NCBI GenBank assembly: GCA_025935995.1
Contig: JAICUF010000018.1
Location: 1-33,917, forward strand
DNA from: Gemmatimonadales bacterium
GTDB lineage: Bacteria > Gemmatimonadota > Gemmatimonadetes > Gemmatimonadales > GWC2-71-9
DNA: 33,917 nt
Reading direction: 5' to 3'
Part shown: piece after piece, positions 1 through 33,917 of the stretch
Layout: the number at the start of each line of letters is the position of its first letter
Numbering within the stretch: position 1 is the first letter of the stretch
Notes under the pieces: generated by a model
The model's database searches: none
The model's input: the letters and a program-made list of their open reading frames with translations, nothing else
Told to the model about the DNA's origin: nothing
Program-made: the position numbers and the translations under genes

Positions 1-4
1 CCGC

Positions 5-2371
5 GTGCAAACGGCGCTCGGGCCGGGCTTCCGAATCGAGCGCGAGCTGGGCGGCGGCGGGATGTCGCGCGTCTTCCTCGCCGAGGAGGTGGCACTCGGG
101 CGGCGGGTCGTGGTGAAAGTGCTTTCCCCGGAGCTCGGCGCGGGACTCAACGTCGAGCGCTTTCGCCGGGAGATCCAGCTCGCCGCGGGTCTGCAGCATC
201 CGCACATCGTGCCCGTGCTGGCCGCGGGCGAGGCCGGCGGCCTTCCCTTCTTCACCATGCCCTACGTGGCGGGCGACTCGCTCAGGAAGCGGATCGCGCG
301 CGAGGGGGCGCTGCCGATCGCCGATGTCGTCGCGATCGTCCGTGACGTGGCGCGCGGCCTCGCCTTCGCGCATGAGCGTGGCGTGGTCCACCGCGACATC
401 AAGCCCGACAACGTGCTGCTGGCGCGCGGCTCGGCGACCGTCACCGATTTCGGCGTGGCCAAGGCGGTGAGCTCCGCCCGCCACGAGGACGGCGCCGGCG
501 AGCTGACGATGGTCGGGAGCTCGCTCGGCACGCCGGCCTACATGGCGCCGGAGCAGGCCGCCGCCGATCCCGACACCGACCACCGGGCCGATCTCTATGC
601 GCTCGGAGTCCTGGCGTACGAGCTGCTGGCGGGCGAGACGCCGTTTCACGGGCGCACGCCGCGGGCGCTCCTCGCTGCGCAGATGGCGGAGACCCCCGAG
701 CCGATCTCGGCGCGCCGGCCGGACACCCCGCCGGCACTCGCCGAGGTGGTGACGCAGCTGCTCGAGAAGGACCCGGCGCGCCGGCCGCAGACCGCCGAGG
801 CCGTGCTGGCGGCGCTCGACGCACCCGAGGCGCGGAGCCAGCCTCAGCTCGCGGCAATGCCGCGGCCCAACCGCGCGCGGCGTGCGGCGCTCGCTGGAGT
901 CGTGCTGGCGGCTTTGGCGGCCGTGTGGGCGATCGCCAGCCGCCGCGCGGCGCCCGCGGCGGCACAGGATGCGGTGGCCGTGCTGCCGTTCGTGAACACC
1001 GGTGGGGACAACCGGGACGAATATTTCTCCGACGGCATCACGGACGAGCTCACCTCGCAGCTGAGCCAGGTGCGCGGCCTTCGCGTGGCGTCGCGCACGT
1101 CGGCGTACGCGTGGAAGGGCCGGCGGGACGTGGACGTGCGCGAGATCGGGCGGAAGCTCGGCGTCGGCGCGGTGCTCGAGGGGACCATCCGGCGCGACGG
1201 CGACCGCCTGCGGCTGAGCGCCCGACTCACCGGCACGCGGGACGGGCTCACGGTCTGGTCGGATCAGTACACGCGCAAGATGGCCGACGTGTTCCAGCTG
1301 CAGGACGAGCTGAGCGCCGCGATCGTCGGCGCGCTCGCGCCGCGGCTCACCCGGGCGCCCCCCGCGCGGCGGCCGACCGAGGACCTCGAGGCGTACGACC
1401 TCTATCTCCGCGGCCGCTTTCTCTGGCACCAGCGCGGCGACTCGGCCCTTCGCGCGGCGGCGGGCTACTTCTCCCGCGCGATTGCGCGCGACGAGCGTTT
1501 CGCGGACGCGCATGCCGGGCTGGCCGACGCGCTCGCCCTCCTCCCGATCTACGGCCTGACCCCGGCCGACTCTGCGCTTCCGCTCGCGCGGCGCGAGGCG
1601 GAGCGCGCGATCGCGCTCGATTCCCTCAATGCGGGCGCGTACTCCACGCTCGGCCTCGTGGCCAAGTCCGCCGGCGACTGGCGCGGCGCCGAGGCGGCGC
1701 TCCGGCGCTCACTCGTGCTCGACCCGAACGGCGCCGCGGCGCACCAGTGGTACGGCGAGACGCTCGTGATCACGGGGCATCCGGCGGAAGGGGCCGCGGA
1801 GGTGACGCGCGCCCGCACGCTGGACCCGCTGTCGCCGATCGTGGCGGGAGAGCTGAGCTTCATGCTGGCGCTGGCCGGCGATTCGACGCGTGCCTTCCGG
1901 GAGGGGCAGGCCGCGGTGGCGCTCGCCCCCAGCCTCTGGGCGACGCACGCCTTTCTCGGCTGCGCCTACCTCTTCGCGGGCCAGGCGGCCCGCGGTGTCC
2001 CCGAGCTGGAGAGCGCCGTGCGGCTCGACTCGAACGTGACGATGTTCACTGGAATTCTCGCGTATGCGCTGGCGGCGGCGGGCCACGGCGATTCCGCGCG
2101 GAGCGTGGCGGCGCGGCTGGAGGAGCGAGCGCGGCAGGGGTCGGCATCACCGGCAGGCGCAGCGATCGCGCGGCTCGGCCTGGGCGACACCGCGGCAGGA
2201 CTCGACTGGTTTCTGCGCGCCGCCCGCGAGCGCGACCAGTTCCTGCTGGCGATCGGCGTGAGCCCGCAGTGGTTCGATGCGCTGCGGAACGACTCCGCGT
2301 TCACCGCCGCCGTCCGCGGGCTGGGACTCGACCCCGCACGCCGCGCGCCGCCGCGGCCGGCGGGCGGCTGA
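5..2371 (+). CDS. Serine/threonine protein kinase with TolB/FlgO-like domain and TPR repeats (likely 5' truncated by window edge)
   Basis: ERELGGGGMSRVFLAEE glycine loop, HRDIKPDNVL catalytic loop, DFG, APE; TM segment; AVLPFVNTGGDNRDEYFSDGITDELTSQL TolB-like domain; C-terminal TPRs. Confidence 0.93.
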   Translation: MQTALGPGFRIERELGGGGMSRVFLAEEVALGRRVVVKVLSPELGAGLNVERFRREIQLAAGLQHPHIVPVLAAGEAGGLPFFTMPYVAGDSLRKRIAREGALPIADVVAIVRDVARGLAFAHERGVVHRDIKPDNVLLARGSATVTDFGVAKAVSSARHEDGAGELTMVGSSLGTPAYMAPEQAAADPDTDHRADLYALGVLAYELLAGETPFHGRTPRALLAAQMAETPEPISARRPDTPPALAEVVTQLLEKDPARRPQTAEAVLAALDAPEARSQPQLAAMPRPNRARRAALAGVVLAALAAVWAIASRRAAPAAAQDAVAVLPFVNTGGDNRDEYFSDGITDELTSQLSQVRGLRVASRTSAYAWKGRRDVDVREIGRKLGVGAVLEGTIRRDGDRLRLSARLTGTRDGLTVWSDQYTRKMADVFQLQDELSAAIVGALAPRLTRAPPARRPTEDLEAYDLYLRGRFLWHQRGDSALRAAAGYFSRAIARDERFADAHAGLADALALLPIYGLTPADSALPLARREAERAIALDSLNAGAYSTLGLVAKSAGDWRGAEAALRRSLVLDPNGAAAHQWYGETLVITGHPAEGAAEVTRARTLDPLSPIVAGELSFMLALAGDSTRAFREGQAAVALAPSLWATHAFLGCAYLFAGQAARGVPELESAVRLDSNVTMFTGILAYALAAAGHGDSARSVAARLEERARQGSASPAGAAIARLGLGDTAAGLDWFLRAARERDQFLLAIGVSPQWFDALRNDSAFTAAVRGLGLDPARRAPPRPAGG

Positions 2372-2372
2372 C

Positions 2373-3143
2373 TCAACCCAGCCGCGCGCGCACCCGCCCG
2401 CCTACGCCGATCCCCAGCCGCCGCGCCGCCGAGCCGTCCCGCACCGCGATCTCGATCTCGCCACCCGATCCGACGTAGCTCACGAGCGCGCCGGTCGCGA
2501 CGTCGCCGAAGGTGCGGCGGAGCGGACCGGCGTCGGCGTCCTCGACCTCGAGTCGCGCGTAGGACGGAACGAGCTCGGGCGTGAGGTTGGTGACGAGCGA
2601 GCCGAATCGGTCCACGTAGATCACCTCGCCGACGACGGATTTCCCCTCGTAGTGCGGCTCGGTCCGCTCGATCCGGATCGGTGCGCCGGTGAATGCTGAC
2701 CCGAGCGATTCGATCGGCACGCCGCCGGCGAGCGCGGCGGCGGCGGGCGCGAAGAGATCCCGACCATGGAAGGTCGGCGATGCGTCCGGCGGCGTCGGGA
2801 GCGCGATCACGGTGGTCGCAGCCGCCAGCACCGGCGTGAGGAGTCCGTTGTCGGGCGCGACGAAGAAGCGGCCGCCGGCGCTCGCGGCGAGCGCCGCCCG
2901 CTCGGTGCCGACGCCCGGATCCACCACGGCGAGAAAGACGGTGCCGTGGGGAAACCGCTGCCAGACCCGGCCGAGGACGTAGGCGCCGCTTCGGACGTCG
3001 CCGGGGGGAATGGCGTGGGAGATGTCCACGAGCGTCGCGCCGGGGAGTGCGGTGAGCAGCACTCCCCGGAGCTCGGCGACGTAGGCATCGGCAGTGGAGA
3101 AATCGGTGAGGAGCGCGATCGGGCCGCGCGCCGCGCTGGTCAA
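2373..3143 (-). CDS. SAM hydrolase / SAM hydroxide adenosyltransferase (DUF62 family)
   Basis: IALLTDFSTADAYVAELRGVLL, VVDPGVGTER, FVAPDNGLLTPV, VIYVDRFGSLVTNL motifs. Confidence 0.92.
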   Translation of the reverse strand: MTSAARGPIALLTDFSTADAYVAELRGVLLTALPGATLVDISHAIPPGDVRSGAYVLGRVWQRFPHGTVFLAVVDPGVGTERAALAASAGGRFFVAPDNGLLTPVLAAATTVIALPTPPDASPTFHGRDLFAPAAAALAGGVPIESLGSAFTGAPIRIERTEPHYEGKSVVGEVIYVDRFGSLVTNLTPELVPSYARLEVEDADAGPLRRTFGDVATGALVSYVGSGGEIEIAVRDGSAARRLGIGVGGRVRARLG

Positions 3144-4234
3144 CCGCGGAGGATCGGGAGCGCGACGGGGCGGGTTCCCAGCTCCTCGCGCACCCGGTCG
3201 GCGGCGGTGCGGAGCGCCTTCGCCGCGGCGCTGTCGGGCGCGCCGACGAGCACGGGCTGCCCCGCGTCGGCCAGCTCCGCCAGGCCCGGCTCGAGGGGCA
3301 CGGAGGCGAGGAGCGGGACGCCGAGCTCCTCCGCCAGCCGGAGGCCTCCGCCGGAGGAGAAGAGCTCCCAGCGCCGGCCGGTCGGGTCCGTGAACGGACC
3401 CATGTTCTCGACGATGCCGATCACCGGCACACCCACGCGCTCGAACATCCTGGCGCCGCGGAGCGCATCGCCCACGGCCATCTCCTGCGGCGTCGTGACG
3501 ATGAGCGCGGCGGAGACGTGCACCGACTGCACGAGCGAAAGCTGCGCGTCACCGGTGCCGGGCGGCATGTCCACGATGAAGTAGTCGAGCTCGCCCCAGT
3601 TCACGTCGCGCAGGAACTGCTGGATGATCTTCATGATGATGGGGCCGCGCCAGATCGCCGCCGCGTCGCGCTCCACGATGAAGCCGAGCGACATGAGCCG
3701 CACACCGTGCGCCTCGAGCGGCTGCATCTGGCCGTCCCGCACGGGGGGGCGCTCGAAGATGCCGAACATGCGCGGGAGATTCGGCCCGTAGATATCGGCG
3801 TCCATCACCCCGACGCGGAATCCCGCCTCGGCCAGTGCCACGGCGAGATTGGCGGCGACGGTGGACTTCCCGACCCCCCCCTTCCCCGAGCTCACCGCGA
3901 GAATGCGGCCGAGGTTCGGCTGCTCCATCGGAGTCGGCGGCGCCGGCATGCCGGCGGACTGCGGCGGGCCGTGGGTGGAGCGCGCGGGGGCGGTAGGGTT
4001 GGTGACGTTGATCTTGACCTCGCTCACGCCGTCCACCGCGCGGACGGCGCTCCGGGCGGCGCGCACCAGCGTCGCCGGGTCATCGGAGCCGAGCAGGAAG
4101 GTGAAGCTCACGCGGCCGTCGGCGCCGATCTCGAGCTCGCGAACCATGCCGGACGAGATGAGGTCGTTCTCGAGCCGCGGATTCTGGATGCCGGCCAGCG
4201 CGCTGATGACCCGCGCCTCGAGGGCGTCGGCCAT
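3140..4234 (-). CDS. Mrp/NBP35-family iron-sulfur carrier P-loop ATPase with N-terminal MIP18/DUF59 domain
   Basis: ILAVSSGKGGVGKSTVAANLAVALAEAG deviant Walker A, DADIYGPNLPRMFG, DMPPGTGDAQLSL; start ATG (MADALEARV) at 4234. Confidence 0.94.
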   Translation of the reverse strand: MADALEARVISALAGIQNPRLENDLISSGMVRELEIGADGRVSFTFLLGSDDPATLVRAARSAVRAVDGVSEVKINVTNPTAPARSTHGPPQSAGMPAPPTPMEQPNLGRILAVSSGKGGVGKSTVAANLAVALAEAGFRVGVMDADIYGPNLPRMFGIFERPPVRDGQMQPLEAHGVRLMSLGFIVERDAAAIWRGPIIMKIIQQFLRDVNWGELDYFIVDMPPGTGDAQLSLVQSVHVSAALIVTTPQEMAVGDALRGARMFERVGVPVIGIVENMGPFTDPTGRRWELFSSGGGLRLAEELGVPLLASVPLEPGLAELADAGQPVLVGAPDSAAAKALRTAADRVREELGTRPVALPILRG

Positions 4235-4464
4235 CAGACCGCCTCGACGTGCCGCACTTCGGGCACCATGGCCCGGAGCCGGCTCTCGATTCCCTGCTTC
4301 AGGGTGACGGTGGACGCGGAACACCCCTGGCAGGTGCCGCCGAGGCGGACGAGCAGCGTCCCTTCCCCCTCGTCGAAGTCCACGACTTCGACGTTGCCGC
4401 GGTGCGAGGCGATGTAGGGGCGGAGGGTGTCGAGGGACTGCTCGATCCGATCGAAGATGTCCAT
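4234..4464 (-). CDS. NifU C-terminal-domain-like (Nfu) Fe-S scaffold
   Basis: 76 aa MDIFDRIEQSLDTLRPYIASHRGNVEVVDFDEGEGTLLVRLGGTCQGCSASTVTLKQGIESRL with CxxC; in the frame of the 4234..4776 ORF. Confidence 0.9.
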   Translation of the reverse strand: MDIFDRIEQSLDTLRPYIASHRGNVEVVDFDEGEGTLLVRLGGTCQGCSASTVTLKQGIESRLRAMVPEVRHVEAV

Positions 4465-4480
4465 GCGCGGAATAATAATC

Positions 4481-5506
4481 TCAGGGGTGACCGTTGGTGG
4501 AGGCGATGTATTCGCGCGCCGCCTCGAGCACCGTGCCCTGCACGTCCACCATCGAGCCCACGAGCGAGAGCCCCGCCGCCTTCCGGTGCCCGCCGCCGCC
4601 GAACCGCTTGGCGAACTCCGCCACATCCACGTTCCCCACCGAGCGGAGCGACACCTTGATCCGCCCCTGCGCCGCCTCGCGGAAGAGCAGCGCCATGCGA
4701 ACGCCCTCGATCGAGCGGGGAAACTCCACCACCCCGTCGAGATCGTCCGACGTGACGCCAAGCCGCTCGATGGCACCCGGCGGCACGGTCACCCAGGCCA
4801 GGCCGTGCTGCGGCTCGACCACGAGGGTCTGCAGCGCCTCGGCGAAGAGCCGCGGCCTCCCCTCGGGGGCGCGGGCGTAGACATCGAGATAGATCTGCTC
4901 GGGATCGACGCCCGTCTCCAGCAGATCGGCCGCGACCCGCAGGGTGCGCGGCCGCGTGTTGCTGAAGCGGAACCCCCCGGTATCGGTGAGGAGCGCCACA
5001 TAGAGCCCCTGCGCCACCAGCGGCGTCACCGGCCAGCGGTTCGCGATGGCGATCTCGTAGATGAGCTCGCCGGTGGCGGCGGCGTTCACGTCGAGATACC
5101 GCGGTCCGTCGGGCAGCTTGCCGTCGCCCACGTGGTGGTCCACGCAGGCGACGGGCACGCCGGCCTCCCGCACCGTGTCGCAGAGCATGCCGAGGCGGCC
5201 GAGGTCGGAGATGTCGAGCACGACGATGACGTCGGCGCGGCGGAGCTCCTTCACCGCGTGCGCGGTGCGATCGCAGCCCGGAAGGTCGTCGAGCAGGAAC
5301 TCGAACCGGCTCGGGGTGGCGGTCGGATTGGTGATGACGGCGTCGACGCCGCGGGCCCGGAGGAGGTGGAGGAGGCCGACCTCGCTCCCGAGCCCGTCGC
5401 CGTCGGGGTTCACATGGGTGGTGAGGCAGACCCGCTTGCCGGGCGCCAGGACCGCCGCGAGGGCCTCGGCGGCGGCGATGCGGTCGGGAGCGAGCGTGGT
5501 CGGCAT
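4481..5506 (-). CDS. DHH/DHHA1 phosphoesterase (NrnA-like oligoribonuclease / pAp phosphatase)
   Basis: TTHVNPDGDGLGSE, VVLDISDLGRLG, CVDHHVGDG, FGGGGHRKAAG. Confidence 0.92.
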   Translation of the reverse strand: MPTTLAPDRIAAAEALAAVLAPGKRVCLTTHVNPDGDGLGSEVGLLHLLRARGVDAVITNPTATPSRFEFLLDDLPGCDRTAHAVKELRRADVIVVLDISDLGRLGMLCDTVREAGVPVACVDHHVGDGKLPDGPRYLDVNAAATGELIYEIAIANRWPVTPLVAQGLYVALLTDTGGFRFSNTRPRTLRVAADLLETGVDPEQIYLDVYARAPEGRPRLFAEALQTLVVEPQHGLAWVTVPPGAIERLGVTSDDLDGVVEFPRSIEGVRMALLFREAAQGRIKVSLRSVGNVDVAEFAKRFGGGGHRKAAGLSLVGSMVDVQGTVLEAAREYIASTNGHP

Positions 5507-5525
5507 GGGGACAAGATAACCGGGG

Positions 5526-6959
5526 CTAGCCCGCCACCCGCGCGTGGTGGCGGCCATAGAGGAAGTAGATGGTGAGGCCGATCGCGAGCCACACGACGAG
5601 CCGGATCCAGGTCTCGATGTCGAGGCTGCTCATGAGGTAGAGCGCGGAGATGGCGCCCATCGGACTGACGAACCAGACGAGCGGGGTCCTGAAGGGACGC
5701 CGCAGCTCCGGCTCCCGCACCCGGAGGACCAGCACCCCGATCGAGACGATCACGAACGCGAGCAGCGTGCCGATCGACACCAGCTTGGCGGCGTCACGCA
5801 CCGGCAGGATGCCGGCGGGGATGGCCACGGCGATGCCGGTGAGGATCGAGGTGATCCAGGGCGTCCGGAAGCGCGGATGCACCTTGTTGACGAACGGCGG
5901 CAGGAGGCCGTCGCGCCCCATCGAGTAGAACACGCGCGACTGGCCGAGGAGCTGCACGAGGATGACCGACGTGAGACCGGCGATGGCCCCGAGCTTGATG
6001 AGCGACGAGACCCAGCCGAGCCCGGCGGCGTCGGCGACCTTCGCGATCGGATCGGGCACGTCGAGCTGCGCGTACGGCAGCACGCCGGTCGCGATCGCGG
6101 CGACCACGATGTAGAGAATGGTGCACACGATCAGCGAGCCGATGATGCCGATGGGCATGTCGCGCTGCGGGTTCTTCGCTTCCTGCGCCGCCGTGCTCAC
6201 CGCGTCGAAGCCGATGTAGGCGAAGAACACGACGCCCGCGCCGGCGGCGACGCCGCTGAAGCCGAAATGCTCGCGACTGCCGGTGTTGGGCGGAATGAAG
6301 GGGTGCCAGTTCTGCGGGTTCACCGCCTTCACCGTGAGCGCGATGAAGAGCAGGACGACGGCGAGCTTGATGAGGACGATCACGTTGTTCACGTTGGCCG
6401 ACTCGCGCACGCCGACGACGAGCAGCGTCGTGACGATCGCGACGATGATCACGGCCGGGATGTTGAAGATGGCGGTCGTGGTCGTGCCGTCGGCCAGCGT
6501 CACCACCGTGCCGCGGGCGGCCTGGAAGTGCGCCGGCACGCGGATGCCGATGTCCGCGAGGAACGACACCACGTAGCCCGACCACCCGATCGCCACCGTC
6601 GTGGCGCTCAGCGCGTACTCCAGGATCAGGTCCCACCCGATGATCCACGCCACCAGCTCGCCGAGCGTGGCGTACCCGTAGGTGTAGGCGCTGCCGGCCA
6701 TCGGCACGAGCGAGGCGAACTCGCTGTAGCAGAGCGCCGCGAAGATCGAGGCGACGCCGGCGAGGACGAACGAGAGGATCACGGCGGGCCCCGCGTTCTG
6801 CGCGGCCACGGTGCCGGTGAGGACGAAGATGCCGGTGCCGATGATGGCGCCGATCCCCAGCGCGGTCAGGTTGACCACGCCCAGCGAGCGCTTGAGACTG
6901 TGGTCGGCCTCGGCTTCGGCCTGGAGGGCGGTGACGCTCTTGCGGCGGAACAGGTCCAT
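5526..6959 (-). CDS. APC-superfamily amino acid permease (paralog A)
   Basis: LTALGIGAIIGTGIFVLTG, FFAYIGFDAVSTAAQEAKNPQRDMPIGI; about 12 TM segments; start MDLFRRKSV. Confidence 0.93.
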   Translation of the reverse strand: MDLFRRKSVTALQAEAEADHSLKRSLGVVNLTALGIGAIIGTGIFVLTGTVAAQNAGPAVILSFVLAGVASIFAALCYSEFASLVPMAGSAYTYGYATLGELVAWIIGWDLILEYALSATTVAIGWSGYVVSFLADIGIRVPAHFQAARGTVVTLADGTTTTAIFNIPAVIIVAIVTTLLVVGVRESANVNNVIVLIKLAVVLLFIALTVKAVNPQNWHPFIPPNTGSREHFGFSGVAAGAGVVFFAYIGFDAVSTAAQEAKNPQRDMPIGIIGSLIVCTILYIVVAAIATGVLPYAQLDVPDPIAKVADAAGLGWVSSLIKLGAIAGLTSVILVQLLGQSRVFYSMGRDGLLPPFVNKVHPRFRTPWITSILTGIAVAIPAGILPVRDAAKLVSIGTLLAFVIVSIGVLVLRVREPELRRPFRTPLVWFVSPMGAISALYLMSSLDIETWIRLVVWLAIGLTIYFLYGRHHARVAG

Positions 6960-7033
6960 GCGGGCCTCGGATGGAGTGGTCGGGCGCGATCGCCGGAAAT
7001 TTGCGCCACACACTTACGACGAATTGGCCGCGC

Positions 7034-7039
7034 TGTCAA
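7034..7039 (-). promoter_or_regulatory. Putative sigma70-type -35 box (TTGACA) for permease A; weak -10 TAAGTG at 7011-7016, spacer 17 nt
   Basis: Minus strand reads TTGACA-N17-TAAGTG upstream of the 6959 start. Confidence 0.35.
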
Positions 7040-7057
7040 TCACGGTGGTGCGCCCTG

Positions 7058-7087
7058 GAACAAAAGCGCCGCCTCGCGGCGGCGCTT
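7058..7087 (-). terminator. Rho-independent terminator downstream of permease B
   Basis: Perfect 10-bp stem AAGCGCCGCC-TCGC-GGCGGCGCTT (7064-7087), followed on the minus strand by TTTTG. Confidence 0.8.
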
Positions 7088-7108
7088 CGTTGCCTGGACC
7101 GGGTCGGC

Positions 7109-8677
7109 TCAGCCCATCGGCTTCCCGCCCGCCGCGATCTCCTGCTGCAGGTGGCTGTGCTTCCGTCCGTAGCTGAAGTAGATCACGAACCCGATCAGGA
7201 GCCACACGAAGAGCCGGATCCAGGTGTCGCCGGGCAGCGTCGCCATGAGCCCGAAGCAGGCGAGGATGCCGAGGATCGGCACGACGGGGACGAGCGGCGT
7301 CCGGAACGGCCGCTCGAGATCGGGGCGGGTCCGCCGCAGGATCAGGACGCCGGCGCAGACCAGCACGAAGGCGAGGAGCGTCCCGATGTTGACCAGCTCG
7401 CCCAGCAGCTGGATCGGGAAGGTACCGGTGATGACCGCGACGATGAGCCCGACGTAGATCGTGGACAGGTAGGGCGTCCGGTACTTCGGGTGCACCTTGC
7501 CGGCCCACGGCCCCATGAGGCCGTCGCGGGACATCGAGTAGAAGACGCGCGACTGGCCGAGGAGCATGACCAGCACCACGGAGCCCAGGCCGAGCACGGC
7601 GCCGATGGTGATGAACGGCGTGAGCCAGCGGAGGCCGGCCACGTTCTCCACGGCGTACGCCACGGGGTGCGCCACGTTCAGCTGGTCGTACTTGATGACG
7701 CCGGTGAGCACCATCGAGACCAGGATGTAGAGCACCGTGCAGATGGCGAGCGAGCCCAGGATCCCGATGGGCATGTCGCGCTGCGGGTTCTTCGCTTCCT
7801 GCGCCGCGGTGCTCACCGCGTCGAAGCCGATGTAGGCGAAGAAGATGAGGCCCGCGCCGCGGAAGACGCCGCTCCAGCCGAACTGGCCGAAGGTCCCGGT
7901 GTTCTGGGGAATGAACGGGTGCCAGTTGGCGGTGTTGATGTAGCCGAGGCCGAAGGCGATGAACATGAGCACCACCGCGATCTTGAGGATCACGATGATG
8001 TTGTTCACCTTGGCCGACTCCTCGATCCCGATCACCAGGATGGCGGAGGCGATGAGTACGATGGCCACGGCCGGGAGGTTGAAGAGGGCGCCCGTCGTGT
8101 TCCACCCCGCGTGAGTGCAGAAGTTCACCGCCTTGGTGACGTCGGCCGCGCTGCAGTGGATGAGCGGCGACGACGTGAGGGCGACCGGGATATGGATCCC
8201 GAGGTAGTCGAGGAGGCTCACGAAGTAGCCCGACCAGCCGACGCCGACGGTGGCGGCTCCCATCGCATACTCGAGGACCAGGTCCCACCCGATGATCCAC
8301 GCGATGAACTCGCCCATCGTCGCGTACGAGTAGGTGTAGGCGCTGCCGGCCACCGGGACGGCGCTCGCCATCTCGGCGTAGCAGAGGCCGGCAAGGCCGC
8401 AGGCGATGGCAGCGAAGACGAAGGAGATCGGAACGGCGGGTCCCGCGTGCAGCGCGGCGGCGAGGCCGGTCAGCACGAAGATCCCCGCGCCGATGATGGC
8501 ACCGATGCCGAGCATCGTGAGGTTCATCGCGCCGAGGGTGCGGTTGAGGGACCGCTCGCCGGTGGCCTCCGCTTCGGCCCGCAGTGCCGAGATCGATTTG
8601 GTGGCCCACAGTCCGGTGCCGCCGCCGTAGGTGGGCGGGCGCGACGACGGGGCGTCCTTTACATCGAGTACGCTCAT
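7109..8677 (-). CDS. APC-superfamily amino acid permease (paralog B)
   Basis: LTMLGIGAIIGAGIFVLTG, FFAYIGFDAVSTAAQEAKNPQRDMPIGIL; closely related to 5526..6959. Confidence 0.93.
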   Translation of the reverse strand: MSVLDVKDAPSSRPPTYGGGTGLWATKSISALRAEAEATGERSLNRTLGAMNLTMLGIGAIIGAGIFVLTGLAAALHAGPAVPISFVFAAIACGLAGLCYAEMASAVPVAGSAYTYSYATMGEFIAWIIGWDLVLEYAMGAATVGVGWSGYFVSLLDYLGIHIPVALTSSPLIHCSAADVTKAVNFCTHAGWNTTGALFNLPAVAIVLIASAILVIGIEESAKVNNIIVILKIAVVLMFIAFGLGYINTANWHPFIPQNTGTFGQFGWSGVFRGAGLIFFAYIGFDAVSTAAQEAKNPQRDMPIGILGSLAICTVLYILVSMVLTGVIKYDQLNVAHPVAYAVENVAGLRWLTPFITIGAVLGLGSVVLVMLLGQSRVFYSMSRDGLMGPWAGKVHPKYRTPYLSTIYVGLIVAVITGTFPIQLLGELVNIGTLLAFVLVCAGVLILRRTRPDLERPFRTPLVPVVPILGILACFGLMATLPGDTWIRLFVWLLIGFVIYFSYGRKHSHLQQEIAAGGKPMG

Positions 8678-8738
8678 CAGATGCCTCGGTTGGAGAATTG
8701 AGTCGGACTGCGGTCAGACCGGCGGCGTGGCCGCCGCC

Positions 8739-10292
8739 TCAAGCACTGTAGTTGGGCGCCTCGCGCGTGATCGTCACGTCGTGCGGATGCGACTCGCGGA
8801 GGCCGGCCGACGTCACCTGGATCATCTCGACCTCGCGCTGCAGCGCCGGAATGTCGGCGACGCCGCAGTAGCCCATCCCGCTCCGGAGGCCGCCGACCAT
8901 CTGGTAGATGACGTCCGCGACCGCCCCCTTGTAGGGCACCCGTCCCTCGATCCCCTCCGGCACCCATTTCGAGGGGGCCATCTCACCCTCCTGGAAGTAC
9001 CGGTCGGCCGAGCCGTCCTGCATGGCGGAGAGACTGCCCATGCCGCGGATCATCTTGAAGCGGCGGCCTTCGGCCAGCACGCTCTCGCCGGGGCTCTCCT
9101 CGGTGCCGGCCAGCATCGAGCCCATCATCGCGGACGACGCGCCGGAGGCGAGCGCCTTCACCATGTCGCCCGAGTACTTGATGCCGCCGTCGGCGATGAT
9201 CGGCACGTCGCCCGCGCCGCGCACGGCATCCATGATCGCCGTCACCTGCGGCACCCCGACGCCGGTGACGACGCGCGTGGTGCAGATGCTGCCGGGCCCG
9301 ATGCCCACCTTCACCGCATCCGCGCCGCGCCGCACCAGCTCGCGGGCGCCGGCCTCGGTCGCGACGTTGCCCGCGATGATCTGCGCGTCGGGAAAGGCGC
9401 GGCGGATGGCGTCGAGTGTGCCCATCACCCCTTCGCTGTGCCCATGCGCGGAGTCGATCACGATCACGTCGGCGCCGGCGCCGAGGAGGGCGCGCGCACG
9501 GGTGAGGTCGCCGGGCGTCCCGCCGACCGCCGCGGCCACCCGGAGGCGCCCGTGCTGATCCTTGTTGGCGTTGGGATGCTCGCGCCGCTTGAAGATGTCC
9601 TTGACGGTGATGAGCCCCTTGAGCACGCCCTCCCCGTCCACGACGGGCAGCTTCTCGATCCGGTGGCGCGCGAGCATCCGCTCGGCCTCGTCGAGATCGG
9701 TGCCGACCGGGGCGGTGACGAGGTTCTCGCGGGTCATCGCCTCGCCGATCGGCTGGTCGAGGTTCCGCTCGAACTGGAGGTCGCGGTTGGTCACGATGCC
9801 GACCAGCCGGCCCTGCCCGTCCACGATCGGGACGCCCGAGATCTTGAACCGGCGCATCAGCGCCACCACCTCGCGAAGCGGGCGGTCGGGGCCGAGCGTG
9901 ATCGGGTTGAGGATCATCCCGCTCTCGCTCCGCTTGACGCGATCCACCTCGGCCGCCTGGCGGTCGATGGACATGTTCTTGTGGATCACCCCGATGCCGC
10001 CGGCCCGCGCCATGGCGATGGCCATCTCGGCTTCGGTGACCGTGTCCATGGCGGCCGAGATGAGCGGGATGTTGAGCGAGATGGTGCGGGTGAGGCGGGT
10101 ACGGGTCGAGACGTCACGGGGGTGGACCGCAGAGTGTCGCGGGACCAGGAGGACGTCGTCGAAGGTGAGCCCCACCTGCGCGCGGATGCGGGGCGCCGGG
10201 AGCTCGGCGGGCTTCGGGTCGGCGGCGGATGCACGACGGCCCTCCGCGACCCCCGGAGGGGCGGAAGGGCCGTTGAGCGTCGATGGTTCCAT
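8739..10292 (-). CDS. guaB: Inosine-5'-monophosphate dehydrogenase with CBS domains
   Basis: [58 protein letters not shown]. Confidence 0.97.
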
Positions 10293-10311
10293 CTTGTAGA
10301 GTAGAGCGGAT

Positions 10312-11805
10312 TTAGCTGGAACGCAAGGCGGAGCGGCGCCACACCAGATAGACCGGAATCCCCAGCGCCACGATGAGGAGGCCGGGCCACGTGTACACCG
10401 GCTTCCGGATGAGGAGCACCACCATCAGCGCCGCCGCCGCCACCATGTAGAGGCCCGGCACGACCGGGTAGCCGAAGGCCTTCACGGGCCGCGGCAGGTC
10501 GGGCCGCTTCCGGCGAAGCCGGAAGAGCGCCAGCGTGGTCAGGAAGTAGAAGAGGACCGACGCGAAGATGACGTAGTCGAGGAGCTGGTTGTAGGTCCCG
10601 CTCAGGCAGAGGACCGAGGCCCAGACCGCCTGCACCGTGAGGCCGAAGACCGGCGTGCGGCGCCGCGGGTGCAGCTCACCGGCGCGGCGGAAGAAGAGCC
10701 GGTCCTCCGCCATCGCGTAGTACACGCGGGGCCCGGCGAGCACGAGCCCGGCGTTGCAGCCGAAGGTCGAGATCACGATCAACCCGGCCATCGCCGCCGC
10801 CCCCGCGGCGCCCAGCATCACCTCCACCGCCGACGAGGCCACGCGGTCCTGTGTCGCGTGCTGGATGCCGCGGGCCAGCGCCGTCGCGCCGTTCGCGTCG
10901 CCGGCAAAGGGAAGGACGCTGAGGTAGGAGATGTTCGCCAGGATGTAGAGGAGCGTCACCAGCCCGGTGCCGATCGCCAGCGCGCGCGGGAGATTCCGTG
11001 CGGGATCGCGCACCTCGGCCGCGGCGAAGGTGACGTTGTTCCAGGAGTCCGACGAGAAGAGCGAGCCCACCATCGCGGCGCCGATCGCGGGGAGCATGAG
11101 GAGGCCCCAGTCGCCGGTGCCCCAGAAGGTCGAGCCGCTGAAGTTGGCCGCGGCCACGTCGGCCCGCCGGAAGATCGCGATGCCGAGCACCACGAGCAGC
11201 GCCAGTGCCACGGCCTTGATCGCCGTGAGGAAGGTCTGGAGCCGGGCGCCGACCGCCACGCCCCGCGCGTTGATCCAAGTGAGGAACACGATGCTGAGGA
11301 TGGCGACGAGCCGCTGCACCGAGACCCCGAGCGGGATCGCCTCGGCCGAGCCCGGAAGCCGGATGTGGCCGAGGGAGAGGAAGATCGTGTCGCTGAGCGA
11401 CGGGAAGAAGACGGCCAGGTACTTGGCCATCGCGACCGCCACCGCCGCGATGGTGCCGGTCTGGATGACGGTGAAGAGGGTCCAGCCGAAGAGAAATCCC
11501 ACGGCGGGCGAGAGCCCTTCGCGGAGGAACACATACTGTCCCCCCGCCTTCGGCATCATCGCCGCGAGCTCCGCGTAGGCCAGCGCGCCGGCCAGCGTCA
11601 TGGCACCGGTGAGGACCCAGACCAGCATGAGCCCGCCGGGCCCCCACGCGTTCACCTGCCGGCCGATGTCGGAGGAGACGATGAAGATGCCCGAGCCGAT
11701 CATCGTGCCGACCACGAGCGAGATCGCCTGGATGGGGCCGATGCCGCGGATGAACTTCGGCTCGCCGGCGGAGGAGGCCGTCGGTGCTTCGAGAGTCGTC
11801 GCCAT
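10312..11805 (-). CDS. APC-superfamily amino acid permease (paralog C)
   Basis: [22 protein letters not shown]; about 12 TM segments. Confidence 0.92.
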
Positions 11806-11816
11806 GGGATCCGGGG

Positions 11817-12155
11817 TTACTGTGGCTTGGCCGGCGGCAGCTCGCGCTTGCCGCTTCCTTCCGTCACCTTCACCGCCTCGTCGACGACCGCCTGCCCCGC
11901 CGCCGCGACGCCCTTCATCACCTTGGTGGCGCTGTCGAGGATCCCCATCGTGCCGCTGATCGCCTTGATGGGGAGCTTGCCGGCGCGCATCGTATCCTCG
12001 ACCGTCTCCGTGAGCCGCGCGAGGATCCCGGTCGGGCGCGCCCGTTCGCCGTACTTGCTCTCCAGGAACTCGATGTAGTCGAGGATCTGGTAGGCGCGCT
12101 CCTCCGGCAGGGCCTCGAGGCTCCGCAGAATCCGCTGCTTCAGCAGGTCGTTCAT
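11817..12155 (-). CDS. Small hypothetical protein (helical N-terminus, about 112 aa)
   Basis: MNDLLKQRILRSLEALPEERAYQILDYIEFLESKYGERARPTG...; 11 nt upstream of permease C on the same strand. Confidence 0.75.
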   Translation of the reverse strand: MNDLLKQRILRSLEALPEERAYQILDYIEFLESKYGERARPTGILARLTETVEDTMRAGKLPIKAISGTMGILDSATKVMKGVAAAGQAVVDEAVKVTEGSGKRELPPAKPQ

Positions 12156-12213
12156 GGTCCTCTGAATCTGTCGCCGTCTACCGGACGGCGCCACTCCCGG
12201 GATAGGATTGGCC

Positions 12214-13449
12214 ATGACCTCCGGGCTCATCCTGGTGGCCGTGGTCGCGGCCGGCTACATCGCCGCGCGGCTCGCGGCGGGAGCCCTGGCACGCCGGTAC
12301 CTCATCGTCTCGGGCGCCGAGTACCTGGTGCTGGGGGTGCTGCTGGGACCGCGGGTGGCGGGGCTTCTCAGCGCCAGCGTGCTCGACAGCTTCGGCCCGC
12401 TGATCACGCTCGCGATCGGCTGGATGGGCGCCGTCATCGGCTCCGAATTCCACCTGAAGCGGATGCTCCGCCTCCGGGGCGAGCTGTATCAGGTGGCCTT
12501 CCTCGAGGCGATTCTCGTCGTCGGGTTCGTGGGCGGCGCGCTCTTTCTCCTGCTCACGCGCGTGCTCGGCGTATTCCCCGCCGACGCGATCGCGCCCGCC
12601 ACGATTCTCGGCGCCATCGCCGTGACGACGTCGTCATCGGGAATCGCGCTCGCCGCGCGCCGGCTGGCCCGCGACCGGACCGCGCGGACGCCGCTCCTGC
12701 ACCAGCTTCAGGTGGCCGGCGGGATGGACGCGGCGGTCGGCATCCTGACGTTCGGCACGGTGCTCTGCCTGGTCCATCTGCCGCCGCCGGGGAACATCCG
12801 GCCGCCGACGCCGACGGAGTGGGCCGTGATCGGGGTCGGGATCGGGATCCTGGGCGGAATCGTCTACCACCTGTTCCTCGGCGGCGAGCGCGATCCCGAC
12901 CGGCTCTTCATCTCGCTCGCGGGCGCGATCATGCTGGCCAGCGGCGCCGCGGCCTACGCCCGCCTCTCCCCCCTCGTCCCCACGATGCTCATCGGCGCGA
13001 TCCTCGCGAACACCGCGCGGAACCGCCATGAGATCGTCGAAGTCCTCCACCGCGTGCAGCGCCCCCTCTACCTCGTGCTGCTCATGTTCGCCGGCGCCGC
13101 GTGGCGTGTGCCGGGCGGCGCGTGGGGCATTCCGCTCGCGGCGTTCATCCTGCTCCGGCTCATCGCCAAGCCGGCCGCGGCGCGCGTGGCCACGCGGCTG
13201 AGCGGCATGTCGCGGGTGATCGGCGGCGACTGGGGCATCGCGCTCGTCGGCCAGGGCAGTCTCGCGGTGGCGATCGCGCTCAACTACCGGATCTTCGACG
13301 ACTCCGACCTGTCGAACGTGGTATTCACGGCGGCGCTCGTCTCGGTCCTCGCCACCGACCTCCTCTCGGCGCGCGTGGTGCGCGCGGTCGTGCGGCGCCA
13401 CCACCGCCGCCGCGGGCCGCTCGCCGCCGCGGGCGCGCGGGAGCGCTGA
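12214..13449 (+). CDS. Na+/H+ exchanger-like membrane protein (CPA family, divergent)
   Basis: Multi-TM, EYLVLGVLLGPRVAGLL, GAIAVTTSSSGIALAARRL, GDWGIALVGQGSLAVAIALNY; AGGA SD-like sequence before ATG 12214. Confidence 0.85.
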   Translation: MTSGLILVAVVAAGYIAARLAAGALARRYLIVSGAEYLVLGVLLGPRVAGLLSASVLDSFGPLITLAIGWMGAVIGSEFHLKRMLRLRGELYQVAFLEAILVVGFVGGALFLLLTRVLGVFPADAIAPATILGAIAVTTSSSGIALAARRLARDRTARTPLLHQLQVAGGMDAAVGILTFGTVLCLVHLPPPGNIRPPTPTEWAVIGVGIGILGGIVYHLFLGGERDPDRLFISLAGAIMLASGAAAYARLSPLVPTMLIGAILANTARNRHEIVEVLHRVQRPLYLVLLMFAGAAWRVPGGAWGIPLAAFILLRLIAKPAAARVATRLSGMSRVIGGDWGIALVGQGSLAVAIALNYRIFDDSDLSNVVFTAALVSVLATDLLSARVVRAVVRRHHRRRGPLAAAGARER

Positions 13450-14771
13450 TGCGCCGCGCCGTCATCCTCCTCGTGGTCTTCGCGCTCGTGGCGCTCCTGC
13501 GCCCGCTGGGCTCGGCCGGGTACGGCTCGCAGGCGCTGCTCACCTTCGGCTTCCTGATCCTCGCCGCGTACACCGTGGGCGAGATCGCCACCGCGCTGCG
13601 CGGCCCCGCGGTGGTGGGCTACATGGTCGCCGGCGTCGTCTTCGGCCCCGCGGCGCTCGCGACCGTGAGCCCCGAGGCGCTCACGCGGCTCGCGCCGGTG
13701 AGCGGCCTCGCGGTCGCCCTCATCGCCTTCCTCGCCGGGGCCGAGCTGCGCTGGGAGGAGCTGCGCGACCGGGGCGTCGCGCTGCTCAAGGTGATGTCGG
13801 CGGAGCTGCTGCTCGGGTTCATCGCCCTGGCGGCGACGCTGTACGCCGGGCGGGGCTTCGTGCCGTTCATGCGGGACCTGCCGGCGCCGCAGGCGCTCGC
13901 GGTCGCCGTGCTGGTGGGATCGATCGCCATCGTCCACTCGCCGGCGGTGACGATGGCCCTGCTCGCGGAGACGAGGGCCCGGGGCCCGGTGGCCCGGACG
14001 ACGCTCGGCGTCGTGCTGCTCACCGACGTGGTCGTGGTGCTCCTCTTCAGCGGCACGCTGACGCTCGCGCGGACGCTGGCGCCCGGGGCCGAGGGGAGCG
14101 GCGTGTCGCTCGGGACCCTCAGCTGGGAGATCCTGGGCGCCCTCCTCGTGGGCACCCTCCTCGGGACGGCGATCGCGGTCTACCTGCGGTTCGTGAACGA
14201 GGAGCTGCTGCTCTTCGCGGTGCTGGCGGCCTTCCTCGGAAGCGAGGTGGCCCGGCTCGCGCACGTGGAGGCGGTGCTCACCCTCGTGACGACGGGCTTC
14301 GTGGCGGAGAATCTCTCGCACCGCTCCCGCGGCGAGGCGCTCCGCCACGCCATGGAGCGCTCCGCCGCGCCGGTGTTCGTCGTCTTCTTCGCGCTCTCGG
14401 GCGCGACGATCGACGTGGCCGCCGTGGCCACGCTGCTTCCGATCCTGGTGCCGCTCGCGATCGTGCGCGGAGCGGCGATCTGGATCGGCACGCGGGTGGG
14501 CGGGCGCTGGGCCGGCCTTCCACGCGACATCTCCGGGAACCTCTGGCTCGGACTGGTGTCGCAGGCGGGGGTGGCGATCGGACTCGCGTCGGTGGTGGCG
14601 GAGGCATTCCCGACGTTCGGGGTGGAGCTGCGAACGCTGCTGCTCGCGCTGATCGCCCTCAATCAGCTCGTGGGGCCGATCCTGTTCCGCCGGGCGCTGG
14701 TGCGCTCGGGCGAGGCACCGTCCCGCGGAGCGCTGCCGGGCGCGGTGCCGGCGCCCTCCCCGCCGCGCTGA
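13449..14771 (+). CDS. Cation:proton antiporter-like membrane protein (CPA family, divergent)
   Basis: MRRAVILLVVFALVALLRPL..., GPAVVGYMVAGVVFGPAAL, IAIVHSPAVTMALLAETRARGPVARTTLGVVLLTDVVVV; TGATG overlap with the preceding gene. Confidence 0.87.
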   Translation: MRRAVILLVVFALVALLRPLGSAGYGSQALLTFGFLILAAYTVGEIATALRGPAVVGYMVAGVVFGPAALATVSPEALTRLAPVSGLAVALIAFLAGAELRWEELRDRGVALLKVMSAELLLGFIALAATLYAGRGFVPFMRDLPAPQALAVAVLVGSIAIVHSPAVTMALLAETRARGPVARTTLGVVLLTDVVVVLLFSGTLTLARTLAPGAEGSGVSLGTLSWEILGALLVGTLLGTAIAVYLRFVNEELLLFAVLAAFLGSEVARLAHVEAVLTLVTTGFVAENLSHRSRGEALRHAMERSAAPVFVVFFALSGATIDVAAVATLLPILVPLAIVRGAAIWIGTRVGGRWAGLPRDISGNLWLGLVSQAGVAIGLASVVAEAFPTFGVELRTLLLALIALNQLVGPILFRRALVRSGEAPSRGALPGAVPAPSPPR

Positions 14772-16098
14772 CGGAACAGGCGGGCGGCGGGCGCCGGGCG
14801 AGGATCGGGGCCATCGCGCGCTCGAGCCGCGGATCGGCGCCGGTCGAGTCGGGGCGGAAGGAGGCACCACCGGTAGTCGCGAGCGCGGTGGGGGCGATGT
14901 AGTAGAGCGAGAGGGGTGCGTCCGCCGGCGCGAGCGCCGCGAGTCGCGCGAGACTGTCGGCCTGGACGCACCCCGGGCGCCCGCCGAGCGCGAGCGTTCG
15001 TCCGCCGGCCAGCGTCAGCGCCGGCGCGGCGCCCCCGGCGATGCGCGCCGTGTCGGCGACCACCGGCGGCAATCCTTCCACGCAGCGCGCATCGAGCCGC
15101 ACTGCTCCGGCGTACACCGTTTCCGATCCGACGCGGAGCTCGAGACGTCCGGCCCCGCCATCCACGATGAGCGACGCGCCCGGGCTCCGCTCGGGAAGCC
15201 AGCGATAGCGCTCGAGGTTGAGCGCGAGGAGCCGTGCCCGCGCGACGGCCGGCACCGCCAGAGCCCGCCACGTCGCGGGGCCCACGACACCATCCGCGCC
15301 GAGGCCCAGTCGTCGCTGCGCGCGGCGCACCGCCGACTCCACCTTCGCGTCGAACGCGATGCCGGTCGAATCGGGGGCCGCGAGATCCCCGGTGCGGACG
15401 AGCCGCCGCCGGAGCGCGGACACCGCCGAATCGCGCGCGCCGAGCCGGAGCGTGCCGCCGGTGTCCGCCAGCGACCAGTCGCCGGCGAGCGCGAGCGCGT
15501 GATAGCGGCTCAGCGCGGCCCGGAGCGATGCGTACGCCCCGCTCGCCGGCCGGTAGCGCGCCGCGGCTTCGCGCGGTGGCAGGCGGAGCGCCCGCACCAG
15601 CTCGCTGTCGGGCGGCGGCACGGGAGCCGGCAGGCGCCACGCGCCGTCCGTCTCCGCGGGCGAAACCTGCCCCGCGGCGAGGGACGCGAAGTAGTCGAGC
15701 AGCGCGGCGGTGAGGCGGAGATCGGACTCGGCGATCCCGGCGACGGCGCCCAGGTCCCAGGCGCCGCTGTCGGCGGCGAATGCCGCGGGATGGATTCCCT
15801 CGTCGAGTGCCGCGCAGAGGGCGTCGATCGCCGAGCGGCCCGCGGGCGTCGGGCCGGCCCGGTCATACCAGAGCGGCGCGTAGCGGGCACCATCGTAGAC
15901 GCGCCGCATGAGGGCCCACCGCGCCTCCGAAGTCCAGGGACGAGGGCTCTGGTTCCAGATGGCGCGTTCGATCCCGGCCGCGATGTCGAGCGACGCGGTA
16001 TCGGGCGCGGTCGGTCGGCTCCCCGCCGGTCCGCCGCCCGACGGCTCGGCGCACGCGGTGGCCGCGGCGAGCGCGACCAGAAGCGCCAGGCCACGCAT
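14659..16098 (-). CDS. YcbB-type L,D-transpeptidase-like lipoprotein with peptidoglycan-binding domain; catalytic domain appears degenerate
   Basis: Lipobox-like ALAAATAC; PG-binding domain DSTGIAFDAKVESAVRRAQRRLGLGADGVVGPATWRAL; NLERYRWLP; residual GRPGCVQADSLARL where SHGCVR is expected; FRPDSTGADPRL. Confidence 0.8.
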   Translation of the reverse strand: MRGLALLVALAAATACAEPSGGGPAGSRPTAPDTASLDIAAGIERAIWNQSPRPWTSEARWALMRRVYDGARYAPLWYDRAGPTPAGRSAIDALCAALDEGIHPAAFAADSGAWDLGAVAGIAESDLRLTAALLDYFASLAAGQVSPAETDGAWRLPAPVPPPDSELVRALRLPPREAAARYRPASGAYASLRAALSRYHALALAGDWSLADTGGTLRLGARDSAVSALRRRLVRTGDLAAPDSTGIAFDAKVESAVRRAQRRLGLGADGVVGPATWRALAVPAVARARLLALNLERYRWLPERSPGASLIVDGGAGRLELRVGSETVYAGAVRLDARCVEGLPPVVADTARIAGGAAPALTLAGGRTLALGGRPGCVQADSLARLAALAPADAPLSLYYIAPTALATTGGASFRPDSTGADPRLERAMAPILARRPPPACSVSAAGRAPAPRPAALRGTVPRPSAPAPGGTGSAPRAD

Positions 16099-17313
16099 CT
16101 ACGCCTCCGTCACCAGCTCGGCGGCGCCGCCCGCGTCCCGCGGCCGGCCCGGACCGGCGGCGAGCAGCGCCTTGAGGACGGGTGGCGCGACGAATGTCGT
16201 GACCATCACCATCGCCGTCACCGAGGCGAAGAGGCCGCCGTCGAGCACGCCGGCCGCGAGCCCGGTCTGCGCGAAGATGAGCCCGACTTCGCCGCGCGGG
16301 ATCATGCCGACGCCGACCACCAGCTTCCGGCCGCGGAACCAGACCGGCGCGAATCCCGCCACGACCTTTCCCGCGATCGCGACGGCGATGAGCAGACCGC
16401 CGATCGTCAGCGCGCGCGGGTCGCCGAGGGTGCGGACATCCACGGCGGCGCCGACCGAGACGAAGAAGATGGGCACGAAGAAGTGGCCGAGGCGGGTGAC
16501 GCCGCGTGCGATCGTCTCCGCATGCGCCGTCGGCTGAAACGCGAGCCCCGCCGCGAACGCGCCGACGATGAGCGCGGAGCCCGCCGCGTGCGCGAGCACG
16601 GCGGTCAGCAGGCCGATGGCGAGTCCCATCGTGGCGAGCGATTCGGGCCGCCCGATTCGCGCGAGCAGGCGAAAGAGCGGCGGCACGGCGACGCGCCCCA
16701 CGAGCACGGCCGCGATCACGAAGCCGAACGCCGCGGCGGTCGTGAGCGCCACGCTGCCGGCGGTGACGGCCCCGCCGGTCACGGCGCGGCTCACGACGGC
16801 GAGAATGACGAGGCCGATCACGTCGTCGATCACGGCGGCGCCGAGCACCACCTGGCTTTCCACGTCATGGAGCCGGCCGAGATCGGAAAGCACGCGCGCG
16901 GTGATGCCGACCGACGTGGCCGTGAGCGCGGCACCGGCGACGACCGACTCGAGATCGGGGAGGCCCATCATGCGGCACACGGCGTAGCCCAGCGCGAACG
17001 GCACCGCGACGCCGACGATGGCAACGGTGACGGCGACGCCTCCCACGCTCAGGAGCCGCTTGAGGTCGGTCTCGAGCCCGATCTGGAACAGCAGGATGAC
17101 GACGCCGATCTCGCCGAAGAGATGGAGCCAGCTGCTCGCGGGATCGAGGAAGCCGAGGAGGGAGGGCCCCAGCAGGATGCCGGCGAGCAGCTCACCCAGC
17201 ACGGCCGGCTGCCGCACGCGCTCGGCCAGCTCGCCCATGAGCTTCGCGGCCACGAGGATGACCGCGAGGGCGAGCAGCACCGCGGGCACCCCGTCGGCGG
17301 CGACGTTCGTCAT
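16099..17313 (-). CDS. Cation:proton antiporter, CPA2 (NapA/KefB-like)
   Basis: LGELLAGILLGPSLLG, ALTATSVGITARVL, VVLGAAVIDDVIGLVILAVV, FFVSVGAAVD. Confidence 0.92.
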   Translation of the reverse strand: MTNVAADGVPAVLLALAVILVAAKLMGELAERVRQPAVLGELLAGILLGPSLLGFLDPASSWLHLFGEIGVVILLFQIGLETDLKRLLSVGGVAVTVAIVGVAVPFALGYAVCRMMGLPDLESVVAGAALTATSVGITARVLSDLGRLHDVESQVVLGAAVIDDVIGLVILAVVSRAVTGGAVTAGSVALTTAAAFGFVIAAVLVGRVAVPPLFRLLARIGRPESLATMGLAIGLLTAVLAHAAGSALIVGAFAAGLAFQPTAHAETIARGVTRLGHFFVPIFFVSVGAAVDVRTLGDPRALTIGGLLIAVAIAGKVVAGFAPVWFRGRKLVVGVGMIPRGEVGLIFAQTGLAAGVLDGGLFASVTAMVMVTTFVAPPVLKALLAAGPGRPRDAGGAAELVTEA

Positions 17314-17332
17314 GAGGGGAAGTGTATCCGGG

Positions 17333-18460
17333 TCAGCGCCCGGCGGCGACCGAATCCACGATCGAGACCAGCTCGGCCACCGGCGTCGCGAGATAGCGCG
17401 AGCGGGCGGCGCGGATCTTCACGCGAAGCGTGAGCTCCGCCAGCGGGCCGAAGGCGCTGAAGCGCTTGCGGTCGGCCGCGGGGATCGTCACGTAGACGAA
17501 CCCCGGCTCGGGCCGCGGTCCGCGGGTGAGCAGGTAGTCCTGGCCGGCCGGCATCTCGGGGCGGAGCTCGTCGGCGTGCTGGATCGATACGAGCTGCACC
17601 CGCCAGTCGAGCACCTGTCCCACGTAGCGCTCGGGGTTCGCGCGCACCTCGGCCGCGCTCACGCCGACGAGCGCGTCGGCACTCGCCGCGCGGAGGTCGG
17701 CATCCTTGATCCAGCCCTCGGCGGCGACGCGCACCCAGTCGCCGGAGCGGGCGAGCACGCGGGCGGCCGCACCGGGCGCGAGCGTTCCGACGGCCGCGCC
17801 GTCGGGCGTCACGCGGAGCTCGCTCCCGCGCGCGACCTCGACCCGGTCGGCGGCGCCGCTGCCGGATGCGGCCGCCGCCACCGGCGCCGCGGGCACGGGC
17901 GCCTGCGACGCGGCGGGCGTCTTCTTCTTCGCGGGCTGGGTATCCGCCTTCTGCTCCGTCATCTCGCGATAGGCCGGCGGCGCGGCGGCGCGGGCGGGCG
18001 GCGCCGCGCGGGCGCGCGCGGTCATCGGCGCGTCGAGTGCCGAACGCGGCCCCCAGCCGCGGCGGCGGACGTGCACCCAGTCGCCGCGGGCCTCGACGCG
18101 GTCGAGGAGCGCGCCGTACCGGAGCCGCGCGACGACGGGACCGTTCGGCTCCGCCCGCAGATTCTCGCCGCCACGCTCGCTCACGACGACGTCGAGGCCC
18201 TGGCGGCGGTCGGCGCGGATCGACTGCGCGTAGATCCAGCCGTCGAGCGTCACCTCGGCCCACCGCCCCTGATTCCCCGACACGGTGAGCGTGGCGGCCG
18301 ACGGCAGATCGGCGAGGATGACGCCCGACGGCGTCTTCCGCACGCTCGTCGCCGCGACGCGCTGCTGCGCCGCGAGCGGTGCCGCGAAGGCGAGGGCGAG
18401 AGCGGTCACACAGGCTGGTAGCCGGCGGAGGGCGGGACTAGATTGCGGCGCGGAAATCAC
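17333..18460 (-). CDS. Secreted protein with bacterial SH3 (SH3b) repeats and C-terminal OB-like domain
   Basis: Signal peptide MISAPQSSPALRRLPACVTALALAFAAPLAAQQ from GTG 18460; three SH3b-like repeats (VRKTPSGVI.., NLRAEPNGPVV.., LRVTPDGAAVG..). Confidence 0.8.
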   Translation of the reverse strand: MISAPQSSPALRRLPACVTALALAFAAPLAAQQRVAATSVRKTPSGVILADLPSAATLTVSGNQGRWAEVTLDGWIYAQSIRADRRQGLDVVVSERGGENLRAEPNGPVVARLRYGALLDRVEARGDWVHVRRRGWGPRSALDAPMTARARAAPPARAAAPPAYREMTEQKADTQPAKKKTPAASQAPVPAAPVAAAASGSGAADRVEVARGSELRVTPDGAAVGTLAPGAAARVLARSGDWVRVAAEGWIKDADLRAASADALVGVSAAEVRANPERYVGQVLDWRVQLVSIQHADELRPEMPAGQDYLLTRGPRPEPGFVYVTIPAADRKRFSAFGPLAELTLRVKIRAARSRYLATPVAELVSIVDSVAAGR

Positions 18461-18469
18461 GGTACGCGC

Positions 18470-18498
18470 ATTGTAGATCACGCGGAGATTCATGTCAA
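18470..18498 (-). promoter_or_regulatory. Near-consensus sigma70-type promoter for the SH3b gene: TTGACA (18493-18498) - 17 nt - TACAAT (18470-18475)
   Basis: Minus strand TTGACATGAATCTCCGCGTGATCTACAAT; the -35 overlaps the gpmI ATG (+ strand 18492-18494). Confidence 0.65.
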
Positions 18499-20045
18499 AC
18501 CGACGGGCGCGCGGCGCGCCGGTGGTGCTCATCGTCCTCGACGGCTGGGGCTACCGCCCCGAGCGCGAGGGCAACGCGATCGAGCTCGGCCGCACTCCGG
18601 TCTGGCACCGCCTGTGGGAGTCGCACCCGCGCACGCTGCTCGAGGCCAGCGGTCTCGCCGTCGGCCTGCCCGAGGGACAGATGGGCAACAGCGAGGTGGG
18701 ACACCTCAACCTCGGCGCGGGCCGCGTGGTGCCGCAGGATCTCGTCCGCATCTCCGAGAGCATCCGCACCGGCGAGTTCTTCGGGCTCGCACCGTTCCGG
18801 GAGCTGGGCCGGCATCTCCGGAGCACCGGCGGCACGCTGCACCTGATGGGGCTGCTCGGCCCCGGCGGCGTGCACGCGATCGACCGCCACCTGCTCGCGT
18901 GCGTGGAGCTCGGCGTCCGGCTGGATGTCCCCCGCATCGCGGTGCAGGGATTCCTCGACGGCCGCGACGCCGCGCCGACGCTCGGCGCCGGCGTGGTGCG
19001 CACCCTCCTCGCGGATCTCGAGCGCATCGCGGGCGGGCGGGCGGTGCTCGCGTCGCTCATCGGCCGCTACTACGCCATGGATCGCGACCGCCGCTGGGAG
19101 CGGACGAAGCTCGCGTACGAGGCGCTGGTGCACGGCACCGGCACCCGCGCCACCGATCCGGTTCAGGCGGTGCTCGACTGCTACGCGCGGGGGGAGACCG
19201 ACGAGTTCATCCGGCCGCTCGTGATCGAGCGCGACGGTGCACCCGTCGCGCCCCTCCGGGACGGCGACGCCGTCCTCTGCTTCAACTATCGCAGCGACCG
19301 CATGCGGCAGATCGTCCGTGCGCTCTTCGTGCCGGGGTTCGACGGCTTCGATGTGTCGGATCGTCCCGCGCTCGAGGGTGTGACGATGACGCAGTACGAC
19401 CGGACCTTCGACCTCCCGCAGGCCTTCCCGCCCTTCAGCATGGCGCGCATCGTGGCCGAAGTCCTGGCCCAGCACGGGCGCACCCAGCTCCGGACGGCCG
19501 AGACGGAGAAGTATCCGCACGTGACGTACTTCTTCAACGGCGGCTACGAGCCGCCGTACGCGGGGGAGGATCGCCGCCTCGTCCCCTCGCAGAAGGTGGC
19601 GACCTACGACCTGGCGCCCGAGATGAGCGCCGACGGCATCACCGACACCCTCTGCGGAGCCCTCGCGGCCGGCGATCACGATTTCATCCTCTGCAACTTC
19701 GCCAACGCGGACATGGTGGGGCACACCGGCGTGCTGCCGGCGGTGGTGTCCGCCGTCGAGACGGTGGACCGCTGTCTCGAGCGCATCCTGGTGAGCGCGG
19801 AGGCGGTCGATGCACGTCTCCTGATCACGGCCGACCACGGCAACTGCGAGCTCATGATCGACCCGGCCACCGGCGGCGTGCACACCGCGCACACCACCAA
19901 TCCGGTGCCCCTGGTGGCGGTGCGGACCGGCGCCGCCCGGCTCCGCACGGGCGGGTCGCTCCGCGACGTCGGCCCCACGGTGCTCCGTCTCCTCGATCTC
20001 GAGCCGCCGGCCGAGATGACCGGCCGCGACCTGCGCGAATGCTGA
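18492..20045 (+). CDS. gpmI: 2,3-bisphosphoglycerate-independent phosphoglycerate mutase
   Basis: VLIVLDGWGYRPEREGNAIELGRTPVWHRL, GQMGNSEVGHLNLGAGR, ADHGNCELMIDPATGGVHTAHTTNPVPLV. Confidence 0.97.
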   Translation: MSNRRARGAPVVLIVLDGWGYRPEREGNAIELGRTPVWHRLWESHPRTLLEASGLAVGLPEGQMGNSEVGHLNLGAGRVVPQDLVRISESIRTGEFFGLAPFRELGRHLRSTGGTLHLMGLLGPGGVHAIDRHLLACVELGVRLDVPRIAVQGFLDGRDAAPTLGAGVVRTLLADLERIAGGRAVLASLIGRYYAMDRDRRWERTKLAYEALVHGTGTRATDPVQAVLDCYARGETDEFIRPLVIERDGAPVAPLRDGDAVLCFNYRSDRMRQIVRALFVPGFDGFDVSDRPALEGVTMTQYDRTFDLPQAFPPFSMARIVAEVLAQHGRTQLRTAETEKYPHVTYFFNGGYEPPYAGEDRRLVPSQKVATYDLAPEMSADGITDTLCGALAAGDHDFILCNFANADMVGHTGVLPAVVSAVETVDRCLERILVSAEAVDARLLITADHGNCELMIDPATGGVHTAHTTNPVPLVAVRTGAARLRTGGSLRDVGPTVLRLLDLEPPAEMTGRDLREC

Positions 20046-20050
20046 GGCCC

Positions 20051-20767
20051 ATGCGAGTCCTTCCGCCACTGTTCATCGTCGCCGCGCTCGCCGTCACCCC
20101 CGCCGCCTCCGCGCAGGTCGGGTATCCGCCGAACCAGAGTCCCTATCGGGACATTCCGAAGGGCCACAGCGTCACCGCGGTGGTCGGGCGTCTGGCGGGG
20201 AGCGGCGGCCGCCTCGGGATCGGGCCGCAGGACGGCACCGTGTTCGGCCTCCGCTACGATGTGCGGACGGGCGGCACGGTGCAGTTCGGCCTCACCCTCG
20301 CGCAGGGGACGCTCCATCCGTTCCTGGTGGATCCGTTCGTGCAGGTGGTGCGCCGGAAGACCGGCCCCGTGGACCAGCAGGTTCGCTTCGCCGACATCTC
20401 GATCCAGCTCAACGTGACCGGCGGCAAGATGTGGCACCGCCTGGCGCCCTACACGGGCGTGACCGGCGGCGTGGCCTTCTCCGACGACATTCCGGCCGAC
20501 ACGAGCGGGTTCAACTTCGGCAACAAGTTCTACTTTGCCCCCCAGGTCGGCACGCGCCTCTTCCTCACCCGCCGGCTGCATCTCCGGGCCGACGTCCGGG
20601 CCGTCTTCTGGAAGCTCAACTACCCGCTCGTCTTCACGCAGGAGCCGCCGCTCGATCCCGGCACGCCGCCGGACGACTCCCACGCGGTGATCACCGACGC
20701 GCGGCTCAGCGAATGGACGCTCACGCCATGGTTCCAGGTCGGCCTGGGCTACTCCTTCTCGCTCTGA
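20051..20767 (+). CDS. Secreted/outer-membrane protein, beta-barrel-like
   Basis: Signal peptide MRVLPPLFIVAALAVTPAASAQ; terminal aromatic strand FQVGLGYSFSL. Confidence 0.75.
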   Translation: MRVLPPLFIVAALAVTPAASAQVGYPPNQSPYRDIPKGHSVTAVVGRLAGSGGRLGIGPQDGTVFGLRYDVRTGGTVQFGLTLAQGTLHPFLVDPFVQVVRRKTGPVDQQVRFADISIQLNVTGGKMWHRLAPYTGVTGGVAFSDDIPADTSGFNFGNKFYFAPQVGTRLFLTRRLHLRADVRAVFWKLNYPLVFTQEPPLDPGTPPDDSHAVITDARLSEWTLTPWFQVGLGYSFSL

Positions 20768-20774
20768 CGCCGCG

Positions 20775-21518
20775 GTGACCGGCAAGCGGGGCGGCGCGAT
20801 GTCGGAGAGCGCCGCCGTCGAGGAGGTGCCGGTCTGGCTGCAGGTGAACGGACACGACGCCGTCACCTGGATGTGTACGCCCGAGCTGCTGGAGGAGCTC
20901 GCCGTCGGCTGGCTGCACGGCGAGGGCTACGTGGACCGCGCCGACCAGGTGCGGCTCCGGCCCTGCGCCACCGATCTCGGCTTCTGGGCCGAGGTGCCGC
21001 CGGACCGCGCCGCCGCGGTGGCGGCCGAGCGACGCCGGCCGGTGCTCGCCTCGGGCTGCGGCGCCGTGTCGACCTACCTGGCCGATCCCGCCGCCATCGC
21101 CCCGGCCCCGCGCCGCGGCACCCCCCCGCCGGTCGAGACGATGCGCGCGCTGTTCAAGGCCCTCTTCGCACGCGGCCTCCGCTACCGGGATACCGGGGGG
21201 ATCCACGCCGCGGCCCTCACCGACACCAGCGAGCTGGTCTCCCACGCGGAGGACATCGGCCGCCACAACGCGGTGGACAAGGCGATCGGCATCGCGCTGC
21301 TGGCCGGCCGCCGCCCCGCCGGGCTCGGACTCCTCGTCACCGGACGGATCTCGGCGGAGCTCGCGTTCAAGGCGGCGCGAGCCGGCGTCGTCTGGGTCGC
21401 GACGCCGTCGGTTCCCTCGACGCTCGCGGTCGAGATCGCGCGGCGCACCGGCATGATCCTCGTCGGCCGCGCGGTCAGCGGGCAGCCGCAGCCGCACCCC
21501 GCCGATGCCGCCGACTGA
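20775..21518 (+). CDS. fdhD: FdhD-family formate dehydrogenase accessory sulfurtransferase (single-Cys variant)
   Basis: TWMCTPELLEELAVGWLHGEGY, LASGCGAVS, TGGIHAAALTDTSELVSHAEDIGRHNAVDKAIG, LLVTGRISAELAFKAARAGV. Confidence 0.87.
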   Translation: MTGKRGGAMSESAAVEEVPVWLQVNGHDAVTWMCTPELLEELAVGWLHGEGYVDRADQVRLRPCATDLGFWAEVPPDRAAAVAAERRRPVLASGCGAVSTYLADPAAIAPAPRRGTPPPVETMRALFKALFARGLRYRDTGGIHAAALTDTSELVSHAEDIGRHNAVDKAIGIALLAGRRPAGLGLLVTGRISAELAFKAARAGVVWVATPSVPSTLAVEIARRTGMILVGRAVSGQPQPHPADAAD

Positions 21519-21918
21519 TCCTGAAATTCGCGACATCCTCCGCCGCGCGCGCCGGATTGCGGTCGTCGGCCTGGGGCGGAAGCCGGCGCGCCCCGCCTGG
21601 GGCGTCGCGGCGTATCTTCAGCGGGCGGGATACGTGATCGTGCCGGTGCATCCGATCGCCGACATTGCGCTGGGCGAGCCGGTGCGGCGCACGCTCGCCG
21701 ACGCCGCCGCCGACGGACCGGTGGATATCGTGAACGTGTTCCGCCGCTCCGACGCGATCCCGGAGCTCGTCGCGCCCTGTGTGGCGATCCGGCCGCTGCT
21801 CGTCTGGCTTCAGGAAGGTGTCCGCCACGACGAATCCGCCCACCAGCTCGAGGCCGCCGGTATCCCGGTGGTACAGGACCGCTGCCTGGCGGTGGAACAT
21901 CATCTTCTGGGGGTCTGA
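21505..21918 (+). CDS. CoA-binding (Rossmann) domain protein, YccU family
   Basis: ILRRARRIAVVGLGRKPARPAWGVAAYLQRAGYVIVPVHP, VWLQEGVRHDESAHQLEAAGIPVVQDRCLAVEH. Confidence 0.9.
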   Translation: MPPTDPEIRDILRRARRIAVVGLGRKPARPAWGVAAYLQRAGYVIVPVHPIADIALGEPVRRTLADAAADGPVDIVNVFRRSDAIPELVAPCVAIRPLLVWLQEGVRHDESAHQLEAAGIPVVQDRCLAVEHHLLGV

Positions 21919-22721
21919 TGCGCTCCATTCTGGCGGTCATCTCGGCGGCAACGGCGTTCGGGCTCATCGGTCGCGAGGCCGAAGCGCAGACGCGGGATCA
22001 GGCGCGCATCGCATTCACCGTGATGGGCGGGTACGTCCTCCCCAAGGATCTCTGGACCGTGGATCGCCAGCCGGTCGCCGATGCGCCCCTTCCGTCGGAC
22101 ACGTTCAGGCTCGGCCGCCGCATCCGCCCGACCGTCACCTTCGGCTTCTCCGGCAGCTACTTTCCGAACAATCACCTGGGCTACGTCGGGGAGGCATACC
22201 TGATCGGCCTGGGCTTCGAGGACAGCTGCACGCTCGCCTTCGCGTCCGGGTCCACGCGAAACAGCCAGGCGTGCGCGTCGATCGACCAGAGCGAGAAGGC
22301 GGCCACCGCCGTCGCGCTCAACGCGGGCCTCATCTATCGCGTGGCGAGCCGCGGGGTGATCTCACCCTATGTCCGGATCGGGGGTGGCTTCCTCGTCACC
22401 ACCCAGAGCTCCATCCGCATGCTCGGGCAGTTTCCGAGCACGTCCACCGGTGAGCTGGTGGACGCGGTGGTCTATCCCGACAATCACGATTCCCGCATCA
22501 GTCCGACCGCGGTCGTCGGCCTCGGCTTCACCTCGGCAATCGGCCCGGGCTACCAGATCCGGTGGGAGATGCGCGACAACGTCGCCGCCGTCCGCGCCGT
22601 CACCGGCGCCACGGCGGAAGACGGGACGGCCCCGCCGACGGCGACGCGGTTCAAGCATCTCTTCAGCTTCAACCTGGGATTCGACGTCGTCCTCGAGCGG
22701 AAGCGGGGCCGGCGCTATTAG
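21918..22721 (+). CDS. Outer-membrane beta-barrel-like protein
   Basis: Signal peptide MRSILAVISAATAFGLIGREAEAQ; beta-rich; TGATG junction with the preceding gene. Confidence 0.75.
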   Translation: MRSILAVISAATAFGLIGREAEAQTRDQARIAFTVMGGYVLPKDLWTVDRQPVADAPLPSDTFRLGRRIRPTVTFGFSGSYFPNNHLGYVGEAYLIGLGFEDSCTLAFASGSTRNSQACASIDQSEKAATAVALNAGLIYRVASRGVISPYVRIGGGFLVTTQSSIRMLGQFPSTSTGELVDAVVYPDNHDSRISPTAVVGLGFTSAIGPGYQIRWEMRDNVAAVRAVTGATAEDGTAPPTATRFKHLFSFNLGFDVVLERKRGRRY

Positions 22722-23367
22722 CGCCGTTGCCGGCGCCGTGCTGGCCGGCGGCGGCGCCACCCGGTTCGGCGGCGGGCCCAAGGGACTCGCCACGGTCGGT
22801 GGCGTGCGGATCCTCGACCGGCTGGCCGCGATCCTCGGCGACGCGCTCGACACGCCGCCGCTCCTGGTCGCGAACGATCGGGACGCACCGGCCTGGCGCA
22901 CCGATCTCCGCGCCGTCCCCGACACGCGGCCCGGCCTCGGCGCCCTCGGCGGGATCTACACGGCCGTGGTCGAGGCTCCGGCTCCGGTCGTCTGCATTGC
23001 CTGGGACATGCCGTTCGTCACGCCGCCGCTCATTCAGGCACTCGCCGCGGGGCTCGCCGAGGCCGACGTCTGCGTTCCGGCGAGCGACGGCCGGCGCGGT
23101 GTCGAACCGCTCTGCGCCGCCTACGGCCCCGCCTGCCGTCCCGCGATCGAGCGGGCGCTCGACCGGGGCGACCTCCGCGCCATCGGCTTCCACCCGGAGG
23201 TCCGTGTGCGCATACTCCCTCTCGACGCCGTGCGCGCCCTGGGCGAGCCGGCGCAGCTGTTCTTCAACGTGAATACGGTGGACGACCTCGCGGCGGCGGA
23301 GGCACTCTGGCGGACTCGCGCATCGTCTCGATCATCGGCCGGAAGAACACCGGAAAGACCACGCTGA
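22717..23367 (+). CDS. mobA: Molybdenum cofactor guanylyltransferase MobA-like (start uncertain: ATT 22717 or GTG 22738)
   Basis: AVLAGGGATRFGGGPKGLATVGG, GLGALGGIYTAV, IAWDMPFVTPPLI, FFNVNTVDDLAAAEAL. Confidence 0.85.
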   Translation: MSAVAGAVLAGGGATRFGGGPKGLATVGGVRILDRLAAILGDALDTPPLLVANDRDAPAWRTDLRAVPDTRPGLGALGGIYTAVVEAPAPVVCIAWDMPFVTPPLIQALAAGLAEADVCVPASDGRRGVEPLCAAYGPACRPAIERALDRGDLRAIGFHPEVRVRILPLDAVRALGEPAQLFFNVNTVDDLAAAEALWRTRASSRSSAGRTPERPR

Positions 23368-23840
23368 CCGTGGCGCTCGCGGGCGAGTTCCTCCGCCGCG
23401 GCCGCCGCGTCATGACGCTCAAGCACGGCCACCACCCCGCCGATGCCGACCGTGTCGGCAGCGACACCTGGCGGCACTTCCACGAGGGCCCGGCCGAGCG
23501 CACGCTCATCGCCGGGCCCGAGGTGCGCGTGCTCTATGAACGGACGCCCGACGACTACGATCCCGTCGGACTGGCGCGCCGCTACCTGGGCGGCGCCGAC
23601 ATCATCCTCGCCGAGGGATTCAGCCGGGCGCCGCTCCCGAAGGTGGAGGTCTTCCGGCGCGCGGTCGCGGCCGCGCCGATCCACGACGACGATGGACAGG
23701 ACCGAAGCCGCTGGCTCGCCGTCGTCACCGACGACGAGGATCTCCGCGCCGAGTGCCCCGTGCTCCGCTTCCGCGACACGATGTGGCTCCAGCTCCTGGC
23801 CAACCTCGCCTGGGACGGCGCCCTGATCCTCCCGGCGTGA
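23307..23840 (+). CDS. mobB: Molybdopterin-guanine dinucleotide biosynthesis protein MobB-like P-loop GTPase (putative CTG start)
   Basis: In-frame IVSIIGRKNTGKTTLTVALAGEFLRRGRRVMTLKHGHH; the first GTG is 23370, downstream of the P-loop; GGAGG at 23298-23302. Confidence 0.82.
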   Translation: MADSRIVSIIGRKNTGKTTLTVALAGEFLRRGRRVMTLKHGHHPADADRVGSDTWRHFHEGPAERTLIAGPEVRVLYERTPDDYDPVGLARRYLGGADIILAEGFSRAPLPKVEVFRRAVAAAPIHDDDGQDRSRWLAVVTDDEDLRAECPVLRFRDTMWLQLLANLAWDGALILPA

Positions 23841-25090
23841 CGGGGCCGCTCTCCGCGCGCGAGGCCGCGCTCCGGATCCTCGCCGACGTCCGCCGCCAGC
23901 CGCCGCTCCGGGTCCCGCTCGACGACGCACTGGGCAGCATCCTCGCCGACGACGTCACGAGTCCCCTCGACATTCCCGCCTGGACCAACTCCGCAATGGA
24001 CGGCTACGCCACGCGCGCCGCCGACGTGCGCGGCGCGTCGGCGGACCGGCCGGTGCGCCTCACCGTGGTCGAGACCATCGCCGCGGGCGCCGTTCCGGCG
24101 CGCGCGATCGGGGCCGGCGAGTGCGCGCGCATCTTCACCGGCGCGCCGCTCCCCGAGGGCGCGGACACGGTCGTGCGGCAGGAGGACACCGACGGGGGTG
24201 CCGCCACCGTCAGCATCCTGAACGACCGGGACGCCGGCGTGAACTTCCGCCGCGCCGGCGAGGACATTCGCCGGGGGACCGTGGCGCTCGCGGCCGGCAC
24301 GCCCCTCGCCGCTGCGCATCTCGGTGTCCTCGCCTCCCTCGCCGTGGCGCACCCGCTCGTGCACCGCCGGCCGAGCGTGGCCATCCTCGGGAGCGGCGAC
24401 GAGATCGTGGACGTGGACCAGCCCGACGAGATCCTCTCCGGACGGAAGACGGCGAGCAGCAACACCCACACGCTGCTCGCTCTCGTGCGCGAGGCGGGAG
24501 GCCGGCCGGACAACCTCGGCATCGCGCGCGACACGCGCGAGAGCCTGCGCGAGCATTTCGTGCGCGCGGCGGAGGCCGATCTCGTCGTCACCACCGCCGG
24601 GATCAGCGTGGGCGAGCACGACCACGTGCGCGCGGTCCTCGACGAGCTGGGCGCGGAGCAGCGCTTCTGGAAGCTCCGCATGCGGCCCGGCGCGCCGGTC
24701 GGCTTCGGGCTCATCCACGGCGTGCCGTGGATCGGACTCCCGGGCAACCCGGTGAGCACGATGGTGACGTTCGAGCTGTTCGTGCGGCCGGCGATCCGGG
24801 CGATGATGGGCCACACCCTGCCCTTCCGCCGGGCCGTCCGCGTCCGGCTCGCCGAGCCGGTGACGCTCCGCCCGAAGCTGCAGCACTTCCTCCGGGCCGT
24901 CGTCCGCGACGGCCCCGCCGGCGCGGAGGCGCGGCTCACCGGGCCGCAGGGCTCGGGCATCCTGACATCGATGGTCCGGGCCAACGCGCTGCTCATCATT
25001 CCCGAAGGTCAGTTCGAGACCCCGGCCGGCGCGGAGGCGCTCGCCATCGTGCTCGACGACCCCCGCCACCAGTCCGAACCGCCCTTCTGA
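23837..25090 (+). CDS. moeA: Molybdopterin molybdotransferase
   Basis: DIPAWTNSAMDGYATRA, IFTGAPLPEGADTVVRQEDT, TTAGISVGEHDHV, WIGLPGNPVSTMVTFELF; GTGA overlap with mobB. Confidence 0.95.
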   Translation: MTGPLSAREAALRILADVRRQPPLRVPLDDALGSILADDVTSPLDIPAWTNSAMDGYATRAADVRGASADRPVRLTVVETIAAGAVPARAIGAGECARIFTGAPLPEGADTVVRQEDTDGGAATVSILNDRDAGVNFRRAGEDIRRGTVALAAGTPLAAAHLGVLASLAVAHPLVHRRPSVAILGSGDEIVDVDQPDEILSGRKTASSNTHTLLALVREAGGRPDNLGIARDTRESLREHFVRAAEADLVVTTAGISVGEHDHVRAVLDELGAEQRFWKLRMRPGAPVGFGLIHGVPWIGLPGNPVSTMVTFELFVRPAIRAMMGHTLPFRRAVRVRLAEPVTLRPKLQHFLRAVVRDGPAGAEARLTGPQGSGILTSMVRANALLIIPEGQFETPAGAEALAIVLDDPRHQSEPPF

Positions 25091-25100
25091 CCGCGGCATC

Positions 25101-25114
25101 GTGACGCGCGTCAC
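25101..25114. promoter_or_regulatory. Perfect 14-bp palindrome GTGACGCGCGTCAC, CRP/FNR-like GTGA-N6-TCAC operator candidate
   Basis: Direct reading; lies in the moeA / DUF4956 intergenic region upstream of a TATCAT -10-like box (25138-25143). Confidence 0.5.
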
Positions 25115-25230
25115 GTTCACGGGTCACAGACAGTCGGTATCATCGCGGTCATATTGGCTGGCGATACCGGCTGAACGCGCCAACCCCTTGTCCAGTTTGC
25201 ACATCTCCCGTGCACGGAGAGGCCTCGACG

Positions 25231-26337
25231 ATGCCCTTCTTCTCGAAGATGATGGACCTGGCCACCGGCGGATCGGAATCGCCGGTCCGGCGGCTCCTGG
25301 TCTACTACGTCTTCATCGTGGCCATCACGGTCGGCCTCCTGTACATCTTTCCGGCCGCGAACCTCCTGTTCTCCGGCGAGCGGCTGACCGACGCGGGCGG
25401 CCCGCAGGTGCTGACCGACGGGCTGCATCGCGGCGCGGCGAGCATCGGCATCGTGGACGCGAGCACCCTGCCGCCCCGGCTCTACATGGTCGTCACGGCG
25501 TTCGCCGTGATGCTCGGGACACTGGTGCTCATGCTCCCCGTCTCGTGGGTCTACATGGCCACGCGACGCAGCACGGGCTACGTCCAGTCCATCGTGCACA
25601 CGATGCTGATCCTGCCGATCGTGGTGGCGGGGATCGTGCTCATCGTGCGGAACAGCCTGGCGCTCGCCTTCAGCCTCGCGGGCATCGTGGCCGGCGTGCG
25701 CTTCCGGGCCAACCTCAAGGACAATCGCGACACCGTCTTCATCTTCCTCGCGATCGGCGTCGGGCTTGCCGCCGGGGTGCAGGCACTCACGGTCGCCGCC
25801 ATTCTCTCGCTCGTCTTCAACTTCACGATTCTCATCGTCTGGCGGACCGACTTCGGTCGGAGCCCGCTCGACCTGGCCCAGAAGGTCGAGTGGTCGGAGC
25901 CGCTGAGCGCGCTGGTGGACAGCAACGACGGGACGCCGCCGGTGCCCGATCGGGACCTCCTCCTCACCCTCACACCCGAGAAGGCCGACGCGCTCGCCGA
26001 CCGCTTCAACCGGGTCCGCAACATGCTCGCCGGCGACCGCGGGAAGAAGACGGGAAAGCCGCGCTACAACGCGGTCCTCTCGGTGAGCGCGAGCGATGCC
26101 GAAGCGGCGAAGAAGGCCGTCGAGCCGATCCTGCAGCAGACGACGAAGCGCTTCCGGCTGGACGACGTCACGGAGCAGGAAGGGAAGCCGAGCACCCTCT
26201 ACTACCTCGTGCGGCTCCGGAAGGAGCCGTCGCAGGACGACGTACTCCACGCCATCATGAGCGCGAGCAAGGACTGTGTGCTGGGCGCCGAGTTCGAGGT
26301 GGCCAAGGATCTGGAGAAGGAGAAGTCGCAGGTATGA
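25231..26337 (+). CDS. DUF4956-family membrane protein
   Basis: Four TM segments; NSLALAFSLAGIVAGVRFRANLKDNRDTVFIFLAIGVGLAAGVQALTVAAILSLVFNFTIL typical of DUF4956. Confidence 0.82.
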   Translation: MPFFSKMMDLATGGSESPVRRLLVYYVFIVAITVGLLYIFPAANLLFSGERLTDAGGPQVLTDGLHRGAASIGIVDASTLPPRLYMVVTAFAVMLGTLVLMLPVSWVYMATRRSTGYVQSIVHTMLILPIVVAGIVLIVRNSLALAFSLAGIVAGVRFRANLKDNRDTVFIFLAIGVGLAAGVQALTVAAILSLVFNFTILIVWRTDFGRSPLDLAQKVEWSEPLSALVDSNDGTPPVPDRDLLLTLTPEKADALADRFNRVRNMLAGDRGKKTGKPRYNAVLSVSASDAEAAKKAVEPILQQTTKRFRLDDVTEQEGKPSTLYYLVRLRKEPSQDDVLHAIMSASKDCVLGAEFEVAKDLEKEKSQV

Positions 26338-27242
26338 GGGCGGCCGCCGGTGCCGCCCTCGCGTTCGTCGTGATGGCCGCCTGTTCCCCGGGGGAGAGCG
26401 CCGCGGCCCGCCAAGCCGCGCTCGACGGTCGCGCGCGCGAGGTGCGGGCCCGGGCAGCGGGCGCGGACTCCGCCATGCGCGGCGGGAAGGTGAGCGACGA
26501 CCCCATCGCGCTCTGGATCCTGCCCTACCACTACGCCGAGATCTCGGCCCTCACCCTTGCGCCGGACGGCCGTCTCTTCGCCATGGGCGACGAGAACAGC
26601 GAGATCTGGCAGATCGACTGGCTGCGGGGCGTCGTGCTCGGACGGTTCACGGTCGGCGACCCCGCGATCCAGGCCGACTTCGAGGGCATGGTCGCCGTGG
26701 ACAGCGCGCTCTACCTCATGGACAGCAAGGGTCGCATCTACCGCACCGTGGTCGGCCCCGACGGCGGCACGGTGCCCTACGACGAGTTCGACGCGGGGCT
26801 CGGCAAGGAGTGCGAGTTCGAGGGGCTGAGCTACGATCCCGCGAGCTCGCTCCTCCTCCTCGGCTGCAAGCACGTCGGGAAGGGCGCGCCGCGGGATGCG
26901 CTCGTCATCTACCGGGTCTCGCCCGGCGCGCGCGCGACGGCCAGCACGCCGATCGTCGTGCCGCGCTCGGCGCTCAACGCCGCCGGCGGCCAGTGGCACG
27001 AGTTTTCGGTCTCGGAGCTCACGCGGGATCCCCGAACCGGCAACTTCCTCGTCATGGCCGCGCTGCAGCGCGCGCTGGTGGAGATCACGCCGTCGGGCCA
27101 GCTGGTCCGGGCGGGATCGATCCCCGGCCATCACCGGCAGCCCGAAGGCGCCGCCATCACGCCCGACGGCCGCCTGATCGTGGCCGACGAGGCCGCGGGC
27201 GACCGCCCGATCATCAGCGTCTATCCGTCAACAGGAATCTGA
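26334..27242 (+). CDS. Lipoprotein with SdiA-regulated / phytase-like beta-propeller
   Basis: Lipobox FVVMAAC; AEISALTLAPDGRLFAMGDENSEIWQIDW..., CEFEGLSYDPASSLLLLGCK; ATGA overlap with DUF4956. Confidence 0.82.
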   Translation: MRAAAGAALAFVVMAACSPGESAAARQAALDGRAREVRARAAGADSAMRGGKVSDDPIALWILPYHYAEISALTLAPDGRLFAMGDENSEIWQIDWLRGVVLGRFTVGDPAIQADFEGMVAVDSALYLMDSKGRIYRTVVGPDGGTVPYDEFDAGLGKECEFEGLSYDPASSLLLLGCKHVGKGAPRDALVIYRVSPGARATASTPIVVPRSALNAAGGQWHEFSVSELTRDPRTGNFLVMAALQRALVEITPSGQLVRAGSIPGHHRQPEGAAITPDGRLIVADEAAGDRPIISVYPSTGI

Positions 27243-28393
27243 TGCGACGGTTCTTCCTTCCGGTACTGGGGCTGGCGTCCGCCTGCGGCGGCTACACGGC
27301 GCCCATCACGCCGACCGGCGATGTCACGCCACCCGTGGTGGCCGCGTCGCCGGCCCAGCTCGAGAGCACGCTCTTCCTCATCGGCGACGCCGGCAGTCCG
27401 GGCAAGGACGACCCGGTGCTCGCGGCCCTCACGAAGCAGGTCGAGGCCACGCCGGGCAAGCGCGTCATCGTCTTCCTGGGCGACAACATCTACCTCAAGG
27501 GGATGCCCGATACCGGCGGCGTCGGCCGGAAGGAGGCCGAGCGGCGGATCGACGAGCAGCTCAAGGTCGCGCTCAGCAGCCGCACGGAGACGTACTTCAT
27601 TCCGGGCAATCACGACTGGGGCTACATGGGCCCCAGCGGCTTCGAGGCGATCAAGCGCGAGGGCGACTACATCGACAGCAAGGGCGCGCCGTTCGCGCGG
27701 ATGGTGCCGCACGGCGGCTGCCCCGGGCCCGAATACGTCGATCCGAGCCCGCATCTCCGGATCGTCATGATCGACACGCAGTGGTGGCTGCACGACTACG
27801 ACCGCCCGCGCGATTCGACCTCCGCCTGTCCCTTCTACACACCGGCGGCCGTCGTCAATGCGCTCAACCGGCAGCTCCTGACTGCGGGCGACCGCCACGT
27901 GATCGTCGCCGGCCATCACCCGCTCGCCTCCGGCGGCATGCACGGCGGCAACATCGGCTTCTCGACCCACATCTTTCCACTGCGGGAGCTCCGGCCGTGG
28001 CTCTACATCCCGCTGCCGATCATCGGCTCCTACTACGCCTTCAATCGCGAGCAGGGCTCGTCCGATCAGGACATCGCTGGGCCCAAGAACGAGCGGATGC
28101 GGCGCGCGCTCGAGCTCGTCTTCTCGGTCCGAAAGCCGCTCGTCTACGCCGCGGGCCATGACCACGGGCTCCAGGTCCTGACCGGCCGCACGGCACGGCA
28201 CCTCCTCGTCAGCGGCGCGGGCATCATCAACCACGAGGAGCGGGTCGCCTACACCTCCCGCACCGAATACGCGGCGTCGCTGCCCGGCTTCATGCGGCTC
28301 GACATCCTCAAGGACCGGCAGGTGCGGCTCGGCGTCGAGACGGTGGACGACAAGGGTGTCATCACCGAAACCTTCGCCGAATACCTGAAGTAG
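27242..28393 (+). CDS. Secreted calcineurin-like metallophosphoesterase
   Basis: TLFLIGDAGSPGKDDPVL, VIVFLGDNIYLKGMP, FIPGNHDWGYMG, VIVAGHHPLASGGMHGG, YAAGHDHGLQ; TGATG junction. Confidence 0.93.
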   Translation: MRRFFLPVLGLASACGGYTAPITPTGDVTPPVVAASPAQLESTLFLIGDAGSPGKDDPVLAALTKQVEATPGKRVIVFLGDNIYLKGMPDTGGVGRKEAERRIDEQLKVALSSRTETYFIPGNHDWGYMGPSGFEAIKREGDYIDSKGAPFARMVPHGGCPGPEYVDPSPHLRIVMIDTQWWLHDYDRPRDSTSACPFYTPAAVVNALNRQLLTAGDRHVIVAGHHPLASGGMHGGNIGFSTHIFPLRELRPWLYIPLPIIGSYYAFNREQGSSDQDIAGPKNERMRRALELVFSVRKPLVYAAGHDHGLQVLTGRTARHLLVSGAGIINHEERVAYTSRTEYAASLPGFMRLDILKDRQVRLGVETVDDKGVITETFAEYLK

Positions 28394-28400
28394 GCCACCG

Positions 28401-30983
28401 ATGCGACTGCCAGCCGCGATCGCCGCTCTCGTCCTCCTCGCCACCGGGCCGGTCGCCGGGCAGTCGGCCCGGCCGGTGGTGGGGTCCGACACCGTCCTCA
28501 CCTACGCCGACAGCAGCTTCGTGGCAGGCGGCTTCCACCGGTTCCTCTTCGGCCGCGAGTACCGCAAGGTATGGGAGCGCCCGATCCGGGCGCCCGTGCT
28601 CGACCTCGCCCGGTTCGACGGCGGGCTCAAGCCCACCAAGCTGGGCGGCGGCCTCCAGACGAAGTCGCTCCGGTTCGAGAGCGGCGACGGCCGGGAATGG
28701 GTCTTCCGCACCGTCCGGAAGGACGCGCGGCTCATCCTTCCCGAAGGCCTCCGCCGCTCCTTCGTGGCCGAGCTCGTCAACGACCAGCTCAGCCACTCGA
28801 ATCCAGGCGGAGCGCTCACCGTCCCGGTGATGCTCGACCAGCTGGGCGTCCTCCACGCGACGCCGCAGTTCGCCGTGATGCCGGACGATGCCAGACTCGG
28901 GGAGTACCGTGAGGCGTTCGCCGGCAAGCTCGGGCTCCTCGAGGAATTTCCCGACGACGGCCCCGACGGAACGCCGGGGTTCGCGGGGTCCACCAAGATC
29001 GGCAACAGTCTCGATCTGCTCGAGAAGCTCAACGACGATCCGGACGACCGCGTGGACACGCGGAAGTTCCTCACCGCCCGCCTCTTCGACCTCCTGATCA
29101 ACGACTGGGACCGCCACAAGGACCAGTGGAAGTGGGCCCGCTTCGATCGGGGCGACGGGCACGTCTGGGAGCCGATCCCTCGCGATCGCGACCAGGCCTA
29201 CATCTGGTTCGACGGGGTCTTTCCCAGCCTCGCACGGTTCGGCGCGCCCAAGCTCATCGGCTTCGACTCGACCTACCCGAGCCTGCAGGGCCTCACGCTG
29301 AATGGCCGCGAGCTCGACCTCGCCCTCCTCAACGGCCTCGAGTGGCCGGTGTGGGACTCCGTCGCCCACTTCGTGCATGACCGCCTGACCGACCAGGTGA
29401 TCGACTCCGCGCTCACGCTCATGCCGCTCGAATATCAGCGGCTCACGAGCGAGCGGGTGGCCCGGGTGCTGAAGGCGCGACGGGAGGCGCTTCCGGCGGA
29501 GGCCCGACGGTTCTACGAAATGCTGGCGAAGACGGTGGACATCCATGCGACCGATGCGCGCGATCTCGCGCTGATCGATCGGGACAGTGCGGGCGGGGTG
29601 CGCGTCCGTCTCATCGACGCGCGGAAGAAGGAGCCCGGCGCGGTGGCCGCGCGTGAGCCCTACTTCGACCGCCGCTTCCTGCCGAAGGAGACCAGCGAGA
29701 TCCGCGTCTATCTCCACGGCGGGGGCGACAGCGCGATCGTGCGGGGCCGGAGCGAGCGGGGCATCAAGCTCCGCGTAATCGGCGGCAAGGGCGACAACCG
29801 GCTGGTGGATTCGTCGCGGGTCGCCCTGGACGCGCACGCCACCCACTTCTACGACAACGGCCCGGGCCCGCACGAGCTGACCTACGGACCGGACACGCTC
29901 TTCAGCCGGCGGCCGCAGCTCGTCGAGCACGGCGACACGCTCATCCCCCCGCCGGATTTCGGGAAGAGGATGGCCCCGGCGCTCCGGTTCCGTTATTCGA
30001 CCGACGTCGGCATCCTCTTCGGTGCGGGCATCACCGTGGACCAGTATGCCTTCCGGACCTGGCCGTTCTGGTACTCCACCTCCGTCTGGGCGGAACGCGG
30101 CACCGGCCCGAACGACACCCGGGTCACGGGCGGCGCGGACATCTATCGAGAGCACCATTCGTCGCATTTCCGCCTCTTCGGGCAGATCTCGGGACTCGAG
30201 CTGATCCGCTACTACGGACAGGGCAACGAGACCGTGCGCCCCGACGAGGGGCGGCCGTTCAAGGTGGAGAACACCCAGTACCGGCTCGATGCGTCGCTCG
30301 CCTTCCCGCTCGGCTCGGGCGAGTTCCGCATCGGCCCCACGCTCCAGTACACCACGAGCGGCGGCGACAGTCTCTCCTTCATCGAACGCACCGCGCCCTA
30401 CGGCTCCGGCGACTTCGGTCAGGCAGGCGGCCAGTTCTATGCGTCGCTCGACACCCGCGACAATCCCGGCATGCCCCGGCGCGGCGTCCGGCTGCTCGCG
30501 AGCGGGTCGCTCTTCCCCGCGGTCTGGAGCGTGACCGGCACCTTCGGCGAGGTGCATGGCGAGGCGGCGACCTACCTCGGCGCGAAGCTTCCCCTCGAGC
30601 CGGTGCTGGCGCTGCGCGTCGGCGGGAAGAAGGTCTGGGGCGACTACCCCTACTTCGAGTCGGCATTCCTGGGCGGCCCCGAGGACCTGCGCGGCTTCGA
30701 CATGAACCGGTTCGCGGGCGATGCCTCGGTCTGGGGCAACGCGGAGCTGCGCCTCCGGCTCGGTGCGCTGCACCTGCTCGTCCCGGGGAGCATCGGCATC
30801 CATGGGATGGCCGATCTCGGCCGCGTCTGGGCGCCGGGAGAGACCTCGGACCGCCTGCATCACGCCTTCGGCGGCGGCCTCTGGTTCAGCGTCGACGGCC
30901 CGGTGACGACGCTCAGCCTCACGATCGCGCACAGCGACGAGCGCAGCACCGGCTTCTACGCCCGGGCGGGGTTCGGCTTCTGA
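28401..30983 (+). CDS. Kinase-like domain fused to Omp85/BamA-type outer-membrane barrel
   Basis: Signal peptide; WVFRTVRKD, DLLINDWDRHKDQWKWARFD, EPIPRDRDQAYIWFDG kinase-like motifs; C-terminal FLGGPEDLRGFDMNRFAGDASVWGNAELRLRLG barrel; terminal Phe. Confidence 0.8.
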   Translation: MRLPAAIAALVLLATGPVAGQSARPVVGSDTVLTYADSSFVAGGFHRFLFGREYRKVWERPIRAPVLDLARFDGGLKPTKLGGGLQTKSLRFESGDGREWVFRTVRKDARLILPEGLRRSFVAELVNDQLSHSNPGGALTVPVMLDQLGVLHATPQFAVMPDDARLGEYREAFAGKLGLLEEFPDDGPDGTPGFAGSTKIGNSLDLLEKLNDDPDDRVDTRKFLTARLFDLLINDWDRHKDQWKWARFDRGDGHVWEPIPRDRDQAYIWFDGVFPSLARFGAPKLIGFDSTYPSLQGLTLNGRELDLALLNGLEWPVWDSVAHFVHDRLTDQVIDSALTLMPLEYQRLTSERVARVLKARREALPAEARRFYEMLAKTVDIHATDARDLALIDRDSAGGVRVRLIDARKKEPGAVAAREPYFDRRFLPKETSEIRVYLHGGGDSAIVRGRSERGIKLRVIGGKGDNRLVDSSRVALDAHATHFYDNGPGPHELTYGPDTLFSRRPQLVEHGDTLIPPPDFGKRMAPALRFRYSTDVGILFGAGITVDQYAFRTWPFWYSTSVWAERGTGPNDTRVTGGADIYREHHSSHFRLFGQISGLELIRYYGQGNETVRPDEGRPFKVENTQYRLDASLAFPLGSGEFRIGPTLQYTTSGGDSLSFIERTAPYGSGDFGQAGGQFYASLDTRDNPGMPRRGVRLLASGSLFPAVWSVTGTFGEVHGEAATYLGAKLPLEPVLALRVGGKKVWGDYPYFESAFLGGPEDLRGFDMNRFAGDASVWGNAELRLRLGALHLLVPGSIGIHGMADLGRVWAPGETSDRLHHAFGGGLWFSVDGPVTTLSLTIAHSDERSTGFYARAGFGF

Positions 30984-30985
30984 CG

Positions 30986-31636
30986 CTGGGAGCCGAGCCC
31001 GCGCGGTGGCGGCAGCTCTGGCGCCGGCTCGGCGCCCGCGGCGAGGCCGACACGGCCCTCGCCGTCATCCTCGGCCACTACGGCTCCGATCGCCGTGCCT
31101 ACCACGATCTTCGCCACCTCACCGAGTGCCTCGCCCTCTTCGACGAGGTGTCGTCGCGCGCGCGCCAGCCCGATGAGGTGGAGGCAGCGCTCTGGTTCCA
31201 CGACGCGATCTACGACCCCGACGCCGGCGACAACGAGGAGCGGAGCGCCGCGCTCGCCGAAACGCTCCTCGGGGGAGCCGGCGTCCGGACCGAGCACCTA
31301 GCGGAAATCCGCCGGCTGATTCTCGCGACCGGGCATCGCGGCAGCCGCGATGCGTCGGACGACGCCGCGCTCATCACCGACATCGACCTGGCGATCTTCG
31401 GCAGCGATCCCGCGCGGTTCGACGAGTACGAACGCGACATCCGGCGCGAGTATGCCTTCGTCCCCGACGGCGAGTTTCGCCGGCGCCGCGCGCAGATCCT
31501 CGAGTCGTTCATGGCCCGGCCGACCGTCTTCGCCACACCGTGGTTCATCGAGCGGCTGGAGACCCGTGCCCGCGCGAACCTTGGCCGGTCGATCACATCC
31601 CTCAGATTGGTTGACCCCCCGGCCCCGGGAGCCTAG
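30986..31636 (+). CDS. HD-superfamily metal-dependent phosphohydrolase (putative CTG start at 30986 or 30980)
   Basis: In-frame RAYHDLRHLTECLALFDEV (upstream of GTG 31148) plus VEAALWFHDAIYDPDAGDNEERSA; no ATG/GTG/TTG 5' of 31148 in this frame. Confidence 0.85.
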   Translation: MGAEPARWRQLWRRLGARGEADTALAVILGHYGSDRRAYHDLRHLTECLALFDEVSSRARQPDEVEAALWFHDAIYDPDAGDNEERSAALAETLLGGAGVRTEHLAEIRRLILATGHRGSRDASDDAALITDIDLAIFGSDPARFDEYERDIRREYAFVPDGEFRRRRAQILESFMARPTVFATPWFIERLETRARANLGRSITSLRLVDPPAPGA

Positions 31637-31639
31637 ATT
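31611..31639 (+). promoter_or_regulatory. Sigma70-like promoter TTGACC (31611-31616) - 17 nt - TAGATT (31634-31639) for the riboswitch-htpX-terC unit
   Basis: Hexamers and spacing; predicted TSS about 31646, right at the riboswitch 5' end. Confidence 0.65.
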
Positions 31640-31645
31640 CCGGTC

Positions 31646-31770
31646 GAGAAGGGGAGTAGCTCATCCGCCAGGGTGGCGGACGGCCGATCGTCAGGACTGC
31701 GGGCCATGGCCCGCACGGTCCGGCCGGGAAGCGAAGCCGCGGGCTTCGCGTCAGAGCGAGACCTTCGTCA
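31646..31770 (+). ncRNA. yybP-ykoY manganese riboswitch
   Basis: Conserved GAAGGGGAGTAGC ... GAGCGAGACCTTC; internal perfect helices TCCGCCA/TGGCGGA, GCGGGCC/GGCCCGC, GGAC/GTCC, GCGAAGCC/GGCTTCGC; P1 GAAGG/CCTTC. Confidence 0.93.
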
Positions 31771-31813
31771 CCCAGCGCTGCCAGGCGCGTGACGAAGGTC
31801 TCGCTCTTTTTTT
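31753..31813 (+). terminator. Intrinsic terminator overlapping the riboswitch 3' strand
   Basis: 19-bp perfect stem AGAGCGAGACCTTCGTCAC / GTGACGAAGGTCTCGCTCT (31753-31771 / 31789-31807) running into a T7 tract (31807-31813). Confidence 0.94.
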
Positions 31814-31837
31814 GGCAGCCACACACGGGATCCGACG

Positions 31838-32671
31838 ATGAACAACGTCAAGACATTCGTGCTGATGGCCGGCCTCATGGGCCTCTTCCTGCTGGCGGGC
31901 CAGCTCCTGGGCGGCGCCGGCGGACTCCTGTTCGCCCTCGTGCTGGGGGGCGCCGTCAACTTCTTCATGTACTTCTTCTCCGACCGGCTCGTGCTCCGCA
32001 TGTACCGGGCACAGCTGGTGACGGAAGCGGAGGCGCCCGAGCTCTACCGCATGGTCAACCGGCTCCGGCAGCGCGCCGGCCTCCCCATGCCGAAGATCGC
32101 GATCGCCCCGCACGCACAGCCCAACGCCTTTGCCACGGGCCGGAACCCGGAGCACGCCGTCGTCGCGGTGACCAGCGGCATCCTCAAGGCCATGCCCGCC
32201 GAGGAGCTCGAGGGAGTGATTGCCCACGAGCTGGCCCACGTGAAGAATCGGGACATGCTGACCAGCACCATCGCCGCGGGGATGGCCGGCGCGATCTCGA
32301 ACCTGCCTTATCTGTTGCTCTTCGGCGGGGGCGACGACGATGGCGGCCACCCGATGGCGCAGCTGGCGCTCGCGCTGCTGGGCCCGATCGGCGCGATGCT
32401 CATCCAGTTCGCCATCTCGCGCCAGCGGGAGTTCGAGGCCGACCGCGTCGGCGCCGAGATCGCCGGCCGGCCGCTCCCGCTGGCGCGGGCGCTCACGCGC
32501 CTCGACACCATGGCCCACCAGATTCCGATGCAAGTGGCCCCGGCGGCGGCCCCGCTCGCGCAGGTGAACCCGCTCGCCGCGTACGGGGGCGGCATCGGCC
32601 GGCTCTTCAGCACCCATCCGCCGACGGCCGAGCGGGTCGCACGCCTCGAGGCGATGGCGGCCGGCCGCTAG
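31838..32671 (+). CDS. htpX: HtpX-family zinc metalloprotease
   Basis: TM segments; GVIAHELAHVKNRDML (HEXXH); REFEADRVGAEIAG; FSTHPPTAERVARLEAM. Confidence 0.96.
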   Translation: MNNVKTFVLMAGLMGLFLLAGQLLGGAGGLLFALVLGGAVNFFMYFFSDRLVLRMYRAQLVTEAEAPELYRMVNRLRQRAGLPMPKIAIAPHAQPNAFATGRNPEHAVVAVTSGILKAMPAEELEGVIAHELAHVKNRDMLTSTIAAGMAGAISNLPYLLLFGGGDDDGGHPMAQLALALLGPIGAMLIQFAISRQREFEADRVGAEIAGRPLPLARALTRLDTMAHQIPMQVAPAAAPLAQVNPLAAYGGGIGRLFSTHPPTAERVARLEAMAAGR

Positions 32672-33598
32672 GTGGGCGTTCACCCGCCGGTCGTCTGGAT
32701 CGGCTTCTCGATCCTGGTCGCGGTGCTCCTGGCACTCGACCTCTTCGTGCTCAACCGCCGCTCCCACGTGCTCGCGCCGAAGGAGGCGCTCACGTGGAGC
32801 GGCATTCTCGTGGCGCTGGCCCTCCTCTTCGGGCTCTTCCTCATGTCGCGGGAGGGGGCCCACCACGCGCTCGAGTTCTACACCGGGTATCTGATCGAGC
32901 TCAGCCTGAGCGTCGACAACCTCTTCGTCTTCATCCTCGTCTTCCAGTACTTCGCCGTCCCCGCGAAGTATCAGCCCCGCGTCCTCAAGTGGGGCATCCT
33001 CGGCGCCATCGTGATGCGGCTCGCGATGATCATGCTCGGCGCGGCACTGCTTCAGCGATTCTCGTGGATCATCTACGTCTTCGGCGGCGTGCTGGTGCTC
33101 ACGGGGATCCGGATGGCGCGGACCAGGGACGAGGACACGATCGACCCGGCCCGGAACGTGGTCGCCCGGCTCGCGCGGCGCTTCCTGCCCTTCACGGAAC
33201 ATCACGACGGGCAGAAGTTCTTCACCCGGGTCGAGCGGGGGGCGCTCCGGGCCACGCCGCTGTTCCTCGTCCTCCTCGTGATCGAGTGGACCGATCTCGT
33301 CTTCGCGATCGACAGCATCCCGGCGATCTTCGCCGTCACGCGCGACCCGTTTCTGGTCTACAGCTCCAACATCTTCGCGATCCTCGGGCTCCGGGCCCTC
33401 TTCTTCGTGCTGGCTGGCGCGATGGACCGGTTCGTCTACCTCAAGGCCGGCGTCGCCTTCATCCTCGTCTTCGTCGGGCTCAAGATGGTGGCGACCGCGT
33501 GGGTCCATGTGCCGATCCTGCTCTCACTCGGCGTGATCATCGGCACGCTCGCGACGGCGATCGGGCTCTCGCTCCGGAAGGCGCCCGCTGGCGCCTGA
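32672..33598 (+). CDS. TerC/Alx-family membrane protein (Mn efflux family)
   Basis: YLIELSLSVDNLFVFILVFQYF, VIEWTDLVFAIDSIPAIFAVTRDPFLVYSSNIFAILGLRALFF; GTG directly abuts the htpX TAG. Confidence 0.95.
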   Translation: MGVHPPVVWIGFSILVAVLLALDLFVLNRRSHVLAPKEALTWSGILVALALLFGLFLMSREGAHHALEFYTGYLIELSLSVDNLFVFILVFQYFAVPAKYQPRVLKWGILGAIVMRLAMIMLGAALLQRFSWIIYVFGGVLVLTGIRMARTRDEDTIDPARNVVARLARRFLPFTEHHDGQKFFTRVERGALRATPLFLVLLVIEWTDLVFAIDSIPAIFAVTRDPFLVYSSNIFAILGLRALFFVLAGAMDRFVYLKAGVAFILVFVGLKMVATAWVHVPILLSLGVIIGTLATAIGLSLRKAPAGA

Positions 33599-33623
33599 GG
33601 CGGGCCGGCACGACATTCCCCCG

Positions 33624-33917
33624 ATGCCGAACCGACCCACCGGGCTCCTGGCACGCCTGGGCCTCGACCGCGCCGAGCTCCGCGCCTGGGCGATGTACGA
33701 CTGGGCCAACTCCGCCATGATGGTCGTGGTGGTCACGGCCATCTTCCCCATCTTCTTCTCCGCCGTCGCGGCGTCCGGCATGGCGCGCACCGCCGCCACC
33801 GCCCGCTTCAGCATCGCCACCACCATCGGCCTCGCCATCATCGCGGTCACGGCGCCGCTCCTCGGCACGATCGCCGACCGGACGGCGTCCAAGCTCCGGC
33901 TGCTGGGCCTCTTCCTC
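33624..33917 (+). CDS. MFS transporter, UMF1/Atg22-like family (truncated at window end)
   Basis: MPNRPTGLLARLGLDRAELRAWAMYDWANSAMMVVVVTAIFPIFFSAV, open to the window end. Confidence 0.85.
   Translation, partial: MPNRPTGLLARLGLDRAELRAWAMYDWANSAMMVVVVTAIFPIFFSAVAASGMARTAATARFSIATTIGLAIIAVTAPLLGTIADRTASKLRLLGLFL

Follow-up and report, generated by a model that had tools for sequence, protein, structure and literature searches.

Repeated adjacency and fusion to PPK1 in soil bacteria suggests an undescribed cell-envelope polyphosphate-handling system

The window, that is the whole stretch of 33,917 nucleotides analysed here, is a complete contig of a Gemmatimonadota MAG. Five open reading frames follow one another on its forward strand (Table 1), and their coordinates agree with the junctions described in the initial annotation: DUF4956 and PROP overlap by ATGA, the TGA stop of PROP and the start of MPE share one base (TGATG, 27240-27244), MPE and KOMP are separated by 7 nt and the last junction is CTGA. 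A scan for the sigma-70-like consensus gave two matches in the region against 0.2 expected. All five genes are under purifying selection, with dN/dS values relative to the nearest relative of 0.04 for DUF4956, 0.05 for MPE, 0.13 for KOMP, 0.17 for PROP and 0.19 for the HD gene. None of the five proteins matched the anti-phage defence models of PADLOC.

Table 1. Features of the gene cluster and their positions in the window
Feature	Position	Strand	Description
Sigma-70-like promoter match, weak	25116-25143	+	single match just 5' of DUF4956; consensus only
DUF4956	25231-26337	+	368 aa; inner-membrane protein; PF16316, E 8.1e-9
PROP	26334-27242	+	302 aa; predicted lipoprotein beta-propeller, SdiA-regulated; PF06977, E 1.5e-8
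MPE	27242-28393	+	383 aa; predicted lipoprotein metallophosphatase, purple-acid-phosphatase-like; PF00149, E 2.9e-6
KOMP	28401-30983	+	860 aa; signal peptide, kinase-like domain, beta region and Omp85 barrel
KOMP kinase-like domain (approximate)	28530-29645	+	motif table and fold match
HD-type small ORF	30980-31636	+	real gene, judged to lie outside the system

DUF4956, PROP, MPE and KOMP are a genuine cluster of four genes that belong together. This group, which has Pfam support, is what stands of the cluster as first proposed; the HD member, the phytase label of the propeller and the plain secretion of MPE do not. The four genes recur across Gemmatimonadota in shuffled order and mostly on a shared strand, and a KOMP match is present in 215 of 395 genomes of the phylum. 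Within 8 kb of 73 complete KOMP loci the partners are DUF4956 (36 loci), MPE (29), PPK1 (22) and PROP (21), nearly all on the same strand. PPK1 is absent within this distance from 51 of the 73, many of the contigs being short, and 23 KOMP-type loci are without any listed partner. The neighbourhood is conserved beyond close relatives, in several Gemmatimonadota families, and PROP together with MPE-KOMP is found in Bacteroidota on plasmid records, from which the cross-phylum evidence is drawn. There MPE and KOMP are fused into one polypeptide, and in Persicobacter (L113) PROP is the gene immediately 5' of this fusion; neither DUF4956 nor PPK1 was found alongside these plasmid copies. The copies in Hymenobacter are annotated only as hypothetical protein. 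Long KOMP frames of 1200-1375 aa in some Gemmatimonadota were considered as MPE fusions and rejected, being upstream read-through in a GC-rich frame.

The HD gene was rejected as a member of the system because no relatives other than the two nearest, L032 and L033, have it 3' of KOMP, and in both of these M48 and TerC come next as well. Its frame would require a CTG start, the first ATG, GTG or TTG codon being the GTG at 31148, and no match was found in Pfam.

The N-terminus of PROP reads MRAAAGAALAFVVMAAC. Its match to PF06977 exceeds the cut-off of that family, while the match to PF13449, on which a phytase-like propeller would depend, falls below its own, so that SdiA-regulated is the better name. 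For MPE the PF00149 match reaches 28.3 bits against a cut-off of 21.5, and the similarity to human PAP has an E value of 5e-5. The motifs GD49-x-G, GDN82, GNHD125, HH226 and GHDH308 are conserved in 19 sequences and the metallophosphatase site is intact. MPE was first described as a secreted metallophosphatase. The enzyme class holds, but all homologues with an intact N-terminus carry a lipobox-type Cys in the same column, plus or minus one position, and MPE is therefore regarded as a probable lipoprotein. PROP and MPE are probably both surface lipoproteins.

KOMP consists of a signal peptide, a kinase-like domain (residues ~45-415), a small beta region (~420-530) and an Omp85 barrel (617-857). 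The barrel matches PF01103 (E 2.7e-10, 40.7 bits against a cut-off of 24) and scores below the cut-off of the NCBIfam model Omp85_fam (62.5 against 200). No POTRA match was obtained in Pfam, and residues 420-525 are modelled as a small beta region. The N-terminal domain belongs to no Pfam family, and a sequence search of the PDB gave nothing meaningful. The AlphaFold model (pLDDT 86.8) was searched against the PDB with Foldseek, in which the N-terminal domain had its best match in CotH (5jd9, E 1.8e-5), followed by CtkA (9e-5) and PI4KII-alpha (1.3e-4). The suggested kinase-like nature of this domain is thus borne out at the level of the model, in which it has a CotH/PI4K/HipA-like kinase fold, the likeness being structural only. 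A profile search with the CotH family PF08757 gave a best E value of 0.31, in two of 31 homologues. A profile-profile link between the kinase domain and CotH was non-significant (hhalign E 0.08, probability <1%), as was a profile link to a Gemmatimonadaceae CotH-like protein. The domain carries the motifs FRxVxKD, GDWDRHxDQWRWA and PIPRDRDQAF, and K107, D235, D237, Q242, D262, R263 and D264 are conserved in 31 homologues.

DUF4956 matches PF16316 with 35.9 bits, above the curated cut-off of 30.6. Its AlphaFold model (pLDDT 79, pTM 0.59) has about six membrane helices (18-39, 82-111, 119-139, 143-161, 165-182 and 186-206) and a C-terminal ferredoxin-like beta-alpha domain (E-H-E-E-H-E at 281-357). 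The Foldseek search gave nothing under 0.001, the matches being generic ferredoxin/ACT-like ones to the C-terminal domain, including the C-domain of MgtC; they were not used to assign function. In two other genomes of different genera (L138 and L139) DUF4956 and PPK1 form one open reading frame, which in L138 exceeds the TIGR03705 cut-off, and in three further genomes DUF4956 is followed by CYTH-PPK1 without KOMP. In Gemmatimonadaceae the gene after DUF4956 encodes a secreted protein whose motifs are CotH-like, and a type I phosphodiesterase adjoins DUF4956.

The link of the gene set to polyphosphate (polyP) is strong. The PPK1 next to KOMP, identified by a CYTH domain and four PP_kinase domains, usually carries the former. 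Of the 38 KOMP loci flanked on both sides by 7 kb or more, 11 have PPK1, against about 0.2 expected by chance as estimated from 1-2 PPK1 per ~3.5 Mb genome. Mapped onto the tree of KOMP, adjacency to PPK1 switches 10 times or more, a figure inflated by cut contigs, and is therefore not one inherited accident; independent-pair tests on the same tree lacked power because the pairs were too few. Ppx/GppA adjoins KOMP at two loci (L048 and L111). The cluster in the window is without PPK1, which in the same genome lies on another contig (C212). The association of CotH, VTC and DUF4956 named in the initial annotation is published (PMC7112168), and this CotH, polyP polymerase and DUF4956 set was found in two Gemmatimonadota genomes. 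VTC is however rare in the phylum (3 of 200 genomes), PPK1 standing in its place, and the genome of the window had no VTC or CotH match, so that the published adjacency does not occur in it. The repeated adjacency and fusion of PPK1 suggests an undescribed cell-envelope system that handles polyP. The proposal of an envelope system for phosphate polymers or esters thus gains from the 22 of 73 KOMP loci and from the DUF4956-PPK1 fusions, while its biochemical role is one that we infer. Gemmatimonas aurantiaca is described as polyP-accumulating in the title of its 2003 species description (cited in PMC8779627), which makes Gemmatimonadota a sensible place for such a system.

The four genes may form a variant of a polyP-coupled envelope module, with the kinase and MPE at the envelope and polyP linked to DUF4956, a reading for which the chances appear about even. 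PPK1, often as CYTH-PPK1, would make polyP in the cytosol beside its membrane partner DUF4956. The latter would tether the synthase and probably carry the chain or its phosphate over the inner membrane, like the membrane part of yeast VTC, a complex that couples cytosolic polyP synthesis to translocation of the product (PMC4641920). The CotH-fold domain, held at the outer membrane by the Omp85 barrel, would transfer phosphate to envelope or surface targets, or bind polyP there. MPE would take off or trim phosphate and so reverse envelope phosphorylation, and PROP may serve as a scaffold or sensor. The periplasm contains no ATP, which makes polyP the likely donor or substrate of the kinase-like domain. 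That polyP can act as phosphate donor is known for MprB (PMC8605609). Against the module stand the lack of PPK1 in the window's cluster and near most of the 73 KOMP loci, the KOMP-type loci without partners, the solely structural likeness to CotH and the merely generic Foldseek matches of DUF4956. In addition, PlpD-like Omp85 proteins place their N-terminal domain at the cell surface, and polyP would be harder to supply there. The most specific form of this mechanism, in which PPK1 polyP delivered via DUF4956 is the donor of the outer-membrane kinase and allows ATP-free phosphorylation of the envelope or surface, reversible by MPE, is rather unlikely; if true, it would by the same reasoning account for the CotH-VTC-DUF4956 set found in Gram-positive bacteria.

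Of the alternatives, the one that survives best, unlikely as it is, takes KOMP as type Vd-like (PlpD-like), the barrel exporting the kinase-like passenger (and in Bacteroidota also the phosphatase), the set scavenging phosphate from extracellular esters or polyP and PPK1 storing the gain. The enzyme domain is N-terminal to the barrel as in patatin-Omp85 proteins, MPE is a predicted lipoprotein phosphatase with its site intact, a phosphatase is fused in L113, and the storage enzymes PPK1 and PPX lie next door. Scavenging, however, has no need of a kinase fold, the DUF4956-PPK1 fusion indicates coupled synthesis at the inner membrane, and no phosphate transporter or Pho genes were seen in the recurrent neighbourhood. 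It is improbable that the domain is a pseudokinase or AMPylase-type enzyme, that the module serves to modify or assemble a component of the outer membrane and that the polyP genes lie close by for reasons of general stress. Most members do have Gln where the catalytic loop usually has Asn, and atypical kinases with differing chemistries are among the nearest folds, but the expected acidic and Lys positions of the active site are conserved in more than 90%, and Asn replaces the Gln at the same position in L047 and L112. That phosphate-related envelope genes merely tend to cluster within one phylum, with no joint mechanism, would suit the modular membership and the 23 loci lacking partners, but is very improbable given two distinct fusions (DUF4956-PPK1 and MPE-KOMP), conserved junctions and the retention of PROP with MPE-KOMP in a second phylum.

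The proposed polyP-coupled module bears on how kinases function outside the cytoplasm without ATP and on the role of DUF4956 and of CotH/polyP neighbours; the DUF4956-PPK1 and phosphatase-kinase-Omp85 fusions join these families physically and offer single proteins to test. The kinase-like domain adds to the enzymes borne by the Omp85 transporter family, in a survey of which (PMC4104836) neither 'kinase' nor 'metallophosph' occurs in the main text. As in PlpD (type Vd) an enzyme domain is N-terminal to the Omp85 barrel, but in KOMP it is kinase-like, not patatin, and POTRA is not recognised by Pfam. The predicted fold and the order of the D/D catalytic motifs resemble those of B. cereus CotH (5jd9), CtkA, PI4KII-alpha, HipA and Fam20, whereas the identity to CotH and atypical kinases is ~12% with no significant profile match, Gln replaces the usual Asn and a barrel is attached. 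The metallophosphatase-Omp85 proteins of Persicobacter and Hymenobacter have domains homologous to MPE and KOMP in the same order, in one polypeptide instead of two. Yeast VTC likewise ties a CYTH-class domain to polyP synthesis and a membrane partner, but in the present set PPK1 is the synthase, the VTC membrane domain cannot be recognised in DUF4956 and export would be by analogy. The closest comparison is with the CotH kinase, VTC-type polyP polymerase and DUF4956 genes adjoining pel operons in Streptococcus, Clostridium and Bifidobacterium (PMC7112168), which likewise place DUF4956 next to an extracytoplasmic kinase of the CotH fold and an enzyme that makes polyP. The Gemmatimonadota set differs in having PPK1 (often with CYTH), an Omp85-fused kinase, an additional lipoprotein phosphatase and propeller, and a Gram-negative envelope without pel genes. 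We read it as a variant of the published set, with PPK1 in the place of VTC and the kinase anchored in the outer membrane.

The initial annotation placed five ORFs in one cluster, and their coordinates and junctions were confirmed on the sequence. The window is the entire contig C125 of a Gemmatimonadota MAG (2.86 Mb, 87% complete), and the nearest named record, a Gemmatimonadales MAG (sister genome), has a KOMP, the kinase-like/Omp85 protein, that is 87% identical. The dN/dS values against the sister genome are 0.04-0.19 across the five genes, all of which are therefore real. Pfam matched DUF4956, SdiA-regulated, Metallophos and Omp85 in the cluster, with no match for the N-terminal half of KOMP or for the HD ORF. 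As weak evidence, one sigma-70-like site lies upstream of DUF4956 and no terminator-like sites were found inside the gene set. Elsewhere in the window an IMP dehydrogenase gene lies amid three amino-acid permease genes.

The membership of the HD ORF did not hold. It follows KOMP only in loci L032 and L033, alongside M48 and TerC, and was therefore excluded from the set. In L032 the ORF is conserved 5' of the first standard start codon, as far as a CTG overlapping the KOMP stop, which hints at a non-standard start.

Features of the window and of loci from other genomes
Feature	Sequence	Position	Strand
IMP dehydrogenase and permease genes	window	5526-11805	-
DUF4956	window	25231-26337	+
PROP (SdiA-regulated propeller)	window	26334-27242	+
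MPE (metallophosphatase)	window	27242-28393	+
KOMP (kinase-like/Omp85)	window	28401-30983	+
HD ORF	window	30980-31636	+
HD ORF, part before first standard start	window	30980-31148	+
Different metallophosphatase	L042	10262-11086	
Fused phosphatase-kinase-Omp85	L112	4528-8502	
DUF4956-PPK1 ORF	L138	8960-11899	-
DUF4956-PPK1 ORF	L139	7929-10754	-
DUF4956 and CotH-like protein	L149	5592-7639	

The surroundings of KOMP relatives were collected from genomes sampled at family, order and phylum level; in the phylum-level search, 215 of 395 Gemmatimonadota genomes had a match to KOMP. The 73 complete loci, from five family groups (f1, f2, f4, f5 and f6), were scored with HMMs built on the first relatives. 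Some loci were selected for long open frames or family coverage, the presence of polyphosphate kinase 1 (PPK1) never being a criterion. Within 8 kb of KOMP were found DUF4956 (36/73), MPE (29/73), PROP (21/73), PPK1 (22/73) and Ppx (2/73). At least one partner gene was present in 52 of the 73, very rarely on the opposite strand or more than 3.5 kb away. With D for DUF4956, S for PROP, M for MPE, K for KOMP and CP for CYTH-PPK1, the gene orders include D-S-M-K (window), D-M-K-CP, D-K-CP, D-S-K, D-CP-K and D-CP-K-S-M, a variation that speaks for function having been retained and against recent shared ancestry as the cause. KOMP-type genes without any listed partner nearby occur in 23 loci (e.g. 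L052, L090, L047), and KOMP is duplicated in tandem in L061 and L105. In L072 and L077 a DUF4956-KOMP pair lies between two MPE-type genes, one per side, on opposite strands. In L042 a different metallophosphatase (PF00149, E 3.7e-13) lies 3' of KOMP and MPE is absent, as if substituted.

A model of KOMP residues 24-530, built from 31 homologues, reached pLDDT 86.8 and pTM 0.88. Foldseek against the PDB placed B. cereus CotH first (E 1.8e-5), followed by H. pylori CtkA and PI4KII-alpha, with HipA and Fam20 lower; the modest TM-scores (0.30-0.32 by query) are partly due to other regions included in the query. The conserved positions fit a predicted active site: K107 lies at a strand end, a helix is followed by GDWDRHxDQW with D235/D237 and Q242, and D262-R263-D264 come after the next beta hairpin. 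The usual Asn is replaced by Gln, with Asn back in L047 and L112. By sequence and profile comparison the kinase-like domain falls outside the CotH family. Pfam assigns the barrel to Omp85 and recognised no POTRA domain in KOMP.

MPE resembles purple acid phosphatases, and its metal-binding motifs are kept in 19 sequences. Every homologue whose N-terminus is intact has a lipobox-type Cys in the same column or at most one position off, which makes MPE a probable lipoprotein. Persicobacter combines MPE, kinase-like domain and barrel in a single frame of 1215 residues, directly downstream of a PROP homologue (SdiA-regulated, E 1.4e-8). Such fusion is evidence for MPE and KOMP acting together. The fused protein of a Hymenobacter plasmid (L112) has degenerate phosphatase motifs and kinase DR motif, and an undecaprenyl-diphosphate phosphatase gene upstream.

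The module is very probably linked in function to polyphosphate (polyP). One enzyme, PPK1, recurs 3' of KOMP or behind DUF4956; in most cases a CYTH domain is added at its N-terminus, ahead of the PP_kinase N, middle, C1 and C2 domains. Of the 38 loci whose flanks reach at least 7 kb on either side, 11 have PPK1, against about 0.2 expected by chance, our own estimate from 1-2 copies per roughly 3.5 Mb genome that ignores phylogeny. Adjacency changes at least 10 times on the kinase-like-domain tree, a count inflated by contig ends. DUF4956 and PPK1 form a single ORF in two genera (L138, L139), the second half in L138 scoring 716.6 bits for NCBIfam polyphosphate kinase 1 (cut-off 466). An opposite-strand Ppx-PPK1 pair adjoins both ORFs. 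CYTH-PPK1 directly follows DUF4956, with KOMP absent, in L152, L154 and L155, and KOMP is followed by Ppx/GppA and PPK1 in L048 and L111. VTC is rare in Gemmatimonadota (3/200 genomes); in G018 and G118 it is adjoined by DUF4956 and a CotH-type protein. The main weakness of the module reading is the missing PPK1 in the window's cluster, the PPK1 of this genome being on contig C212.

In f2 genomes (read as Gemmatimonadaceae-type from the group code) the gene after DUF4956 encodes a secreted protein that carries the CotH-like motifs GNTDWS..LHN and YDFDW and is barely recognised by Pfam (best CotH match E 0.012), and a type I phosphodiesterase (PF01663) adjoins the pair in several loci. This design may repeat DUF4956, extracytoplasmic kinase-like protein and phosphatase with unrelated parts; it is a lead, since the profile comparison of the secreted protein with CotH was not significant. 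The pair was seen in L148, L149, L150, L151 and L153. The C-terminal domain of the window's DUF4956 (residues 281-357) has a predicted ferredoxin/ACT-like fold, with weak matches including the MgtC C-terminal domain (2lqj, E 0.013).

Beyond the established gene set, fusions, PPK1 association, predicted kinase fold and phosphatase site, the entire mechanism that we infer is conditional. DUF4956 would tie the making of polyP to the inner membrane and might also export it. The model for such export would be VTC, which in yeast translocates polyP made in the cytosol into the vacuole (PMC4641920). The kinase held at the outer membrane would use polyP as donor or substrate in a compartment without ATP, MPE would reverse or trim the phosphate, and PROP would scaffold or sense. 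MprB is a precedent for polyP as phosphate donor (PMC8605609). The chances that the module is as described are about even, and the full polyP-donor hypothesis is unlikely.

Apart from the kinase-like domain, for which Pfam has no model, every component belongs to a known family. In the literature searched, with subscription journals mostly outside it, neither a kinase-like Omp85 protein nor DUF4956-PPK1 was found described. The combination varies a published gene set that is itself functionally unexplained: in Gram-positive bacteria the VTC polymerase accompanies DUF4956 and CotH (PMC7112168), whereas in many Gemmatimonadota loci PPK1 accompanies DUF4956 and KOMP.

Follow-up and report, generated by a model that had tools for sequence, protein, structure and literature searches.

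A predicted Mn2+ riboswitch with a transcription terminator precedes htpX and terC in a Gemmatimonadales bacterium

Organization of the htpX-terC Locus

The window, i.e. the whole stretch of 33,917 nucleotides of Gemmatimonadales DNA that was analyzed (contig JAICUF010000018.1), carries near its end a promoter-like site, an RNA leader and two adjoining genes. The features are as follows.

31611–31639, + strand: sigma70-like promoter TTGACC-N17-TAGATT (1 found versus 0.1 expected in shuffled sequences)
31645–31769, + strand: complete yybP-ykoY-type (Mn2+) aptamer (covariance model R1, folding and covariation)
31753–31813, + strand: intrinsic terminator, arms 31753–31771 and 31789–31807 (19 bp, perfect), T7 tract 31807–31813
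31838–32671, + strand: htpX, M48B membrane zinc metalloprotease, 277 aa (Pfam PF01435 (M48), E 1.2e-34)
32672–33598, + strand: terC/alx, TerC-family Mn exporter, 308 aa (Pfam TerC PF03741, E 1.8e-51, 174.8 bits)

The HtpX protein contains the HEXXH motif in the form HELAH (32225–32239) together with the distal Glu motif SRQREFEAD, and it matches the HtpX homolog of PDB entry 3cqb with an E value of 1.1e-15. Its score against the NCBIfam HtpX equivalog is 351 bits, slightly below the cutoff of 369. For the TerC protein a score of 395.7 bits was obtained with the NCBIfam family R_switched_Alx (TIGR03718, cutoff 246.4). The gap between the htpX stop codon and the terC start is 0 nt. Thus, the reading frames and the Pfam and NCBIfam matches confirm the gene order proposed in the initial annotation, with htpX first and terC immediately behind it. 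An ATG22-like transporter gene, inside which the window ends, lies 25 nt past terC (33624–33917) and may share the transcript. An open reading frame upstream of the locus (31148–31636) stops 8 nt short of the aptamer match.

The end of the promoter is separated by 11 nt from the GGGG of the aptamer, and the transcript start would therefore fall near the first base of the aptamer. A site of the form TTGAC(C/T/G)-N16–18-TANNTT is found 11–16 nt before the GGGG in most loci of the family to which the window belongs (family f1). No other sigma70-like site was detected in the region. The initial annotation had named a strong htpX promoter beyond the terminator as evidence that would speak against a riboswitch; such a promoter was looked for and not found, and the 24 nt between the T tract and the htpX start codon are too short for a whole promoter.

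Class Membership of the Aptamer

The L1 motif GGGGAGTAGC occupies positions 31651–31660, with loop L1 proper (GGAGUA) at 31653–31658. It is flanked by the helices P1.1 (GAAGG/CCUUC, 31648–31652/31762–31766) and P1.2 (GCUC/GAGC, 31659–31662/31754–31757), and the 3′ strand of the aptamer, GAGCGAGACCTTC, spans 31754–31766. Hence the class-defining elements, L1 GGGGAGUAGC and the 3′ strand G(C)GAGACC, which together form P1.1-L1-P1.2, are both present, and P1 covaries. The remainder is made up of the hairpins P2 and P4 and of the P3 arm, whose L3 reads UCAGGAC. Within the L3 motif GTCAGGAC the UCA lies at 31691–31693 and places A31693, a putative Mn-contact residue, at the position of the invariant adenosine (A41 in L. 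lactis, A48 in X. oryzae); the equation with the Mn-coordinating residue was made by alignment to E. coli alx, not by structure. A search of the source genome revealed no further copy of the aptamer.

A covariance search with the Rfam model RF00080, the check proposed in the initial annotation, gave no match at the locus at the gathering score. However, the validated E. coli mntP aptamer reaches only 41.6 bits with RF00080 (Rfam 15), whose own cutoff is 45, and the model lacks the conserved 3′ GCGAGACC strand. Since this positive control fell under the cutoff, RF00080 was dropped as arbiter of membership. We judge the failure to lie with the library model, which serves for detection, and not with the RNA itself; GC-rich members escape the present Rfam Mn model wholesale. 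As expected, E. coli genomes gave no match in a DNA similarity search either.

A separate model was therefore built from relatives. A bare pattern search (GGGGAGTAGC, 75–105 nt, GMRAGACC) yielded 26 matches in 17 of 101 genomes, while the reversed pattern yielded 0. The covariance model R1 was constructed from 21 aligned matches, with E. coli mntP and alx kept outside the training set. These 21 copies share the L3 UCA and a CACGG, neither of which was demanded by the search pattern. In 28 pairs, 95% of the cells were paired (74% in shuffles), compensatory changes occurred in 21 of them, and the same picture was obtained on 98 distinct rows. R1 detected E. coli mntP with 40.8 bits (E 1.2e-7) and alx with 39.9 bits (E 1.9e-7). 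Detection of these two untrained leaders settles the homology to validated Mn2+ riboswitches. At the locus, which is itself part of the R1 training set, the match covers 31645–31769 with 90.5 bits (E 6.6e-19). The L3 ligand-site adenosine is kept in 98 of 100 aligned copies, the window included. Consequently, the earlier proposal of a full yybP-ykoY aptamer agrees with L1, L3, the 3′ strand and the behavior of R1, and the RNA is almost certainly a member of the yybP-ykoY (Mn2+) riboswitch class. From the class and the conserved L3 adenosine we infer Mn2+ as the ligand.

Only two of the 100 copies (L105 701–812 in genome G036 and L008 249–372 in genome G055) have a changed L3 (GGCTATGCC and GTCGGGA) in which the Mn-coordinating adenosine is missing. 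One of this pair lies ahead of a gene for a sodium:neurotransmitter symporter (Pfam SNF in L105; sequence likeness in L008). These two aptamers are possibly a variant with another ligand.

Competition between Aptamer and Terminator

The 5′ arm of the terminator is the 3′ strand of the aptamer. When the RNA was cut at 31773, folding gave the aptamer (−67.9 kcal/mol), whereas the full-length leader gave the terminator fold (−102.6 kcal/mol, z −6.25). Both the dual use of the strand in a 19-bp stem with a T7 tract and the mutual exclusivity of the two folds, as expected for Mn-ON logic, had been postulated before and are borne out by this comparison. The terminator alternatives of the other loci were scored by RNAfold with shuffled controls. 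Each of the 52 aptamer-htpX loci can form an anti-P1 hairpin that captures the P1 3′ strand, where shuffled sequences predict 12.9, and in 44 of the 52 a U tract stands behind it (1.1 expected). Thus, folding and the 52 loci point to an expression platform in which the P1.1 3′ strand competes with a downstream terminator arm. A simple terminator scan missed the hairpin of the window because its loop limit was 8 nt, and bulged stems were under-called by a scan that counted mismatches. Given the high stability of the 19-bp GC-rich terminator, the switch could be under kinetic control or stay OFF most of the time.

Stabilization of P1 against a terminator has been established for the L. lactis and X. 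oryzae riboswitches (PMC11087558, PMC6754395). These transcriptional ON-switches, L. lactis yoaB and X. oryzae yybP-ykoY, share with the locus the L1 and L3 motifs, four helices and a P1.1 3′ strand common to an intrinsic terminator (PMC6754395, PMC11087558). The locus differs from them as a GC-rich variant missed by RF00080 whose first gene encodes a protease and not a transporter. The E. coli alx and mntP leaders are likewise related, as both are detected by R1, and alx is the TerC-family counterpart of terC. In contrast to the locus with its intrinsic terminator, translation and Rho take part in the control of mntP (PMC11647493), and neither the alx nor the mntP operon contains htpX.

htpX as a Recurrent Target in Gemmatimonadota

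R1 was run over 399 Gemmatimonadota genomes and gave 112 matches in 81 genomes; with two further relatives 114 loci were available. The first gene after the aptamer was htpX in 52 loci, terC in 30 (in 1 of them followed by htpX) and another gene in 28, and the contig ended in 4. The survey of aptamers before htpX in related genomes that the initial annotation had suggested was thereby done, with R1 in place of RF00080. An htpX-terC operon was found in 19 of the 52 htpX loci, all in the family of the window, and the htpX stop codon and the terC match were 0–25 nt apart in 18 of these 19. In the remaining 33 loci (24 in family f2, 5 in f6 and 4 in f1, the last including contigs that end soon after htpX) no terC was present in the downstream DNA covered. 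The htpX-only targets are distributed over 14 genera and three families. In Gemmatimonadetes AVDCRST_MAG68 (locus L176) an aptamer-terC unit is followed by a second aptamer with htpX.

Among the 25 genomes of the window's family with a close htpX (E <1e-100), the aptamer precedes this gene in 20, and 2 more are cut by contig ends. As htpX is one gene in several thousand, practically no aptamer-htpX pairs are expected by chance, although the copies of related genomes are not independent. These genomic counts support well that htpX is a true riboswitch target and not an oddity. On the other hand, no aptamer was found in approximately 80% of the sampled Gemmatimonadota genomes, and Mn control of htpX is consequently not universal in the phylum.

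Aptamer-Linked htpX outside the Phylum

Named genomes were searched for HtpX, and R1 was then applied. One Thermodesulfovibrionia genome (L180, E 7.8e-9) and one uncultured bacterium (L183, E 3.1e-7) carry an aptamer directly before htpX, in both cases with a complementary strand and a T run downstream. The gene following htpX in L180 belongs to GDT1/UPF0016 (Pfam E 1e-43), a family of Mn exporters distinct from TerC. A survey of Nitrospirota around L180 revealed aptamers in 43 of 299 genomes, and htpX was the first gene in 16 of the 30 loci inspected. Several other Nitrospirota loci lead to proteins that, by the appearance of their sequences, resemble P-type cation ATPases or carbonic anhydrases. 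The carbonic anhydrase-like gene follows the aptamer in L261 (1501–1607), L274 and L288; in L261 the next genes encode a zinc-ribbon protein and a P-type ATPase-like protein. In L268 and L272 a second GGGGAGTA...AGACC pattern, seen as a pattern and without an R1 score, lies just past htpX at about 2640–2730 on the aptamer strand, which suggests that the gene behind htpX may have an aptamer of its own.

In the HtpX tree the aptamer-linked proteins of Gemmatimonadota and Nitrospirota fall into separate groups, the latter beside aptamer-free Nitrospira. The aptamer label needs 6 changes on this tree, at least 3 of which are forced by well-supported branches. Because of the separate groups, a recent transfer of the htpX-aptamer pair between the phyla is unlikely; a single ancient origin with later losses is possible.

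Further Targets of the Aptamer

In family f2, which belongs to the order of the window, a gene for an SPFH/Band 7 lipoprotein lies behind the aptamer in 8 loci (L087, L103, L104, L111, L119, L126, L127 and L150). OmpH/Skp-like chaperone operons, with the OmpH gene falling within the first 1.6 kb, follow it in 10 loci. In the OmpH/Skp-like periplasmic chaperone loci L108, L112, L125, L146, L154, L159, L160, L161 and L162 a small unnamed protein is often encoded first. In addition, f2 aptamers precede genes for universal stress proteins and for a secreted protein that has no name, and a CDF exporter and a P-type ATPase occur in f4; exporters were to be expected as targets. A secreted protein without Pfam match (...QQTVINAPSVDQT...) recurs downstream of the aptamers L128, L131 and L157, also L136 and L152. 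Taken together, the HtpX, SPFH and OmpH targets suggest envelope protein quality control as a common theme.

Proposed Mechanism and Physiological Role

We propose that the locus is a Mn-sensing, transcription-terminating ON-switch controlling htpX and with it terC, and assign this reading a probability of roughly 0.85; the Mn-ON switch taken by itself is highly probable. Aptamer, terminator, their predicted exclusivity, the gene order and its recurrence are apparent from the genomes, and the Mn response and the ON direction would follow from the riboswitch class. The transcript would begin a short way before the aptamer. At low Mn2+ the downstream complementary strand would capture the P1 3′ strand, the 19-bp hairpin and T7 tract would form, and RNA polymerase would stop before htpX. 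At high Mn2+ the ion would be bound between L1 and L3, P1 stabilized and the terminator blocked, and read-through would yield htpX and terC as one operon.

It is conceivable that htpX is merely a passenger inserted between the aptamer and the exporter, and that the riboswitch exists for terC. The order aptamer-htpX-terC is indeed common in the family of the window (19 loci), and terC is an established target of the class. However, htpX stands alone behind the aptamer in 29 loci of f2 and f6, L176 has separate aptamers for the two genes, and Nitrospirota pair htpX with another exporter or with none. This explanation is already largely refuted and appears unlikely. About equally unlikely is a structural relative of the class that senses a cue other than Mn2+, such as another metal, alkaline pH or another ligand. 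The assignment is derived from sequence, Rfam gives no match, and a response to pH has also been described for the E. coli alx leader. Against this, L1, the L3 UCA and the 3′ strand agree with Mn-sensing members, and many sister copies precede Mn/cation exporter families (TerC, CDF, P-type ATPase).

The strength of the terminator and the short distance to the upstream gene would also fit constitutive attenuation, or a plain terminator of the gene ending at 31636. This is very improbable, as the 5′ arm of the hairpin coincides with the conserved aptamer strand, and promoter, aptamer and terminator recur jointly in relatives behind other upstream sequences.

Within a known class, the RNA of the locus, a predicted Mn2+ riboswitch, represents a new GC-rich branch, and its exporter target is textbook. 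To our knowledge, the known targets of the yybP-ykoY class are almost all transporters. An open-access literature search for htpX with a Mn riboswitch returned nothing besides a TerC paper (PMC10550928) and one unrelated item, and a search for yybP-ykoY with Gemmatimonadota returned none. The riboswitch-htpX link, recurrent in two phyla, thus appears undescribed in the open-access literature. The initial annotation had called the htpX target unusual; with 52 of the 114 Gemmatimonadota aptamers this no longer holds.

In B. subtilis FtsH, HtpX and flotillins co-purify with the TerC proteins MeeY (YkoY) and MeeF, and loss of the TerC proteins makes FtsH essential (PMC10550928). TerC is thus associated with HtpX/FtsH/SPFH proteins there as well; the link is physical and genetic in B. 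subtilis, whereas at the locus it is transcriptional, with one Mn aptamer before htpX. In E. coli the SPFH protein QmcA in multicopy rescues the loss of ftsH and htpX (PMC2636767), and both observations provide independent support for the envelope theme. Vibrio mneA and terC under yybP-ykoY control (PMC13274385) show GDT1/UPF0016 and TerC exporters as targets, comparable to the GDT1 gene behind htpX in L180, but without a protease.

TerC would export Mn2+ and may also load it into exported proteins. When Mn is in excess, HtpX as a membrane-embedded protease would most probably remove mis-metallated, misfolded or translocon-stuck membrane or secretory proteins, perhaps while touching TerC; for a role of HtpX in Mn stress the odds are about even. 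The recurrence of a protease target in two phyla whose HtpX lineages are separate, at times under an aptamer next to the one of the exporter, points to a physiological connection of Mn overload with the quality control of membrane proteins, which so far rested on the B. subtilis co-purification and genetics. We infer such a connection, and it is strengthened by the SPFH and OmpH/Skp-like targets, the htpX-GDT1 operon and the co-purification of HtpX and FtsH with TerC. It also offers a concrete, testable function for HtpX, a protease for which little is known about the natural substrates and about the stress that induces it. More tentatively, and at slightly less than even chances, Mn2+ riboswitches may govern an envelope-proteostasis regulon (HtpX, SPFH scaffold, OmpH/Skp-like chaperone) beside exporters, with htpX as target in at least two phyla. 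The cell would then read Mn excess as a danger to its membrane and exported proteins, and HtpX would serve Mn homeostasis in a dedicated role, perhaps by partnering TerC or GDT1 during secretion. Since more than half of the aptamer-htpX loci have no linked terC, HtpX need not act together with TerC.
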